DNA of 64,000 bases from Bacteroidales bacterium (GTDB lineage: Bacteria > Bacteroidota > Bacteroidia > Bacteroidales > F082), in assembly GCA_018400955.1 (NCBI GenBank), contig JAGYLH010000006.1:1-64000 (forward strand), read 5' to 3'. Shown piece by piece: positions 1 to 64,000 of the stretch; the stretch's first letter is position 1; each line of letters begins with the position of its first letter. A model generated the notes under the pieces. The model had not been told where the DNA came from. It made no database searches and saw only the letters and a program-made list of their open reading frames with translations. Both the position numbers and the translations under genes were made by a program.

Positions 1-2
1 GG

Positions 3-230
3 GTTTCCAATGCTGATTCGCTCTATGTGAATATCAACGAAGCCATCAAAGTGGTTGCCTCCAACGCCACATCGGCCAATTTTTCAGCGTCCGACCTCAG
101 CAGTGTCTCCACCGGAACAGGTATTATTTCGATTGCCGCTGTGCGCTATACCACAGCTGATTATAGTGGAAAAACCTTCTATTTCCTTACGGAAACAGTA
201 AAACAAAAAACAGTGGAAATAACCAATTAA
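3..230 (+). CDS. C-terminal fragment of an unrecognised protein, cut by the window edge
   Basis: The frame is open from the first bases of the window to a TAA at 228-230, so this is the 3' end of a gene that begins upstream. A GTG at 27 opens the visible frame, but the codons before it are also open, so it is probably not the true start. The roughly 75 visible residues are rich in Ser, Thr, Ala and Val with alternating beta-like stretches, which would suit a secreted or surface beta-rich protein. I recognise no family. A good terminator follows directly. Confidence 0.6.
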   Translation, partial: VSNADSLYVNINEAIKVVASNATSANFSASDLSSVSTGTGIISIAAVRYTTADYSGKTFYFLTETVKQKTVEITN

Positions 231-252
231 GCGATCCTAAAATCTCCACTTA

Positions 253-288
253 GCCTGCACCCTCAAAACGGTGCGGGCTTTTTTGTTT
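253..288 (+). terminator. Rho-independent terminator after the first gene
   Basis: A 9-bp stem (GCCTGCACC pairing with GGTGCGGGC, one G-T pair) encloses a short A-rich loop and is followed by TTTTTTGTTT. It lies about 20 bases after the stop of the partial gene and before the next plus-strand gene. Confidence 0.85.
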
Positions 289-335
289 GGCAAAACATTT
301 GCATGAAAACTACGTTTCATTAGCAAATCTATTTT

Positions 336-1448
336 ATGCAAATCCGCATTTTATTTTTCCTTGTTGCAATGGCCATGAATCTTGGGCTACAAGCCCAGGC
401 ACAACCAAACTGGAAGCAGGTGGACGAAAAAATGCGTCTGCTTCCGCAGCACGAGCTGGGCAGCATCGGCCAGTTAGGGACCTTTGTCAACCACCATTTC
501 GAAACAGATACCGAAAAACTACAGGCCATTTATTACTGGCTGGGCACACAAATCGACTATGATTTAAGAAGCCTGGGACGGCCAACGCAGGACCCAACAA
601 TCGAAATAATCATCCTGCGCACCTTCGACAGGCGCAAAGGGGTGTGCGAAGGTTTTGCCGGCCTGATGGATACATTGTGCAAAATATCAGGGATTCCGGT
701 GCATACCATTCATGGATTTACACGACAGAATGGGCAGGTGGATGCCTTGCCCCATGCCTGGATTGCAGCCAAAATACAGGGGAAGTGGTATCTGTTTGAT
801 CCCACCTTTGCTTCAGGCAGTGTGGTGGGCCGGAAGTATGTGCGGGAATTCGATGATAAGTGGTTTATGGTCAGCCCCGAACGCATGATCGAAACACATA
901 TGCCTTACGATCCCATTTGGCAATTTTTGACAAAGCCTGTCACTTACAAAAGTTTTTCTTCGGGAAAAAATACCGGCCCTTTGTATAATGATTTCTTTGC
1001 TTATGAAGATTCAATCAGCCAGTACCTTGCTGCAACAGAAGAAAATCGCTTGCGGCAGGAGCAGCGTCGCATACTTCTGAATAAATATAAGCATACTGTT
1101 GTGGATTTACGGCTCAACCACCTACAAGAGGTGCTTCGTGTAAAAGCACTCAATGTGCGCATCGACAGCTTTAACAGAGCATCAGCTGCCTTTAACCAGG
1201 CGGCAAGCCTTTACAACAGCTATGCCAACCAACGCAACCAACACCGCCTGGACGACAGGGCAGCGGCACGGCTGGCCAATTTGCTTATTGAAGCCCGGCA
1301 GGAGCTCGAAAACGCCCGCAACAGCCTGAACGAAATTAACAAGCCCCCGCCTGATCTGGGCAGGCACATCCGCGAGCTGAGGCAGTCCATTGATCAGCTT
1401 TCCAATCAAATTGCCATTGAGTTAAGAAATATCGGAAGTAGCAAATAA
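336..1448 (+). CDS. Secreted transglutaminase-like protein
   Basis: This 370-residue protein starts with a clear signal peptide (hydrophobic stretch ending near LQAQAQP), so it should be exported. Residues about 60-170 form a transglutaminase/protease-like core. The three catalytic positions are visible: Cys in RKGVCEGFAGLMDTLC, His in LPHAWIAAK, and Asp in WYLFDPTFASG. The family uses a papain-like Cys-His-Asp triad for peptide cleavage or cross-linking, and the substrate here is unknown. From about residue 220 the protein becomes a long helical, Gln/Asn/Arg/Leu-rich region that probably forms coiled coil. It reads away from the neighbouring minus-strand genes and is preceded by a terminator, so it is probably monocistronic. 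Confidence 0.85.
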   Translation: MQIRILFFLVAMAMNLGLQAQAQPNWKQVDEKMRLLPQHELGSIGQLGTFVNHHFETDTEKLQAIYYWLGTQIDYDLRSLGRPTQDPTIEIIILRTFDRRKGVCEGFAGLMDTLCKISGIPVHTIHGFTRQNGQVDALPHAWIAAKIQGKWYLFDPTFASGSVVGRKYVREFDDKWFMVSPERMIETHMPYDPIWQFLTKPVTYKSFSSGKNTGPLYNDFFAYEDSISQYLAATEENRLRQEQRRILLNKYKHTVVDLRLNHLQEVLRVKALNVRIDSFNRASAAFNQAASLYNSYANQRNQHRLDDRAAARLANLLIEARQELENARNSLNEINKPPPDLGRHIRELRQSIDQLSNQIAIELRNIGSSK

Positions 1449-1450
1449 CC

Positions 1451-1834
1451 TTACTTTTTTCTGAGGCTGTAATGGCTTGTATCATCAAGGTGCAAGGCTT
1501 CCTGCAGAGCGGCATGCAGCATGTCGAGTGGAATATTGTCGATGTTGCTGATCAAGGCGCCTGTCACCTGTTTGCGTCCGCGGGACTGGAGCCAGCCTCC
1601 ATAATCGGACAATTCGCTGCCACGGATAAAAGCCAGTTCAACCTGCCCGTTTTTGAGTGGGTTCAGGTAACAAATCCAGCTTTTACGGTCATAAAAGGGA
1701 ATCTTAAATCGAATTTTGCCATGCACAGCCGGGTAATTCAGGATTTGCCGATGCAGAAACCACAATATTTCGGCCTGTTGGCCTTCAAAATCATCCAAAA
1801 ATGATTCAATATCCTGGTTTTGTGTGAATTTCAT
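1451..1834 (-). CDS. DUF1801 domain protein
   Basis: This 127-residue protein begins MKFTQNQDIESFL and carries the features of the DUF1801 (YdhG-like) family: an N-terminal helical segment, the KIRFKIPFYDRK core, then CYLNPLKNGQVELAFIRG and a basic C-terminus. It is a small soluble single-domain protein of unknown biochemical role. The ATG lies 4 bases beyond the stop of the upstream Fe-S protein gene, so the two are probably co-transcribed. The stop is a TAA two bases beyond the convergent transglutaminase gene. Confidence 0.8.
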   Translation of the reverse strand: MKFTQNQDIESFLDDFEGQQAEILWFLHRQILNYPAVHGKIRFKIPFYDRKSWICYLNPLKNGQVELAFIRGSELSDYGGWLQSRGRKQVTGALISNIDNIPLDMLHAALQEALHLDDTSHYSLRKK

Positions 1835-1837
1835 TTG

Positions 1838-2635
1838 CTACAGCCCCAAGCCCATACTCATCAATTCGGCGATGTCGTAGTTTTTCATGCGCTCTTCCTG
1901 GTTTTTGTATTTGATGCCGTCGGTCATCATCACCATGCAAAAAGGGCAGGCAGTGGCAATTATATCTGCCCCGGTTTCGATGGCTTCTTGATTGCGCTCA
2001 ATAAAACTTCCTTGTCGCCTTTTTCGGCTTCCTTAAACATTTGACCGCCACCGGCACCGCAACAAAGCCCCGAAACTGCGGTTGCGAGGCATTTCCACTT
2101 TGGTGGAAGGGATTTTTCCAAAACGGTGCGTGGGGCCTGGTATTCCTTATTGGCGCGTCCCAGGTAGCAGGGATCGTGAAAAACAATTTTCTTATCGACA
2201 AACTGACCGGCCTGCAACTGTATGTTGTTGTCGGCAATCAGCTTCTCCAAAAATTGGGAGTGGTGCCACACTTCATAGTTTCCGCCATAATCGGGGTATT
2301 CGTTTTTATGGTATTGAAATCGTGCGGACAGCAGGTGACAATTTTCTTTACCTCATAGGCATTCAGGATTTCGATATTCGTCATGGCCTGCATCTGGAAA
2401 AGCATTTCGTTGCCCGCGCGGCGTGCCACATCGCCACTATCCGATTCCTCGGTGCCCAGCACGGCATAATCAATATTAAAATGGGCAAGAATTTTAACAA
2501 ATTCGCGGGTAACCTTTTTATAGCGGTCGTCAAAAGCACCGGCAGAGCCCACCCAAAAAAGCCATTCAGGTTTTTGCCTGCTGCGGCCAGTTCGGCCATT
2601 GTTGGCACTTTGATTTTTAGTTTGTTATCAGTCAT
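1838..2635 (-). pseudogene. HdrB-like CCG-domain Fe-S protein, frameshifted
   Basis: Pieces in three frames join into one heterodisulfide-reductase subunit B-like protein. The N-terminus [16 protein letters not shown] starts at 2635. The first CCG motif ([11 protein letters not shown]) and the second (GLCCGAGGG) bind the catalytic Fe-S centre in this family. The end (TACPFCMVMMTDG to GLGL, TAG at 1838-1840) lies in another frame. Breaks lie near 2570, 2300 and 2000. In the family this subunit works with a membrane-associated dicluster ferredoxin-like protein, which is the next broken gene upstream (4101-5408). All motifs survive, so either the breaks are sequencing indels or the inactivation is very recent. 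Physiological role: electron transfer between a soluble donor and quinone or disulfide, not resolvable here. Confidence 0.8.
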
Positions 2636-2755
2636 TTTTATAATTTTCAATTAAGCTTTTAGGTTTATCATTCGGCAAACGGGTACCAATGCTCACCTGA
2701 TTGATGCGAGAAAAATGTGAATCGCAGGATTTCAACACACTTCAAGGACAAACTA

Positions 2756-3826
2756 CTAAAATTCATTACTTGTATTATCACTCAAATTGTCACTTGCCCC
2801 CGCATTATGCATAGCTTTTGTTAGCATTTGTTTTAATTCTTTTGATGTCGGAACTATCCCTTTGAATTTATCTGGTAATCTATGAGTTAGCTTATATTCT
2901 GATACTCCAATTGGCTTATTGCTTGTTCTCAATGCATATTCAACTTCAATATTATCTTTTATGGGGCAAAGAATTATTCCGATTGATGGATTATCATCTG
3001 TTTGTTTTTCTTGTTCGTCAAGTAGCTCAAGATAGAAATTCATTTTCCCGGTAAACTCCGGTTCAAACTCTACTGTTTTTAATTCGATTGCAACTAAACA
3101 TTTCAAGATTCGGTGATAAAACAACAAGTCAATAAAGTATTCTTTCTGTCTAAGTTTTAACCTATATTGGTTACCAATAAAACTGAACCCATAACCTAAC
3201 TCAAGTAGAAGGTCTCTTATATTTTCAATAAGCCTGTTTTCCAATTCCTTTTCTAAAATTGGTTTTGCAATTCCTAAAAAATCAAGATTGTATTCGCTTT
3301 TTAAAGCTTCGTTCGCTTGTTCCAAAAGATGTTGCGGAAGTGCTTTCTCAAAATTACTTAGTTTTTTGTTAGCTATGTGATATTCGTAAGCATTTACTTT
3401 TATCTGGTTTAGTAATACTGCTCGACTCCAGCCAAGTTGCTCGGTGGCTTGCAAATAATATCTTCGTTCATGGTTGTCTTTCAATTGATGTATTATCAAC
3501 ATGTTTTGCCCCCAGGGGATTCTCATTGCTAAATCCAGAAGTTCAGGTTCATTTCTGTACTCAAGATAAAACTGTCTCATTCTCCAGAGATTCTGAGGGG
3601 AATATCCTTTTGCTCCATCAATTTGCTTATTAATGTCTTTTGACAATGAGTCAACAATAGATTGCCCCCATTGATTCTGCTCCTGGTTTTCAACAATAAT
3701 TCTTCCAATTTCAAAATTCTGACCAATATGAAATTTGTTTAAGGACTTATAAGCCTGATATCTCGCAGAATTAATTGTATTAATTATTTCTTTAAAAAAA
3801 CTATTATATGCTGTTAATTTATTCAT
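2756..3826 (-). CDS. DUF1016 / YhcG-type PDDEXK nuclease
   Basis: The protein has about 356 residues. The N-terminal half (to about residue 160) is the DUF1016 helical domain with GYSPQNLWRMRQFY and IPWGQNMLIIHQL. The C-terminal half is a PDDEXK nuclease-like domain with acidic residues at EYFIDLLFYHR and the ELK of LVAIELKTVEFEPEF. The family includes E. coli YhcG and many solitary or defence-associated nucleases, and its substrate is not settled. I prefer the ATG near 3826 to an upstream TTG two codons earlier. The gene is much richer in A+T than its surroundings and separates two Fe-S subunit genes that are normally adjacent, so it was probably acquired by transfer. Two palindromes lie immediately upstream. 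Confidence 0.85.
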   Translation of the reverse strand: MNKLTAYNSFFKEIINTINSARYQAYKSLNKFHIGQNFEIGRIIVENQEQNQWGQSIVDSLSKDINKQIDGAKGYSPQNLWRMRQFYLEYRNEPELLDLAMRIPWGQNMLIIHQLKDNHERRYYLQATEQLGWSRAVLLNQIKVNAYEYHIANKKLSNFEKALPQHLLEQANEALKSEYNLDFLGIAKPILEKELENRLIENIRDLLLELGYGFSFIGNQYRLKLRQKEYFIDLLFYHRILKCLVAIELKTVEFEPEFTGKMNFYLELLDEQEKQTDDNPSIGIILCPIKDNIEVEYALRTSNKPIGVSEYKLTHRLPDKFKGIVPTSKELKQMLTKAMHNAGASDNLSDNTSNEF

Positions 3827-3844
3827 GCTCAAATTTATTCAAAA

Positions 3845-3903
3845 TCTCTCACAATTGTGAGAGAGATCAATAGTTTTCTAATCTCTCACAACTGTGAGAG
3901 ATT
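3845..3903 (-). promoter_or_regulatory. Twin palindromic operator-like sites upstream of the DUF1016 gene
   Basis: Site 1 (3845-3864) is a perfect 20-bp palindrome, TCTCTCACAATTGTGAGAGA. Site 2 (3880-3903) has the same arms, AATCTCTCACA and TGTGAGAGATT, around a near-symmetric centre. The centres are 37 bp apart and site 1 begins about 20 bp upstream of the ATG. Neither is followed by a T-run, so they look like protein-binding sites rather than terminators. Autoregulation by the DUF1016 protein or by an unlinked repressor is inference. The stretch 3904-4100 to the right holds no intact gene; one frame reads like the end of a small membrane protein. Confidence 0.65.
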
Positions 3904-4100
3904 ATTAATCGTTTATGGAGTTTCCTTTCTGCAAACTGTCCGATAAAGTAAAATGCCCATAAAAAATGATGATTCTTCAAGTAAATCAGTCCGATTAAGA
4001 TCAGGTAAAAATCCTCCAATCAGGAATAATACGGGAATGTCAAATGTTGTTCTTCTCATAAACTATTTCATTTTCAATTAAATGCTAACCAAATACCCCC

Positions 4101-5408
4101 TCAATCACCTTTATTTACAAAAAGATCTTCAGCCCAGTTCATCCTGTCTTGTTGCGAAAACTGCCAGGGGGCACCATTGTTTTCGATATTCGTAAAAGCC
4201 GTATTCAACCCAGCCGGCGCAGCCGATTTTTCGAGCACGAGGTAGCGGCGCATATCCAGAATAATGGCCGGTTGGTTAATATTGACCGGGCATTCCTGCG
4301 CACAGGCGTTGCACATGGTGCAGGCCCACAGCTCTTCTTCGGTGATATAACTTCCCAGCAAAGATTTATTGTCGTTGAATGCAGCGCCCTCTTTCATCAG
4401 TCCGGGGCCTTTTTCCTTCATACGAGCCCGCACGTCCATCATAATTTTGCGTGGTGAGAGCAGTTTGCCCGTAATATTGGCCGGGCAAACGGCGGTGCAA
4501 CGCCCACATTCAGTGCACGAGAGCGCATTCATATAATTGACCCAGTTCACATCCTCCGCATCCGAAACACCAAATTTTGGCGGCGCCTCGGCATTTTCCG
4601 AAAAGGCTGCATTGGGGTCCATCATCAGTTTTACTTCCATTGTGATGCTTTCCATATTGTCCACCTTACCCAAAGGCCCTATTTTGCTGACAAACACATT
4701 GGGAACCGACATAAATACATGAAAATGCTTTGAATAAGGCAGGATGTTGGCAAAAACAAAAATCAGCAGTATATGAAACCACCAGTTGAATTCGTGCCAA
4801 AAATGTACCTGCTGTTGGTCCATTCCGGCAAAAAACGGTGCCAGTTGCTCACTTATAGGATAGGCCCCTGCCAAAGCATGGCCAGGGGTCTGTGTTTCTA
4901 ACACATAAAAGATGTTGAGCCCGAGCAAAGTAATCATCAACAGAAAGATAAACGATAAGGCCAAATTGGCGTCAGCCTTTGAGATGGGTTTCATTTCGGC
5001 CCATAAAAGCGTTTTACCTTTAAAACAGCCGCCTGAAAAGGAATACCAAAATTGAAAATGCAATGATGGCTGCAAAAATATCGCCGGTGGCCATAAAAAA
5101 GGTATAAACAGGCCCCATGAATTGCAAAACACGTTCGGTGCCCAACAACCCATCGAGCACCATTTCGATACTGCTGCATCAGGATGACCATAAACCCCCA
5201 GAAAACCAAGGCATGAAGCAATCCCATGACGGATGCCTGAAGATTTTGGTTTGTCCGATGGCAACAACAAGCGTTTCCCGGATGCGTTCAGGGATTTGGC
5301 CAAGGCTGGTTTTTTGTGAATTTGAAATACTGGAAAATGCGCCACATGGTCAGGCGAAGGCTGCTAAGGTAACTAGCAAAACCAATGAAAATAGTAGTTG
5401 TTTGGTCA
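4101..5408 (-). pseudogene. Membrane-anchored dicluster Fe-S protein (HdrC-like), N-terminal frameshifts
   Basis: The C-terminal two thirds is intact and has two ferredoxin-type cysteine clusters, CTECGRCTAVCP and CTMCNACAQECP, each expected to hold a 4Fe-4S centre. Before them lies a membrane part with hydrophobic segments (LALSFIFLLMITLLGLNIFY, LLIFVFANILPY). The likely start is ATG at 5408 (MTKQLLFSLVLLV). Between about 5050 and 5345 the frame breaks several times: pieces such as MGLLHALVFWGFMVI and VYTFFMATGDIFAA sit in different frames and would form the first membrane helices. In the family this subunit passes electrons between the membrane and the CCG subunit (1838-2635). The two should be consecutive genes, and here a nuclease gene sits between them. 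Confidence 0.8.
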
Positions 5409-5505
5409 TAGTCTGGCAGTTTTTGTTCGATTACAGATGCAAGTTTAAGCAAATCTGCCGACAAATATACAACCTCATCGGCAGATACGATTTACTTTTT
5501 TAGCG

Positions 5506-7668
5506 TCATTCCTTAATCAGGTGGCTGGCTCCGGCAAGTTTGTCCATGACGAACAACACATAGCGTACATCTACAGCAATATTGCGTCCCTGAATTGGGT
5601 CATACATCAAATCGCTCATGGTGGCTTCCCAGCCTCGATCGAAATTTATGCCCGCCAAATGTCCGTCGGCATTCATTACCGGGCTCCCTGAACTGCCACC
5701 GGTAGTATGGTTGGAAGCCACAAAAGCCACACGCATCTTACCATCATCATCCGCATAGTCGCCATAATCGCTGTTTAAAAACAATTGCCTGAGCTTGTTA
5801 TCTACAATATAATCGTAGTTGTTGGGGTCTTCCTTTTCCATGATACCTCCCAGGGTGGTGTAGTAATCATACTCCACTGCATCTGCCGGGCTATACCCTT
5901 CTACCAGGCCATAGCTTGCCCTGAGCGTAAAATTGGCATCCGGATAAAGGTAGCTGCCTTCGTGCATTTCAATAAGCCCAGCCATATAAATCCTTTGCAG
6001 GCTGTCGATGGAGGTTGTCAGGCGCTGCCTTGTTTCTTTAATGCGTGTTTCGTACAATATGCTGATATCATTGGCAGCACTGTAGGCTGGGTCGCGCAAA
6101 AGGCGGCGGGCATGACGCGGTTTGTAACTGCTCAGAAATTCAAGGATTTGATTTTTATTGGTAAACATGCTTTTAGTAAAAAGCGCATCCACAAAGGCTT
6201 CAATATTGCCTCTATACTTCAAATTGATTTCGTTTACAAATGCCGGCCGTAAATCAGGTGGTATATAGTCCAAATACAATTGCAGCAGTTTTTGGGCTAC
6301 CCCCCGATCAATGGGTTCGTGATAGTCTTTAAAAAAACTTTCGGTTCTCTGTTCGTAACGTTTTATCAGGCTTTGAATGTAAGCCTCACTGACGTCTTTT
6401 TCCTGGCTTGCTTCGTACAGAAACCTGAATTGTGAGGCAAAACCAATCAATTCAATAGCCCTTCCGGCTTCATTCATATAATCAGTGGCCAGCGCGTAGG
6501 GCGCAAGAGACGCATAAGATTCTTCAAAAGACGGCAATAGTCCGGCATACAAGGCTTTTCGGTTTTCATCGCCGGCATGGACCCATTCTACAAATGCTGT
6601 TTCCTGGGATGCTTTTTTATTTATGGCATCCAGGCGGCGCACCCCATTGCTTTCGCCAATCATTTTTTTCCATCCATTGGCCACACCGGCATCTTTGGAA
6701 GCGTATTGTATGCGAATCTGCGGGTCGGCTTGCATATATTTGTCAAATACATCCAAACGCTGCTGCCTTAGGCGCACTTTGTGGGGGTTGGTAGCTTCGG
6801 CAATTAATTCAACTGCCTGAGATGGTAAATAAACACTGGTGCGTCCGGGATATCCATATACCAAAGTGAAATCGCCTTCCGAAACACCTTTCAGGGATAT
6901 AGGCAGGTGGTAGGCAGGTTTGTAAGGAATGTTTTCTTCGCTATAATCAGCCGGTTGGTTCTCGGCGTTGGCGTAGATACGGAAAACGGCAAAATCGCCG
7001 GTATGCCGCGGCCACATCCAGTTGTCGGTTGAACCGCCAAATTTCCCAATGCTGTAAGGGGGTGTGCCTACAAGGCGGATGTCGCGGAAGGTTTCGGTGT
7101 AGATAAGGTAGAATTGATTTCCGTTATAAAAAGCCCTGACAATGGCATTGTAGGGACTGTTTTTTTGGGCATTTTTGCTTATACGTTCGCTGTTATTTTT
7201 GATCATGGCATCGCGCTGGGCTTCTGTCATGCCCGGCTCTACACCCTTCAGAATGCTGTCCGTGACCTCTTCCATCTGCTTAAGCAAAGTTATTGTAAGG
7301 CCGGGGTTGGGCAGCTCTTCCTTCAGGTTTGTGGCCCAGAAGCCTTCATCGAGGTAGTTGTTCTCAACAGTGCTGTGATTGCGGATGGAACCAAATCCGC
7401 AATGGTGATTGGTAAAGAGCAAACCCTGATCGGAGACAATGCTGCCGGTGCAGCCGCGGCCAAATAATACAATAGCGTCCTTCATGCTGGATTGGTTGAG
7501 TGCATAAATGTCGTCGGCACTGATCTGCATGCCCATTTCCTGCATTCGGGTTTGGTTGTGTTGTTCAAGCAAAAAGGGGAGCCAAAGGCCTTCGTCGGCC
7601 ATGGAGGTGCTCGATGTAGTTATAATTAGTAGCGATAGAATCGAAAACCAGCAAACAAATCTTCTCAT
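5506..7668 (-). CDS. S46 family dipeptidyl-peptidase, DPP11-like
   Basis: Using the ATG at 7668 (MRRFVCWFSILSLLII, a signal peptide) the protein has 720 residues, the usual length of the family; the open frame extends to 7887 but that extension is implausible. The serine-protease triad is visible: His in GLLFTNHHCGFG, Asp in MWPRHTGDFAVFRIY, Ser in TTGGSSGSPVMNADG. Shortly after the Ser the sequence reads GINFDRGWE. In Porphyromonas gingivalis DPP11 the Arg at this NFDR position gives preference for Asp/Glu at P1, whereas DPP7 has Gly. The enzyme is therefore predicted to release acidic dipeptides from peptides in the periplasm. It lies between cysS and the Fe-S pair on the same strand, with gaps of 100-200 bp. 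Confidence 0.93.
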   Translation of the reverse strand: MRRFVCWFSILSLLIITTSSTSMADEGLWLPFLLEQHNQTRMQEMGMQISADDIYALNQSSMKDAIVLFGRGCTGSIVSDQGLLFTNHHCGFGSIRNHSTVENNYLDEGFWATNLKEELPNPGLTITLLKQMEEVTDSILKGVEPGMTEAQRDAMIKNNSERISKNAQKNSPYNAIVRAFYNGNQFYLIYTETFRDIRLVGTPPYSIGKFGGSTDNWMWPRHTGDFAVFRIYANAENQPADYSEENIPYKPAYHLPISLKGVSEGDFTLVYGYPGRTSVYLPSQAVELIAEATNPHKVRLRQQRLDVFDKYMQADPQIRIQYASKDAGVANGWKKMIGESNGVRRLDAINKKASQETAFVEWVHAGDENRKALYAGLLPSFEESYASLAPYALATDYMNEAGRAIELIGFASQFRFLYEASQEKDVSEAYIQSLIKRYEQRTESFFKDYHEPIDRGVAQKLLQLYLDYIPPDLRPAFVNEINLKYRGNIEAFVDALFTKSMFTNKNQILEFLSSYKPRHARRLLRDPAYSAANDISILYETRIKETRQRLTTSIDSLQRIYMAGLIEMHEGSYLYPDANFTLRASYGLVEGYSPADAVEYDYYTTLGGIMEKEDPNNYDYIVDNKLRQLFLNSDYGDYADDDGKMRVAFVASNHTTGGSSGSPVMNADGHLAGINFDRGWEATMSDLMYDPIQGRNIAVDVRYVLFVMDKLAGASHLIKE

Positions 7669-7845
7669 GGTGAATTTATCAAAATTAAGCTGTAAAGTTA
7701 GTATTTTTAGGGAGGAAAAAGAGGGATGAAAAAACGAAATGAAGTTAAGAAACAGCGGCAAAGGTAAATGGTGGGAAATAAAATAACCCTTATCGTATTT
7801 GTGCCTCCCGAAGGACGAAACCGGTTTATGGGATAAAAATTTTAC

Positions 7846-7874
7846 CTGCCAGGCACACTTAGTACCTGTCAGGC
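7846..7874. repeat. REP-like element at the 3' end of cysS
   Basis: Two copies of a CCTG-n-CAGG core lie 16 bp apart (ACCTGCCAGGC, then ACCTGTCAGGC). The cysS stop codon falls inside the second. The core matches the arms of the palindromes at 48689-48721 and 49082-49120, so this is probably a degenerate member of the same family. Confidence 0.45.
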
Positions 7875-9353
7875 CTTTAATGACCAAACTGTCCCTTCCT
7901 TGCCATCCTTCACCTCAATATTAAGGGAAGTCAGTTTGTCGCGGATTAGGTCGCTAGTGGCATAATCCTTACGTGTGCGGGCATCCTGGCGGAGCTGTAT
8001 AATCGTCTGCATCAATCCGTCAACCAATTGGTGGTCGTTTCCGGCCTCCTCAGAAACAAGCCCCAGAATATCGAAAACAAAACTACGATAAAGCTTTTTG
8101 AGCTGCTCCAGCTCCTCCGCGTTGATTTGGCTATGGCCTTCTTTCACGGAGTTGATGATGCGCACCGCTTCGAACAGGCTGGCGATAGCCACCGGGCTGT
8201 TGAAATCATCATTCATGGCCGCGTAGCAGCCGGCTTCAATCTTGTCGATACCTAATCCAGGGGCATCTTTGGTTGACTGAATCTGGTTCAGGGTTTCAGC
8301 GGCTACTATAAGTTTTTTTAATCCTTTTTCCGCTGCTTGCAGGGCTTCGTTAGAGAAGTCGAGGGTACTGCGGTATTGCGCCTGCAGCATGAAAAAACGG
8401 ATGGTCATGGGGCTGTAAGCTTTCTCAAGAAGCGTGTGGTTTCCGGCGAAAAAGTCATCAAGCGACATGGCATTGCCCAGCGACTTGCCCATCTTTTGCC
8501 CGTTAATGGTAATCATATTGTTGTGCATCCAATAGCGCACGGGTGCTTTGCCATTGGCGATAGTAGATTGCGCAATTTCCGATTCGTGGTGTGGAAACAG
8601 CAAATCCATGCCGCCGCCGTGGATATCAAATTCATCGCCCAAGTATTTACAGCCCATGGCAGAGCATTCCATATGCCAACCCGGAAAACCATCGCCCCAA
8701 GGCGAAGGCCAGCGCATGATGTGCGCCGGTTCAGCCTTTTTCCAGAGGGCAAAATCGGCTGCGTTTTTCTTTTCCAGCTGGCCCGACAATTCGCGGGTGT
8801 TGCTGATCAGGTCTTCCAGTTTGCGACCGGATAAAATGCCATATTGGTGCGATTGGTTGTACTTTTCAACATCAAAATAAACTGAGCCATTTACTTCATA
8901 CGCATAGCCCAGTTCGACAATTTTTTTGATCATTTCGATCTGCTCGATGATATGCCCTGAAGCGTGGGGCTCAATAGATGGGCGCAACACATTCAGGCTG
9001 TCCATATTTTTGTGGTAAGCAACCACATAGTGTTGCACCACCTCCATAGGTTCCAGCTGCTCCAGGCGGGCTTTTTTAGCAATCTTGTCTTCTCCTTCGT
9101 CGGCATCATTTTCCAGGTGGCCCACATCGGTGATATTGCGCACATAGCGCACCTTATAGCCAAGGTGTGTCAGGTAGCGGAAAACCAAATCGAAGGTGAT
9201 GGCCGGGCGGGCATGGCCCAGGTGGGCATCGCCATAAACGGTAGGACCGCAAACATAAAGGCCAATATGAGGTGGTTTGAGGGGTTTAAACAATTCCTTT
9301 TTGCGGCTGAGCGTATTGTAAACGACTAATTTATGTTCGGGAAGGTTTTTCAT
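7869..9353 (-). CDS. cysS: Cysteinyl-tRNA synthetase
   Basis: This 494-residue class I aminoacyl-tRNA synthetase charges tRNA-Cys with cysteine in the cytoplasm. The HIGH motif appears as AHLGHARP at about residue 60 within [12 protein letters not shown], and the KMSKS loop as QKMGKSLGN. Zinc-site elements are present at the first Cys (YVCGPT) and in GWHMECSAM and the HHESEIAQS region. The C-terminal helical domain ([16 protein letters not shown] onward) is complete and the length is normal. It reads divergently from the threonine dehydrogenase gene. Its stop lies in a REP-like repeat. Confidence 0.98.
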
Positions 9354-9418
9354 ATTCTTAAAAGGGCTGAATTACAGTGCAAAGAAACGAAATTTTCAGG
9401 CTTTCTTCATGTTTCATG

Positions 9419-9447
9419 TTGCAGGATATTTAAACTTCTTATTTTTG
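9419..9447 (+). promoter_or_regulatory. Bacteroidota-type promoter of the threonine dehydrogenase gene
   Basis: TATTTTTG at 9440-9447 fits the TAnnTTTG -7 element, with a TTG at 9419-9421 (-33 element) 18 bp before it. The start codon follows 32 bp downstream, a normal leader length. Confidence 0.6.
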
Positions 9448-9479
9448 CCTTTTATTGTTAACAAATTAACAGAACAAAT

Positions 9480-10427
9480 ATGGAACGTATCCTGGTTATT
9501 GGTTGCTCGGGGCAGATAGGCTCGGAATTGACCCTCGCATTGCGAAAAATTTATGGAAATGAGAATGTTTTTGCCACCGACATCAAACAACCTCCGGCAA
9601 GCATACTCGAAAGCGGGCCTTTCACCATACTGGATGTACTCGACTACAACAACCTGATGCATTTTGCAATACGTTATAAAATCACCCAGGTTTACAATCT
9701 GGCTGCCGTGCTTTCGGGCAATGCCGAAAAAATACCCCAGCAAGCATGGGAAATCAATATGAAAGCACTGATGAACACATTGGAGCTTTCGCGCGATACA
9801 GATGCCAATAAATTGTTCTGGCCAAGCTCCATTGCTGTTTTCGGGCCTACTACACCGCGCTATAATACGCCACAACTAACTGTAATGGAGCCAAATACCG
9901 TGTATGGTATCAGCAAGCAGGCAGGCGAACGCTGGGGCGAATATTACCACAAACGCTATGGCGTCGATTTTCGCAGCTTGCGCTATCCCGGGCTGATCAG
10001 CTACCAAACGGAAGCCGGTGGCGGAACAACCGACTATGCCGTGGAAATATATTTCGAGGCCATCAAAAATAAAAAATACACATGCTTCCTGAGCGAAGAC
10101 ACCGCCCTGCCCATGATGTTTATGGACGATGCCATCAAAGCCACCATCGACCTGATGGAAGCTGACGAATCCAAACTTTCATTACGCTCCAGTTACAATG
10201 TGGGTGGCATGAGCTTTACACCAAAAGATGTGGCTGCTTCCATTCAAAAGCATATCCCTGATTTCCAAATTGATTACGAACCCGATTTCAGGCAAGCGAT
10301 AGCCGATTCATGGCCAGCCAGCATTGACGACAGCGTTGCCCGCAGCGACTGGGGCCTGAGCGATAAGTTCAACCTCGATAGCATGACTGAGGTGATGTTG
10401 ACTGAGATCAGGAAGAAACTGGCTTGA
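9480..10427 (+). CDS. SDR-type L-threonine 3-dehydrogenase
   Basis: This 315-residue extended short-chain dehydrogenase has the Rossmann glycine motif near the start (VIGCSGQIGSEL), the active Ser region (WPSSIAVFG), and the YxxxK pair (TVYGISKQAGE). The sequence RSLRYPGLISY followed by GGGTTDYAV is typical of the UDP-galactose-epimerase-like threonine dehydrogenases known from Bacteroidota and some archaea. They oxidise L-threonine to 2-amino-3-oxobutyrate with NAD, the first step of threonine breakdown to glycine and acetyl-CoA. The partner 2-amino-3-ketobutyrate CoA ligase is not in the window. A less specific nucleotide-sugar epimerase is a remote alternative. Confidence 0.88.
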   Translation: MERILVIGCSGQIGSELTLALRKIYGNENVFATDIKQPPASILESGPFTILDVLDYNNLMHFAIRYKITQVYNLAAVLSGNAEKIPQQAWEINMKALMNTLELSRDTDANKLFWPSSIAVFGPTTPRYNTPQLTVMEPNTVYGISKQAGERWGEYYHKRYGVDFRSLRYPGLISYQTEAGGGTTDYAVEIYFEAIKNKKYTCFLSEDTALPMMFMDDAIKATIDLMEADESKLSLRSSYNVGGMSFTPKDVAASIQKHIPDFQIDYEPDFRQAIADSWPASIDDSVARSDWGLSDKFNLDSMTEVMLTEIRKKLA

Positions 10428-10543
10428 TATCATGGTGTTGCCGAAGCAATTGGTATTTCGATTTATTGATTAATTCCCACTTTTGCTGTTTTATATCAAA
10501 ATCATTTGTATCTTTCGGGTGCAAAGCTGTTATTGCCATTATT

Positions 10544-10591
10544 AGGTGATGAATCACCTTAAAAGCCAAATGGAAACTGATTGGTAATCAG
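10544..10591 (+). promoter_or_regulatory. Two small hairpins in the leader of the glycosyltransferase gene
   Basis: AGGTGAT-GA-ATCACCT (10544-10559) and CTGATT-GGT-AATCAG (10577-10591) are perfect short dyads. They lie about 65-110 bp before the ATG at 10655, in a 227-bp gap. A possible -7-like TATCTTTC lies at about 10509-10516. There is no T-run, so they could be operators or leader structures; no known riboswitch is recognised. Confidence 0.35.
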
Positions 10592-10654
10592 CTTTCTGTA
10601 AAAGTGACAGGTCAGTTTTGCTGAGGGGAATTTAAAACATCAACAACCAAAGCC

Positions 10655-12895
10655 ATGAAAATCATATGCATAGGAAATTATCCCCCACGCCAATGTGGGA
10701 TCGCCACCTTTACAAAAAATTTGCTTGATGCCATTTGCCAGGCAGCAGATAAGCACACAACTTCGTTGAAAGTTGAGGTGATTGCTATGAACGATTCCAC
10801 TGCCGAATACAATTATCCAACTCTTGTAAATAAATCCCTCAACGACAAGGACAAAGATGGCTATATTGCGATGGCCGATTACATCAACAAATCGGGTGCT
10901 GAAGTTTGCCTGGTTCAGCATGAATATGGGATCTACGGCGGCGATAGTGGGGTGCTTTTGCTTGGTCTGTTGCGCAGATTGCAAATACCAATAGTTGTAA
11001 CACTGCACACTGTGCTGGAAAAGCCAGGGTTTCACCAGTACGAAGTGATGAAAAAAATAACAACTTATGCCTCTTATGTGGTTGTAATGAACAGGCTGGC
11101 AGTTCGTTTTTTGGAAGATATTTATGAAGTCCCATCGCATAAAATTTTGCAAATTGAACACGGAGTTCCTGATTTTGAAGCAATGAAACCCAATCTTCCA
11201 CATCCACCTGCTGACTGGAAAAAAAGAAGGGTAATGCTTTCTTTTGGCTTGATTGGCAGGAGCAAAGGCATTGAAACAGCTATCAGGGCCTTACCAGAAG
11301 TCGTAAAGCAACACCCTGAACTGCTGTACATTGTAGTGGGGAAAACCCATCCGCATGTAATAAAATCTGAAGGTGAATCATATCGAAATTATTTAAAAAG
11401 CCTTGCGGCTGCATGCAAACTTGAAAACAATATTCAGTTTATTGACAGGTATTTAAGCGAAGAAGAGCTGATGGCCTGGTTGTTAGCTGCCGATATATAT
11501 GTTACACCCTATCCCAACAAGGCCCAGATCACAAGCGGCACTTTAAGTTATGCTGTTAGCGGCGGATGTGCAGTACTGTCAACACCATACTGGCATGCGG
11601 AAGAGCTTTTAAGCGAGGGCAGGGGCAGGCTGTTTGATTTTGGCAACTCCAAATCACTTGCTGCCCTACTGGATCAATTATTGGTTGATGAGCACCAGCT
11701 GGCTAGCTTGCAAAAGGCAGCTTATGCCTATGGTAGAACAATCAGTTGGCCTATCATTGGCAAATCCTATTTGGACTTGTTTGAAAAGGCCCGCGATAAA
11801 AAAATAGCGGATGATAAACTCGAAATAGCTGGTAAAGGGCAAAGTTTAATTAAAAAGAACAGTGTAGTTTTACCCCCCTTTTCCACAAAGCATTTGGAAA
11901 GGCTAACTGATTCAACAGGCTTGCTGCAGCATGCTACTGGTAATATTCCCAACTTCCAAACGGGTTATTGTGTCGATGACAATGCCCGTGCTTTGCTGGT
12001 CAGCCTCATGGCTTTTGAGCAAACCGGGCTTGAGTTGTATAAAGAGCTGTCCATAAAGTATTTATCCTTTATCAAGTTCATGCAAACGCCGGATGGGGAC
12101 TTCATTAATTTTTTGACATACGACCGCAGCTATTTTGATCATACGAATTCAGAAGATGCCTTTGGCAGGGCTTTGTGGTCCTTGGGTTATCTGATAAGAT
12201 TTGCCCCCGATGATGCGATGTTTCAAGTTGCAATGCAAATGTATAATTGTTCATTGGCCCAAATGGACAGATTGCATTATGCCCGTGGATTAGCCAATAC
12301 AATTTTTGGCGTTTACCACTATACTTTACGCTTTCCAGATCAGGAAAAGCATCTGCAGTTGCTCATTAAGCTGGCAAATTCATTGTGTGAGATTTACGCA
12401 CGGCACCGAAGGGAATCGTGGCATTGGTTTGAAGACAAAATGACTTATGATAACGGGCTTTTGCCGGCAGCCCTGTATATGGCTTATAAGCGGACAGGGC
12501 TTGCGCTCTACCAGGAGTATGCTGACGAATCGCTTGCCTTCCTCGAAACGAAATGCTTTAAGGATGGCTATCTTACACCCATAGGAAACAATAAATGGCT
12601 GGGCCTCGACCAAAGCTATGAGATGTTTGCACAACAGCCCATTGATGCTATGGCCATGGTGATGCTGTATAAATCCCTTCACAATTTGCGTAATGATGAG
12701 GGCTCAGCTGATAAACTACGGCTTTCATTTCTTTGGTTTTTAGGGCACAACGAATTGGATATCCCCCTGTTCGACAAACAAACGGACGGATGTAATGATG
12801 GTATTGAGGCGATGAATATTAACAGGAATCAGGGTGCTGAAAGCACGGTGGCCTATTTATTATCGCATATGATCAGCAGTCCTTATTTTGAATGA
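10655..12895 (+). CDS. Family 4 glycosyltransferase with a C-terminal helical-barrel domain
   Basis: The first 375 or so residues form a GT-B glycosyltransferase. They open with IGNYPPRQCGIATFTKNLL, continue through LIGRSKGIETAIRALP (start of the nucleotide-sugar-binding half), and end with a donor-site region TSGTLSYAVSGGCAVLSTPYWHAEEL. Residues about 400-746 are helical with motifs such as GYCVDDNARALL, EDAFGRALWSLGYL and WHWFEDKMTYDNGLLPAALY, which look like an (alpha/alpha)-barrel glycosidase fold. No signal peptide is seen, so it is cytoplasmic. The 3' end overlaps the convergent GH130 gene by 13 bp. The pairing suggests a shared role in making or phosphorolysing a mannose-type oligosaccharide. 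Function beyond family is inference. Confidence 0.85.
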   Translation: MKIICIGNYPPRQCGIATFTKNLLDAICQAADKHTTSLKVEVIAMNDSTAEYNYPTLVNKSLNDKDKDGYIAMADYINKSGAEVCLVQHEYGIYGGDSGVLLLGLLRRLQIPIVVTLHTVLEKPGFHQYEVMKKITTYASYVVVMNRLAVRFLEDIYEVPSHKILQIEHGVPDFEAMKPNLPHPPADWKKRRVMLSFGLIGRSKGIETAIRALPEVVKQHPELLYIVVGKTHPHVIKSEGESYRNYLKSLAAACKLENNIQFIDRYLSEEELMAWLLAADIYVTPYPNKAQITSGTLSYAVSGGCAVLSTPYWHAEELLSEGRGRLFDFGNSKSLAALLDQLLVDEHQLASLQKAAYAYGRTISWPIIGKSYLDLFEKARDKKIADDKLEIAGKGQSLIKKNSVVLPPFSTKHLERLTDSTGLLQHATGNIPNFQTGYCVDDNARALLVSLMAFEQTGLELYKELSIKYLSFIKFMQTPDGDFINFLTYDRSYFDHTNSEDAFGRALWSLGYLIRFAPDDAMFQVAMQMYNCSLAQMDRLHYARGLANTIFGVYHYTLRFPDQEKHLQLLIKLANSLCEIYARHRRESWHWFEDKMTYDNGLLPAALYMAYKRTGLALYQEYADESLAFLETKCFKDGYLTPIGNNKWLGLDQSYEMFAQQPIDAMAMVMLYKSLHNLRNDEGSADKLRLSFLWFLGHNELDIPLFDKQTDGCNDGIEAMNINRNQGAESTVAYLLSHMISSPYFE

Positions 12896-14754
12896 TTGCT
12901 TTGGGCGATTATTTTATCAAGCCTGATTAACAATAAATTACGGTCGATGGGTTTGCGGATGTAATCGGCAGCACCCTGGCTGAGCCCTCTTGCCTCGTCT
13001 TCAGGGCTTGTGTGGCCCGACAGGAATACAACTGGAATATCAATCTTGTGTTCTTTTACAAATTCAAGCAATTGGTATCCATCTAAATTGGGCATGGCGA
13101 TATCCGAAAGGATTACATCAAATTGCTCACGTCCTATCCGCATTAAGGCGATGATGCCATCGGGGGCAATTTCCACTTCATATCCCTCTGATTTCAGGAT
13201 ACCGGAAATTATTTTCTGGTTGATAACCTCATCTTCCACAACCAATATTCGGGCTTTGGATTTATCCTTTGACGGCCGGCCCTGTTTCAGGTCATGTGGT
13301 ACCAGATTGGTTAATAATTCATTCAGCGAAACAGTGGCATAAGTAGATGCTGTGTCCGACATAGCATAAGGGATTACCAATTCATCATTGCTGATGATGG
13401 ACCCACACGAATAAACAACATTGGGTACATAGCCTTCGCGCTCCTCCTCGCTGGGGCTTAGCAGCGGCTCACTCAGTTGACCTATAACCTTTGTCGGGTC
13501 GTCGAGGTCGAGCAAAATAGCCCCCAATACATATTTGCGCATAGTCCCAACGCCATGGGTAATAACAAGCCAACCAAACTCCGTTTCGATAGGCGAACCA
13601 CAGTTGCCCACCTGTATAAACTCCCAGGGGAATTTTGGCCCCTGAATCATAAAGGCCTCTCCCCAATGGTTGATATTGTCAGAAAACATGATGTAATTGT
13701 TGACCCCATCAATACGCGAAAGCATGGCATATTTGCCATTTATTTTTCTGGGAAACAAAGCCATTCCCTTGTTTTGAGCATTTTCCCCATGAATGGGCAT
13801 CACCTTGAAACGGTAAAAATTCCGGGTTTCAATCAATTTTGGCATGATGCTAACCCCATTGTAAGCGGTATAGGTTGCATAATAGCGTACACGACCATCA
13901 TCATCGGTAAATTTTACGAACCGCGCATCCTCAATGCCATTGCTTTCGGCAGCAGCTATGGGAAATATTACCCGGTCAGAGATGCCTGTATCCAGCGAGA
14001 AGCTTATTTCGTAGTGCGAATCGCCTAACCAGCTAATGGTCCTGAGCATGTGCATTTGGGCTTCGTTGGGTTTCAATTCGCGGGTGGTTTCGTCAATGGC
14101 GCGGTATAACTCGTTGTAATCGAACTCATCACGGAGCTTGTCCATTACATGCTTAACTATTTCGTTGTCGGCATGCATTTCGTTCAGTTTCGAGCAAAAT
14201 TCATTTTTCGAGTAGATATAGTTTTTAACGGCTTCGGCTTCGTCGATTAGTCTGCCGGTTGGGATAAGTCGCAGATTATTATTTGCATCAAGCACTCCTC
14301 CGCGAAACACAACCGAAGAAATATGCCCTTCACCCGTTGCCCTGAAACTAATGATTACCCTTTTCTGGCCTACCTGCAAACCGGTCTGATCCGGATCTTC
14401 TACCATCGAAGGATTAAAAAAAGCAGCCGATTCAATTGAATATTCTGAGGTGAAGTAGGCACCAATCAGTAGTTTTTTTTCCTCACTCAGGCTGTTAAGG
14501 TCAGCAACACGGCTGTTCATGATTTCGTAAACCCTATTAAAGTGTTTTTGGAAAAGCCGTGAAATATTTCTGTGCCTGGCCGAAAAGTCGCGCAATGATT
14601 GATGCAGGCTCAACCGAGCAGCTTCGTCAGGCATGGCAAATACCTGGTTAATAATAGACTGAACCCGATCGGGCCCCGGAAAAAAGAACCGTGCAATTAC
14701 ACGTTTCGGATCGCTTACGAACTTCACGGGTTTTCGGTTGATACTTGTGCTCAT
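12883..14754 (-). CDS. GH130-like glycoside phosphorylase/hydrolase fused to a response-regulator receiver domain
   Basis: Residues about 1-490 are a five-bladed-propeller GH130 enzyme: FFNPSMVEDP, VIISFRATGEGHISS, then GIEDARFVKFTDDDGR with the family's ED-x-R motif, and YVPNVVYSCGS near the end. GH130 members act on beta-mannosides, usually by phosphorolysis. Residues about 505-620 are a complete CheY-like receiver: acidic pocket ILVVEDE, phospho-acceptor Asp in VILSDIAMPNLDGYQ, switch Ser in VVFLSGHTS and Lys in YIRKPID. A receiver on a carbohydrate enzyme is unusual and implies control by a histidine kinase or scaffold. There is no signal peptide. It is convergent with the glycosyltransferase gene and divergent from ric. 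Frame and composition are continuous across the junction, so it is not an obvious assembly artefact. Confidence 0.88.
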   Translation of the reverse strand: MSTSINRKPVKFVSDPKRVIARFFFPGPDRVQSIINQVFAMPDEAARLSLHQSLRDFSARHRNISRLFQKHFNRVYEIMNSRVADLNSLSEEKKLLIGAYFTSEYSIESAAFFNPSMVEDPDQTGLQVGQKRVIISFRATGEGHISSVVFRGGVLDANNNLRLIPTGRLIDEAEAVKNYIYSKNEFCSKLNEMHADNEIVKHVMDKLRDEFDYNELYRAIDETTRELKPNEAQMHMLRTISWLGDSHYEISFSLDTGISDRVIFPIAAAESNGIEDARFVKFTDDDGRVRYYATYTAYNGVSIMPKLIETRNFYRFKVMPIHGENAQNKGMALFPRKINGKYAMLSRIDGVNNYIMFSDNINHWGEAFMIQGPKFPWEFIQVGNCGSPIETEFGWLVITHGVGTMRKYVLGAILLDLDDPTKVIGQLSEPLLSPSEEEREGYVPNVVYSCGSIISNDELVIPYAMSDTASTYATVSLNELLTNLVPHDLKQGRPSKDKSKARILVVEDEVINQKIISGILKSEGYEVEIAPDGIIALMRIGREQFDVILSDIAMPNLDGYQLLEFVKEHKIDIPVVFLSGHTSPEDEARGLSQGAADYIRKPIDRNLLLIRLDKIIAQSNHSK

Positions 14755-14885
14755 GGTATTATTTTTACAATCATTACAAATCTACAATATTAATGCTTAC
14801 ACCATAGCATGTTTGCTGTGGTAATTATGCAGTTGTTTTTTATTAAAGAAATAAGGACATTAATATCTTTATATATAAAAAAGTT

Positions 14886-14893
14886 TATCTTTG
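14886..14893 (+). promoter_or_regulatory. -7 promoter element of the nitrogen-oxide operon
   Basis: TATCTTTG fits the TAnnTTTG consensus and lies 30 bp before the ric start codon, in an A+T-rich divergent gap. I see no clear palindrome of the FNR/HcpR type upstream. Confidence 0.55.
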
Positions 14894-14923
14894 CCGTATT
14901 AATAATTCTAAAATTTAAGTAAA

Positions 14924-15658
14924 ATGATTGATTATCAATATATAACTATAGGCGAAATTGTTGCTGCTGATTACAGGGCTTCGGATGTTTTTAAGAAGCA
15001 TGGGATTGATTTCTGCTGCGGAGGCCATATTACCATTGCCGAAGCTTGCAATGGGAATTTGCAATGCGAGGAAGACATCAAGTCACAATTGGACAGTCTA
15101 TCGGAAAAGGAAAATACAAGTATGACCAACTACAACGAATGGTCGATTGGGTTTCTTGCTGACTACATACAAAACACCCACCATGCTTTTGTGCGACGCG
15201 AAATACCTGTTTTGTTGGAATACCTTGAGAAAATCGCCCAGGTTCATGGAGAAAACCATCCTGAGCTTCCGGAAGTATTTCGCCAGTTTGAGGCAAGTAC
15301 CGAAGCCCTTACAGAACATATGAAAAGGGAAGAAGTGGTGCTTTTTCCGGCCGTAAAACGCATGGAATCAGCCCAACAACTGGATGTTTCATTTGAGAAA
15401 CAGGGTTTTGGCAGTGTGAACAACCCCATCCATCAAATGCTACAGGAACATGATAAAGAGGGGGAAAGGTTCAGGAAAATTGCTGAGCTCACCAATCAGT
15501 ATAATATTCCGGCTGATGCCTGCAACACCTATTTGGTGGCCCTTTCGAAGCTGAAGGCTTTTGAGGAAGACTTGCATAAACATATTCATTTAGAGAACAA
15601 TATACTTTTTCCAAAAGCAATTGCCCTCGAAAAGTCAGTTTTGTCGTATAATTGCTAA
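14924..15658 (+). CDS. ric: Iron-sulfur cluster repair di-iron protein (RIC / ScdA / YtfE)
   Basis: This 244-residue protein has the N-terminal DUF542 domain with the paired cysteines (DFCCGGHITIAEAC), then a hemerythrin-like four-helix region with the expected His and Glu ligands (NTHHAFVRREIP, HGENHPEL, EHMKREEVVLFP, LQEHDKEGE, HIHLENNILFP). Family members repair Fe-S clusters damaged by nitric oxide or oxidants and can reduce NO through the di-iron site. It is the first gene of an operon with an Rrf2 regulator (9-bp gap) and nirK, which fits protection against NO released by nitrite reduction. Confidence 0.95.
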   Translation: MIDYQYITIGEIVAADYRASDVFKKHGIDFCCGGHITIAEACNGNLQCEEDIKSQLDSLSEKENTSMTNYNEWSIGFLADYIQNTHHAFVRREIPVLLEYLEKIAQVHGENHPELPEVFRQFEASTEALTEHMKREEVVLFPAVKRMESAQQLDVSFEKQGFGSVNNPIHQMLQEHDKEGERFRKIAELTNQYNIPADACNTYLVALSKLKAFEEDLHKHIHLENNILFPKAIALEKSVLSYNC

Positions 15659-15667
15659 AAAATTTCC

Positions 15668-16111
15668 ATGTTTTCAAAAGCTTGTAAATACGCCATTAAG
15701 TCATTGGTATATCTGGCTTCGCGCGCTGATGAGGACCGCAAAATTGGTCTTACCGAAATAGCAGATGCCATTGATTCGCCCATGCATTTCACAGCTAAAA
15801 TCATGCAGGTTTTAAGCAAGCAGGGCATCGTTTCATCAGCGAAAGGTCCCAACGGTGGTTTTTTCATTGACAAAACAGCTCCTGATATTTACCTTATTCA
15901 AGTGGTAAGTGCCATCGATGGGCTTGCCCACCTCAGCGGTTGCGGACTGGGCCTCAAAGGTTGTTCAGCAGAACACCCCTGCCCCATTCATGACGAGTTT
16001 AGCGAGGTGCGTGATAAGCTGAATCAACTTTTGCGTGGACAAACAATACAGCAATTGGCTGCTGAGATGAGTGATGGCAAATCTTATTTGAAAACAGTAA
16101 TCATGAAATAA
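15668..16111 (+). CDS. Rrf2 family transcriptional regulator, NsrR-like
   Basis: This 147-residue protein has the Rrf2 winged helix-turn-helix at the N-terminus (ACKYAIKSLVYLASRA, then LTEIADAIDSPMHFTAKIMQ) and the wing SSAKGPNGGFF. Three clustered cysteines follow in GCGLGLKGCSAEHPCPIH, the arrangement that binds a 2Fe-2S or 4Fe-4S cluster in NsrR and IscR. Its place between ric and nirK suggests that it senses NO or redox state through the cluster and controls this operon. That is inference, since no matching operator is identified. Confidence 0.9.
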   Translation: MFSKACKYAIKSLVYLASRADEDRKIGLTEIADAIDSPMHFTAKIMQVLSKQGIVSSAKGPNGGFFIDKTAPDIYLIQVVSAIDGLAHLSGCGLGLKGCSAEHPCPIHDEFSEVRDKLNQLLRGQTIQQLAAEMSDGKSYLKTVIMK

Positions 16112-16173
16112 AAAAATTTCATTTAATAAAGGATAAACAGGTCTTAATATATTATAATCAAAACCCAAACAAT

Positions 16174-17637
16174 ATGAACTCAATACATAATTTTCCGAAG
16201 CTGCTGTTGCCTCTATTGGCGGCAGTAATACTGCTGCTTGCCCCTGCTTGCCAGCGCGACAAACAAAAATTCAACACAGATAATTTGCCACCGATTAAGG
16301 GCGAAGTAATGGCCAAACTTACTGTTGCACCTGAGGTGCCACCACGAATTCAGGCAAAAACGAACACCAAGGTGATTGTTCATCTCGAAATTGTAGAACA
16401 AGTTATGCGCCTTGCCGATGGTGTTGAATACAATTTCTGGACTTTTGGCGGTGTGGTGCCGGGCAAATTTATCCGGGTTCGCCAGGGTGACCTGGTTGAA
16501 TTTCATTTGCACAACCATCCCGACAATATGTTTCCACACAATATTGACCTGCATGCTGTTACCGGTCCCGGCGGAGGTGCCGAAGCTACGCTGATTGCAC
16601 CCGGCAAAAGTGCACAATTCAGTTTCAGGGCATTGAACGAAGGACTTTATGTGTATCATTGTGCAACAGCCCCTGTGGGCATGCACATTGCCAATGGCAT
16701 GTATGGCCTTATTCTGGTTGAACCTTTGGCGGGAATGTCGCCTGTTGACCACGAATTTTATGTGATGCAAAGCGAATTTTATACAAGCGGTCGTTTTGGC
16801 GAAAGGGGCTTGCAAGAGTTTGATATGCAAAAGGCCCTGGACGAAAATCCTGATTATGTGGTGATGAATGGAGCAGTAGGTGCCAGCGCAGGCGAAAACG
16901 CCATGCAAGTAAAAGTTGGCGAAACTGTAAGGCTTTTTCTTGGCAATGGGGGTCCCAACCTTGTATCATCCTTTCATGCAATTGGCGAGATATTCGACAA
17001 AGTGTATATCGAGGGCGGAAGCATGTACACCGAAAATGTGCAAACCACTTTAATCCCTGCCGGTGGATCGGCCATTGTAGAGTTTAAATGCGAGGTGCCC
17101 GGCACGCTACATCTTGTAGATCACAGCATTTTCAGGGCTTTCAATAAAGGGGCCATTGCCCAGATAAAGGTGATTGGTGAAGAAAACCATGATGTGTTCT
17201 CGGGCAAGGAAAAGGAAACCGTTTATTTGCCCGAAGGCAGTGCCATTCAAAAAGTGGGTGAACGCAAAGATGCTTCTGAAGAAGTGGTCAGCGAACGCAC
17301 CCTTGAAGAAAGACTCGAAAAAGGCGAATCACTTTACAAGCAAAACTGCCTGGCTTGCCACATGGACCAGGGAAAAGGAGTAATCGGCGTATTTCCGCCA
17401 CTTAACAATTCCGACTTTCTGCAAGCACGCGACGACAAAGGCTTCGGCATTATTGTAAATGGATTGCAGGGTGAGATTGTCGTGAATGGCACCAGTTACA
17501 ACAACATCATGCCGGCCATGCACATGAGCGATGACAATATTGCCAGCGTGATGACGTATATTTTCACTGAATTAAATAATGGCGGCGGGTTAATCAATGC
17601 TGCTGATGTGCGCCAATGGCGCGAGAAAAATAAATAA
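16174..17637 (+). CDS. nirK: Copper nitrite reductase fused to cytochrome c
   Basis: This 487-residue protein begins with a lipoprotein signal (LLAPAC) and should be anchored on the outer face of a membrane. Residues about 60-350 are two cupredoxin domains. The copper and catalytic residues can be assigned: FPHNIDLHAV (type 1 His, catalytic Asp, type 2 His), VYHCATAPVGMHIANGM (type 2 His, type 1 Cys, His, Met), SFHAIGE (second catalytic His) and LVDHSIFRAF (type 2 His). A class I cytochrome c domain follows, with CLACH at about residue 392 and a candidate Met ligand in MPAMHM. It reduces nitrite to NO, with the heme domain acting as a built-in electron donor. nirV follows after 2 bp. Confidence 0.95.
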   Translation: MNSIHNFPKLLLPLLAAVILLLAPACQRDKQKFNTDNLPPIKGEVMAKLTVAPEVPPRIQAKTNTKVIVHLEIVEQVMRLADGVEYNFWTFGGVVPGKFIRVRQGDLVEFHLHNHPDNMFPHNIDLHAVTGPGGGAEATLIAPGKSAQFSFRALNEGLYVYHCATAPVGMHIANGMYGLILVEPLAGMSPVDHEFYVMQSEFYTSGRFGERGLQEFDMQKALDENPDYVVMNGAVGASAGENAMQVKVGETVRLFLGNGGPNLVSSFHAIGEIFDKVYIEGGSMYTENVQTTLIPAGGSAIVEFKCEVPGTLHLVDHSIFRAFNKGAIAQIKVIGEENHDVFSGKEKETVYLPEGSAIQKVGERKDASEEVVSERTLEERLEKGESLYKQNCLACHMDQGKGVIGVFPPLNNSDFLQARDDKGFGIIVNGLQGEIVVNGTSYNNIMPAMHMSDDNIASVMTYIFTELNNGGGLINAADVRQWREKNK

Positions 17638-17639
17638 GG

Positions 17640-18407
17640 ATGAAAATAATTGGTTTCTACAAACTCTTGATCATTGGGCTGCTATGCTTGCCGGGGCTAA
17701 AAAGCTCCGGTCAGCAGCAAGACATGGCATTTATCGAAGGGGGGACATACAAACCCTTTGTGAAGGGTGACAAGGAAGAAGTGCCGGTAAATGCTTTTTG
17801 GATGGATAAAAAAGCAGTTACAAATACTGATTATCAGCGGTTTGTAGAAGCCAATCCACAATGGTCGAAGGAGAATGCCAAACGCATTTTTGCCGATTCA
17901 AATTATTTATATCACTGGCCTGATAGCGGTTTATCCCAACACAGTGGACCGCCGGACGGGGCTCCTGTTGTCAATGTGTCGTGGTTTGCAGCAAAGGCCT
18001 ATTGCGAATGGCAAAACAAAAGGCTGCCCAAGCTGCACGAATGGGAATTTGTAGCCAGGGCTTTCCCAAAAAATGATGTCTCAGCTGATAGCTTGCAGCG
18101 CATTATTTCGGATTGGTATTCCAACCGCCTGAAGCATGATTTTTTGGTGGGTTCGGTTTATCAAAACACTTATGGGGTGTGGGATATGCATGGCCTGGTG
18201 TGGGAATGGGTTTATGACTTCAATAGCATTGTGATGAACAATGATGGCCGCAACCAGGAAGAAATGCCCGAGGGCTTGTTTTGTGGCAGTGCTTCACTCA
18301 ATGCCAACGATGCAACCGATTATGCCGCTTTTGTGCGTTTTGCCTTCAGGACCAGCCTCAAAGGAAACTATAACCTGCGGAAACTCGGCTTCAGGTGTGC
18401 CAAATAA
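17640..18407 (+). CDS. nirV: NirV-like formylglycine-generating-enzyme homologue
   Basis: This 255-residue protein has an N-terminal signal peptide (ending near LKSSGQQQ) and the FGE-sulfatase fold: MAFIEGGTYKPF, then AVTNTDYQRFVEANP, VNVSWFAAKAYCEWQNKRLPKLHEWEF, GVWDMHGLVWEWVYDF and the closing KLGFRCAK. In true formylglycine-generating enzymes two cysteines near the C-terminus are catalytic. Here one candidate exists (GLFCGSA), but the second position reads AAFVRFAFRTS without Cys, so oxidase activity is doubtful. Homologues called NirV lie next to nirK in other denitrifiers with an unproven role. The 2-bp gap to nirK supports the same assignment. Confidence 0.85.
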   Translation: MKIIGFYKLLIIGLLCLPGLKSSGQQQDMAFIEGGTYKPFVKGDKEEVPVNAFWMDKKAVTNTDYQRFVEANPQWSKENAKRIFADSNYLYHWPDSGLSQHSGPPDGAPVVNVSWFAAKAYCEWQNKRLPKLHEWEFVARAFPKNDVSADSLQRIISDWYSNRLKHDFLVGSVYQNTYGVWDMHGLVWEWVYDFNSIVMNNDGRNQEEMPEGLFCGSASLNANDATDYAAFVRFAFRTSLKGNYNLRKLGFRCAK

Positions 18408-18426
18408 TTTCTCAAATTAAAGCAAA

Positions 18427-19068
18427 ATGAAAATGAAAATTTTGAAAAAAAGAACTTTCGCCATACTGCTAATTGCACTTTTGGTAATTGGTTTCAATTC
18501 ATGTGATGACAGCACAGCTCATCAAGAAACTACGGCTTCGTGCTGCAGCACGGACAAGGAAACTCAGTCAGATGAACCTGTTTCGCTTTCTGATATGTCT
18601 GTATATCATCTGGATGGTGATTGGCACGACCAGAACGGCAAGCAGCTTGCATTGAAGGATTTTGCCGGAAAACCTGTTGTTTTAACCATGTTTTTCACCC
18701 ATTGCGAATATGCCTGTCCGCTGCTTGTGCATGATATGAAGGGTGTTGAAGAACAGCTTGATGCGGATATGGAATATACATTTGTGCTGGTTAGTTTCGA
18801 CGATAAGCGGGATACCCCCGAACGCCTGAAATCCTATGCCGATAGTCAGGGTGTGGGCGAAAACTGGGTGTTTTTACATGGGGATGCCAACCAAATAAAG
18901 GCTTTGTCGATATTGCTGAATATAAACTACGAAGCATTGGAGAATGGCCAGTTTGCACATTCCAACCGCAAGCTGGTGCTTGATCAGGGGGGTGCAATTG
19001 TTTTCCAGCAAGATGGATTGCAAACAAAACCGGAGCCGGTGGTAAAAGCCTTGTTGGATTTGATTTGA
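18427..19068 (+). CDS. SCO1/SenC copper chaperone
   Basis: This 213-residue lipoprotein (signal peptide ending at NSCDD) has the thioredoxin-like SCO fold. The copper-binding CxxxC is in THCEYACPLLVHDM and the distal His in FAHSNRKLVLD. An extra Cys pair near the N-terminus (SCCSTDK) is outside the core. SCO proteins deliver copper to cytochrome oxidase CuA and have been linked to other cupro-enzymes. As last gene of the nirK operon it most likely matures NirK copper sites, which is inference from position. Confidence 0.92.
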   Translation: MKMKILKKRTFAILLIALLVIGFNSCDDSTAHQETTASCCSTDKETQSDEPVSLSDMSVYHLDGDWHDQNGKQLALKDFAGKPVVLTMFFTHCEYACPLLVHDMKGVEEQLDADMEYTFVLVSFDDKRDTPERLKSYADSQGVGENWVFLHGDANQIKALSILLNINYEALENGQFAHSNRKLVLDQGGAIVFQQDGLQTKPEPVVKALLDLI

Positions 19069-19111
19069 GGAATTTTTAAAAATCCCTTATCTTTACCCGC
19101 AAACAAATCCC

Positions 19112-19474
19112 ATGGCAAAACACAACGAATTGGGCAAACTGGGCGAAGAATTAGCCCGCAAACATATCCATGGAAAAGGCTATCAAATTCTGGAAGTGAA
19201 CTGGCATCATGGGCACGAAGAAATTGACATCCTTGCCCGCGATGGCGATATATTGGTGGTGGTTGAGGTGAAAACACGCGCCACCAATGATTTCGGGGAG
19301 CCCGAATTTTTTGTGAACAAACGAAAACAGCGCTCCCTTGCGCGGGTTGCCGAAGCCTATATTCTAAAAAACGATTTGGATGTGGAAACCCGTTTCGACA
19401 TCATTTCGGTGATTGTTACACCACAGGAAAAACACCTTCATCATATTGAGGATGCCTTTTACCCTACAATGTAA
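19112..19474 (+). CDS. YraN (UPF0102) family nuclease-like protein
   Basis: At 120 residues this has normal family length. It opens with NELGKLGEELARKHIHGKGY and carries the endonuclease-like core: EEIDILARDGDILVVVEVKTR contains the E/D-x(n)-ExK arrangement of PDDEXK folds. The family is broadly conserved and usually lies near ribosome or signal-peptidase genes; its cellular role is unknown. It starts 43 bp after sco and may have its own promoter (TATCTTTA about 25 bp upstream). Confidence 0.9.
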   Translation: MAKHNELGKLGEELARKHIHGKGYQILEVNWHHGHEEIDILARDGDILVVVEVKTRATNDFGEPEFFVNKRKQRSLARVAEAYILKNDLDVETRFDIISVIVTPQEKHLHHIEDAFYPTM

Positions 19475-19673
19475 TTGGTTGTTTTGGCCATTTTTTCGTT
19501 CGTGCTTGTGTGATGGACAAGTATCGTCCATTAATACTTGTTAATACATAGGAGTTTTTAAAACTAACCCTATATGGTTTTTTCTATGTGTCCTCCATGC
19601 CTCTATGGTTCAAGTATTTTTTCGAAATATTATGCCTCATGGAGTTCCCCTTTTTCAGCTCCTTTCTTCTGCT

Positions 19674-19681
19674 TACCTTTG
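19674..19681 (+). promoter_or_regulatory. -7 promoter element of the transaldolase gene
   Basis: TACCTTTG fits TAnnTTTG and lies 20 bp before the ATG at 19702. The upstream 200 bp (19475-19673) holds no gene that I can support. Confidence 0.5.
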
Positions 19682-19701
19682 CACTACAAAAATCCAAACC
19701 C

Positions 19702-20630
19702 ATGAATACCCTTGAACAACTGAAAAAATTCACCCGCGTGGTGGCCGATACAGGCGATTTTGAGTCGATGCGCCAATACAAACCCATTGATGCCACCACC
19801 AACCCATCGCTGATTTATGCTTCGGCCAGGGATGAAAAATATGCCCGCCTTGTGGACGAAGCCATCGATTTTGGAAAAAAAAGCGGCGGAAACAAAAAGC
19901 AACAATTGGATGCCATCCTCGATAAGCTGGCTGTGAATTTTGGTATCGAAATCCTGAAAATAGTGCCCGGCAGGTTTCCACCGAAGTGGATGCAAGGCTT
20001 TCATTTGACACGTCTACCATCAAAAAAGCACGCCCACTTAATCAGTTGTAATGAAGCTGCCGGCATTGACCGTTCGCGCATCCTTTCATAAAGTGGCCGC
20101 CAGTTTGGAAACGCGGGCAGCCGAAGTGCTCGAGCAAATCCGCTGCAACCTCACCTTGCTTTTCGACAAAATACAGCCATAGCGCTGAAGCCGATTGTAA
20201 AACTGATTTCCCATTTGTTGGGCGTATCCTGGACTGGCACTTGGCAAACGAAAGCTTGACCATATTCCGGCAACGGAAGACCCTGGTGTGCTCTCCGTAA
20301 CTGAAATTTACAATTACTACAAAAGTTTGGTTACGAAACGGAAGTAATGGGTGCAAGCTTTCGCAACGGCAGCGAGATTATTGAACTGGCCGGATGCGAT
20401 CTGCTAACTATTTCGCCTTCTTTGCTGGCCGGCAGGGCATGAACCAAACCATACAGCCCCGTCTTGTTGCCGAAAATGCCGCAAAAATGGATATGGAGAA
20501 GATCGCTGCCGATGAAAAAACTTTCCGCTGGCTGCTGGATGAGGATGCGATGGCCGCGAAAAACTGGCCGAAGGCATCAGGCGGTTGCTGATTTAGTAAA
20601 CTGGAAAAATTGGTGGCCACCAAATTATAA
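19702..20630 (+). pseudogene. tal: Transaldolase, multiply frameshifted
   Basis: The first 90 residues are intact and diagnostic: MNTLEQLKKFTRVVADTG, then IDATTNPSLIYASA (the family's ATTNPSL motif). After about 19975 the frame jumps repeatedly, but successive pieces still follow transaldolase order: [52 protein letters not shown], and the end KLVATKL with TAA at 20628-20630. The Schiff-base Lys region (IKVA) is in a damaged stretch. The enzyme would move dihydroxyacetone units between sugar phosphates in the non-oxidative pentose phosphate pathway. At least six indels argue for decay or for a stretch of poor sequence. Confidence 0.88.
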
Positions 20631-21600
20631 AATATTTTGTCGATGGTTCCCATATCAATAGTTCCACAGCTTGAGGCTTGCTTGCCAAAAATCTGATGGC
20701 AGAAAAGCGGATTGACATTGCCACATGCTGGGCAGAGGATCAATCAATGAGGCTTACTGCCAGGCTGCAGTTGGACATAAACATTTTTGTGAAATGGAAC
20801 CATGCTGCACGCTATCGGGCATGTTTGAGGGGAAGCGGGGGCTGGCATTGCTTAGCAAAGGCAATGCTGGCTACACCAGGGTGAACAAGTACCGGCAGAA
20901 AGTGGCACATGCCTTTCTGGTTTTAAGCTTTGTGAACGAAAGCCCGGCCTCTGATTCTTTCTGGGAAGTTTTGGAGAGGGACTGGCGCAAATGCACCGGC
21001 AAACAGCAGCTTCTTTTGGGCTTAGGTCGAGCAATTATATTGGTTTCGCTCGAGCAGCGGGCATAAACCCATACCCGATTAATGAGCTTTTTGAATAGAC
21101 GCGGCTCATGCCTCAACTCAAATAGCGCGACATCGTTTGATTGTAAACCTTAACATGTTCGAAATTGCTTTTTGCTTAAGAATGGCTGACCTTTTCCACC
21201 TGAAGAACCTGTTCGGAATTTGCTACATGGCGTTTGTGGGCGGAAATTTTTATAATGATAAAGCGAGGAAAAGCTGTGCTGATTGATCGGCGTTTATTAT
21301 GGCCACCGCGAAATGGATATTAAGCTATCGAAACTTTTTGCGGAGGCTTTCACTGTAGCGTTTTATGATGTTTACAACGGCGCTCTGGCGGATGGAAAAC
21401 GGTTGGCAACAGCCGCGTCGATTTGTGCAATTTATTTTCTACATTGATTAAAGATTTACGTAAACCTCTTTGGTGGTTTTCTACCTGATGCAAGTAAAAG
21501 CATTCTCCGTAGTCTTGTTTAAGAGATTTAACTGCCTAAAAAATAGCCATTAACATATTGTTAACGGCGTGGGTAAATCGAAGCAATTTGAATTATTATT
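20631..21600 (+). other. About 1 kb of broken, unrecognised coding sequence
   Basis: No long frame exists, but short plus-strand stretches look coding, for example MFEGKRGLALLSKGNAGYT near 20830 and YYGHREMDIKLSKLF near 21300. They lie in different frames, so this seems to be one or two genes damaged by indels. I could not match them to a family. It directly follows the broken transaldolase, so the same process probably affected both. Confidence 0.4.
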
Positions 21601-21743
21601 TTGATCATAAGCCGTTGATAAACTGTTCTTTATAATAACAAGCTGTTGATTAGTTATTTTAAAAGTTTTCCAAAATCTTCAACAATAAACAGCCTCATTT
21701 GTTTAGGACTATTTACCTACTTTTAGCAAACCAAGCCAACATT

Positions 21744-22175
21744 CATGAAAAATGGATCAAAGTTTTGGGATACTGGCAACTATTGGACTATTGGCTGCGG
21801 TGTTGGTTTATGTTTGTTTGTAGCGAATCCCATCCCAATTATGAAAAAATGAAGCCTGAGTATGAACTTACGGCCTCAGCACTTTTCGAAGCATACCGCA
21901 GCGACCAGGCTTTGGCAGAATCACTTTACAACGGAAAAATGATTGCCGTTGAAGGGACTCTCAGCGACCTAATTCAAAACGAAACTTCCACCATTGCTTA
22001 TTTTCTGCTCGACGAGGGCATGTTTGGCGATGAGGGTGTTCGCATAAGTATGCTCGAAGGGCAAAATAATGCTTTAAAAAGTTTGGAACCAGGCAGTATG
22101 CTTTCCATAAAAGGCTTTGTAACAGGATACAATCAAACCGATGTTGTCTTGATGCACGGATCGCTAATTGAATAG
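21744..22175 (+). CDS. OB-fold (tRNA_anti-like) exported protein, N-terminus frameshifted
   Basis: The main domain from about 21840 to the stop (YELTASALFEAYRS, IAVEGTLSDLIQ, VRISMLEGQ, MLSIKGFVTGYNQTDVVL) matches the tRNA_anti-like OB-fold family common in Bacteroidota. The usual N-terminal membrane anchor is present only in pieces: an ATG at 21744 opens MKNGSKFW while the adjoining frame reads EKWIKVLGYW, so one or two indels lie at 21750-21830. The family has no established function. yceI follows 24 bp downstream. Confidence 0.7.
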   Translation, partial: HEKWIKVLGYWQLLDYWLRCWFMFVCSESHPNYEKMKPEYELTASALFEAYRSDQALAESLYNGKMIAVEGTLSDLIQNETSTIAYFLLDEGMFGDEGVRISMLEGQNNALKSLEPGSMLSIKGFVTGYNQTDVVLMHGSLIE

Positions 22176-22199
22176 AAAATTAATCTTAAATTAAACACA

Positions 22200-22763
22200 A
22201 TGAAATCAATCATTTTAATTGCAGGCATGGCGGTTATGCTGCTGCTTGCACCACATGCGGAGGCCCAGCGTTATGCTACCAAGGACGGCCGCATCACATT
22301 TTTTTCTGAAGCCCCGGCCGAAAATATAGAGGCCTTTAACAACCAGGTGAACAGCGCTCTGGATGTAGCCACTGGCGGTTTTATTTTCAGGGTGTTGATG
22401 AAATCCTTCCAGTTTGAAAAAGCCCTGATGCAGGAGCATTTCAACGAAAACTATGTAGAGTCGGACAAATTTCCCAATGCTACTTTCTCTGGTAAGGTGG
22501 CCAATATTGAGGAAATTGATTTTGAAACCCCGGGCACTTACAAAGCCCTCGTAGAAGGCGATCTCACCATTAAAGGCATCACCAAAAAGGTGAGTGAAGA
22601 GGGTGTTTTTGAGGTAATGGCCGATGGTTCGGTTGGCGGTAAAGCAACTTTTTTCATTGCCATTGCTGATTATGATATCAAGATACCCAGGACAGTAATT
22701 AACAATATTGCTGAGGAAATTGAATTAAAAGTGGATGTTTTATTATCGCCATTGAACAAATAA
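22200..22763 (+). CDS. YceI-like periplasmic protein
   Basis: This 187-residue protein has a signal peptide (LLLAPHAEAQ) and a lipocalin-like YceI domain: ITFFSEAPAENIEAFN, then KFPNATFSGKV, GDLTIKGITKKV and the C-terminal DYDIKIPRTVI. YceI proteins bind isoprenoid-type lipids in the periplasm and are associated with stress responses. A hairpin terminator shared with the convergent rsmI gene follows. Confidence 0.92.
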   Translation: MKSIILIAGMAVMLLLAPHAEAQRYATKDGRITFFSEAPAENIEAFNNQVNSALDVATGGFIFRVLMKSFQFEKALMQEHFNENYVESDKFPNATFSGKVANIEEIDFETPGTYKALVEGDLTIKGITKKVSEEGVFEVMADGSVGGKATFFIAIADYDIKIPRTVINNIAEEIELKVDVLLSPLNK

Positions 22764-22828
22764 CCACCACGCATGTTTATTTGATGGTTTTGGTTATACA
22801 TTTCAATTTTCTCCTAATTTCAATCAGG

Positions 22829-22866
22829 CAGGTGCTTCGTTCCGCGGGGCACCTGTTCTTTTTTTA
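22829..22866 (+). terminator. Terminator between yceI and rsmI
   Basis: CAGGTGC (22829-22835) pairs with GCACCTG (22849-22855) and is followed by TTCTTTTTTT. It ends yceI transcripts and may also act on rsmI in the other direction. Confidence 0.8.
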
Positions 22867-23550
22867 TTGGCTGTCTTTGCCCTTACCTTCAATCACCAGC
22901 ACAATTTCACCTTTCACCTCCTTGTTGCCAAACCATTCAATCAGTTCGGCCAGGCTGCCTTGTTTGTTTTCCTCGAACAATTTGGTGAGCTCCCGCGAAA
23001 CTGATGCCCGGCGATCGGCACCGGCAACAACTGCCAGTTGGCTGAGGGTTTTCACAAGCCTGTGTGGCGATTCGTACAATACGGTGGTATAGGGTCGTTC
23101 AGCTATTTCTTGAACTCTTGTTTGACGGCCTTTTTTTTGCGGTAAAAAACCTTCAAAAATAAAGCGGTCGGCAGGCAGGCCCGAATTGACCAATGCAGGC
23201 ACAAAAGCAGTAGCGCCCGGCAGGCACTCCACTTCAATATTTTTAAGCAGGCAAGCGCGCACCAGCAGAAATCCGGGATCGGAAATGGCCGGGGTGCCCG
23301 CATCGGTGACCAGAGCCATGCGCTCCCCTCCCTGAATGCGGTCCACAATCCGTTCCAATACCTTGTGTTCGTTATGCTGATGAAAAGCGGCCATGGGTTT
23401 GCTTATTTCATAATGCTTTAAGAGTATGCCTGTTTTGCGGGTGTCCTCGGCAAGCACCAAATCCACTTCCTCCTTAAGGATACGAATAGCCCGCAGGGTG
23501 ATATCCTCTAAATTTCCGATGGGTGTTGGTATTAGGAATAGCTTGGCCAT
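22864..23550 (-). CDS. rsmI: 16S rRNA 2'-O-methyltransferase RsmI
   Basis: This 228-residue tetrapyrrole-methylase-fold enzyme shows the family signatures LFLIPTPIGNLEDITLRA, EDTRKTGILL, ALVTDAGTPAISDPG and FEGFLP. It methylates the ribose of C1402 in 16S rRNA using SAM. It is preceded, after 2 bp, by a gene for a 44-residue membrane protein and then by an M28 peptidase gene on the same strand. Confidence 0.97.
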   Translation of the reverse strand: MAKLFLIPTPIGNLEDITLRAIRILKEEVDLVLAEDTRKTGILLKHYEISKPMAAFHQHNEHKVLERIVDRIQGGERMALVTDAGTPAISDPGFLLVRACLLKNIEVECLPGATAFVPALVNSGLPADRFIFEGFLPQKKGRQTRVQEIAERPYTTVLYESPHRLVKTLSQLAVVAGADRRASVSRELTKLFEENKQGSLAELIEWFGNKEVKGEIVLVIEGKGKDSQ

Positions 23551-23552
23551 AA

Positions 23553-23687
23553 TTATTCTTTTTTGTTAGAAAATTTTCGCAACCAATCCAGCGTCTTTTC
23601 TGCCCCTCCATTAATGGAGGTATAGAAAGACAAGGCTGTAAAAGCAAGTACAATAAGTCCTACCAAAATAAAAATGAGCGTTTCCAT
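23553..23687 (-). CDS. 44-residue single-pass membrane protein
   Basis: An ATG at 23687 opens a 45-codon frame that begins METLIFILVGLIVLAFTALS and ends WLRKFSNKKE, with TAA at 23553-23555. It is one hydrophobic helix followed by a basic tail, so inside-positive orientation is likely. It fits exactly between the M28 peptidase (3-bp gap upstream) and rsmI (2-bp gap downstream), which strongly suggests a real co-transcribed gene. I do not recognise a family. Confidence 0.65.
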   Translation of the reverse strand: METLIFILVGLIVLAFTALSFYTSINGGAEKTLDWLRKFSNKKE

Positions 23688-23690
23688 GCC

Positions 23691-24959
23691 TTATCTGGTT
23701 TGCAGGGCGGTTACGAAATCGGTTAAAAGACCAAACAACTGCTCGTAGCGTGTAAAGGGGATGCGGTTTGGTGTGTCGTAAACATTGTGGTATTCGCGGT
23801 TTTCGTTGCCACGCGTAAAAATAAAGAACGATGGTACCCCTTTGAGGTAATAGGCACAATGGTCGCTGTTGCACGATTCGCCACCGGCCCGCAGGTCGGG
23901 GAAGTAGGCGTTGCCCTTGTTGAGGCTGTCGAGCAAGGCAAATTGGTCAGGAAAGAGCTTTCCGTTTACGATGCCAAGGCCTTCGCTGCCCGTTCCTACC
24001 ATATCCATATTGATCAGAAACTTGATGTTTTCCAGGGGGAAAAGCGGATTTTCGGAATTGTAGAAGGAGCCGAGCAAACCTGCTTCCTCACCCGAAACCA
24101 ATATAAAAACCATGGTGTAATGTGCCATATGCGGGTTGGCGGCATAGTAGCTCGCCAGGTCGAGTACTGTGGCCGTGCCACTGGCATTGTCGTTTGCACC
24201 GGGAAAATAGGTGTTTTTTCCCATACGGCCCAAGTGGTCGTAATGCGCAATAAAAACGAAGAAACTATCCGGCTCCGCTTGTCCGGGTATATAACCCAGC
24301 AGGTTTTGCGTTTGATGGTTTTCGATAAATTCGCTTTCAATGTTCAATTTTATCTTTTTAGCATCTTTTGGTAATTGGTCAGCCTTGAGCATGATGTTGA
24401 GTTTCCCGCTTGGGTTGCGCGCTCCCGACACATGCCACCACAAGTTGTCCTCCATGGGCACTACCACACCCCGAACACCCGGCAACCCGCGGCGATAGGC
24501 TTGTGTCATTCCCCGTGGCAAAACTACGAGCTTATCTTTCCATGCAATGGTATCGATCAGGTTAATGGCCGATTCAATGGAACTCACGGTATCGGGCAGC
24601 CACACCAGATCGAACGCCTCCTTGGTGGTGGTAGCTGCCGGGCTGATTACAAATTCGGTACCCGGCCTGAGCTTTTTGCCATCAACTTGCAAATGCATTT
24701 TTGACGGAAAAGTATTGATGCCAAAACTATAGTATTGAAAATATTCATCCCCAAAAGCCTTGAGGCCGGCTTTTTCCATTTCGGAGGCCAGCAGGCGGGC
24801 CGCTTTCAGGTCGCCTTGCTTCACATAGCCGCGGCCATGCATATTGGGGGCACTCAGTTTGTTCACTATTTGATGGACATAGGCGCGGTCCTGGGCGTGA
24901 GCGTTTTGCAACAAAAGCAAACCGGCAATAAAAAATACAAAAGGATAAATAAACTTCAT
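23691..24959 (-). CDS. Secreted M28 family metallopeptidase
   Basis: This 422-residue protein has a signal peptide (LLLLQNAHAQ) and a protease-associated-like insert before the catalytic domain. The di-zinc site is visible: AHYDHLG (His), PGANDNASG (bridging Asp), VSGEEAGLLGS (catalytic Glu pair), NMDMVG (Asp) and a late His in REYHNVYDT. Such aminopeptidase-like enzymes remove residues from peptides in the periplasm or outside the cell. It heads a probable operon with the small membrane protein and rsmI. Confidence 0.93.
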   Translation of the reverse strand: MKFIYPFVFFIAGLLLLQNAHAQDRAYVHQIVNKLSAPNMHGRGYVKQGDLKAARLLASEMEKAGLKAFGDEYFQYYSFGINTFPSKMHLQVDGKKLRPGTEFVISPAATTTKEAFDLVWLPDTVSSIESAINLIDTIAWKDKLVVLPRGMTQAYRRGLPGVRGVVVPMEDNLWWHVSGARNPSGKLNIMLKADQLPKDAKKIKLNIESEFIENHQTQNLLGYIPGQAEPDSFFVFIAHYDHLGRMGKNTYFPGANDNASGTATVLDLASYYAANPHMAHYTMVFILVSGEEAGLLGSFYNSENPLFPLENIKFLINMDMVGTGSEGLGIVNGKLFPDQFALLDSLNKGNAYFPDLRAGGESCNSDHCAYYLKGVPSFFIFTRGNENREYHNVYDTPNRIPFTRYEQLFGLLTDFVTALQTR

Positions 24960-25182
24960 TTAAAACATTTTTTTGTTATCAACTCACCGACAAAATCCCC
25001 AAAAAACTTCTGCAATTCTCATTTTTTGCGGTTTTCAAATTTAGGCTTTATTTCATTCCTAAAATAACTTCCGGTTTGCAGGCCATTAGATATTCAGCAA
25101 GTCCTTTTGCGATTTTCATTTGTTTACACAAGTCAGAAAAAGACATCTTTTTGCTCATCATACAGCGTGCCTGTAAATATTT

Positions 25183-26133
25183 TTATTTATATGATTTTCT
25201 TTGCCACCAGAAAAAGACTAGGGAGAAGACAAGCATTTGGGTCACAATTTCGGGTATGCCGATGATGAGATCCTTAAGGAATGCCGCTAAAGACCCTTCA
25301 AACAAAATGAATTCTGATAGGAACAAGGGAGAACCCAAAGTTGTTAATCCAAAAACAAGCAAGAACAGCAGAAGCCATCCGTTCCTTTTATGTACATAGC
25401 TTCCATAAAATGGGGCAAGTAGCAATGCAAGCATCGTTCCCCTAAAGAGTTGACCAAAAAACACGAGCAATACTGCATTCATATTTTCAAGGGGTCGCCA
25501 CATTTCAAATATTTCCATCTCTTTCAATGCATCAGCATAACCAGCAATTTGATAGAAGATGGAGCCAATTACCCAATAGGTTACCAAGTGCACAACAAGG
25601 AACCTGACTGCATAACCCCTGATTTTTTCAGGAGCGTAAGACAGAATATCCCGTTTTGTGATTTCAGACGACCCTGTTTTTTTCTGGGATAACAACTCCC
25701 ACTTAAAAAACAGCCAAACGAAGAGCAGCATTTGCACTGCAACAGCAAACAGAACAGATATATGCTCAATAAAAGATATGGTGGTATAGATGATGCCTTC
25801 AATTGAACCAGGTTGTGGCTCAACTGATCCGAAAAGTGCAATACCCCACATAGCTCCGAACATGATTAGCCGGCCTTGGGGGTTTTTAAACAAGACCTGG
25901 TAAAAGGGATAAAAGACAAATGCAAAGGCCAGGCCCCGTATTATCTGACCAACAACAGCCATCATCCCCAAGGGTCGGAAAGGTTCATAATAGTCCAGTG
26001 CAATTCGCCTGGATTCTGGTAATGTATCCTGAAATATAAGGAAAACAAACCCAATGAGGATGTAGGTAAATAAATGTAATAGTGTAAATCTTCCTAAGTA
26101 GGATAGTATTTGAGGTTGTTTGATTTCACGCAT
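25183..26133 (-). CDS. Membrane protein made of two tandem repeats
   Basis: This 316-residue protein has about eight hydrophobic segments. The two halves are homologous: residues about 15-85 (RFTLLHLFTYILIGFVF, RPLGMMAVVGQIIRG, PFYQVLF) align with residues about 175-245 (RFLVVHLVTYWVIGSIF, RPLENMNAVLLVFFGQLFRG, PFYGSYV). Each half therefore carries RF-x3-HL-x-TY, RPL-x2-M and GQ-x-hRG followed by PFY. I recognise no named family. Inverted or parallel repeats of this sort are common in transporters and channels. It stands alone between two gaps of about 100-220 bp. Confidence 0.75.
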   Translation of the reverse strand: MREIKQPQILSYLGRFTLLHLFTYILIGFVFLIFQDTLPESRRIALDYYEPFRPLGMMAVVGQIIRGLAFAFVFYPFYQVLFKNPQGRLIMFGAMWGIALFGSVEPQPGSIEGIIYTTISFIEHISVLFAVAVQMLLFVWLFFKWELLSQKKTGSSEITKRDILSYAPEKIRGYAVRFLVVHLVTYWVIGSIFYQIAGYADALKEMEIFEMWRPLENMNAVLLVFFGQLFRGTMLALLLAPFYGSYVHKRNGWLLLFLLVFGLTTLGSPLFLSEFILFEGSLAAFLKDLIIGIPEIVTQMLVFSLVFFWWQRKSYK

Positions 26134-26227
26134 CTTGTTCGGGTTTTTCGAATTATGAAACTGATCTTTCTTCAGACAATGATTCTAAGTTTTATGAAAA
26201 ACAAGAAAGCCAACATAAAATCTAACC

Positions 26228-27148
26228 CTACCTAAACTTCCGCTCAATCAGCGCTTTCAATTTAGCAAAGGCAGCGGTGTTTTCATCCCATTGGTACTGC
26301 ACCTTGGTTTCTACAAGGTAGGTGAAAGCTCCGTTAATGGTTTCGAAGGCATTCAATTCGTCAATGGTTTTGTTGTAAAGGTTCAGGTTGCCTTTGAAGA
26401 GCTCATTGATAAACAGGAATTTTTCGTTGATGCCGATGGCCGCACGCAAATCGCTGATGGGCGATTGCTCCATGCGCTCGGCTATACTTGGGTCATTTTT
26501 TGGTTTCAGTTTTTCGCCCAGGCTTTCGGTGGCTTCCTGCGCAAATAAATCAAGTGTTGTTTTAGGTTTTGGCGAAGGGGCTTGTTGCACGGGGGTTAAA
26601 ACTTCTTTTTCTGCAATGGGTGCCTGGGGTTTTTCAGGCTCTATGCTTGCTGTTGCTTGGGGCTGAACGCCTTCCTGCTGTATGCTATAATCGTCTTCTT
26701 GCACTTCTTCTGCCTTTTCTTCAGCAGGAATTTGTTCCTGTTCCGGCTTTTGTGCAGCTGGAGCCGTTTCTTCCATTTCCTCTTTTTCAACAACAGGATT
26801 TACTGTGGGTGCCAGCGGTGGTTTTTCCTTTTCAACCTCTTTTTCCGCAGGGGCTGCCTGTTCGTCCTGAACAGGGATTTCTGAGGTTGGAGGGGCCGGT
26901 TGGGCTGGGGTTTCCTTTTTTTCGGGCTGCTGTTTGGCCTGTGATATCGCGTGGTAAGCAGGTTTGGGGGCCATTTCGTGCAATTGGAGCAATTGCCCAT
27001 ACAATGCCCTGGTTTTTTCGAGCATCACATCCACATCCATCACGTGCAAGCTGTAGCCTGGCCTTGAGACACGCCTGAGATGGGCCGTGAGGTTTTCGTT
27101 TTCAAGTAAAATGTTCTTAATCAGGCTTGTTTGATCCATAGTATTCAA
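26228..27148 (-). CDS. Unrecognised protein with a Pro/Glu/Gln-rich linker
   Basis: This 306-residue protein has three parts. The N-terminus is helical (SLIKNILLENENLTAHLRRV). A low-complexity region, about residues 75-200, is dominated by Pro, Glu, Gln and Ala. The C-terminal helical domain (DLRAAIGINEKFLFINELFKG, then LNAFETINGAFTYLV and a basic end LIERKFR) looks folded and conserved. No signal peptide or membrane helix is seen, so it is probably cytoplasmic. I think C-terminal relatives occur across Bacteroidota, but no function is known to me. Confidence 0.7.
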   Translation of the reverse strand: MNTMDQTSLIKNILLENENLTAHLRRVSRPGYSLHVMDVDVMLEKTRALYGQLLQLHEMAPKPAYHAISQAKQQPEKKETPAQPAPPTSEIPVQDEQAAPAEKEVEKEKPPLAPTVNPVVEKEEMEETAPAAQKPEQEQIPAEEKAEEVQEDDYSIQQEGVQPQATASIEPEKPQAPIAEKEVLTPVQQAPSPKPKTTLDLFAQEATESLGEKLKPKNDPSIAERMEQSPISDLRAAIGINEKFLFINELFKGNLNLYNKTIDELNAFETINGAFTYLVETKVQYQWDENTAAFAKLKALIERKFR

Positions 27149-27186
27149 TTATTCTTTTGCGCTGGTGGAAACAATGTTTTAATGAC

Positions 27187-27194
27187 TAAATTTG
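27187..27194 (+). promoter_or_regulatory. -7 promoter element of tdk
   Basis: TAAATTTG fits TAnnTTTG and lies 47 bp before the tdk ATG, in the gap from the divergent 306-residue protein gene. Confidence 0.45.
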
Positions 27195-27241
27195 CAAATT
27201 AGCAAACGATAAAATTAATAAGTTACCGAACACAACCGGCC

Positions 27242-27823
27242 ATGTTTCTTGAAAAAGATACAAACAGCAAATCACGAACAGGTTGGATCGAAGTGGTTTG
27301 TGGCTCGATGTTTTCGGGCAAAACAGAAGAACTAATCCGACGCCTTAACCGCGCGCGCATAGCCAAACAGCGTGTGCAGATTTTCAAACCACAGATTGAC
27401 AAACGCTACAGCGAAGAAAATGTTGTTTCGCACGATGCCAACTCTGTAGCTTCCATACCGGTTCAAAGTGCATCGCAAATTCTTTTTTATTCCAATGAAT
27501 ATGATGTTGTTGGCGTTGATGAGGCCCAGTTTTTTGATAATGAGCTGGCATCGGTTTGCGACCAATTGGCCAATGACGGGGTGCGTGTGATTGTGGCTGG
27601 CCTTGATATGGATTTTCAGGGCAAGCCATTCGGGCCTATACCTGCCTTACTGGCCACAGCAGAATATGTTACCAAAGTGCATGCTATTTGTATGCATTGT
27701 GGAAATCTGGCACAATATTCACATCGCAAGGTGGAAGGCAACAAACTGGTGATGCTTGGCGAAACAGAAACCTACGAACCCCTTTGCCGCAAATGTTTTA
27801 ACGAATCAAACAAGGCCAAATAG
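27242..27823 (+). CDS. tdk: Thymidine kinase
   Basis: This 193-residue type II thymidine kinase has the P-loop [14 protein letters not shown], the Walker-B-like [10 protein letters not shown], the substrate lasso region with [13 protein letters not shown] and a second CRKC pair, which together form the structural zinc site. It phosphorylates thymidine to dTMP in the salvage pathway. Length and motifs are normal. It is probably monocistronic. Confidence 0.97.
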
Positions 27824-28044
27824 ACCATGCTTCAGAAGCATGAAAAGATATATTTCATTGTAAATTAGCGGGGTTGATTTGAGATAATAAGCAATTCTAA
27901 TTGCATATGACAGTTAGATTATATACTTTTAACGCCTGAAGCTCCCATGTTTTGGCTCTTCACTTAACAAACAGCTGCCATAACAATATAATTGACTTGA
28001 TGTGCGAAATAGGTAAATGGGATATTTTTTTGAATAAAGCACTT

Positions 28045-30027
28045 ATGGAATTAAAAGAACCTAACATAAACCACTTTCTTGATGCCTTGCAGCAACCGGC
28101 CATTGTTGCTGACAAGGCCGGAAATATTTCCTTTATCAATAAATCAGGCAAATCGCTTTTTGGTTGGGATATGAATGAGTTGTTGGGGAAATCATTCAGT
28201 GCCATTTTTCTGACGGAAAGCCCGCTTTCAGCCAAGAATGAATTACAACAAAGAATTGCTGAACTGCAGCAATGGTCAGGCGAAATTGAGGTCAACCGAA
28301 AAAATGGCAGCCTTTTGCCTGCTATGCTTTGTTTGTCGAAATACCCCGCACCCGACAACGATAACGACAAGGCCCTTTTACTATTTTCTGATCTGACCCA
28401 CCTCAAAACCCGCGAAAATGAGCTGGCCGAGCGCGAAGCCCGTTTTCGTAGCTTTTACGACAATTCCACCATCGGCATCTACCGAACCACTCCAGCCGGT
28501 CAGGTATTAATGGCCAATCCTGCACTGATACAAATGCTTGGCTATGATTCGTTTGAGGATCTTGCTTCCATCAATCTTGAAGAAACCGGATTTACTGTTG
28601 ATTCACCACGTGCTGAATTTATAGCACTTATTGAGCAGAAAGGCTCTGTAAGGGGGCGCGAAACATACTGGACAAGGAAAAACGGATCAAAGGTATATTT
28701 GCGTGAAAGCTCCGTTGGCATCCGCGACAAAGCGGGCAAAGTTATATATTATGAGGGTACTGTTGAGGATATCACCGACAAGCGTTTGGCCGAACAAAAG
28801 TTGCAGATCAGAGAGAAATACTTATCCAATATCAATGCCATCAATATCCTTGCCCTCAACGCCCAGGAACCCATTGAGCTTTTTGAAATATTGTCCGCAA
28901 AGCTGACCGAATTGCTGGATGCTGATAATTGTTACATCACTTTTTGGGATGAGGATAAAAATAAAACTATGCCGTTTTATGCTTCAAATATGTCGGCAGA
29001 AGAATACAAAAGCCAATCAACGGCCGCTGATGAAATCACAATGACTGAATCAGTGCTCAGGGCAGGTCATGCACTTATTGCGGAAGATGTTTTTAATACA
29101 CCCTATCTCAGCAAAAATATTGCAGCCCAATTTCCGAACAAAGCCTTACTTGCTGTTCCTATGATTTCCAACAATAAAAAGCTGGGGGCCATATTGGTAG
29201 GTTATAACAATCCCCATGTTTTCACCGAAGAGGAGGTTTATTATACGGATGTGGCAGCCAAAGAAATTTCATTGATAGTGGATAAAATCAGGAGACTGGA
29301 AGAGTTAAAGGTCAGCGAACAGAAACTGCGGCAGATGAATGCCGAAAAAGACAAACTGTTTTCAATCATCGCGCATGATTTGCGGAGCCCTTTTTCGGCC
29401 ATTCTCGGGCTTTCGGAGGTACTTGCTGAGAACCTGGATTATTTTACGGAAGATCAGGTAAAGACTTACGCATCAACTATTCACCAAAGCTCACAAAACG
29501 CTTTCAGGCTCATCGATAATTTACTGACATGGAGTAATTTGGGCCGTGGAAAATTTAAACCTGTATGGACACAGGATCAACTATGGCTGATTGTTGACGA
29601 AATTATGCAACCACTCCTGCAAGCGGCTGACAACAAAGACATAGAGCTCAAATCAGAAGTTGACCACCATATCAGTTTGAAAACAGACACCAATATGCTG
29701 ATGACCATCCTCAGGAATTTGGTTTCCAACGCCATTAAATTCACACCCAGAGGCGGCAAGGTTTTGCTTAAGGCGACCCAAGGCGATGGTGGCGAAACAA
29801 TTATTTATTGTATCGATTCAGGCATAGGAATGAAGCAGGAGCTGATTGGCAATTTGTTCCGTTTTACAGAAAACACCAGCTCCCAAGGCACTGAAAACGA
29901 GATGGGAACCGGGCTTGGACTTGTGCTGTGCAAAGAGTTTGCCGAAAAACTGAATGGCTCCATAAAAGTAGAAAGTAAGCCCGGTGAGGGTAGCAAATTT
30001 ATGCTTATCTTGCCCCCACAAAACTAA
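28045..30027 (+). CDS. PAS-PAS-GAF sensor histidine kinase
   Basis: The frame is open from 27952. I prefer the ATG at 28045 (MELKEPNINHFLDAL), which begins just before the first PAS domain and gives 660 residues. In order it has PAS (PAIVADKAGNISFIN), PAS/PAC (ending YYEGTVEDITDKR), GAF (centre LFEILSAKLTELLDADNCY), the dimerisation/phospho-acceptor helix with His in IAHDLRSPFSAILGL, and an HATPase domain with N box NLVSNAIKF, G1 DSGIGM and G2 GTGLGLVL. There are no membrane segments, so it is a cytoplasmic sensor. It has no receiver domain of its own. The kinase gene with a receiver follows after 21 bp, which suggests co-expression. Confidence 0.93.
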   Translation: MELKEPNINHFLDALQQPAIVADKAGNISFINKSGKSLFGWDMNELLGKSFSAIFLTESPLSAKNELQQRIAELQQWSGEIEVNRKNGSLLPAMLCLSKYPAPDNDNDKALLLFSDLTHLKTRENELAEREARFRSFYDNSTIGIYRTTPAGQVLMANPALIQMLGYDSFEDLASINLEETGFTVDSPRAEFIALIEQKGSVRGRETYWTRKNGSKVYLRESSVGIRDKAGKVIYYEGTVEDITDKRLAEQKLQIREKYLSNINAINILALNAQEPIELFEILSAKLTELLDADNCYITFWDEDKNKTMPFYASNMSAEEYKSQSTAADEITMTESVLRAGHALIAEDVFNTPYLSKNIAAQFPNKALLAVPMISNNKKLGAILVGYNNPHVFTEEEVYYTDVAAKEISLIVDKIRRLEELKVSEQKLRQMNAEKDKLFSIIAHDLRSPFSAILGLSEVLAENLDYFTEDQVKTYASTIHQSSQNAFRLIDNLLTWSNLGRGKFKPVWTQDQLWLIVDEIMQPLLQAADNKDIELKSEVDHHISLKTDTNMLMTILRNLVSNAIKFTPRGGKVLLKATQGDGGETIIYCIDSGIGMKQELIGNLFRFTENTSSQGTENEMGTGLGLVLCKEFAEKLNGSIKVESKPGEGSKFMLILPPQN

Positions 30028-30048
30028 CTGCCAACACCCAAATACAAT

Positions 30049-33000
30049 ATGATGAGCGCCGGCCTTAGCAACATAACGCAATTTCTGGCATCTTCGCCTC
30101 AAGCCTTTATCCTTTCCGACACCGAAAACCGGGTGTTGTTTTTGAACAAGACAGCTTTAAAACTTTTAGGATGGAAATTGGAAGAGGTAAAAGGGAAGCG
30201 AACGCTGGATTTTTTAGTTCCGTATGAAAAACAGACTGGCGCAAAACAGATTTTTGAAATCATTTTAAAAGAGGGATACTGGGAAGGACATATCACCATC
30301 TTGAACAAGGCCAGGGAAGAAATTGCCATAAAAGCTTCGTCTTCGGCTACATACAATGATACCGGGGAATTAATCGGTTTCATGACGATAATTACCGAAT
30401 CACCCGAAAGCCTTAAGGAAATGGAGAATGAGAAAAGGCTCCTCAGTCAACTCAGGGCCATCCTCGACACTATTCCGGCTTATATTTTCATCAAAGATTA
30501 CAATGGTCATTTCCTGATGGTTAACAAAACCATTGCTGATTTTTTTGGAGAAGCCCCCGAATCTGTAATCGGGAAAACAGACTTGGATTATGGCGCAGCA
30601 GCAGAACAAATGCAGTCCTATTTGCAAACCGACCGCCAGGTAATTGATACCGGAGAATCCTTGTTTATCCCCGAGCAACAAATCCAGCGCGCTGATGGCA
30701 GCATGGCATGGTTTCAAACCGTAAAGATGCCTTTTGACCTGCCGGGTTTTGCCGGCGGAAAGGTAGTGCTCGGTATTTCCACCGATATTACAGCACGCAA
30801 GCAGGCTGAGGCCCGGCTAAAGCAAAGCGAAAGCCAGTTTAAAGAGCTGATCGAAGAATTGCCTGATATTATGCTTGTGCATCAGCAAGGCAAGATACTA
30901 TACGCCAACAGGGCGGCTTTAAATGCTGTTCAATACAGCGAAAAGGAGTTTATCGGAACCATTGTGTTTGATTATGTGTTTGAGACTGACCGTGCCCTTG
31001 TGTTGGAAAATTTTGAGAAACGCGCAAAAAAGCTCCCTGTCGAAGACTATGAAATCAGGGTAGTGCCCAGGGACAAACAATTGCGCACAGCCATTGTGCG
31101 GACAAAGGATATCCTTTTTGACGGGAAAGCTGCGGTAATTACCATTCTGATTGATATTACAGAACGCAAAAGGGCCGAACGGGTATTGGCCGAAAGTGAA
31201 GAAAAATTCCGCACCCTGGCACAATCCGCACCTTTTGCCATAATGATTTACCAAGACGAGCGTTGGGTATATACTAATAAAACAGGTGAAGAGATATCGG
31301 GCTTTGCAGCTGAGGAGCTTTACCAGATGAAATATTGGGACTTTGTTACTGACGAATTCAAGGACCTCATAAAGCAACGCGGCATCCAAAGGCAACAAGG
31401 CAAAGGCATTGAACAATCCTATGAATTCAGGATTCAGCGCAAGGATGGTGCCGTTATTTGGGTGCTTTTAACAGGGGCACTCATTCAATACAATGGCAAA
31501 CCGGCAGGATTAATTTCTGTGGTAGATATTGAAAACCGCAAGCAGGCTGAAGTGGAAATAGCACAAGGCAACGAACGCATGAATGCCATATTGCGAACCA
31601 TCCCCGACCTGATGTTTGTGATAAACAGCAACGGAAAAGTGCTGGAGTTTTACAACCCGGATGAAAACGCACTGCCCTTGAGCCAGCAAGAAGTTGTGGG
31701 ACAAATGCTTTACGACCTTGTTCCGGCCAGGGAGGCCGAACGGCATTTAAATATTTATAAAAAATGTCTTAACGAAAAACAAACACATACTTTTGATTAT
31801 CAATATTTTAACGAAGGTGTTAATTGGGTATTCGAAATCAGGGTAAGCCCATTGCGCCCGGATCAGGTGCTGGCAATTGTAAGGAATATTACTGCCGAAA
31901 GGCAATTGCGCGGAGAGATTGAATACCTGAGCAGTATGCAGGCCCTGCTTACAAAATTGGGTAGCCGCTTTATCAACATCAGGGCATCCGAAACGGAAGC
32001 AGCCGTGAACGAAGCCATGGCCGAAATTGGTCAGTTTACAGGTGTTGATCGTGTTTACCTTTTTGATTATAACTGGGAAAAAGAGATTATGGTGAATACC
32101 TTTGAATGGTGTTCAGAAGGGACTACGCCTGAAATTGAAAACCTGAAAGCTGTTCCCAACCACCTGGTGCCTGAATGGGTGCAGGCACACCTGAAGGGCG
32201 ATACCATTGATGTGCCCGATGTGTCGAAACTTGCACCCGACGACAATCTGCGTGCCCTTCTTGAACCACAAGGTATCCAATCGCTTACTACCTTGCCAAT
32301 GATTTATGAAGGCCATTGCTTAGGATATATCGGATTTGATTCGGTGAAAAAGGTACGCTCATGGTCCAAAGATGAAATAGCCATACTTAAACTTTTTGCC
32401 GAGCTGCTAACCAATTTGCGGGTAAAAGGGCAGGTGGAAAACAAACTTCAGGAAACTGAGGCTATCAACCAGTTCATTACAGCAAATATTGTAGATGCCA
32501 TTATCCTTACCGATGCTAAGGGAAATTACAGCTATATTTCACCATCCCACAAAACCATAACAGGTCGCGGCGAAGAAGTGCTTGGCAGAAGCATTGTGGA
32601 GCATGTGCACCCTGATGACCTGGAGAAAGTGATTTCGGCAATGCGTATAGGACGCGACAAAAACTTCGAAAACAAAGTTGAGTACAGGTATTTTCACCCC
32701 GACAAAGGCTATGTTTGGTTTGAGTCGGTTGGCAAACGCCACTACAATTCAGAAGGGAAACTGCTCGGCCTGATAACTACCCGCGACATTTCCTCACGCA
32801 AAAAATTCGAACAGGAATTGCTGCGGTTGGGACGTGCCGTTGAGCAAAGCCCTGTTTCCATCGTCATCACAGATATAGATGGGAATATTGAATATATAAA
32901 CCCCATTTTCACTGAGAGAACAGGCTACAAAACTGAAGAAGTGATTGGCAAAAACCCTCGCTTTTTGAAAACGGAATACAATACAGCCGAAGAATACAAG

Positions 33001-34317
33001 AAACTGTGGCATACCATCAAATCAGGTAAAACATGGCGGGGCGAATTGTGCAACAAAAAGAAAAACGGTGATTACATCTGGGAAATGGCCAATATTACCC
33101 CGGTAATGGACAATGAGGGACACATTATTAATTATCTTGCTGTGAAGGAAGATATTACCGAGAAAAAACAACTGATCGACCAATTGATAAAAGCCAAGGA
33201 AAAGGCAGAGGAAAGCTCCCGGCTGAAAACAGCCTTCATCAATACCATATCGCATGAAGTGCGCACACCCCTTAATGGCATCATCGGCTTTTCGGGCTTG
33301 CTGGCCGATCCACAGGTTGATCCTGAAAGTAAAATCGAATTCCTGCGCAACCTCGACGAAAGCAGCGACCGCCTGCTCAATACCGTGTCGGATATCCTGG
33401 AGGTTTCATTAATAGTTTCGGGAAACAAAAAAGTGAAACCGCAAACCTTCAACTTGGTTGACTTGCTGCAGCATGTTTACGAAAAGTTTAGGAACGCTGG
33501 CGAAAAGGCAAAAAACAGCTTTGAACTGAATATTCCTATAAGCCATCCCGATTTTGAAATTTATTCTGATCCGGATGCACTTAAGGCTATACTGAACGAA
33601 TTGCTCGAGAATGCTTTTAAGTTTACGAACAATGGCAAGGTAGAACTCGGTGCCAGATTGCACGGCGACAACATCAGGATTTATGTGAAGGACACAGGCA
33701 TGGGCATCGCCCGTGACAGGCATAAACTAATATTCGATTTTTTCACGCATACAGGCCCTTCATCCACCAGACTGTACGAAGGCAGTGGCCTGGGACTTTC
33801 CATCGTAAGGGGTTTGACCAATTTGCTCGAAGGACGGATTGACTTGGAGTCAGAGCTGCAAAAGGGTACGCAATTTACCTTGCTGTTGCCAAAATACCTT
33901 TCGGGCGAAAAAATGAACCCTGAGGAAGTTGTAAAAGTTCAAATGTCGTCGCTAAACCGAAAAATACTGGTGGTAGAGGACGAAGATATGAATTACCTCT
34001 ACCTGAACCGTATCCTGAGCATGAACCAGTTGAATGATGTAATCCGCGCATCGAACGGGCAGGAAGCCATTGATATGGTGAAACAAGAGGAAGATATTTG
34101 CCTGGTGCTGATGGATTTGAAACTACCGGTAATGGGTGGCCTTGAGGCTACACGGATTATCAGGGAAATTAAACCGGGCCTGCCTGTTATTGCCATCACG
34201 GCCTATGCCATGGATGCCGACAAGCAGAAGGCCTTGCAAGCCGGCTGTGCCGCCTACCTGAGTAAGCCCTATTCCAAGGAGGAATTGATGAATCAGCTTA
34301 ACAAATTCCTTGGCTGA
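30049..34317 (+). CDS. Very large multi-PAS hybrid histidine kinase
   Basis: This protein of 1422 residues reads, in order: five PAS domains (to about residue 630; PAC ends such as ISTDITARKQAE, LIDITERKRAE, VRNITAERQLR), a GAF domain (about 640-795), two more PAS domains (about 805-1045), a HisKA helix with His in TISHEVRTPLNGIIGF, an HATPase (NELLENAFKF, DTGMGIA, GSGLGLSIVRG) and a C-terminal receiver (ILVVEDED, Asp in LVLMDLKLPVMGG, Lys in YLSKPYS). No membrane helices or signal peptide are visible. The many PAS modules suggest integration of several intracellular signals. No DNA-binding response regulator lies nearby, so output may be through phosphotransfer to another protein. Confidence 0.95.
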   Translation: MMSAGLSNITQFLASSPQAFILSDTENRVLFLNKTALKLLGWKLEEVKGKRTLDFLVPYEKQTGAKQIFEIILKEGYWEGHITILNKAREEIAIKASSSATYNDTGELIGFMTIITESPESLKEMENEKRLLSQLRAILDTIPAYIFIKDYNGHFLMVNKTIADFFGEAPESVIGKTDLDYGAAAEQMQSYLQTDRQVIDTGESLFIPEQQIQRADGSMAWFQTVKMPFDLPGFAGGKVVLGISTDITARKQAEARLKQSESQFKELIEELPDIMLVHQQGKILYANRAALNAVQYSEKEFIGTIVFDYVFETDRALVLENFEKRAKKLPVEDYEIRVVPRDKQLRTAIVRTKDILFDGKAAVITILIDITERKRAERVLAESEEKFRTLAQSAPFAIMIYQDERWVYTNKTGEEISGFAAEELYQMKYWDFVTDEFKDLIKQRGIQRQQGKGIEQSYEFRIQRKDGAVIWVLLTGALIQYNGKPAGLISVVDIENRKQAEVEIAQGNERMNAILRTIPDLMFVINSNGKVLEFYNPDENALPLSQQEVVGQMLYDLVPAREAERHLNIYKKCLNEKQTHTFDYQYFNEGVNWVFEIRVSPLRPDQVLAIVRNITAERQLRGEIEYLSSMQALLTKLGSRFINIRASETEAAVNEAMAEIGQFTGVDRVYLFDYNWEKEIMVNTFEWCSEGTTPEIENLKAVPNHLVPEWVQAHLKGDTIDVPDVSKLAPDDNLRALLEPQGIQSLTTLPMIYEGHCLGYIGFDSVKKVRSWSKDEIAILKLFAELLTNLRVKGQVENKLQETEAINQFITANIVDAIILTDAKGNYSYISPSHKTITGRGEEVLGRSIVEHVHPDDLEKVISAMRIGRDKNFENKVEYRYFHPDKGYVWFESVGKRHYNSEGKLLGLITTRDISSRKKFEQELLRLGRAVEQSPVSIVITDIDGNIEYINPIFTERTGYKTEEVIGKNPRFLKTEYNTAEEYKKLWHTIKSGKTWRGELCNKKKNGDYIWEMANITPVMDNEGHIINYLAVKEDITEKKQLIDQLIKAKEKAEESSRLKTAFINTISHEVRTPLNGIIGFSGLLADPQVDPESKIEFLRNLDESSDRLLNTVSDILEVSLIVSGNKKVKPQTFNLVDLLQHVYEKFRNAGEKAKNSFELNIPISHPDFEIYSDPDALKAILNELLENAFKFTNNGKVELGARLHGDNIRIYVKDTGMGIARDRHKLIFDFFTHTGPSSTRLYEGSGLGLSIVRGLTNLLEGRIDLESELQKGTQFTLLLPKYLSGEKMNPEEVVKVQMSSLNRKILVVEDEDMNYLYLNRILSMNQLNDVIRASNGQEAIDMVKQEEDICLVLMDLKLPVMGGLEATRIIREIKPGLPVIAITAYAMDADKQKALQAGCAAYLSKPYSKEELMNQLNKFLG

Positions 34318-34384
34318 GTTACTTTTGCAGTTTGGCCCGTTTTTTTCTTACATTTGACACCAATTATCATCAACCTTCAAGCAC

Positions 34385-34999
34385 ATGCTGATTATTGGTA
34401 TTGCAGGTGGCTCAGGCTCGGGCAAAACTACTGTAGTTAAGAAGATTATAAGGGCCCTGCCCGGAAGTTCAGTATCGGTGATAACACAGGATGCTTACTA
34501 TCGGGATAATGGCCACCTGAGCCAGGAAGAACGCAAAAAGATAAATTTTGACCACCCTTCTTCCATCGAATTCAACCTGCTGATTGAACATATGGACAGG
34601 TTGCGCAAAGGAGAAACCATCCCCATGCCAATTTATTCTTATATCAGCTGTGCCCGTTCGGAAGAAACCATTCCAGTAAAACCTACCAAAGTAGTAATTG
34701 TGGAAGGGATTCTTGTACTTACGCATGCCGAATTGCGCAAGCGGATGGATATAAAAATTTTTGTGGACACCGATGGAGACGACAGGTTGATGCGTATTAT
34801 CACCCGCGATATTGAGGAAAGAGGCCGCTCGTTCAACGAAGTGCTCAAGCATTATGAAAGTTTTGTGAAGCCCATGCACCTGCAGTTTATTGACCCGACC
34901 AAACGTTTTGCCGATATCATCATACCTCAGGGTGGCGCCAACCAGGTGGCTATTGACATCGTTGCCTCACGCATAAGGATGAATCTTCAACATGAATAA
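34385..34999 (+). CDS. udk: Uridine kinase
   Basis: This 204-residue P-loop kinase has the Walker A motif GGSGSGKTTVVKKI, the FDHPSSIEFNLL substrate region and the RRITRDIEERGRSF-type lid (here RIITRDIEERGRSF). It phosphorylates uridine and cytidine with ATP or GTP in pyrimidine salvage. Length is normal. It lies 68 bp after the large kinase gene and 15 bp before the broken propeller lipoprotein gene. Confidence 0.96.
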   Translation: MLIIGIAGGSGSGKTTVVKKIIRALPGSSVSVITQDAYYRDNGHLSQEERKKINFDHPSSIEFNLLIEHMDRLRKGETIPMPIYSYISCARSEETIPVKPTKVVIVEGILVLTHAELRKRMDIKIFVDTDGDDRLMRIITRDIEERGRSFNEVLKHYESFVKPMHLQFIDPTKRFADIIIPQGGANQVAIDIVASRIRMNLQHE

Positions 35000-35014
35000 C
35001 CAAATCTGATCATC

Positions 35015-35990
35015 ATGAAAAACAAACAGCTTTTTATGATCTATCTGGCCTCGCTGCTTATAATACAAATGGCGATGGTTGGCTGCAACAAATCAAAAAA
35101 CGTGGATCCCAAAGCCGAATCGTGGGCTTATTATGCTGCACGACACGGATTAATCAGCAACTATACCACCTCTCTGGCCATTGATCTGGATAACAAAGGT
35201 TTGGATGAAGGCGCTGAATTTGGTGTTCGCATTTTGACAGGAAAATTATTCCAATTTCAATACCCCACAAGGGCTGGTTTACCACCATATTACCAAAATT
35301 GCGATTGGTGAAGGGAATAGGGTATATTTCGCCAGTCCATTTGGCGGCTTCCCTGCTCCAGCAATGGAAGCGTGACGCTAATCACCAGATAATTCGGGAT
35401 TGACCTATAACTATGTATTCGATATCGCCATTGATACCGACATTTTCCCGCTGGTTTGCTACCGGAAAAGGGTATCAGTAAAGGATGGCGATGATTGAAT
35501 TAAGCTACACGAGAAAACAGGGGTACAAGCCTGGTGCACAATGTAGTAAGAAGTGTTGCGTGGATGCTGACAACAATAAATGGTTTGGTACCGAATTTGG
35601 CCTTTCGGAATTTGATGGAAATGTATGGCAAACCTATAGCTGCCGAAAGCCCATCTGCCGACTTTGTGCTCGATTTATTTTTCGACAGCCAGGGCAGTTT
35701 GTGGATTGAAACCTTGCCAGGTGTGACAAATATGACGACAGCACTTTTATCGATTATGATATGAGCAGCGGACTGGTTTACACGGTGTACAAGTCATTGC
35801 TCAGAATGCAGTACGGCCATATGTGGTTGGTACCAATTTTAGGTATCCCGTTTTGATGGAACCAGCTGGAAGAACTATACCACCAGCAATGGCCTGCCCG
35901 ACAACAACTGGATTGCTGATATTACCGTGGATAGCGAAAACCAGATCTGGTTCATAACCAAAACCAGAAAAAGGGTAGCCACGTTTTAAC
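35015..35990 (+). pseudogene. Two-component-regulator-propeller lipoprotein, frameshifted
   Basis: The start is intact: a lipoprotein signal ending MVGCNKS, then WAYYAARHGLISNYTTSLAIDLDNKG. Further propeller repeats lie in different frames, such as NKWFGTEFGLSEFDGNVW, DSQGSLWIET, GLPDNNWIADITVD and NQIWFITKT. Each has the W(F)GT-x-GL / FDG pattern of the reg_prop beta-propeller blades. In intact relatives these propellers are extracytoplasmic ligand-binding domains, here without a kinase. At least four breaks lie between 35280 and 35900. Confidence 0.75.
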
Positions 35991-36111
35991 TATGCAGCCA
36001 CAGCACATCAAAAAAACCTGCCGGATACTTTTTTTTGAACAATAGGCGATGCTTACTTTATTCGTAAAGCACCTATTTTTGCAAATTATAAAAGATCAAA
36101 GGAACTCATTT

Positions 36112-36306
36112 ATGAAGAAAAGATAGAATCCTTGCCAGCTCATTGCACTTATGATACGGACAATGTATGTGTTGGTTGTTTCGCTCAACAGAGGGAGGTA
36201 ACCAATTGGGACAATTATACAGAGGACGAAAGAAGCAAGTGCTTCAAAACATCGCCAAAGGCGTGAAGAGAAAGGTGGAGGTGTACGGATTTGGCTGATT
36301 GAATAG
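36112..36306 (+). pseudogene. DUF1289-like small cysteine protein, frameshifted
   Basis: Joining frames gives a short protein starting at ATG 36112 (MKK) with AHCTYDTDNVCVGC, then EVTNWDNYTEDER and a basic C-terminus ending IWLIE with TAG at 36304-36306. The C-x(n)-C-x2-C cysteine pattern and the W-x-x-Y-T-x-x-E-R segment fit DUF1289, a family of small putative Fe-S proteins. Breaks lie near 36125, 36172 and 36220. A good terminator follows. Confidence 0.55.
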
Positions 36307-36316
36307 CATGAAAAAT

Positions 36317-36350
36317 AAATGCCCGCACTTATGGCTTGGGGCATTTTTTG
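36317..36350 (+). terminator. Terminator after the DUF1289-like gene
   Basis: AAATGCCC pairs with GGGGCATTT across a 13-base loop, followed by TTTTTTG. It lies 10 bp after the stop. Confidence 0.7.
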
Positions 36351-36359
36351 TTTTGGTTT

Positions 36360-36880
36360 GAAACTAAACAGCCTGGTGTTCTTTTTCACCCTGCCGCGTT
36401 CGTCTAAGTAGTCGGGCAAAGCATAAGCAAAGCCACGGCCTTTGTAATTTGCTTTAGCAAGTCGTTGCGACGCTTGGTAGGCTTCACAAGACATTGGTTA
36501 ATTTTAGCTTTGGCCTTATCCTCGGTTTCGTGAATGCCTGCATTGAATGCTTTTTCCTTCACCTGATTAAAGATGGTTTTTGCTGGATAAAAATATACTT
36601 GGTTCTTCGATACCCTGGATGATCATTTTTATCCCAATCCGAAAGCGGATAGGGTTTTCTCTGGCCTTTGCGTGGTTTCTTGTCTTTTGCAACTTCCCTT
36701 TCAACGATCGATTCAACAGCCCCTGATGTTGATTCGATAGGTTCTTCAGGTATTTGCAATCGCGCATTCACGCTTTTTCATCTTAACGCTTCTACTAGCG
36801 TTCTTCCAGTTCGGCAATCTTCAGGTTCACATAGTCCGACTTGTAGCGGAGCTTGCACTAGCTCTGAATGATTACTCGTT
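36360..36880 (-). other. Broken minus-strand coding sequence, unrecognised
   Basis: Pieces in several minus-strand frames look coding. Near 36680-36770 there is RLQIPEEPIESTSG followed by a Lys/Arg-rich stretch (AKDKKPRKGQRKPYPLSDWD). Near 36390-36490 there is SQRLAKANYKGRG and ALPDYLDERGRVKKN. They would form one basic protein of perhaps 170 residues. Basic, coiled-coil-like character might suit a mobile-element protein, but I cannot name it. Confidence 0.3.
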
Positions 36881-37262
36881 TAACAAATCAGTATGTCGAA
36901 TTCGATGAGTTTTGGTTGAAAACTTCATAATATGAATTTATATTAATTTGATGCAAAGTTAATATAATTTTAAATACCAAATAAAAGATTTTGCAATTTG
37001 TTCATTGCTACACGACTTTACACCTTATTGTGGAACTTTGCTTGTAGTTATTGATGTTGTTGCGATTGCGCTTGTTAGCAGTTTTATAGTGTAACTAATT
37101 TTTTGGGGTGATAAGCTGGTGTTTGTGATTTTTCTATACATACGCTCCTGTGTATGATACACTTTGGTGTATGTGTAGGCTTTACTTTAACTATATTACA
37201 AATACAGATCATTACAAATGGGAGTATTTGTAGGTTTCACCTGATTTGTTGCATTCTTGCTC
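36881..37262. other. A+T-rich gap at the trailer end of the CRISPR array
   Basis: No gene is supported. The stretch holds ACAAATAC (37198) and GTATTTGT as an inverted pair about 30 bp apart, and a TGTGTATGATACACTTTGG segment with TGTA/TACA alternation. Because the array is read on the minus strand, this is downstream of the last repeat. Confidence 0.5.
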
Positions 37263-38466
37263 AATTCAATTCCACATTAGTAGGATTGAGAGTCGACCAA
37301 CTAACGCGAATATGCGAAACTTCTCAACGCAATTCCACATTGGTGCGATTGAGCTACTATATGAGCAACGGCAGACGTTCTGGATACAGTTTCAATTCAC
37401 ATTGGTACGATTGAGAGTCAACTACCAATCTTGTGTATTTCGTCACAGTGCGTGTTTGAGTTTCGGTTCCACATTGGTACGATTGAGAGATGTAACGAAA
37501 ATGCATAAGGTTAATAAAGAAAGTTTCAATTCCCATTAGTACGTTGAGTTTTCTTGATCTCCAAAAAATAGTGAACAACTAGATAGTTTCAATTCCACGA
37601 TAGATTTTGATTGAGGAGGCCCTTCGATTTAGTTAACAACATCGATTGTTTTGTTTCAATTCCACATTGGTACGATTGAAATTATGTTTCGCCGCTATGT
37701 AAACGATTCGATGCCGAGTTTCAATTCCACATTGGTACGATTGAAAATAATCGATCAGCGGCAATTGCAAGCTGGTTTCAATTTCCACATTGGTACGATT
37801 GAGGGTACATTTTTTTTTTGAACGGTTCCTTCGCAAACTTCGGTGTTTCAATTCCGGCATTGGTACGATTGGAAGGGTGTATAGTTGCTAGCCGCTCTAT
37901 TGAATTGTCGTGTTTCAATTCCACATTGTTTGAATTAGGAGTGATCAGCGTAGTGCGCGCTTATCAGCCGCTCAGCGTTTCAATTCCACATTAGTACGAT
38001 TGAGGAGTAGTGTAATGCGGATTTCTTTCCTGCTTTTACCATGTTTCAATTCCACATTGGTACGATTGAGAGGAGCAATGGCGATGCTATTGTGTGGATT
38101 GAAAGCATGTTTCAATTCCACATTGGTACGATTGAGAGAAAAAGGTTGTGGCCGTTGTTCCTTCTGATCCGGTGTTTCAATTCCACATTGGTACGATTGA
38201 AAAGGAGGGTGCCAGGCGAAGTGTCAAAAACCGGGTTATCAATGTTTCAATTCCACATTGGTACGATTGAGAGACAGCAAATCAGTAACAAGTGGGAGTA
38301 TTCAGTTTTCAATTCCACATTGGTACGATTGAGAGATGTGTTTCCCTTATCATATATCCAGTTGTGTTAAGTGTTTCAATTCCACATTGGTACGATTGAG
38401 AGTCTAGTTGCGAACCTCAACCTACGTTGTGCCGCTGGTTTCAATTCCACATTGGTACGATTGGAA
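37263..38466 (-). CRISPR. CRISPR array, distal block (19 repeats)
   Basis: I count 19 copies of a 30-bp repeat, plus-strand halves GTTTCAATTCCACATT and GGTACGATTGAGAG, with spacers of about 30-43 bp. On the minus strand the repeat ends ATTGAAAC, the classic 8-nt 5' handle of type I/III crRNAs, so transcription is right to left and this is the old end. Repeats at 37263, 37328, 37523, 37586, 37844 and 37912 are markedly degenerate, as expected for a trailer end. The last repeat of the block (38438-38466) meets the IS66-derived sequence. A mutated half-repeat may exist near 38508 (ATTCCACGCCACATTC). Confidence 0.95.
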
Positions 38467-38549
38467 GGAGAATGATTGCGGATGGTCTGGTATGAACCAA
38501 GAGTATGATATTCCACGCCACATTCAATCATAAAGATTATAATATATAT

Positions 38550-40090
38550 AAGACGCGTTTCAGTTGAAAGACTGTTCGTTTCTGTTTTCTGTAGTTAGGC
38601 TCATCCCTCCTATCCTAAGCATAGATTTGAGCCCCTTTGAATGACCGGAAGCAGTTTGAGATTTTCTGTTTGACTTTTACAGGCCTGATATCCCTTTCTG
38701 CAAGGTTGTTTGTGAATGGGACTTCTTCGTTAAAAGCAAAGGCAAGCACTGCATCTTGTTCTCTGATCAGGCGCTCGACCAGGTTTCTGGCTTTTGTCCT
38801 TTTCATCCGCCCCCGTTTTCCGGGGGTTTTTATGGGCGGGGGTTCAGCCTTTAGACCGAATTGGCATATACGCTTGTACCTTGATATTATTTTTTGCCGT
38901 TGCACTGCCCTTTGCTGAAAGGGCATTTCATACATGCATTAAAAACGTTTAAACGTTTTGGCTATTTGCTTTGGCCTGTTCTATTCGGCTTGCAGTTCCT
39001 GGAGTATATGGGGGCTACCAGAATGTTTGGTGCTGACAAATTTCAAATAACTGCCCCAGCAATCATGGGGACAAGCCATCCTGTGAAGTTGTTTTATGAT
39101 TGATTTGTCGCTTGTAGTGCTTGCCTCCTCTTTTGTCATAAAAAGATAGGTGTATAGGTTTGTGGGAAGCAGTATGGAGCCACCGCAAAAGGCTGGCTAA
39201 CCCGCAAGCCTGTTTCGTCAACATGTACAACATTGTTTTGAAGTACTTTTGATTTGATTATTTGTTCACTTTCATCGAATTATTATAAGCGCTGCAAGGA
39301 TGCTGAATAAACCGATGACTCGTTTTATGGGGCAAGAGAACAAATCGCCAAACAATTGTTGTACTTTCTTGAAAGGCGGTTGTATTGTACGTTCAACAAC
39401 ACAGCCAGTGCCTTTACATTATTGCCGTATTGAACAGGGGGAATTTACGCCCACAGTAAAGCCTTTATGAAATTACAATCCGCAGTCGGGACAGGTGCCT
39501 TTGTATATCAGGTATTCGGTGACTTCTAGTTTGGGTTGTGGCAATTCGAATAACTGCCGCTTTCTGACAACTCCATTTCCTGCTCACTAAAGGAATGCCC
39601 GCATGTACAATTGGCAAACACCTTCTTTATTTGATCTAGTTTTGTGATTGGCTGGCAATATTGCCACTATGGCCAATTTATCATATGCTTTCGCTTTGGC
39701 CTGCTTGGGAAACGCCGGTTTTTCTTAGTATAGCCATCACTCGAAGGCGGTTTGCTGCTGTTTTGCTATTGCTCTCGACAGCCTGGCTTTCAGTTACTGT
39801 TTTCAGCCTTGAGAGTTGCACAATTCGTTTTCCGCCTGATCGAGGCGCAATGTGAGCTCATCAATGCGTTTTTAGTAATGCCGATATGGTGGTCTTCGTA
39901 CAAATCTATAGTTTTTGGCAAAGGTATGTGACCACATCTTGAGATGTCAAATATTTACCCATATTGTTGCAGCACAACACCAAAATGTTGATATCCATGA
40001 TTTTACAAAACAACCTTCCCGAGAATAGCATATTTGACGAATAAAAACTTACAGCAGCAAATAAGCAAAATCTCAGGGGCTTAGAATCTT
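38550..40090 (-). pseudogene. IS66 transposase, heavily frameshifted
   Basis: The C-terminal piece is unmistakable: RNLVERLIREQDAVLAFAF, then VPFTNNLAERDIRPVKVKQK and NCFRSFKGAQIYA, the DDE-catalytic region ending with its conserved Glu. Upstream pieces in other frames follow IS66 order: an N-terminal coiled-coil segment (IDELTLRLDQAENEL), the KAKAYDKLAI and FELPQPKLEV region, a CPDCG zinc-binding motif, PFKKVQQLFGDLF, and VDETG-like sequence (broken). At least ten frame changes mean it cannot encode an active enzyme as written. Confidence 0.85.
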
Positions 40091-40102
40091 TAAAACAAGA
40101 AG

Positions 40103-40135
40103 TTGTCAACAAGCATCACGAAAAATTGTTGACAA
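40103..40135. repeat. Perfect 10-bp inverted repeat near the right edge of the IS66 remnant
   Basis: TTGTCAACAA (40103-40112) and TTGTTGACAA (40126-40135) flank a 13-base loop. It lies just before the transposase N-terminal region and about 45 bp from the next CRISPR repeat. It could be part of the element's end or a regulatory hairpin. Confidence 0.5.
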
Positions 40136-40178
40136 GGGCATAGTTTTGCATGGGAGCAGCTAAATAATTACGAACCAG

Positions 40179-43161
40179 GTTTCAATTCCACATTGGTACG
40201 ATTGAGAGAATTTAGCGGATAACACTGCATCATCCATCTGCTTCGTTTCAATTCCACATTGGTACGATTGAGAGATCTGCTCATTATTCGTCGTTTGGAG
40301 CAATGAATATGTTTCAATTCCACATTGGTACGATTGAGTTACGCATGAGTTTTCACCTGGTCATCAATGTTGTTTCAATTCCACATTGGTACGATTGAGA
40401 AGATTCATTAACTTCGTTGCTTCCATATGATATGATTTCAATTCCACATTGGTACGATTGAGAGAAGAAGTGAAGGCGCAACCGCAAGCATGCGAACTGG
40501 AGTTTCAATTCCACATTGGTACGATTGAGAGCCACTCAAACAACGAATGTAAGCTGTTATTAAATCGTTGTTTCAGATTCCATTGGTACGATTGAGCGGT
40601 TCCAACAACCCAACAAGCGACTAAATATTGAGTTTCAATTTCACATTGGTACGATTGAGAGTCCTATATAGGAGGCGATTATACATCTGCTCAAGCAAGT
40701 TTCAATTCCCACATTGGTACGATTGAGGATAATCGTTACCGAAAAGAAATTCTTTGCTAACAAGTTTCAATTCCATTAGGTACGATTGAGAGTAGAGCGT
40801 TAATTACTAAAAATGATTGCACCCCGAAGTTTCAATTCCCACATTTAATTACGATTGAGAGGTAATGTTATACCGAATGTGATATTATAGCGATGTTTGC
40901 AATTCCACATTGGTACGATTGAGGACAGGCTATCGGCTTAAAAAAAACGGCATCGAATCCTTGGTTTCAATTCCACATTGGTACGATTGAGAGCTAACCA
41001 AGTTGTATCTTTAAAGATATTCAATACCGTTTCAATTCCACATTGGTACGATTGAGAGTTTGTAACAATTCCCGTGCAAATTCTTAAAACTCTGTTTGTT
41101 TCAATTCACATTGGTACGATTGAAGGCGTCTTCTGAGTTATCTTTGCGATTCTTTATAGCATGTTTTCAATTCCACATTGGGTACACGATTGAGAGTTGC
41201 CTATGCCGGGGGTGTTGGGGTCGGACCTTGTACGTTTCAATTCCACATTGGTACGATTGAAATTTCAACAAGTATTGCATATGAATATTGTTTTTCAGTT
41301 TCAATTCCCATTGGTACGATTGAGAGTAATTTCCACCATGCCAACTTCCACCTTTTTCATCTTTAGTTTCAATTCCACATTGGTACGATTGAGAGACGGG
41401 TTCGAAAGGGTTTATAATTACCTTTTCTTTGTTTCAATTCCACCTTGGTACGATTGAGAGTTTCAGGGATTGGCGGTTTTGATTTAGCCGCCCAAGTTTC
41501 AATTCCACATTGGTACGATTGAGAGCTATCTGCGGGGCTGTAAAATAGTGAATCCTTTTTTGGTTTCAATTCCACATTGGTACGATTGAGGCTTTGTAAA
41601 ATACCGTCTTCGTTTCTTTTTTATGTTTCAATTCTTTGTTGGTACGATTGAAGGATGATGTCAAGTATTCTTTCTTGGTGATTTGCATGTTCAATTCCAC
41701 ATTAATTTTGATTGAGAGTCATTCAAGTTAATAGAGTAATTTAACCAATAAGTAGATTCAATTCCACATTGAGTACGATTGAGGAGTATTAAATTAATAA
41801 CAGGTTCCTTTTTTTGTTTCACGTTCAATTCCACATTGGTGCGATTGAGAGTTAGCAAACAATCAATTTATAGTGCAAACTAACAAGTTTCAATTCCACA
41901 TTTAATTTTGATTGAGAGAAATACTTTAAAATGATTCATGTTAATTATTTTGTGTTTCCAATTCACATTAGTACGATTGAGCAAAACAGCAAACAATAAT
42001 GACCTTAATTTCTCGTTCCAATTCCACATTGGTACATTGAGAGGCTACCTTTAAAAGAACGCACAGTCATTTCTTCTGTTTCAATTCCACATTGGTACGA
42101 TTGAGAGAATATGTAATGATGAATAATAAATATACCTGACAATAGTTTCAATTCCCATTGGTACGGTTGAGAGTTGTCGTTAGGTTGCATTACACCAACT
42201 GACTTTGTGGTTTCAATTCCACATTGGTACGATTGAGTTTTGAATTTCCTTGCCATAGCTTTAAATATTTGTGTTTCAAATTCCACATTGGTACGATTGA
42301 GAAGGGCTTTTGCTGTTAGCTTTTTCTTTTCCTTTTCAAGTTTCAATTCCACATTGGCACGATTGAGAGTGTTCTGTTTTGGTATGCAAAAATCCTTGTA
42401 CAGTTTCAATTCCACATTGGTACGATTGAGAGAGTAGGTTTGTTCGGATACAGGATCCAACCAACACATGTTTCAATTCCACATTGGTACGATTGAGAGT
42501 TGTTGCCTCTTGTTTTATATTACTTACATTTTGTGTTTCAATTTCACATTGGTACGATTGAGAGCCGGGAATAAGTTTAAGAAATTAGTAGTACATTTTG
42601 AGTTCAGTTTCCACATTAGTACGATTGAGGATTGCACAGTTCCTTACCGCTGTCATAAGTTCATTCTGTTTCAATTCCACATTGGTACGATTGAGAGGAA
42701 GGAAGATGTAAATTTAAGGCTATCGGTCAGAAGTTTCAATTCCACATTGGTACGATTGAGAGCGCAAAAAGAGAATTTGACCTATTAAATTAATAACGTT
42801 TCAATTCCACATTAATTTACGATTGAGGTGTATTCTTGAAGGATTTTAGCCACACCGTTAAGCTTTGTTTCAATTCCACATTGGTACGATTGAAGTACAA
42901 CACTAAAGCATCTTGCCGCGTGTGTTCCTGCGTTTCAATTCCACATTGGTACGATTGAGGAAGTATAACTGCATGAACAAAATAGACTGTCTTTAAAATA
43001 TTTCCAATTCACATTGGTACGATTGAGAGCTATTAAATTAATAACAGGTTCCTTTTTTGTTTCACGTTTCAATTCCACATTGGTACGATTGAGAGTATTG
43101 TGCAATATGATATTTTCAAGATTATGTTAAGAGGTTTCAATTCCACATTGGTACGATTGAG
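40179..43161 (-). CRISPR. CRISPR array, leader-proximal block (46 repeats)
   Basis: I count 46 copies of the same 30-bp repeat with spacers of about 33-40 bp. The handle orientation (ATTGAAAC on the minus strand) puts the newest spacers at the right end, beside the cas genes. Across both blocks about 30 of 65 repeats keep an exact core; many others differ by one inserted or missing base. Four repeats (40829, 41689, 41887, 42798) share the same alternative centre, with TTAATT or TTTAATT in place of TTGGT. The spacers at 41787-41822 and 43030-43065 are the same apart from homopolymer length, and that at 42763-42797 overlaps them by 16 nt. Confidence 0.97.
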
Positions 43162-43570
43162 CATAAATTGATGCCTTCAATGGAGATATGAAGTATGTTG
43201 TACTTCAGTGCACAACCCACATTGTGGGCTGGGTGCTAAGACATAACCTATAATGGCTTTTTGCAAAGAAAATGGCCAGGAAATAATTGGTAAAATATTG
43301 AGAGGAAAGCAACGGGTTGCCACTAACAGCAATGGCAAAAGAAGAGCAATACGTCGTGAACAGTTTGTTTATAAGGTGAATAAGATAAGCCAGACAATGG
43401 AGTGCCCGGGCTGCCTAGTAAACCTGTTGCTTTAATTGATTTTCAAATCAAAAGCCATTATCAATTCTATCAGCTTTGTTCTGCTTTGTCTGGCGAGGCA
43501 TCGGCGCTTTCTTTTTGTAAGTATATAAGCAGCGGCAGGACGTTACAAATGTATCAACACCAACAGTTCC
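43162..43570 (-). promoter_or_regulatory. CRISPR leader region between cas7 and the first repeat
   Basis: With the array read right to left, this 400-bp gap is the leader. It contains a perfect 13-bp palindrome, CCCACATTGTGGG (43218-43230), whose centre resembles the repeat core CCACATTGG. No gene is convincing: a 60-codon plus-strand frame at 43253-43435 runs against the array and resembles no family. I found no clear -7 element. Confidence 0.5.
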
Positions 43571-44467
43571 TCACTCAATAATCGGTATTGCTTTGTTTTC
43601 TTCTTCGCCGCTTAGTTTTGCGCGTATGCTGCCGGCAATTTTATTCGCGTTTTCACTAATACAGAAACAGCCCAAAGTTTCATTAAGCTGAAAGTGCGGG
43701 ATGGGTCGGATGTTATGAGCTGAGTATGTAATTGCGTTATTAGCGCAGGGTCTTTCTCTCTTTCCTTGGCTTTGAAGTAGCAAACATTTACTTAAAAACA
43801 TTTTCTGATTCCCACCATCCCTTATCACGAAGCAGTTTTCTGTTTCTTCCAGTTATTTCAGGCTCAAATTATTAGTGTAACGCAGAATAAACGTCGCAAA
43901 TCAATCATACATGTCTTGAATAAACAAACCAGTTTGCACGTCGTTGGTCAGGTATCCATTTTCGGCTGATACTACGGTCTTTACCAGCAAGAAGCTCAGC
44001 AATCTGTTCTTCAGTAAATTATTTCCTTGCTCATCTCTTACTATTACCAGATTATTTGACCTGTCGCTTCTGTCAAAAGATGCGTTTCCTTGTGTTGAAG
44101 GCAAAGGTGCAAACCGCGCGGATATTGATAGTGGACTGCGACGTTTTATGGTTCTTTCAGCACCGCCTTTAGCAGCCTTCATCCAACCGCCAAAAAGCTG
44201 ATCAGCATAAGCCGGATTGCAATTAGCGAAAACTTCACCTTCACCCAGTTCGCCTTTTTTGTTCACATCAAAAACAAAGGTGGTTGGGGCTGGCACCTCG
44301 TTTAATACTGATGTTAAGCGATCAATCAATGACCGTTTTACCTGCTGACCACTTGAATAAGGGACATACTTGTTAAATTGCGGGTCATAATATCTTTTTT
44401 GACCGTCTTCAACAGCAAAAACTGTATGTTCTGCTCTTTTTAATGTTCTAACATAAATTGTATTCAT
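43571..44467 (-). pseudogene. cas7: cas7 (DevR/Csa2-like backbone subunit), frameshifted
   Basis: The start is MNTIYVRTLKRAEHTVFAVE (ATG at 44467, 19 bp after cas8), with the typical SSGQQVKRSLIDRL motif, then FANCNPAYADQLFGGW and a NASFDRSDRSNN segment. The frame breaks near 44100, 44020 and 43910, but pieces downstream still fit Cas7: ENGYLTNDVQTGLFIQDMY, FVIRDGGNQKMF, NANKIAGSIRAKLS and the end KAIPIIE with TGA at 43571. Cas7 forms the crRNA-binding filament of Cascade, several copies per complex. If the breaks are real, interference is lost; if they are sequencing errors, the system may be intact. Confidence 0.85.
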
Positions 44468-44486
44468 TTTACTAAAATTTAATTGG

Positions 44487-45890
44487 TTATGAAATTCTTG
44501 TTTGGTAGGCATAATCGAACTTTAAAAGCACCACGAAATACCCGAAATCTTCGTTGGTCATTTCATGAATTCGATCCCGTAAATCTTTGAAATCGGACAA
44601 CCTTTGTTCTTCAACTTCCGAAATTATTTCAGTTAATGCTTCCAAAAACCCTTTTTTTGTTTTGGATGCAAAAAGTTGATTCTCTACAATATTTGCACGC
44701 TTTTTTGAGCCTTTTTTATCGGCTGCTCTATACTCGTATATTGCTTTGGCAATTTCCTGAGTATAATCGGATATCTGTTCTTTGTTTTTTGTAATCATAG
44801 CTAATAACCAGGTTTTATAAATTCTAAATGGAATAATTTTATTTTCGTAATCTTTCTTTTCGGCTTCCTGCACAATAGTTGCATACTCAACATCTGATTG
44901 TCCATTTTTGCGAGCAATTATTGATTTGCTCAGGTTGGGCATTTTATCTTTATCAAAATACTTTCGCAATCCTTCTGGCTCTAATGCTTGTATGCCTATT
45001 GCGCCCAATTCGCATGCGCGTTTAAGGTGTATGCCGTACATTGATTCATAATAGCTTGCGTCTTTTATTGCTACACTATCACCGAAGAGTATTCTATAAA
45101 AACCAATCAGTTTTTGAGCATGTTGAAATTTAAAAGGAAAGAAGCCTAAAGTCTTGTTTGTTTGACCAAAACTAAAGACATAGCCTGTAAATGAATTTTC
45201 AGGAAATTGCTTGGATAGATTGAAAAAAAGCTTGCTCCATTTAACTGTTTCAATTACAGTTTCAGCATTACTTAGTTTAAAAAAACCATGTCGGTCGAGT
45301 GAAGCATAATCAAAAAACTGACGAAATTCTTTACTGAATGAATAACTCAACCACTGCCCATTCCAACTTGTGATCTTATTTCCTGCCAATCTGTCTAAGG
45401 TAGGATTATTTAAGAATTGACGATATACTTTCCAGCCTTCATAAGTTTTCAGTAAAATATCGGGCTTATCAAATAGAATTGCATAGCCACCAGAAACACC
45501 AATACTCAATCCACTTCCAATCCAGGAATAGTAAATATCTTCATTGCTATGGTTTATCATCAGGTCAGTTACCAATCCTGAGGTTGTAGCAAATTCTTTT
45601 GACTCTGATGCAGGAAAGCCAATGGCGATACTTGCGTCAATTTCACCGGTGGCTATTTTCTCATGAAGGTTATCTAATTTCTCAATTCTTTCTTGGTTAT
45701 TCAACAAATGTGGCTTCTGTCCCTTTTTCATTTGCACAAATGGAGAATTCGTAGGCCATTGCAAATATTTTGGATGATTAAAAAACAGCTCAAAATATTC
45801 CTGCTCAAAGAACTCTTTGGCCGTCAGCTCTTTTTCATATTTTTGATTGTAAGCGCGGAGAAATGTTCTCCCAATATTTACTGTTATCAT
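44487..45890 (-). CDS. cas8: Type I Cas8 large subunit (Cas8b/Csx8-like)
   Basis: This 467-residue intact protein opens MITVNIGRTFLRAYNQKY with KELTAKEFFEQEYFELFF, and includes FQHAQKLIGFYRILFGDS and a helical C-terminal bundle (EIISEVEEQRLSDFKDLRDRI). Size, position between cas3 and cas7 and overall character fit the divergent large subunits of type I-B-like systems in Bacteroidota, which recognise the PAM and recruit Cas3. The exact subfamily is uncertain: it does not start like Cst1. It is A+T-rich compared with the proximal genes of the locus. It begins 12 bp after the cas3 stop. Confidence 0.8.
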   Translation of the reverse strand: MITVNIGRTFLRAYNQKYEKELTAKEFFEQEYFELFFNHPKYLQWPTNSPFVQMKKGQKPHLLNNQERIEKLDNLHEKIATGEIDASIAIGFPASESKEFATTSGLVTDLMINHSNEDIYYSWIGSGLSIGVSGGYAILFDKPDILLKTYEGWKVYRQFLNNPTLDRLAGNKITSWNGQWLSYSFSKEFRQFFDYASLDRHGFFKLSNAETVIETVKWSKLFFNLSKQFPENSFTGYVFSFGQTNKTLGFFPFKFQHAQKLIGFYRILFGDSVAIKDASYYESMYGIHLKRACELGAIGIQALEPEGLRKYFDKDKMPNLSKSIIARKNGQSDVEYATIVQEAEKKDYENKIIPFRIYKTWLLAMITKNKEQISDYTQEIAKAIYEYRAADKKGSKKRANIVENQLFASKTKKGFLEALTEIISEVEEQRLSDFKDLRDRIHEMTNEDFGYFVVLLKFDYAYQTRIS

Positions 45891-45902
45891 AGGCCTGATT
45901 GT

Positions 45903-48059
45903 TTATAATAGTTCATAACTTGATTTTGCTTTTTCGATATCAAAACCATAATCTGAATTGTACGAATGCTCCGGAACTATATATGGCTTATTTCCATATT
46001 CTGATTGCGCGAACTTTTTTACTGACCAGTACCTGGCCGGGATTTCCATCATCATACGCTCCTCGAAAGTGGCATTTTCATAGTTTTCGACATAATCATC
46101 TGTTATGCAACTTACGCTGTCGATTTCGAGCAATTCCAGTAAATATGATTTTGGACGATGCGTCAGAAAGTCGATAACCATTGAACCGTCTTTTTTAAAA
46201 ATGGAATGTGTTTCAATGTCCATTACATCAACTTCAGGGAAAACAGCATCAATTTTCTCCTGCAAGTCTTTTTCATTTAATACATCATCATTGGGTAAAA
46301 TATTGAAACTGGCCTTCAATATATCCAAATCATATGGCAATGCCACTTTTTTGTCGTCCGGTGGTGGAATAATATAAATGGGCTTGTATTTGCCTATTGT
46401 TTCATTCGTCCGTTTACGATTAACACGCCCAAATCGCTGAATCATTGAATCCAATGGTGCTGTTTCGGTTATCATGAGATCGAAACTAATATCCAGGCTC
46501 ACTTCTACTACTTGTGTTGATACAACCAGACATGCATTTTCAGAAGTGTTAAAAGCTCCTGTTGGGTTTCCAAGTTTATCCAATCCAATAAGTTGAATTT
46601 CTTTCTCATTCCTATCCCCACGTTTGAAACGGCTATGAAGCAACAAGCTTGGCAGGTCAGGAAATTTATTTTTATAGAATTCAAATCGTTCCTGAGCTGA
46701 TTTTACCCGGTTACAAACGATAAGTATTTTTTGATCAGCACGAATTGCTTCTTCGATAACATTTTCAGCATTTTCCCAGTTAACTAATTTATGTATGGTA
46801 TGCCTGTTGAATGTTTCCAATATCGATTTTGGTAAACTTACCTCATACACATTTTTCTTGCCGAGAATTTGGACAATTCTGTTATATAAATCTGTTGGCA
46901 TTGTAGCAGTTCCAATGTGTAAGTTGCAGCCCAACCGATTGAGAACCTCAACCATTTTAATCACAATTGCTCGTGATATTTCGGTGTAGGTATGAATTTC
47001 ATCAAGAATTACATCGTTGCCTTTCAAATCAAGAATCGTAGATTCAAAAGCACGGGTTCCAAATAATATACCGGCAATTTGATGTGGTGTCAATATTTTG
47101 ATGGAGGAACCAATCAACCCTTGTAACATTTGTTCCTCAATATCTTTTCCTCTGGTTGCGATACTTGAGGCAGAATGTAAAATTCGTATGTCAAGATTCT
47201 GGTTTGTATCCATCAAATCATTTGATACACGTTTATACATAGCATTAATTGAAGCTTGAAACGGGAGCGTGTAAAACACTCGTTTTTTGCAACGGCGGAA
47301 TAAAAAATCAGTTTTTCCTGCGCCGGTGCTCGCAACAACAAGCGTATGTTTTTTCTCAGAATCAGCATTCATCAGCGAAAGTGGATACAGCTCATGTTGC
47401 CGGTTGAAAAAACTTAGATCAGCTACTTTGAAGGCTTTATTTAGCTGATTAGCTGTTTCTTCAATCATCGCAGAAGCAAAATGATCGGCTGCCATCATTA
47501 ACCCTTTCCACTCAGAGTATCCTTGCCTTATGATATTATTCTGAGCATAATTTACAGCTATATAGTAATTTGCCTCAGCTTCTTGTAAAGATATTTCATG
47601 AACTGTTATCCCAAATTCCTCAAGAATTGTCAGTGCATCTTTTGACCAATAATCCCAATCGGTATTATGAATTGCAAACACATCATCTATATTTTCCTCC
47701 AAATCCAGAAGGCCTTTTCTTCTCGAATCATTCTCAACAGATTTATGATGTGCTACCACCATTTCAATCAATTGTGGATGAATTTCAAAATCAAATAGAG
47801 ATAAAAAAAACAGAGAGGCCAATTCATGCCTGAACGTTTTATCGCTTTCTTTCCTTCTGTATGCTGGATTCAAACGTTGTTGAAAAACTGGGCTGGCCTT
47901 TCCAATATCGTGCAAAATCGCACCAAGCCTGGCGATTTTCCTATCAAAACCCAATGAATCTGCTACTTTTTCAGCAGCCATTACTGCATGCTGTAAATGG
48001 GTGTGCAAGGGTGTAAAATCAGGCTTGCCTTTTGCTTTTATATGTTCACAAACTACCAT
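45903..48059 (-). CDS. cas3: Cas3 HD nuclease-helicase
   Basis: This 718-residue protein has an N-terminal HD nuclease domain (HTHLQHAVMAAEK, GAILHDIGKASPVFQQRL, and HELASLFFLS, VVAHHKSV) followed by a superfamily 2 helicase: Walker A ASTGAGKTDF, DEIH box in VILDEIHTYTE, motif III IGTATMPTDL, motif VI QRFGRVNRKR. It unwinds and degrades target DNA after Cascade binding. The ATG abuts the cas5 stop codon with no gap, so translation is probably coupled. No frameshift is seen. Confidence 0.95.
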   Translation of the reverse strand: MVVCEHIKAKGKPDFTPLHTHLQHAVMAAEKVADSLGFDRKIARLGAILHDIGKASPVFQQRLNPAYRRKESDKTFRHELASLFFLSLFDFEIHPQLIEMVVAHHKSVENDSRRKGLLDLEENIDDVFAIHNTDWDYWSKDALTILEEFGITVHEISLQEAEANYYIAVNYAQNNIIRQGYSEWKGLMMAADHFASAMIEETANQLNKAFKVADLSFFNRQHELYPLSLMNADSEKKHTLVVASTGAGKTDFLFRRCKKRVFYTLPFQASINAMYKRVSNDLMDTNQNLDIRILHSASSIATRGKDIEEQMLQGLIGSSIKILTPHQIAGILFGTRAFESTILDLKGNDVILDEIHTYTEISRAIVIKMVEVLNRLGCNLHIGTATMPTDLYNRIVQILGKKNVYEVSLPKSILETFNRHTIHKLVNWENAENVIEEAIRADQKILIVCNRVKSAQERFEFYKNKFPDLPSLLLHSRFKRGDRNEKEIQLIGLDKLGNPTGAFNTSENACLVVSTQVVEVSLDISFDLMITETAPLDSMIQRFGRVNRKRTNETIGKYKPIYIIPPPDDKKVALPYDLDILKASFNILPNDDVLNEKDLQEKIDAVFPEVDVMDIETHSIFKKDGSMVIDFLTHRPKSYLLELLEIDSVSCITDDYVENYENATFEERMMMEIPARYWSVKKFAQSEYGNKPYIVPEHSYNSDYGFDIEKAKSSYELL

Positions 48060-48653
48060 CTAATAAAAAGTTTTTACCGGGTTTCCAACTGTTCTTAACC
48101 AACCAAACATTGGTTGATTATTATTCATACGATTATATCCCACCAAAAACGAATGTTCATTTTCCTCGAAAACAAGTTCAAATCCACTGAACAGTTCCTC
48201 ATCCTCTTTAAATTGCAAGTCATCAACTTCCATGATTTCCGCAAAAGGATACAGAATGTCTTCATTTCGGGCCAGGCAAATATGCTGTCTAGAAGCTATT
48301 TCTGCATCCTCAATAGTTTCAAATGCAAGAAATAAGATGGGGTTTACTAAAACACCTCGTCTTAATATTGAGAAAGGTCGTGAATATTCTTTTTTTCCTC
48401 CTTGACCTTTTATGTTCCACCCTCGAGGTTGAGTTTGTTCCTGCTGTTGCGCAATTTGAGAATAAGTTAACCGATGGCCTTTAATTTTATAAATCCCCCA
48501 TTCTTTATTCAGGAGTTCGGGGAAAAGTTTCCGTTCCAATCCCCCAATAATTGAAGGCGTTAAAAATTGTTGGCTGTAAACTTCTTCATCTCTCACTGCG
48601 GTCCATGGTTTTATAAACCCGAAAGGACCTGAATATTTTATGACGTATAACAT
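48060..48653 (-). CDS. cas5: Cas5 subunit
   Basis: This 197-residue protein opens MLYVIKYSGPFGFIKPWTAV with the ferredoxin-like first strand of Cas5, followed by SQQFLTPSIIGGLERKLF, and later SRPFSILRRGVLVNP and FETIEDAEIASRQ. Cas5 caps the 5' handle of the crRNA in Cascade. In type I-B it has no endonuclease role, which belongs to Cas6. It lies directly upstream of cas3. The upstream neighbour is a RAYT transposase rather than a cas gene, with a REP palindrome in the gap. Confidence 0.85.
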   Translation of the reverse strand: MLYVIKYSGPFGFIKPWTAVRDEEVYSQQFLTPSIIGGLERKLFPELLNKEWGIYKIKGHRLTYSQIAQQQEQTQPRGWNIKGQGGKKEYSRPFSILRRGVLVNPILFLAFETIEDAEIASRQHICLARNEDILYPFAEIMEVDDLQFKEDEELFSGFELVFEENEHSFLVGYNRMNNNQPMFGWLRTVGNPVKTFY

Positions 48654-48688
48654 AGTTGAATTAATTTATTTTAATGTTCGTTGTTTAT

Positions 48689-48721
48689 AGACCTGACAGG
48701 TTTTTGAAACCTGTCAGGTCT
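48689..48721. repeat. REP palindrome between the RAYT gene and cas5
   Basis: AGACCTGACAGGTTT (48689-48703) and AAACCTGTCAGGTCT (48707-48721) are perfect complements around a 3-base loop. The arms match the palindrome inside the RAYT gene. It is 8 bp from the RAYT stop. There is no T-run on either strand, so it is a REP unit rather than a classic terminator, though it may still protect or pause transcripts of the cas operon. Confidence 0.8.
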
Positions 48722-48729
48722 GAAAAAAA

Positions 48730-49332
48730 TTACAACTCCAACCATTGTTCAATTTCCTCCCTTTCAATTTTCTGTTCGTGAACGGCCATAAAATTTGTTT
48801 GATCTTCAAACCATCCTAATACCGCCTCGCGCTCCAGTTTTGTTGGTTTTTTTGAAATGTAAGTAAGGTATGAACTCCAGGGGTATTCCAACGGGTGGGT
48901 GCAGAATCCGTGGTGAATTGGGTTGTTATGGATATACAGCACAACCTGCCGCAGATAATCCTCGCTGTCGATGAGCTTTCGTTTAAAGGGACGTTCGAAC
49001 AGCGCGCCAGAAGTTTCGTGGTATTTGTTGTATGCCTTTGTGTATGCGTTGAATAAATTGGAAAAATATTGATACAGCGGTTTTAAACCTGACAGGTTTT
49101 GAAAACCTGTCAGGTTTAAACATTCATCGACGCTCCTTATCCTCACCAATAGATGAAAATGGTTTTTCATCAGAACCCATGCGTAGGTTATTGCCACCGC
49201 CGATATATATTTATCGTAAAGCTTTAGAAAGTATTCGTAGTTGTTGGAATCCTGAAATAGGTCACGCCCACCTACCGCATGGTTGTAGATGTGGTAAAAT
49301 TGGCTGTGTTCAAGTTGTTCAAATTGCCGCAT
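48730..49332 (-). CDS. REP-associated tyrosine transposase (RAYT, Y1 family)
   Basis: This 200-residue protein has the family layout: FYHIYNHAVGGRDLF at the start, the metal-binding HxH in LMKNHFHLLVRI, then AYTKAYNKYHETSGALFERPFKRKLI and the HNNPIHHGF segment, with the catalytic Tyr region before and around VVLYIHNNP. RAYTs bind and nick REP palindromes and are single-copy domesticated relatives of IS200/IS605 transposases. Within the reading frame, after VDECLN, the codons LTGFQNLSGLK are encoded by a perfect REP palindrome (49082-49120) that keeps the frame. The gene lies between the second cas6 and cas5 on the same strand. Confidence 0.92.
   Translation of the reverse strand: MRQFEQLEHSQFYHIYNHAVGGRDLFQDSNNYEYFLKLYDKYISAVAITYAWVLMKNHFHLLVRIRSVDECLNLTGFQNLSGLKPLYQYFSNLFNAYTKAYNKYHETSGALFERPFKRKLIDSEDYLRQVVLYIHNNPIHHGFCTHPLEYPWSSYLTYISKKPTKLEREAVLGWFEDQTNFMAVHEQKIEREEIEQWLEL
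49082..49120. repeat. REP palindrome inside the RAYT coding sequence
   Basis: Two perfectly complementary 19-bp arms (TTTAAACCTGACAGGTTTT, 49082-49100, and its complement, 49102-49120) surround one G. The arms extend the same CCTGACAGG core as the palindrome at 48689-48721. It is translated in frame as about 11-13 residues of the transposase. Confidence 0.92.
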
Positions 49333-49362
49333 TACTTGTTGCTTTTTTTAACCTAAGAATCC

Positions 49363-50022
49363 TTATTTTATCGCTCCAAACCCAATTCCTGTAGAATTAC
49401 CAATTCCAACATTCCAAGCAAACAATATCTGCTCTGGTGTACCTTTAATTATAACAGGACAAATATTTACCTTATTACCAATTTTGTTGTAGTAGATCAC
49501 TTTGGTTCTTGGGTTGCTATAGTCCAGATCGAATTGAACAGAAACACCTGCATCATCCAAATTTACCTTTCTTAATTTGTTCTTCAAGGTTTCTGTGAGT
49601 AATGTTGAGCTTTCATCGTGTTGGTATTCATAATGCTTTTCCTTTCCTTCAATATTTCGTTTGATGAAAATAGGGCTGGCAGCGGCGAACTTATGCTTAT
49701 GCTCAAATATTGGATCTTCCTGTATGATCAATTCATTCACAATAAGCCCAAAAGCAATTTCCGGATTTTCCCTTACTCCCTGAATAATACTTTTAAGAAG
49801 TTGTTGATCATGAACACTTATAAAAAAATGAGCACCATTTTCAAAACTTAAGCCTTGTTTTAATGCTTCACATCCATTTAGCCAGGAGAAAGAATAAAGG
49901 GATAAACGGTCATCATGCAATTTGTTCTTGCCAATCCATTTGTGCAATGCCCCAGTTAAAAAGGTTTGGTAATTAAATGGAACCAATTCCTTAGATTTTG
50001 TTGTTTTCAAATGTAGTCTCAT
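49363..50022 (-). CDS. cas6: Second Cas6 endoribonuclease
   Basis: This 219-residue protein has the Cas6 layout: a first ferredoxin-like strand (MRLHLKTTKSKELVPFNYQ), HKWIG near residue 28 with a candidate catalytic His, YSFSWLNG, and the C-terminal glycine-rich loop GNSTGIGFGAIK that binds the repeat RNA. Cas6 cleaves pre-crRNA within the repeat, leaving the 8-nt handle. It is clearly different from the other Cas6 (51539-52336): only the general fold and the G-loop correspond. It has lower G+C, like the downstream cas5-cas3-cas8 genes. Confidence 0.88.
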   Translation of the reverse strand: MRLHLKTTKSKELVPFNYQTFLTGALHKWIGKNKLHDDRLSLYSFSWLNGCEALKQGLSFENGAHFFISVHDQQLLKSIIQGVRENPEIAFGLIVNELIIQEDPIFEHKHKFAAASPIFIKRNIEGKEKHYEYQHDESSTLLTETLKNKLRKVNLDDAGVSVQFDLDYSNPRTKVIYYNKIGNKVNICPVIIKGTPEQILFAWNVGIGNSTGIGFGAIK

Positions 50023-50045
50023 AATACTTCTAATTTTATTATTCC

Positions 50046-51449
50046 TTAATTCAACCCCGCCTTCCTCATCTCATCCTTCAGCGCGGGCAGGTTGGGTTTG
50101 TGGGCATACGTATTTTGTATCAGTTGTGTTGTTTTGGTTTCGTAGCCGGGTATTTGTTTGGCAAGCACCAGCCATTTGGCTATTTCGGCATAAGTGCTGC
50201 GACCCCGCTCGTTTTCGAGGGTGCCCACAACCATCTCCTTTATTTTTTCGAAACTAAAATCGGGATAAACGGTCAATAAGGGTGCAATCAGCTGATCGAA
50301 ATACCAACGGTTGTTTTCTTTTTGAACCAGTGCTTTGATGTCGGCATAGCGTTCGTCGGTTTCATATATTTTCACCAAAAAAACGGTGTCTCTTTTCAGT
50401 TCGCTGATTATTTTCGCATAGCTTGCTTCATCCAGATAGGGTTTTACTTTTTGGTAGTATTGAATGTTTTGTCGCGAAATGGTAAGTGTTGAAAACACCT
50501 TCACGAACAATTGTTCATCAAGCTGCGGCGTAACGTAGGGCTCAAGAAAAGTTGACCAGGAACCAGCTCTTGCAGAAAACAATTCGTGGGCTGTTTCTAC
50601 AAAAGCTGTTTGGTCATGCTCAAAATAGAATTGCAGCAATTCCTTGGCCACAGCATCGCTTGTGCGATACATTTGCCGGGCAGCCAGCAACCAGGCATCC
50701 TTGTTGCCCGAGGCTTTGTACAGCATCAAGGTAAGCTCGGGCAAAACCGCTTGTTCAATACCTGCCTGCGCCCTTATTTCGAGTAATTGGCCTGCATTTT
50801 CGGTTTTTTCGGCCAGGGCAAGCAATACAGGCTCAAAATGTTTGGCAAAATAGGGGTTGCCGGGGTATTGTTCGCTGCAATAGCGAAAAAACAATTCAAA
50901 GGAGCTGTTAATTTTACTGTTTGGTGGGGCACCGAGCCTGAGCTTTTTTGCCAAGGCATTGATAACCTTCTTGTGCTCCAAAACCAGGAATTCGTTCACA
51001 TCCCCGAACGATTCAAATTCATCGTGCACATCGGCATCAAGCGCTGCTTCGTAAAGCCCCGCAAGCATGGCCAATAATTCGTCAGGCCGCTGTTCGATGA
51101 TTTTGTCCATGGCACCGGAAAGGAACACCTGATAATATTCCTGAAATTCCTGCTCACTTGCTTGCTGATATTGTTCCCATTCTTCGATATAACCCGCGTG
51201 CGATGGGGTATAGCTGTCCCAGTCGGGGTTTTCGGTATCAACCGACTCGAAATGGTACCGATACAAATCATTTGTATCAGTGATTATTTCAGAAAACGCC
51301 TCAAAAGTTAATCTGTCTGGCACACAATCTTCTGCTTTAATGAAGGCTATAAATGCTTCCTTAAGGGAATCATTGTTCTTAAGGATTGCGCGCAGATAGT
51401 TAATCTTTACACTATCAGGCGTGTTTTCATATAGTTTTTCAAAATCCAT
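50046..51449 (-). CDS. Unrecognised 467-residue helical-repeat protein in the cas locus
   Basis: The sequence is almost entirely helical, acidic in the N-terminal third (PDWDSYTPSHAGYIEEWEQY, FQEYYQVFLSGAMDKI) and arranged later in pairs of helices about 35-40 residues long (KDAWLLAARQMYRTSDAVAK, AKELLQFYFEHDQTAFVETA, YAKIISELKRDTVFLVKIYE, STYAEIAKWLVLAKQI). It resembles a TPR/HEAT-like solenoid. There are no catalytic motifs, signal peptide or membrane segments. It lies 23 bp upstream of the second cas6 and 90 bp after the first, on the same strand. I know no Cas protein of this type. A Cascade-associated scaffold, a Cas6 partner, or an unrelated passenger are all possible. Confidence 0.75.
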   Translation of the reverse strand: MDFEKLYENTPDSVKINYLRAILKNNDSLKEAFIAFIKAEDCVPDRLTFEAFSEIITDTNDLYRYHFESVDTENPDWDSYTPSHAGYIEEWEQYQQASEQEFQEYYQVFLSGAMDKIIEQRPDELLAMLAGLYEAALDADVHDEFESFGDVNEFLVLEHKKVINALAKKLRLGAPPNSKINSSFELFFRYCSEQYPGNPYFAKHFEPVLLALAEKTENAGQLLEIRAQAGIEQAVLPELTLMLYKASGNKDAWLLAARQMYRTSDAVAKELLQFYFEHDQTAFVETAHELFSARAGSWSTFLEPYVTPQLDEQLFVKVFSTLTISRQNIQYYQKVKPYLDEASYAKIISELKRDTVFLVKIYETDERYADIKALVQKENNRWYFDQLIAPLLTVYPDFSFEKIKEMVVGTLENERGRSTYAEIAKWLVLAKQIPGYETKTTQLIQNTYAHKPNLPALKDEMRKAGLN

Positions 51450-51538
51450 TGCTGTGATTAGTTATTATTAAGGTGTATCGTTTGTAATTTTCTGTTGTTG
51501 TCAATTAATTGCCCAGTTTTCAAAATTTAGCATATTCA

Positions 51539-52336
51539 TTAAGTCAAGTATTTGGCACATCCCATCCCCAGACTGTTTTTTTCGCCAAAGCCCGAAAAGT
51601 AGCCTATATACAGTAGTTCGCGAGGTGCAGTTATTTCAAAATCATACATATAGCCAACAAGCTGTGTTTGCATGGGGGTGCCGGCTTTTACCACTATGCC
51701 TTTTTGTTTTACAGGTTCCTTAAAGCTGAAACGCATATCCACGGCCCCGTTCAAAGCCGTGCTGGTATTTGCTAACAGTCCCGCTTCCAAAGCAGCGGCA
51801 TATTTGCGCACCAGATTGTCAAACAAAATCCTTTCATAGTCGGCATGGCCGGGCTTGAGGTATTCGGCATACTTGCTGTTTTCGTCATAGCGGCTGACCA
51901 TGATGGGGGAATTGGCCGAAAAGCTGACGGTATTGGCAAAATCGGGGAAAGGCAATGCTTCCACATGGCGCACCATGAAATTCACCTTGCTTTGTTTGTC
52001 GCCAATGCTGAATGTCTGTTCCCTGAAAAGGCCACCGATGAAATGTTGCATGGCTTCGGGAACAAAAAAGGAAAGTTCCAATTGAGCCTGACTGCATTGC
52101 AGTTGCATACAATTGTTTGCCACCCGAAACCCCTTTGGCGGAAATCGGAACTGCGAAAAAGTGAACAGTTTGTACGACCTTGACCCGTTCACAAAACCTT
52201 TTTCGTGCAAAAAGGCAGCAAATTCGTGGTTGCCCTCATTGATGGTTTTGTAAATCCATGCCGAAACCGGATATTGGTAATTGAACGGCAACAAGTTCAT
52301 GCCCTCTGCGATGTCAAGGTGAAGTAAAAAACGCAT
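51539..52336 (-). CDS. cas6: First Cas6 endoribonuclease
   Basis: This 265-residue Cas6 has the full length and features of the family: MRFLLHLDIAEGMNLLPFNYQ, AWIYKTI near residue 28, YKLFTFSQFRFP, and the C-terminal G-rich loop GYFSGFGEKNSLGMGCAKYL that grips the repeat RNA. It processes pre-crRNA. It is the first cas gene after the WYL regulator, with a 61-bp gap that contains a palindrome. G+C is higher than in the second cas6, similar to the host genome. Confidence 0.93.
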   Translation of the reverse strand: MRFLLHLDIAEGMNLLPFNYQYPVSAWIYKTINEGNHEFAAFLHEKGFVNGSRSYKLFTFSQFRFPPKGFRVANNCMQLQCSQAQLELSFFVPEAMQHFIGGLFREQTFSIGDKQSKVNFMVRHVEALPFPDFANTVSFSANSPIMVSRYDENSKYAEYLKPGHADYERILFDNLVRKYAAALEAGLLANTSTALNGAVDMRFSFKEPVKQKGIVVKAGTPMQTQLVGYMYDFEITAPRELLYIGYFSGFGEKNSLGMGCAKYLT

Positions 52337-52377
52337 AATTTGTTTTTATTTTGGGGTTTCAAACCTACCACCCCCTC

Positions 52378-52394
52378 CCGACATATAGTGTCGG
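52378..52394. promoter_or_regulatory. Operator-like dyad between the WYL regulator and cas6
   Basis: CCGACA-TATAG-TGTCGG is a perfect 6-bp dyad with a 5-base centre. It lies in the 61-bp gap, 3 bp after the regulator stop and 42 bp before the cas6 start. There is no T-run in the direction of transcription. Binding by the WYL protein is a reasonable guess but not shown. Confidence 0.55.
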
Positions 52395-52397
52395 AAA

Positions 52398-53288
52398 TTA
52401 ATATTTATTTATTTTTTCTTTGATATAATCTTTTAACTCCTGTGGTTCAATCACTTCTATCTCGTCCAGCAATCCCATCACAAAGCGGCCCACCCCTTTG
52501 AGTGAGTAAACCTCACCCGCGTAGAGGTGGTTGTATCCTTGGGTATGGATGCAGGGGGCCGCATCGGGATGCTCTTCTTCGAGCAGGTGGCGTGCCCGTT
52601 TGCTCAGGCGCAATTTCACCCCAATGGGCTGTGTGCCCGACATGCCAAACACATCCACCTTTTGCTTGCTTTGCTCCCCGGCATATTGCCAGCTTTTGCC
52701 GGTAAGGATGGTTTCGGTAATGCGTTCGGTTTTGAATTGCTTAACCTTTTGGTCCACCACATCAAAAGCCATCAGATAGCGATAGTAGTTGTAAAAGCGG
52801 ATGGGTTCCAACAAATAATCCTTGGGCTTGCTGCTGCCCATGCTGTGATAGTTTTTTAGCTGGATTTGCGTGTTGGTTTTGATGGCTTCCCGTATATGGC
52901 TGATATTTTTTGAGATGGCCTGTTTGTAAATGGTATCGGCCAGTTCGTCGAGTTCGGTGAGGGCGTAAAGCTTATCAAGCAGGCTTTTTTGCAAATGGCC
53001 CGGATGGGTGCAGGCGAATAAGGCCTCTTTGATGGTAGCGGCTTCTTCCAGGCTGAAATGTATCAGTTGTTCATGTTGCAGGGCGCGCCTTTCGGGACTT
53101 TCAATTTTAAAACGCGGGCCTGCTTTGGTAATCTCAAAACCCAGATCGCGCAACAATTGAAAATGGCGCTCAATGGTGCGCTCGCTCACTTCAAAAGAAT
53201 CCGAAACTTCTTTTTTGGTACAACCTAAGGGCGAACGCAAGCGCGAAAGTAATTGAAATATGCGGTAAAACTTACGTTGTTCGTCCAT
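52398..53288 (-). CDS. WYL-domain transcriptional regulator of the cas locus
   Basis: I choose the ATG at 53288 (MDEQRKFYRIFQLL, 296 residues) over the frame's first ATG at 53324, because it begins the usual family start and leaves a 40-bp leader after a good promoter. The N-terminus is a winged helix-turn-helix (SRLRSPLGCTKKEVSDSFEVSERTIERHFQ, read in two parts). The WYL region follows (LEPIRFYNYYRYLMAF, then the WCX end with LSKRARHLLEEEHP and GVGRFVMGLLDEIEV). WYL regulators often adjoin CRISPR-Cas genes and some bind nucleic-acid ligands. Its position at the head of the cas gene run suggests local control. Confidence 0.9.
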   Translation of the reverse strand: MDEQRKFYRIFQLLSRLRSPLGCTKKEVSDSFEVSERTIERHFQLLRDLGFEITKAGPRFKIESPERRALQHEQLIHFSLEEAATIKEALFACTHPGHLQKSLLDKLYALTELDELADTIYKQAISKNISHIREAIKTNTQIQLKNYHSMGSSKPKDYLLEPIRFYNYYRYLMAFDVVDQKVKQFKTERITETILTGKSWQYAGEQSKQKVDVFGMSGTQPIGVKLRLSKRARHLLEEEHPDAAPCIHTQGYNHLYAGEVYSLKGVGRFVMGLLDEIEVIEPQELKDYIKEKINKY

Positions 53289-53333
53289 GCCCGTTTGTTT
53301 TTTGGTTCGCTGGGGGGCGTGCATTTAGGATGC

Positions 53334-53364
53334 TAAAGATAGGTAAAATTGAATTATGAGACAA
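53334..53364 (-). promoter_or_regulatory. Promoter of the WYL/cas gene run
   Basis: On the minus strand TATCTTTA (53334-53341) is close to TAnnTTTG and a TTG (53362-53364) stands 20 bp before it. The preferred WYL start codon lies about 45 bp downstream. Confidence 0.5.
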
Positions 53365-53466
53365 AAAAAACAAATAAGTCAAAAAACATCACCCTCATTT
53401 TTCAATAGAAGAAACAGGCATAAAACAAAAAGGGCCGCGTTTTTGCGCAGCCCTTTTCAAAACCTG

Positions 53467-53539
53467 TTGCCCGACCAGGGGTCGAACCTGGACTCTTCTG
53501 ATTCAGAGTCAGACGTGTTGCCAATTACACCATCGGGCA
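53467..53539 (-). tRNA. tRNA-Gln (anticodon CUG)
   Basis: The minus strand folds into a full cloverleaf. The 7-bp acceptor is TGCCCGA with TCGGGCA, the anticodon stem is TCTGA with TCAGA around loop CTCTGAA (anticodon CTG), and the T arm is CCAGG-TTCGACC-CCTGG. The discriminator is A and CCA is not encoded. It lies just outside the cas locus. Confidence 0.95.
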
Positions 53540-53623
53540 TTTTCGGTGCAAAGATAGCAAAACACCGGCCTTAAATGCTTTTGAAGCAACCAAACTTTGA
53601 GTTTTTTTGAAAAATATTTTATT

Positions 53624-54340
53624 CTATGTTAGCCGCTGTCCGCCAACAAATACATAGAGCACCAAAATGGCCATAAGTACAGCGGCCAGCGCAGCTGTAA
53701 TGGCAATAGTGGTGTGTTCACCCGATTGCCTGATAACGATACCGGCGAATGCCCAAACCACAGCCAGGCCTACATAGGGATTTTGCAGCCGGTAAAGTGC
53801 CAGGGCCGTTAGCAGCAGGCCTGTGGCGATCATGGTAATGGCCCAGGTGTGAGGCGAAACACCCCATCCGCCCCAATGGCTGTCAACAAGCAAGGCCGTA
53901 ACATTGGCAATGGTGGCAATACAAACCCAGCCAAAGTAAACACCGAAAGCTGCTTTAAAAAGGCCAAAAGGCAAGGCACGCAATTGCCAGTTGATATAGG
54001 CCAGGGCAATCAGCATGCCAAGGATAATGATTAGCGAAACGAAGAGTTTTTCGTAGTGCCAGGCAACAATCCATGTGGCATTCAGCAGACTGCTGATGGC
54101 GAATGCCCAGCCAATAGAAGTTACAATTGATTGGTTTTGACTGCGGAATTGCAACACTAGCAACACCATCAGCAAAAGGTAAATAATGCCCCAAATGGAA
54201 AAGGTAATGCCGGCTGGCACGAATAGGTTGGGGTATTGCGCGGAGAGTTCGCCGGTGGTTTTGCCATTGATGGGCAGGGCATTGGCCAGGTAGTTCATCA
54301 CTATCATCACCGCAAATGCCAGGATATTAATTATTTTCAT
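53624..54340 (-). CDS. TspO/MBR-related tryptophan-rich membrane protein
   Basis: The ATG at 54340 (MKIINILAFAVMIVMNYL) gives 238 residues; the longer open frame begins with an unlikely leader. There are about seven membrane helices. Motifs such as FVPAGITFSIWGIIYLLL, NATWIVAWHYEKLFVSL and ALAYINWQLRALPFGLFKA follow the TspO/MBR tryptophan-rich pattern of the extended family found in Bacteroidota and eukaryotes. TspO proteins bind porphyrins and small hydrophobic ligands; the role here is unknown. It is monocistronic. A MITE-like element begins 60 bp upstream of the start. Confidence 0.75.
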   Translation of the reverse strand: MKIINILAFAVMIVMNYLANALPINGKTTGELSAQYPNLFVPAGITFSIWGIIYLLLMVLLVLQFRSQNQSIVTSIGWAFAISSLLNATWIVAWHYEKLFVSLIIILGMLIALAYINWQLRALPFGLFKAAFGVYFGWVCIATIANVTALLVDSHWGGWGVSPHTWAITMIATGLLLTALALYRLQNPYVGLAVVWAFAGIVIRQSGEHTTIAITAALAAVLMAILVLYVFVGGQRLT

Positions 54341-54399
54341 AGGGCTTGAATTTAGTAACAGCAAAACTACGAAACATCGTTGATCGTCAGATTTTAATC

Positions 54400-54592
54400 T
54401 TAACCTGATTAATTCATAAAAATTTCGTTGCGAGATGTTCAAATACCCAGTAATACGACCAACCGCAGATTTTTTAAATGAGGGAATAGTGAATTATTTC
54501 CGAAATAAAAAAATAGAGGACGGGTTTAGTGTGCAGGTAGTTGGTTCCGAATTTTCGAGAGTAGTAGAAAATTTGTGAATTAATCAGGTTAA
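54400..54592. repeat. MITE-like element with about 26-bp terminal inverted repeats
   Basis: The left end starts TTAACCTGATTAATTCA (54400) and continues to TTTC at 54426. The right end closes TGAATTAATCAGGTTAA (54576-54592) and begins GAAAATT at 54567. The ends are complementary over about 26 bp with two or three differences. The 193-bp unit has no reading frame of note. I see no unambiguous target duplication. It sits in the gap upstream of the TspO-like gene. Confidence 0.6.
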
Positions 54593-55026
54593 AACAATTG
54601 TATCATTTTTGGGTCTTGAGTTGTGGGTTATCCTAAATTGCTGATCTTAAACCCTATTGAACACTGTCTGAAATTTTAGTTGAAAGCCAGTGTTTTGGCT
54701 ACTCTTCAATGCTAAGCCACCTCCGATTTTTGGGATTTGGCGAACGGCAAGCGACCTGGTGCGGAGCCAATGGCAACGGAAAGAAAGGTAATTTCGAGGT
54801 AAGTCGGGGCTTCGACTCCACTTCGGCTCAGCTCAGTGAGCGTCTTAGCCACCTTAAATTGAAGTCATGAGTCAGGTGATACCTGAAATCAAAAAACAAT
54901 AAATCACAGCATTTGAGGATTCAATAAAAGGTTATCTGCTTGGATTTTAGCATATGACTTTCAGCACGATTTTTTTTGAGATTTACCGGACTACTCTTTC
55001 GTGGTCCTATAATCCAAACTCTTTTT
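54593..55026. other. Intergenic stretch with a dispersed-repeat-like motif
   Basis: No gene is supported in these 430 bp. Near 54806-54842 the sequence TTCGACTCCACTTCGGCTCA followed by GCTCAGTGAGC resembles a short palindromic repeat scattered in many Bacteroidota genomes; this comparison is from memory. Confidence 0.35.
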
Positions 55027-55034
55027 TAACTTTG
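55027..55034 (+). promoter_or_regulatory. -7 promoter element of butyrate kinase
   Basis: TAACTTTG fits TAnnTTTG and lies 21 bp before the chosen ATG at 55056. It also rules against the upstream ATG at 54954, which would lie before the promoter. Confidence 0.55.
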
Positions 55035-55055
55035 TGCGATAAAACCGTAACAACC

Positions 55056-56132
55056 ATGCTGCAGCAAAAAATCCTCATTATTTATCCCGAAGTGCGCAAA
55101 ACGCGCATTGCCCTTTACCGCAATTCGGAGCCCATTTTTTTGAAAACCATTCAGCACCCGGAAGAAGAATTAGCCCGGTTCAAAAATATACCTGATCAAT
55201 TGCATTACCGCACCGAAGCTGTAATTACCGAGATTGAGCGAAACGATTTCAAATTGGAATTGGTAGCCATTGTAATGGCCAGGAGTGGCTTGGTGAAACC
55301 ATTAAAATCAGGTATATACCGTATAAATGAAAAAATGGTGGAAGACCTGAAAATTGGTATTATGGGGGTTCATGCCACCAATTTGGGCGGGCTGATTGCT
55401 TACGAAATAGCCAAAAAAATCGACGTAGGTGCCTTTATGGCCGATCCGGTGGTGGTGGATGAACTAACCGACATGGCACGTATTACAGGGCATCCCATTT
55501 TTGAGCGCAAGTCGATTTTCCATGCTTTAAGCCATAAACACTTTGCGCGCAAATATGCCAAATCAGTAAACAAATCCTATGAGGAGCTCAACCTGATTGT
55601 CTGTCATATCGGCCTTGGAGGCATTTCTATTGGCGCCCATCAAAAAGGATTGGTTGTTGATGTGAATCAGGCATTCGACGGGGGCGGGCCATTTTCTATC
55701 TCACGTGCCGGCACACTTCCTGTAGGTCAGTTGGTCAGGCTTTGCTACAGTGGAAAATATAGCGAAGAGCAGGTGATGGAGATGATTACTTCCAAAGGTG
55801 GATATTATGCGTATTTGGGTACCGACAGCATCACCCAAATTGACCGCATGATTGCAGACGGTGACGAAAAAGCCCTGTTTATTTCGCGCGCACTGGCCTA
55901 TCAGGTGAGCAAGGAGATTGCTTCCTATTATGCTGTTTTAGAAGGTGATGTAGATGCAATTATCTTAACTGGCAACATTTTTAACAGTGAAAGATTTCTT
56001 GACAATGTAAAACAACGGGTTGGTAAAATGGCACCCATGGCATTGTATCCCACCATCAACGATTTGGAAGCCCATGCCGTAAACGCCATGATGGTGCTTA
56101 AAGGTGAGGCCGAAATAAAAGAGTATGAATAG
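55056..56132 (+). CDS. buk: Butyrate kinase
   Basis: From the ATG at 55056 (MLQQKILIIYPEVRKTRIAL) the protein has 358 residues, the family norm. It is an ASKHA-fold acetokinase-type enzyme: MARSGLVKPLKSGIY near the N-terminus, HATNLGGLIAYEIA, DPVVVDELTDMARITG, the phosphate-binding CHIGLGGISIGAHQ, and the adenosine motif LTGNIFNSERF. It converts butyryl phosphate and ADP to butyrate and ATP, or the reverse, in branched-chain or butyrate metabolism. The usual partner phosphotransbutyrylase is absent here. The 3' end overlaps the next gene by 8 bp, so the two are translated together. Confidence 0.95.
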   Translation: MLQQKILIIYPEVRKTRIALYRNSEPIFLKTIQHPEEELARFKNIPDQLHYRTEAVITEIERNDFKLELVAIVMARSGLVKPLKSGIYRINEKMVEDLKIGIMGVHATNLGGLIAYEIAKKIDVGAFMADPVVVDELTDMARITGHPIFERKSIFHALSHKHFARKYAKSVNKSYEELNLIVCHIGLGGISIGAHQKGLVVDVNQAFDGGGPFSISRAGTLPVGQLVRLCYSGKYSEEQVMEMITSKGGYYAYLGTDSITQIDRMIADGDEKALFISRALAYQVSKEIASYYAVLEGDVDAIILTGNIFNSERFLDNVKQRVGKMAPMALYPTINDLEAHAVNAMMVLKGEAEIKEYE

Positions 56133-58545
56133 CCTGCTGAAAACGCAGTTTTTTATAATCCTTTCTTTTTTGCTGTTTGCAAGCCCCATGCTGCAAGCCC
56201 AACATTTACATACAGGCTTTGAGCCCGATAAAGCCCACAATTATTGGCAAAACACCAATCCCATAGAGGATACAACAGCTTTCGGCGGAAAATTTTATCA
56301 CCGAACTATTGCCAGCCAGGAATATGCCTTAGGGTTGGAATTCCCTCTGCCCGATTCGCTAAACAACACCAATTTGCAAATTAATTTCGATGCGTGGCTG
56401 CGTTTCAATGTTGCACCGAGCAGGGCCATTTTTGTATTGAGCCTCACGCGCAACGACAGCCTTTTGTATTGGCATGGTATAAAAGCGGACGACGTTTTGG
56501 ATTCAACTTCCGTTTGGAAACATTTATCGGCTTCGTTTAAATTGCCGGCCAATTACGGCGAAGAGGCCAAATTAAAATCTTACCTATGGAATCCGGGTGC
56601 CGAGGTGTTTGATATAGATGATCTAACAATCAGCATGGAGCGATTGCAAATGCCGACTTATCTGCCTGATGTACATAGGGATGTGGTCACAGGACTGCCG
56701 CAGGTCCTTAGGCAAAACACCTACTATGAACTCCTGTTTTTTCCAGAAACAGCAACCGTGCTTTTAGCCGACAACCGTGGCCGGCACCTTACCTATCCAA
56801 TTGTTCATTTTGCTGAATTTGAATTTGATGGATTAAGAAAGGAGGTGGTTTCAGGTAAATGGAAACTGCTGCGCAAACGGGAGAAAAACGGGCAGGTGAA
56901 GCTGCACCTCCGCAACCGGTCCCCAATAGGTCGTATTGATTTAACAATAACAACTAATTTCAATAGTCCCCGCATTGATTTTGCTGTTGAAACACGCCTT
57001 AAACCGGGTATCCGCATTTTTCGCAATGCCTTGCAACTGCCATTTTATGATGAGCCGGCAGCGATAATGCGTAAAAACAGTTTAGAGGATCAAGAGCATT
57101 TTCAACAGGAATATCACCTCGCTAAGCAGGGAGTAATCATCGGCGAGGGCATCAGGAGTATCAGCCTTTACCATCTTCAGCAACTGTCGTCGGTCCAGAT
57201 AGATACCGACGAAAAAATGTTGCTCTTCAATATGGAGTATCACCAAGACCAGCCCATGGTTCATTTCCCCTTGCGAACCGATACCACCGACTTTTTTGAA
57301 GACCTTTCAGCCAGGAAAACCACCAAAAGAACGCAAACTACAAATGGTTTTAATCTTGTTTTGGGTGCAGACATCAGCAATATCCCACGTTTTATGCCCG
57401 TTCCGGATGGCTTTGAAGCTGCCATTATCTGGACTGAGCATGCTGACTGGACCAATATTCGTACCCACAGGGCTGTCAATTTTGGCCATGAAGACATTGC
57501 GGATGCTGCCGAAGCAACAGGTGGTTTTGTGAAATATGGTATTCCGGTTTCAAAAAGTGTTTTTTACAACAATCCTGACAGCATCACCAATACAATAGCC
57601 AGCAACGGGATTTTTAACGAATTGCATGCGACCATTCAAACTGATTCAGCTTTTTTTGATTTGCTCAAACAATTGCATGCCAGGGGTCATGATATTTGCC
57701 TGCATACCCCTGAACAGTTTTCGTCTTCACGCGAAAACCTCAAAGAAGCTTTGCAATTTATGAATACCCAGTTCGGTTCGCCAACATGGATTGATCACGG
57801 ATACAACAACAAGCCCCGGAACAACCGCGAAAACCTTGTATGTGACGGTTTGTTGGCCTACTCGCCCCAATATGCCCGCGACCTGTGGCAGGAATTTGGT
57901 GTGCGCTATTTTTGGAACCCCTATCTAGAAACCTTAAACCCTTTTGATGAATGGGCTTTCAACGGACATTTCCAACTGCCTTATCCCGGTTTTGGCGACC
58001 GCTTTCCTGATGAGGCCATTACGACGCATCCTGCCATTCCCGAAGCCATCCTTTGGGGAACTACTGGCACACTGGAGGTGCCACAGGAGCGTTTGTGGGA
58101 TTATTATTTTCATCCGGGTCGTTTGGCCAGTTTAATCAGCTTCAGGACGGTGCATATCAACCATGTTTATCCCGCCTGGGCCCGCGAAGGCAAAGGGTTC
58201 TGGCGATTTGACGAAACCGGAAAAATAACAGCTCCCCCAGGTTTTAACCAGGCACTTTCGCGTTTGGCTGAACTGCGCGATGCCCAAAAAATGCTGCCCA
58301 CAACCATTGCCAAACAACTGGCCTATGTTGAAGCCATCAATAAATTGGAATATAACATCGTAGCGCAGGGCCATGTTGAAATTTTGAACAGTGGCACACA
58401 AAAAATTAGCGGGCTCAACCTGGCCGTTTCTTCCCATTCGGTAGAAGTTAATGGAGAAATTCCCAAAAGTAAAAAGGTTGATGGTGATACCATATTCTGG
58501 TTCGACCTGGAAGCAGGCGAAACGGCAATAATCAGGTATTGGTGA
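56125..58545 (+). CDS. Large secreted protein with a polysaccharide-deacetylase-like C-terminal domain
   Basis: This 806-residue protein has a signal peptide (FASPMLQAQ). Residues about 25-400 look beta-rich with carbohydrate-module character (GLEFPLPDSLNNTNLQINF, DIDDLTISMERL). From about residue 430 to 720 the pattern fits a NodB-type deacetylase barrel: AAIIWTEHADWTNIRTHRAV (candidate metal Asp/His), ARGHDICLHTPEQFSS (second His), and SPTWIDHGYNN (third site). A small beta domain closes the protein. I infer action on extracellular or cell-wall polysaccharide. The overlap with butyrate kinase is surprising, as no functional link is evident. Confidence 0.7.
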   Translation: MNSLLKTQFFIILSFLLFASPMLQAQHLHTGFEPDKAHNYWQNTNPIEDTTAFGGKFYHRTIASQEYALGLEFPLPDSLNNTNLQINFDAWLRFNVAPSRAIFVLSLTRNDSLLYWHGIKADDVLDSTSVWKHLSASFKLPANYGEEAKLKSYLWNPGAEVFDIDDLTISMERLQMPTYLPDVHRDVVTGLPQVLRQNTYYELLFFPETATVLLADNRGRHLTYPIVHFAEFEFDGLRKEVVSGKWKLLRKREKNGQVKLHLRNRSPIGRIDLTITTNFNSPRIDFAVETRLKPGIRIFRNALQLPFYDEPAAIMRKNSLEDQEHFQQEYHLAKQGVIIGEGIRSISLYHLQQLSSVQIDTDEKMLLFNMEYHQDQPMVHFPLRTDTTDFFEDLSARKTTKRTQTTNGFNLVLGADISNIPRFMPVPDGFEAAIIWTEHADWTNIRTHRAVNFGHEDIADAAEATGGFVKYGIPVSKSVFYNNPDSITNTIASNGIFNELHATIQTDSAFFDLLKQLHARGHDICLHTPEQFSSSRENLKEALQFMNTQFGSPTWIDHGYNNKPRNNRENLVCDGLLAYSPQYARDLWQEFGVRYFWNPYLETLNPFDEWAFNGHFQLPYPGFGDRFPDEAITTHPAIPEAILWGTTGTLEVPQERLWDYYFHPGRLASLISFRTVHINHVYPAWAREGKGFWRFDETGKITAPPGFNQALSRLAELRDAQKMLPTTIAKQLAYVEAINKLEYNIVAQGHVEILNSGTQKISGLNLAVSSHSVEVNGEIPKSKKVDGDTIFWFDLEAGETAIIRYW

Positions 58546-58578
58546 CATAGCGAAATTGCCGCTTCCCCGGTTTACGGC

Positions 58579-59814
58579 CTAATCCTCGCGTTTCATAGGC
58601 ATTTTTCGGCCATAAGTCATGCTCCGCCACAACCATTCCATAGGCCCGAAACGGTATTTTTTCAACCAATAGTGGCTGAAAAACAACTGGAATATATAAA
58701 TGGCAATGGTTATTAAAATGCCCTGAAAGGGACTTACATTTCCGTATAGGCCAAATCCATAGCTGAAGAAAAGTATGCTGGCAATAAGCGAATGCATCAG
58801 GTAATTGGTAAGGGCCATGCGGCCAAGCTGGGCTACCAGGCTTCGTAGTTTGGTAAACATCCCCCTTTGCGAACAGAAAACAATAAGCGAGATATAGGTC
58901 ATGGCCATAAAAAAGCCGCCAACAATATGTCCTGCCGATACAAGCAGCATCAGCCAACTCATGTTGATTTGGCTGACCTGTGATCCAAAATGTGCCACAA
59001 CAAAGGCACCAGCCAATCCAATTGGCAAGCTGATCGCCAGCAATCTTTTGAAAAAACTTTTGTGCTCAGCCGGGTTAGCCAGGTAACCATTGCGCATAAA
59101 CACCATCCCAATCAGAAACATGGCAAATGCGTTGGGATAAAAGAAGAACGCTCCTGGTAACAGCAACAGGTATTCCGTCAGGCGCTGATTTACTATTTCG
59201 GCAAAACTTCCTGAAGGGTAGGTAGCATAAGCTGCTTCGGTGAGTTCCTGCATGTAATTGCTTCGCTGAAGGGCACTTTCTTGCATGGCATCGGCAGCTT
59301 CAGGAATAGTTAAAGCGAATTCCATAAAACCCAGCATGATGGCTGTAAAAACGACAGGGATTAACATAAAACCAATGGCCCACTTAATCAGGCTGCGGTT
59401 CGATTTTTTGCGCAACCAAGTCATTACGAAACCAAATAAAGCATACCAAACGAGGATATCGCCATACCATAAAAATACCACATGCAAAATACCAAATAGC
59501 AGCATATAAAGCAATCGCCTGCGAAACAAGGGCAAAACAGATTTGTTCTCGTCGATTTTTTGCATAAAAAGCTGAAATCCCATACCAAATAGTAAGGAGA
59601 AGAGGATGTAGAATTTCCCTTCGAAAAAGAAGCGGATAAACCAGGTGGCCGACTTGCTCAGTGGGTCAGTCCAGATGCTGTAATCGCCAAACATAATGGT
59701 AGCCGGATTGTTGAAGAGTGGCATATTAACCATTAATATGCCAAAAAGGGCAAAGCCGCGCAAAAGGTCGAGCAGGGCGATGCGTTCTTGCGTGTAAACA
59801 GGTTTAAATGTCAT
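58579..59814 (-). CDS. DUF418 (YeiB-like) membrane protein
   Basis: This has 411 residues from ATG 59814 (MTFKPVYTQERIALLDLLRG); an ATG 8 codons upstream is possible. The family start RIALLDLLRGFALFGILMVN is followed by about ten membrane helices and the C-terminal DUF418 domain (LGRMALTNYLMHSLIASILF, YGNVSPFQG, HYWLKKYRFGPMEWLWRSMTYG read in parts). These proteins are related to acyltransferase-3-like membrane enzymes, and their function is not established. It is convergent with the deacetylase-like gene. Confidence 0.92.
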   Translation of the reverse strand: MTFKPVYTQERIALLDLLRGFALFGILMVNMPLFNNPATIMFGDYSIWTDPLSKSATWFIRFFFEGKFYILFSLLFGMGFQLFMQKIDENKSVLPLFRRRLLYMLLFGILHVVFLWYGDILVWYALFGFVMTWLRKKSNRSLIKWAIGFMLIPVVFTAIMLGFMEFALTIPEAADAMQESALQRSNYMQELTEAAYATYPSGSFAEIVNQRLTEYLLLLPGAFFFYPNAFAMFLIGMVFMRNGYLANPAEHKSFFKRLLAISLPIGLAGAFVVAHFGSQVSQINMSWLMLLVSAGHIVGGFFMAMTYISLIVFCSQRGMFTKLRSLVAQLGRMALTNYLMHSLIASILFFSYGFGLYGNVSPFQGILITIAIYIFQLFFSHYWLKKYRFGPMEWLWRSMTYGRKMPMKRED

Positions 59815-59907
59815 AGATTTTGTTTTTTGAGGATTCAAATCTAAAAAAAATAGTTACAAATCAGATTTTCATTCATTGAAGTTATTAAGTGGATTGTAAA
59901 ATGGCAA

Positions 59908-59939
59908 CCCGCAGCCGGCCTAAAAGGCCTTGCTGCGGG
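59908..59939. other. Nested hairpin between the DUF418 gene and the efflux operon
   Basis: CCCGCAGC pairs with GCTGCGGG, and an inner GGCC-TAAAA-GGCC pairs inside it. No clear T-run follows on either strand. It lies about 90 bp after the efflux adaptor stop on the minus strand and may end that operon. Confidence 0.45.
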
Positions 59940-60026
59940 CACCAAACCAACACACAATTTACTCATTTTGCTGTTTGTGTTTTTGCAACATGGAGATGAC
60001 TAAACATATGCCATGATAACGACACG

Positions 60027-61108
60027 CTATTTTGTTCCAGCCTTTATTTTATCGCTCATGCTTAAGCCTTCAATAACCTGAATAACAATGCCATCTGAAA
60101 GACCAGTTTTGATATATCTCTTTTCATATTGTTCCGGGCTTGTTTCTACCTCCACATAGGTTGAATCCCCTTCAAAAGCAGCATGCTTTCGTTGATGGCC
60201 ATAACCTGTTCGGCCCGCTCCAGCACAATATCTGCATTGGCACTGTAGCCGGCACGGATAAACTGCTGGTCTTTAAGCTCAACCGCAGCCCTGATTTCAA
60301 ACTGTATCGCCCCGTTTTCCTCAACCCCTTTTGGTGAAATACGTTCCAGGCGGGCAGCAAAACTTTCTTGCTCAATGGCACCTATCGAAAGGATCAGCTC
60401 CATGTCCTCTTTGATCTTGCCCACTTCCGATTCGTCCACCTTGCCCTCGAAAATCATTTCGCTCATATCTGCAATGGTGGCTACTGTTGTGCCGTCATTA
60501 AACTGGTTGCTTTCAATCACTGAGTTGCCTTCTTCAACGGGTACTAAAAGCACCATGCCGTTGATGGTTGAGGTGATATGTGTATTGGTGGCAGCACCAA
60601 GCTTTTTGGTAGCCCCTTCGCGGATGAGTTGCAAGTTGTCTTCGGCTGTGCGTAATTCTTCGGTCGCATTGCGGAATGCAATTTCATAAGTGAGATAGTC
60701 AGCTTCGGCCACAACATTTTGCTCAAACAATTGCTTGTAGCGCAGGTAATTTTTACGCGATTCCTCCAAATTAATATCTGCACGCTTCACACGCGATTCG
60801 GCATTGTTCAGGTTGATCATATCGGGTATAATTTTCACACGGGCAATCAAATCGCCTTTTTTAACCATATCACCCGGCTCCACAAATATTTCTTCAATAA
60901 TACCCGAAATCTTTGGCTTGATTTCAATTTCCTTGCGGGGCACTACCGATCCGGTAGCAACCGTTTTGCGAATTATATCAGTGGTAAACGGACTGGCAGT
61001 TTCATAAATTATGGGTTTGGCCTGTGATTTTTTGTAGAGGTACAAAATGGTACCTGCAAATACTCCGACGACAACGAGGGCGACTAAAATTTTAAGAATT
61101 GTTTTCAT
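60027..61108 (-). CDS. RND/MacA-type periplasmic adaptor, one frameshift near the C-terminus
   Basis: The N-terminal 310 or so residues are intact: a membrane anchor (LVALVVVGVFAGTILYLY), the biotinyl-lipoyl-like half-motifs (EIKPKISGIIEEIFVEPGD), a helical hairpin (SRVKRADINLEESRKNYL) and the beta-barrel. The open frame stops early at 60146, but the +1 frame continues EGDSTYVEVETSPEQY, then IKTGLSDGIVIQVIEGL and ends KAGTK with TAG at 60027-60029, the expected membrane-proximal domain. A single-base loss near 60172, in a GGGG run, explains this and looks like a sequencing error. It couples an ABC permease pair to an outer-membrane channel. Confidence 0.9.
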
Positions 61109-61162
61109 GATTATTGTGTTTATCTGGGTTTTTCAAAGTTTCATTTATATAAAAGGACTTTT

Positions 61163-62422
61163 TTATTCATAACGCAAAGCGTCAATTGGTTTTATACTAA
61201 CGGCACGTCGGGCCGGAATAAAGCCGGCTACAACACCTGATATTACTAATATTACAAGGGCTGTTACTGCCACATCGAAATCAACATTCGGGTTCAGGAA
61301 CATTTGCCTGCCACCTTCCTGCGGGAGGTTTTTGTTGATTAATTCAATCAGGAATACGCCTATTACCAGGCCTGTATATCCGGCGGTTGTTGTTAGTATA
61401 ACCGATTCGCTTATTATCTGGCTGATTACTTTCATTGGCGATGCCCCAATGGCACGCATAATACCAATTTCCTTGGTGCGTTCCTTCACCACCACAAGCA
61501 TTATATTGCTGATGCCGATAACACCGGCCAGCAGGGTACCTGTTCCTACAATCCAGATGAGGGCGTTGATTCCACCAAAAAGACCCTGCATTTGTTTGAA
61601 TTCTTTTTCGAGGTTAAAAAACCCAATGGCGCGGTCATCCTCAGGTGCTACTTTGTGGCGTTCCTTAAGCAGTCTGATAGCACTTTCCTCCAGCTGTGTA
61701 GCAGCATACCCTTCCCCGGCCGTCATGGCAAACCAAGAAATGCGGTCGCCATAATTGAAAGCCTGCTGTATGGTGGTAAAAGGCAAATGGATACTTTCTT
61801 CCTTGTCGCCTCCAAAATTCATATTGGTGCTCAGTGGCTTGAACACGCCCACAACCTGAAAATAGATGCCATTGATGCGGATATACTCCCCGATTGGGTT
61901 TTCTTCTTTTTCGAACAATACATCGCGTACTTTTTGGCCAATAACAGCCACCTTTCGCCTTTGATCAGTATCGTTTTGGTTGATAAACCTTCCCTGAACC
62001 ACATCAACTGGGTCTATTTCGTTCCACTGGGCGTAATCCCCGAAAACACTGAAAGCACCGGCCTTGAGGCCTCTTACCACATTGTTTCCATCACGGCCAT
62101 ACACTTGCAGGCGGGGCGAAAGAATATCCAATTCTTCAATATTTTCGCGCAAAGCTTTTACGTCATCGTTGCGAAAATCGAAACGGCGGCCTCGCGGCAA
62201 GCCCTGATAAGGGACAGAAGTGGACCGCGACCACATGAAAACGCTGTTGGTAGCAAAATCGCCCATGCCATCTTTTACGCCATTCTCAAGGCCTTTGCCT
62301 GAGCCCAGCATGACCATTAGCATAAAAATGCCCCAAAATACGCCAAAGGCAGTAAGCGTGGTGCGCATTTTGTTTTTGGCCAGGCTGTTCCAAATTTCTG
62401 TCCATTTATCGCGGTCAAACAT
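61163..62422 (-). CDS. MacB-like ABC transporter permease (1)
   Basis: This 419-residue protein has the MacB layout: a first membrane helix (TLTAFGVFWGIFMLMVML), a periplasmic MacB_PCD domain (about 55-260), then three helices with FtsX signatures (GVIGISNIMLVVVKERTKEIG, IMRAIGASPM, VAGFIPARRAVSIKPIDALRYE, read in parts). It lies 54 bp upstream of the adaptor gene. With the adaptor and ATPase it should form a tripartite efflux pump for peptides, lipids or drugs. Confidence 0.93.
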   Translation of the reverse strand: MFDRDKWTEIWNSLAKNKMRTTLTAFGVFWGIFMLMVMLGSGKGLENGVKDGMGDFATNSVFMWSRSTSVPYQGLPRGRRFDFRNDDVKALRENIEELDILSPRLQVYGRDGNNVVRGLKAGAFSVFGDYAQWNEIDPVDVVQGRFINQNDTDQRRKVAVIGQKVRDVLFEKEENPIGEYIRINGIYFQVVGVFKPLSTNMNFGGDKEESIHLPFTTIQQAFNYGDRISWFAMTAGEGYAATQLEESAIRLLKERHKVAPEDDRAIGFFNLEKEFKQMQGLFGGINALIWIVGTGTLLAGVIGISNIMLVVVKERTKEIGIMRAIGASPMKVISQIISESVILTTTAGYTGLVIGVFLIELINKNLPQEGGRQMFLNPNVDFDVAVTALVILVISGVVAGFIPARRAVSIKPIDALRYE

Positions 62423-62465
62423 TTTTTTATGTTTTTATATTTCAACGTATAAAAATACGGTCTTA

Positions 62466-63698
62466 CTACTCATCCCTTAAGGCTTCTATCGGTCTGATGG
62501 ATGCTGCGCGTCGTGCCGGAAAAAAGCCCGCCAAGGCACCTGCAGCCACCAATAATACGGTAGCCCCAATAGCAACACCGATATCAACCTGTGGATGCTT
62601 GAAAAAGGGTGTGTCAATATTTCCCGAAACCAATTCAAGAAGCGCAACGCCCAGTACCAATCCAACATATCCCGCAAAAGCGGTTATCAATATGGCTTCC
62701 TGCATAACCAGGCTGACAACACTGCCTGGTGTTGCACCTATGGCTTTGCGGATACCGATTTCTTTGGTGCGGTCCTTCACCACAATCATCATGATATTGC
62801 TAACGCCAACCACCCCGGCTATGATCGTTCCAATGCCAATAACCCAAACGAACAAACTGATGCTGCTAAACAAACGCACAAACTGATCAAAGGCTTCTGT
62901 ACTGTTCCACGAACCAACGGCACGTTCATCAGTTGGGTCAAATTTGTGGCGTGCGGCCAAAGTGGCTTTAATTTCTGATTCTATTTCCTTAGATGTTTCT
63001 ACAGATGCATCACCAACGGTTAAGGCAATCAAATTGATGCGGTTGCTACCCGAAAACACCCGTTGGGCTGTTGTGATGGGCAAGTAAATCATGTGCATAT
63101 TTTCGCTGTTGTTGGAGGCATCCGTGAACAGCCCAACAACCTTAAAAGGGATGCCATTTACATTGATGTATTTGCCGATGGCTTCTTCTTGCTTGAATAA
63201 TTCCTCTTTAACTTTGGTGCTGATGACCACCGTCTTCCTGTAATTTTTCAAGTCTAATATGTTGATAAAGCGTCCTTCAGGTATTTCAAGGCGCTCAATC
63301 TGCAGGTAGTCGGGGTGGACACTACGCATGTTATAGGTGCCCGATTCATTTTTATAGGTGATGAGGCTGTTGCCCCTTGTACTGAAGCGGGCAGATAATT
63401 TATCAATTCCCTCGATGTGATTTCCAATATGTTCGTAATCATCGTTTGTCATGCGCACATAGCGGCCAGGCTGCATACCGGCATAAGGTTTGCTTGTTTG
63501 ACCACTCCAAATCCACATTGAATTGGTGGCTGAACCCTGAAATTGGGTTTCTACCCCATTTTGTAAGCCCTTGCCTGCCCCTTGCAAAATAATCAGCATA
63601 AAAATGCCCCAGGCCACAGAAAAGCCGGTAAGAAAAGTGCGCAGCTTGTTCTTGCTTATGGTGCTGAAAATCTCTTGCCATTTATCCAGGTCGAACAT
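62466..63698 (-). CDS. MacB-like ABC transporter permease (2)
   Basis: This 410-residue paralogue of the next gene has the same layout: FLTGFSVAWGIFMLIILQGA, periplasmic MacB_PCD domain, then GVSNIMMIVVKDRTKEIGI, RKAIGATPGSV and the end FFPARRAASIRPIEALRDE. The two permeases are clearly related but far from identical. They probably arose by tandem duplication and now form a heterodimer. Confidence 0.93.
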   Translation of the reverse strand: MFDLDKWQEIFSTISKNKLRTFLTGFSVAWGIFMLIILQGAGKGLQNGVETQFQGSATNSMWIWSGQTSKPYAGMQPGRYVRMTNDDYEHIGNHIEGIDKLSARFSTRGNSLITYKNESGTYNMRSVHPDYLQIERLEIPEGRFINILDLKNYRKTVVISTKVKEELFKQEEAIGKYINVNGIPFKVVGLFTDASNNSENMHMIYLPITTAQRVFSGSNRINLIALTVGDASVETSKEIESEIKATLAARHKFDPTDERAVGSWNSTEAFDQFVRLFSSISLFVWVIGIGTIIAGVVGVSNIMMIVVKDRTKEIGIRKAIGATPGSVVSLVMQEAILITAFAGYVGLVLGVALLELVSGNIDTPFFKHPQVDIGVAIGATVLLVAAGALAGFFPARRAASIRPIEALRDE

Positions 63699-63768
63699 TT
63701 TTTTAGTCTTTGTGAATTTGATATTCTTAATTACAGTCTTTGGGGTGAATTTGGGCTCATCCTGTTTT

Positions 63769-64000
63769 CTATCCGGCTTTACTTGTTATTTTTTCTTCGC
63801 GGTGCACACCATTTTTCTTGTCCGTATTGATCAAACCATCATGCAAACGGATGATGCGTTGTGTTTTATGTGCAATGTCGTTTTCGTGGGTCACTATGAT
63901 GATGGTGATGCCAGTTGCATTTACTTCCTGAAGCAGTTCCATCACTTCCGAGGAGGTAACGCTATCAAGCGCACCTGTAGGCTCATCGGCAAGTATCACC
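63769..64000 (-). CDS. ABC transporter ATP-binding protein, C-terminal part, cut by the window edge
   Basis: The visible 76 residues start at the Walker B region (ILADEPTGALDSVTSSEVM) and include the H-loop (IIIVTHENDIAHKTQRII). The end is DKKNGVHREEKITSKAG. It is a LolD/MacB-type ATPase that should power the two downstream permeases. The ABC signature and Walker A lie beyond the window. Confidence 0.95.
   Translation of the reverse strand, partial: VILADEPTGALDSVTSSEVMELLQEVNATGITIIIVTHENDIAHKTQRIIRLHDGLINTDKKNGVHREEKITSKAG

What the first reader, a model, noticed from the sequence alone, without database searches (positions are those of the whole stretch)
49363..52336. Two dissimilar Cas6 enzymes flank a helical-repeat protein of unknown function
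The locus has only one repeat type but two Cas6 proteins (265 and 219 residues) that share little beyond the fold and G-rich loop. Between them, on the same strand with small gaps, lies a 467-residue solenoid-like protein with no recognised domain. The first cas6 and the unknown gene have host-like composition while the second cas6 and everything downstream is more A+T-rich. The arrangement could be a resident WYL-cas6-unknown module that captured a Cascade cassette, with the helical protein acting on crRNA processing or regulation. This is the strongest candidate here for an undescribed CRISPR-associated component.
Basis: partly seen in the sequence, partly recalled or inferred. Interest (0 to 1): 0.75.

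Follow-up and report, generated by a model that had tools for sequence, protein, structure and literature searches.

The report
CRISPR-linked solenoid between two Cas6 genes
A bacterial CRISPR locus carries two different guide-RNA-cutting enzymes with an acidic, spring-shaped helper protein between them; close relatives of that protein recur beside CRISPR genes in a dozen other Bacteroidota genomes, so it looks like an undescribed but optional CRISPR accessory, although the CRISPR system here is itself decaying.

Summary
Two Cas6 genes (265 and 219 aa, 23% identical over their alignable part) flank an intact 467-aa gene on one strand, with gaps of 89 and 23 nt. The 467-aa protein is predicted with high confidence (pLDDT 90) to be an all-helical solenoid. 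Profile comparison shows it is a SWIM zinc-finger-family protein without the SWIM domain (hhalign E 2e-36). It is acidic and matches no Pfam, NCBIfam, PADLOC or PHROG family. Relatives lie in or beside cas loci in 13 of 17 genomes (10 of 13 from whole-genome sampling). Most are downstream of the long Cas6; others sit by cas4/cas1.

It is unlikely to be a dedicated crRNA-processing factor. Two relatives with intact cassettes have broken copies, presence is scattered over the long-Cas6 tree, and some copies have no nearby Cas6. The Cas6 pair is a recurrent arrangement in this order: the short Cas6 belongs to the I-B cassette, while the long one accompanies several cassette types and keeps a Pfu-like catalytic triad. 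Both serve one repeat family. Here cas7 is a pseudogene, the array is degenerate and no cas1 was found.

Verdict: a real, apparently unnamed CRISPR-linked accessory family; function inferred only.

The parts
52398..53324 (-). WYL-domain transcription regulator, 308 aa
   Evidence: Pfam WYL 2.7e-05 and WCX 1.1e-05; PADLOC CRISPR-associated WYL model 1.4e-17. WYL genes lie within 3 kb of 13 of 41 long-cas6 genes.
51539..52336 (-). long Cas6 (Cas6-1, 265 aa); candidate catalytic triad Tyr29/His44/Lys56
   Evidence: TIGR01877 1.7e-23; PADLOC Cas6b 3e-65. Y29 and H44 invariant and K56 at least 90% in 19 homologues; they align with the catalytic positions of the Pyrococcus Cas6 chain 3pkm.
50046..51449 (-). 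467-aa acidic alpha-solenoid; SWIM-less member of the SWIM zinc-finger family; CRISPR-linked accessory
   Evidence: No library family; AlphaFold2 pLDDT 90.2, all helical; hhalign to the SWIM family over the whole length, E 1.9e-36; homologues in cas loci; pI 4.84, net charge -25.
49363..50022 (-). short Cas6 (Cas6-2, 219 aa), first gene of the I-B cassette; His27/His36 invariant
   Evidence: TIGR01877 8.6e-27; PADLOC Cas6b 3.7e-96; heads cas5-cas3-cas8-cas7 in most other loci; invariant residues.
48730..49332 (-). REP-associated tyrosine transposase (RAYT) gene inside the cassette, carrying a REP-like palindrome within its coding sequence
   Evidence: NF047646 7.2e-17 (61.6 bits, below its curated cut-off of 80); palindromes at 48690-48720 and 49086-49116, 4 matches against 0.08 expected.
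48060..48653 (-). cas5 (type I-B)
   Evidence: PADLOC Cas5, CAS-I-B, 5.3e-81.
45903..48059 (-). cas3 (HD nuclease and helicase)
   Evidence: TIGR01587 2.3e-59 and TIGR01596 9.7e-19.
44487..45890 (-). cas8b
   Evidence: PADLOC Cas8b 2.4e-160.
43433..44512 (-). cas7 pseudogene: 203-aa ORF at 43901-44512, then frameshifts and stops
   Evidence: PADLOC Cas7b 2e-71 on the N-terminal part; homology to an intact 354-aa Cas7 continues to 43433 but jumps between frames and crosses stops.
37263..43161 (.). degenerate CRISPR array, 66 recognisable 30-nt repeats (17 exact), interrupted at 38466-40178 by an insertion with a transposase remnant
   Evidence: repeats; transposase-like ORF at 38615-38935.

Best explanation
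The 467-aa protein is an optional accessory protein of Bacteroidota type I CRISPR-Cas loci. It is a SWIM-less branch of the SWIM zinc-finger/alpha-solenoid family. Its likely job is to act as an acidic protein-binding scaffold that contacts basic Cas proteins and tunes an existing step (effector assembly, expression or spacer uptake), rather than to cut or process RNA. The two Cas6 proteins come from two separable modules: a long, cassette-independent Cas6 on the host-like side, and a short Cas6 that heads the I-B cassette. They serve the same repeat family and are probably partly redundant. Shown here: the genes, the predicted fold, the homology to SWIM proteins, the recurrent linkage, the acidity, the decay of the gene in two relatives with intact cassettes, and the shared repeat family. 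Inferred: protein-binding and tuning activity, Cas6 redundancy, and the target of the scaffold. In this genome the system is probably decaying.
For: Linkage: 13 of 17 genomes with a close relative have it in or next to cas genes; 10 of 13 when only whole-genome sampling is counted. In all 8 loci where it lies within 3 kb of a long cas6 it is downstream and co-directional. Three further copies are beside adaptation genes: between cas4 and cas1 in L117, near cas4 or cas4-cas1 in L043 and L044. Core clade of 11 copies (95/95 support), 9 of them linked. Fold and homology: pLDDT 90.2 solenoid, hhalign E 1.9e-36 to SWIM proteins over the whole length. Acidic in all 13 members tested (pI 4.6-5.4), with the charge concentrated in residues 51-150 of the window copy, while Cas6-1, Cas6-2 and Cas8 are basic. 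Optional: truncated with a stop in G007 and internally deleted in G001, whose cassettes read intact. Cas6 modules; shared repeat family.
Against: Four relatives are not beside cas genes (L004, L041, L046, L058), including the closest one, L004 (60% identity, though on a 3.6-kb contig). No experiment, interaction prediction or catalytic motif supports any specific activity. Fold search finds only generic solenoids, none with E <= 0.001, and such folds can bind RNA or protein. The same cas neighbourhoods hold many other variable genes, so linkage may reflect a defence hot spot.
Confidence: 0.45

Rival explanations
1. Hitch-hiking stand-alone defence gene. The solenoid protein works independently of CRISPR and sits in cas loci because these are defence hot spots that collect cargo (WYL, HIRAN, DUF1016, pRiA4b-like and SWIM genes).
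For: Four unlinked relatives (L004, L041, L046, L058). Presence is scattered on the long-Cas6 tree, at least 6 changes forced by supported branches. Intact cassettes exist without it. A SWIM relative matches a PADLOC phage-defence candidate, PDC-S62, E 4.6e-13.
Against: The position is stereotyped, downstream of and co-directional with long cas6 in 8 loci. Nine of 11 core-clade copies are linked. No copy was found in the phage, plasmid or viral collections searched.
Confidence: 0.28
2. Brake on the CRISPR machinery. The acidic N-terminal part imitates nucleic acid and occupies the RNA- or DNA-binding face of Cas6, Cas8 or Cas1, limiting self-damage.
For: All 13 members are acidic and most of the charge of the window copy (net -22) lies in residues 51-150, which also hold the longest invariant block (Y87 to F102). 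Cas6-1, Cas6-2 and Cas8 are basic. Copies by long cas6 and by cas4/cas1 would fit a common brake.
Against: Acidic solenoids are common and no fold match to a nucleic-acid mimic was found. Acidity alone is weak evidence.
Confidence: 0.12
3. Dedicated crRNA-processing partner of the long Cas6.
For: Downstream of long cas6 in 8 loci; pairwise identities of the two proteins correlate over six loci, r 0.55, 32 of 720 permutations as high.
Against: Most long-cas6 loci lack it; broken in G007 and G001, which keep an intact long cas6; copies in L043, L044 and L117 have no long cas6 within the stretch read; presence not clustered on the Cas6 tree (84 of 500 shuffles as low).
Confidence: 0.1

Closest known systems
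SWIM zinc-finger family proteins of Bacteroidota (Pfam PF04434; PADLOC candidate PDC-S62)
   Same: Homologous over the whole 467 residues to the region after the SWIM domain; same C-terminal PALKDEFRK-type motif. SWIM genes also occur at cas loci here (L005, L060, L073; [quoted passage not shown]
   Different: The N-terminal SWIM zinc finger is absent: no Pfam SWIM match and only 2 cysteines in the protein.
Type I-B CRISPR-Cas (Cas6b, Cas8b, Cas7b, Cas5b, Cas3)
   Same: The interference genes match I-B models; the order cas6-cas5-cas3-cas8-cas7 recurs in related genomes.
   Different: A second, divergent Cas6 and the solenoid gene are added upstream; cas7 broken; cas1 not found in this genome.
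Multiple Cas6 paralogues in one cell (Sulfolobus solfataricus, five Cas6; PMC4041471)
   Same: More than one Cas6 per genome with possible division of labour.
   Different: In Sulfolobus the paralogues differ in repeat specificity across two repeat families; here long-only, short-only and dual loci share one repeat family.
WYL regulators linked to CRISPR and defence islands (PMC9122601, listed)
   Same: A WYL gene precedes long cas6 here and lies near it in several relatives.
   Different: Its regulatory target at this locus is untested.

Membership tests
SWIM zinc-finger family protein | SWIM zinc finger (CxC...CxH) near the N terminus | tested here: not met
   No Pfam SWIM match in the 467-aa protein; only 2 cysteines in the whole protein.
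SWIM zinc-finger family protein | Homologous helical region after the SWIM domain | tested here: met
   hhalign 99.9%, E 1.9e-36, residues 2-467 against 102-553 of the SWIM-protein profile; a narrower SWIM profile aligns the C-terminal 171 residues only, E 3.2e-11.
Cas6 (265-aa protein) | Cas6 sequence model and Pfu-type catalytic residues | tested here: met
   TIGR01877 84 bits, over cut-off; Y29/H44/K56 align with 3pkm. That the Pfu triad is Y31/H46/K52 is from general knowledge.
Cas6 (219-aa protein) | Cas6 sequence model and conserved histidines | tested here: met
   TIGR01877 95 bits; H27 and H36 invariant in 15 homologues.
Cas6 (either) | Cuts the CRISPR repeat RNA | not testable with these tools
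   Needs an in vitro cleavage assay.
Functional type I-B system | Intact cas8b, cas7, cas5, cas3, and an adaptation module | tested here: not met
   cas7 broken; no cas1 in an 83%-complete genome.
CRISPR-associated accessory protein | Recurrent linkage to cas genes across lineages | tested here: met
   13 of 17 genomes; 10 of 13 in whole-genome sampling.
CRISPR-associated accessory protein | Effect on CRISPR function | not testable with these tools
   Needs genetics or biochemistry.

The most novel reading that the evidence does not exclude
The family is a host-encoded acidic solenoid, repeatedly recruited into type I CRISPR loci next to the long Cas6 or cas4/cas1, that directly binds Cas proteins and controls crRNA supply or spacer uptake: a new class of CRISPR regulator derived from SWIM proteins.
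Probability: 0.25. Interest if true: 0.7.

Novelty: new variant of a known kind. Interest (0 to 1): 0.48.

Why it matters
It adds an apparently unnamed, CRISPR-linked protein family with a clear fold and ancestry, and a set of genomes in which to test it. It also shows that two Cas6 lineages share one repeat family across Bacteroidota and that the long Cas6 travels separately from the Cascade cassette, which makes the question of why a cell keeps two Cas6 enzymes directly testable.

Tried and rejected
The protein search of viral contigs, phages and plasmids found no relative, so carriage by mobile elements is unsupported. Solved-structure sequence search with the helical profile found nothing. 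Fold search gave only generic solenoids with poor TM-scores, so no function was read from them. The GC step was first taken as possible evidence of recent capture, then rejected as such because it recurs in 19 of 21 loci. The idea that the two Cas6 enzymes serve different repeats was rejected, since long-only, short-only and dual loci have the same repeat type. A fixed Cas6-helical pair was rejected on the tree. My first array scan undercounted repeats and was replaced. Literature searches found no description of this protein, but the supplementary tables of the 2023 CRISPR survey could not be read, so prior listing there is possible.

Full report
What is there. On the - strand, in order, lie a WYL regulator, a long Cas6 (265 aa), a 467-aa protein, a short Cas6 (219 aa), a RAYT transposase, cas5, cas3, cas8 and a broken cas7, followed by a CRISPR array. 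The gaps around the 467-aa gene are 89 and 23 nt. The window lies on contig C192 (64,748 bases) of a 235-contig genome estimated 83% complete.

State of the locus. Cas7 homology extends over the full length of an intact relative, but the window frame stops after 203 codons and the rest jumps between frames and crosses stops. Of 66 recognisable repeats only 17 are exact, and the array is split by an insertion carrying a transposase remnant. No Cas1 was found in the genome, while the same search finds Cas1 in 9 of 14 control genomes. The cas6, helical, cas5, cas3 and cas8 frames are open. The system here is probably no longer functional, with the reservation that assembly errors could mimic frameshifts and that about 17% of the genome is missing.

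The helical protein. It matches no family in Pfam, NCBIfam, PADLOC or PHROGs and no solved structure by sequence. With 18 sequences aligned, AlphaFold2 gives an all-helical solenoid at mean pLDDT 90.2. Fold search finds only generic repeat proteins. A profile of nine members aligns from residue 2 to 467 with the part of SWIM zinc-finger proteins that follows the SWIM domain, E 1.9e-36; with a three-member SWIM profile, only the C-terminal 171 residues align, E 3.2e-11. Several of the SWIM rows in the larger profile were themselves found with the helical profile, so the smaller comparison is the more independent one. All 13 members tested are acidic (pI 4.6 to 5.4), with the charge of the window copy concentrated in residues 51-150.

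Linkage. Relatives were gathered from named genome contigs and from whole-genome searches of 41 relatives, 393 genomes of the order, 395 of the phylum and 173 of the family, with small family searches besides. Linked: the window, L005, L006, L007, G007, G001, G825, G237, G283, G279, G302, G203, G050. Not linked: L004, G246, G274, G586; L004 and G274 lie on short contigs or near contig ends. In whole-genome sampling without the window, 10 of 13 are linked; if as much as 4% of a genome lay near cas genes this would have a chance of the order of 1e-12 (my estimate, not a tool result). The core clade holds 11 copies, 9 linked; the two unlinked ones are nested inside it. Many deeper branches are unresolved, and more distant SWIM-less or SWIM-bearing relatives are mostly unlinked.

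Not a fixed Cas6 partner. Eight of 41 long-cas6 genes examined have the helical gene within 3 kb; these loci were partly chosen for having it, so this fraction is an overestimate. On the long-Cas6 tree its presence needs 7 changes against 8.2 in shuffles, 84 of 500 as low. In G007 only a truncated copy with a stop remains, and in G001 an internally deleted one, while their cas genes read intact. Copies also lie by cas4 and cas1.

Two Cas6 enzymes. TIGR01877 matches 99 of 393 genomes of the order, and pairs of Cas6 genes within 1-3 kb recur in at least eight. Between a long and a short Cas6 lie different genes: nothing, WYL, HIRAN, a pRiA4b-like gene, unknown genes or the helical gene. The short Cas6 heads a cas5-cas3-cas8-cas7 cassette in most loci and is the only Cas6 found in some genomes; the long Cas6 occurs with several other cassette kinds. 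The long Cas6 GC3 exceeds that of its cassette in 19 of 21 loci (p 6.7e-5), whereas the short Cas6 matches its cassette. Candidate catalytic residues are conserved in both. Arrays at long-only, short-only and dual loci share a repeat pattern of the form TCAATCGNACCNNNNNGGAATTGAAA with variation.

Mechanism. A nuclease role is unlikely for a protein with a plain solenoid fold and no recognised catalytic family. Acidity makes direct RNA binding less likely and protein binding more likely. The most economical reading is an optional scaffold or regulator of the Cas machinery; hitch-hiking in a defence hot spot is the main rival. Neither is proven here.

Known context. A large 2023 survey lists SWIM and WYL among genes newly associated with CRISPR adaptation modules (PMC10910872), and the 2025 classification does not mention SWIM in its main text (PMC12669027). 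I found no description of the SWIM-less family, but the library holds only openly licensed papers and supplements were not readable.

Noticed in passing
window 43433-44512 and 37263-43161: cas7 is a pseudogene and the CRISPR array is degenerate with a transposase-bearing insertion, so the CRISPR system of this genome is probably decaying.
   Followed up: yes
window 48690-48720 and 49086-49116: REP-like palindromes (AACCTGWCAGGTT pairs) beside and within the RAYT transposase gene, the inner one inside its open frame; RAYT proteins of L007 and L009 differ at the same place.
   Followed up: partly
L006:10959, L038:16187, L042:17361, L043:3152, L063:2314, L064:3003, L069:472, L070:1028, L073:17991: A cysteine-motif protein family (CTGDPMTCPYGEYCDC) with no Pfam match recurs at these cas loci, often between cas7 and cas4.
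   Followed up: partly
L008:9339, L045:654, L052:2322: Another unassigned family (LVDxxCLGVK motif, in L008 apparently fused to a pRiA4b-like domain) lies next to the helical gene or cas6.
   Followed up: no
L044:2322, L046:10809, L091:7690: A coiled-coil-like protein family adjoins the helical gene twice and a long cas6 once.
   Followed up: no
window 48730, L007, L009, L068, L075, L099, L117; IS200-like genes at L006, L009, L038, L060, L096: RAYT and IS200-like transposase genes are frequent inside cas loci of this order.
   Followed up: partly
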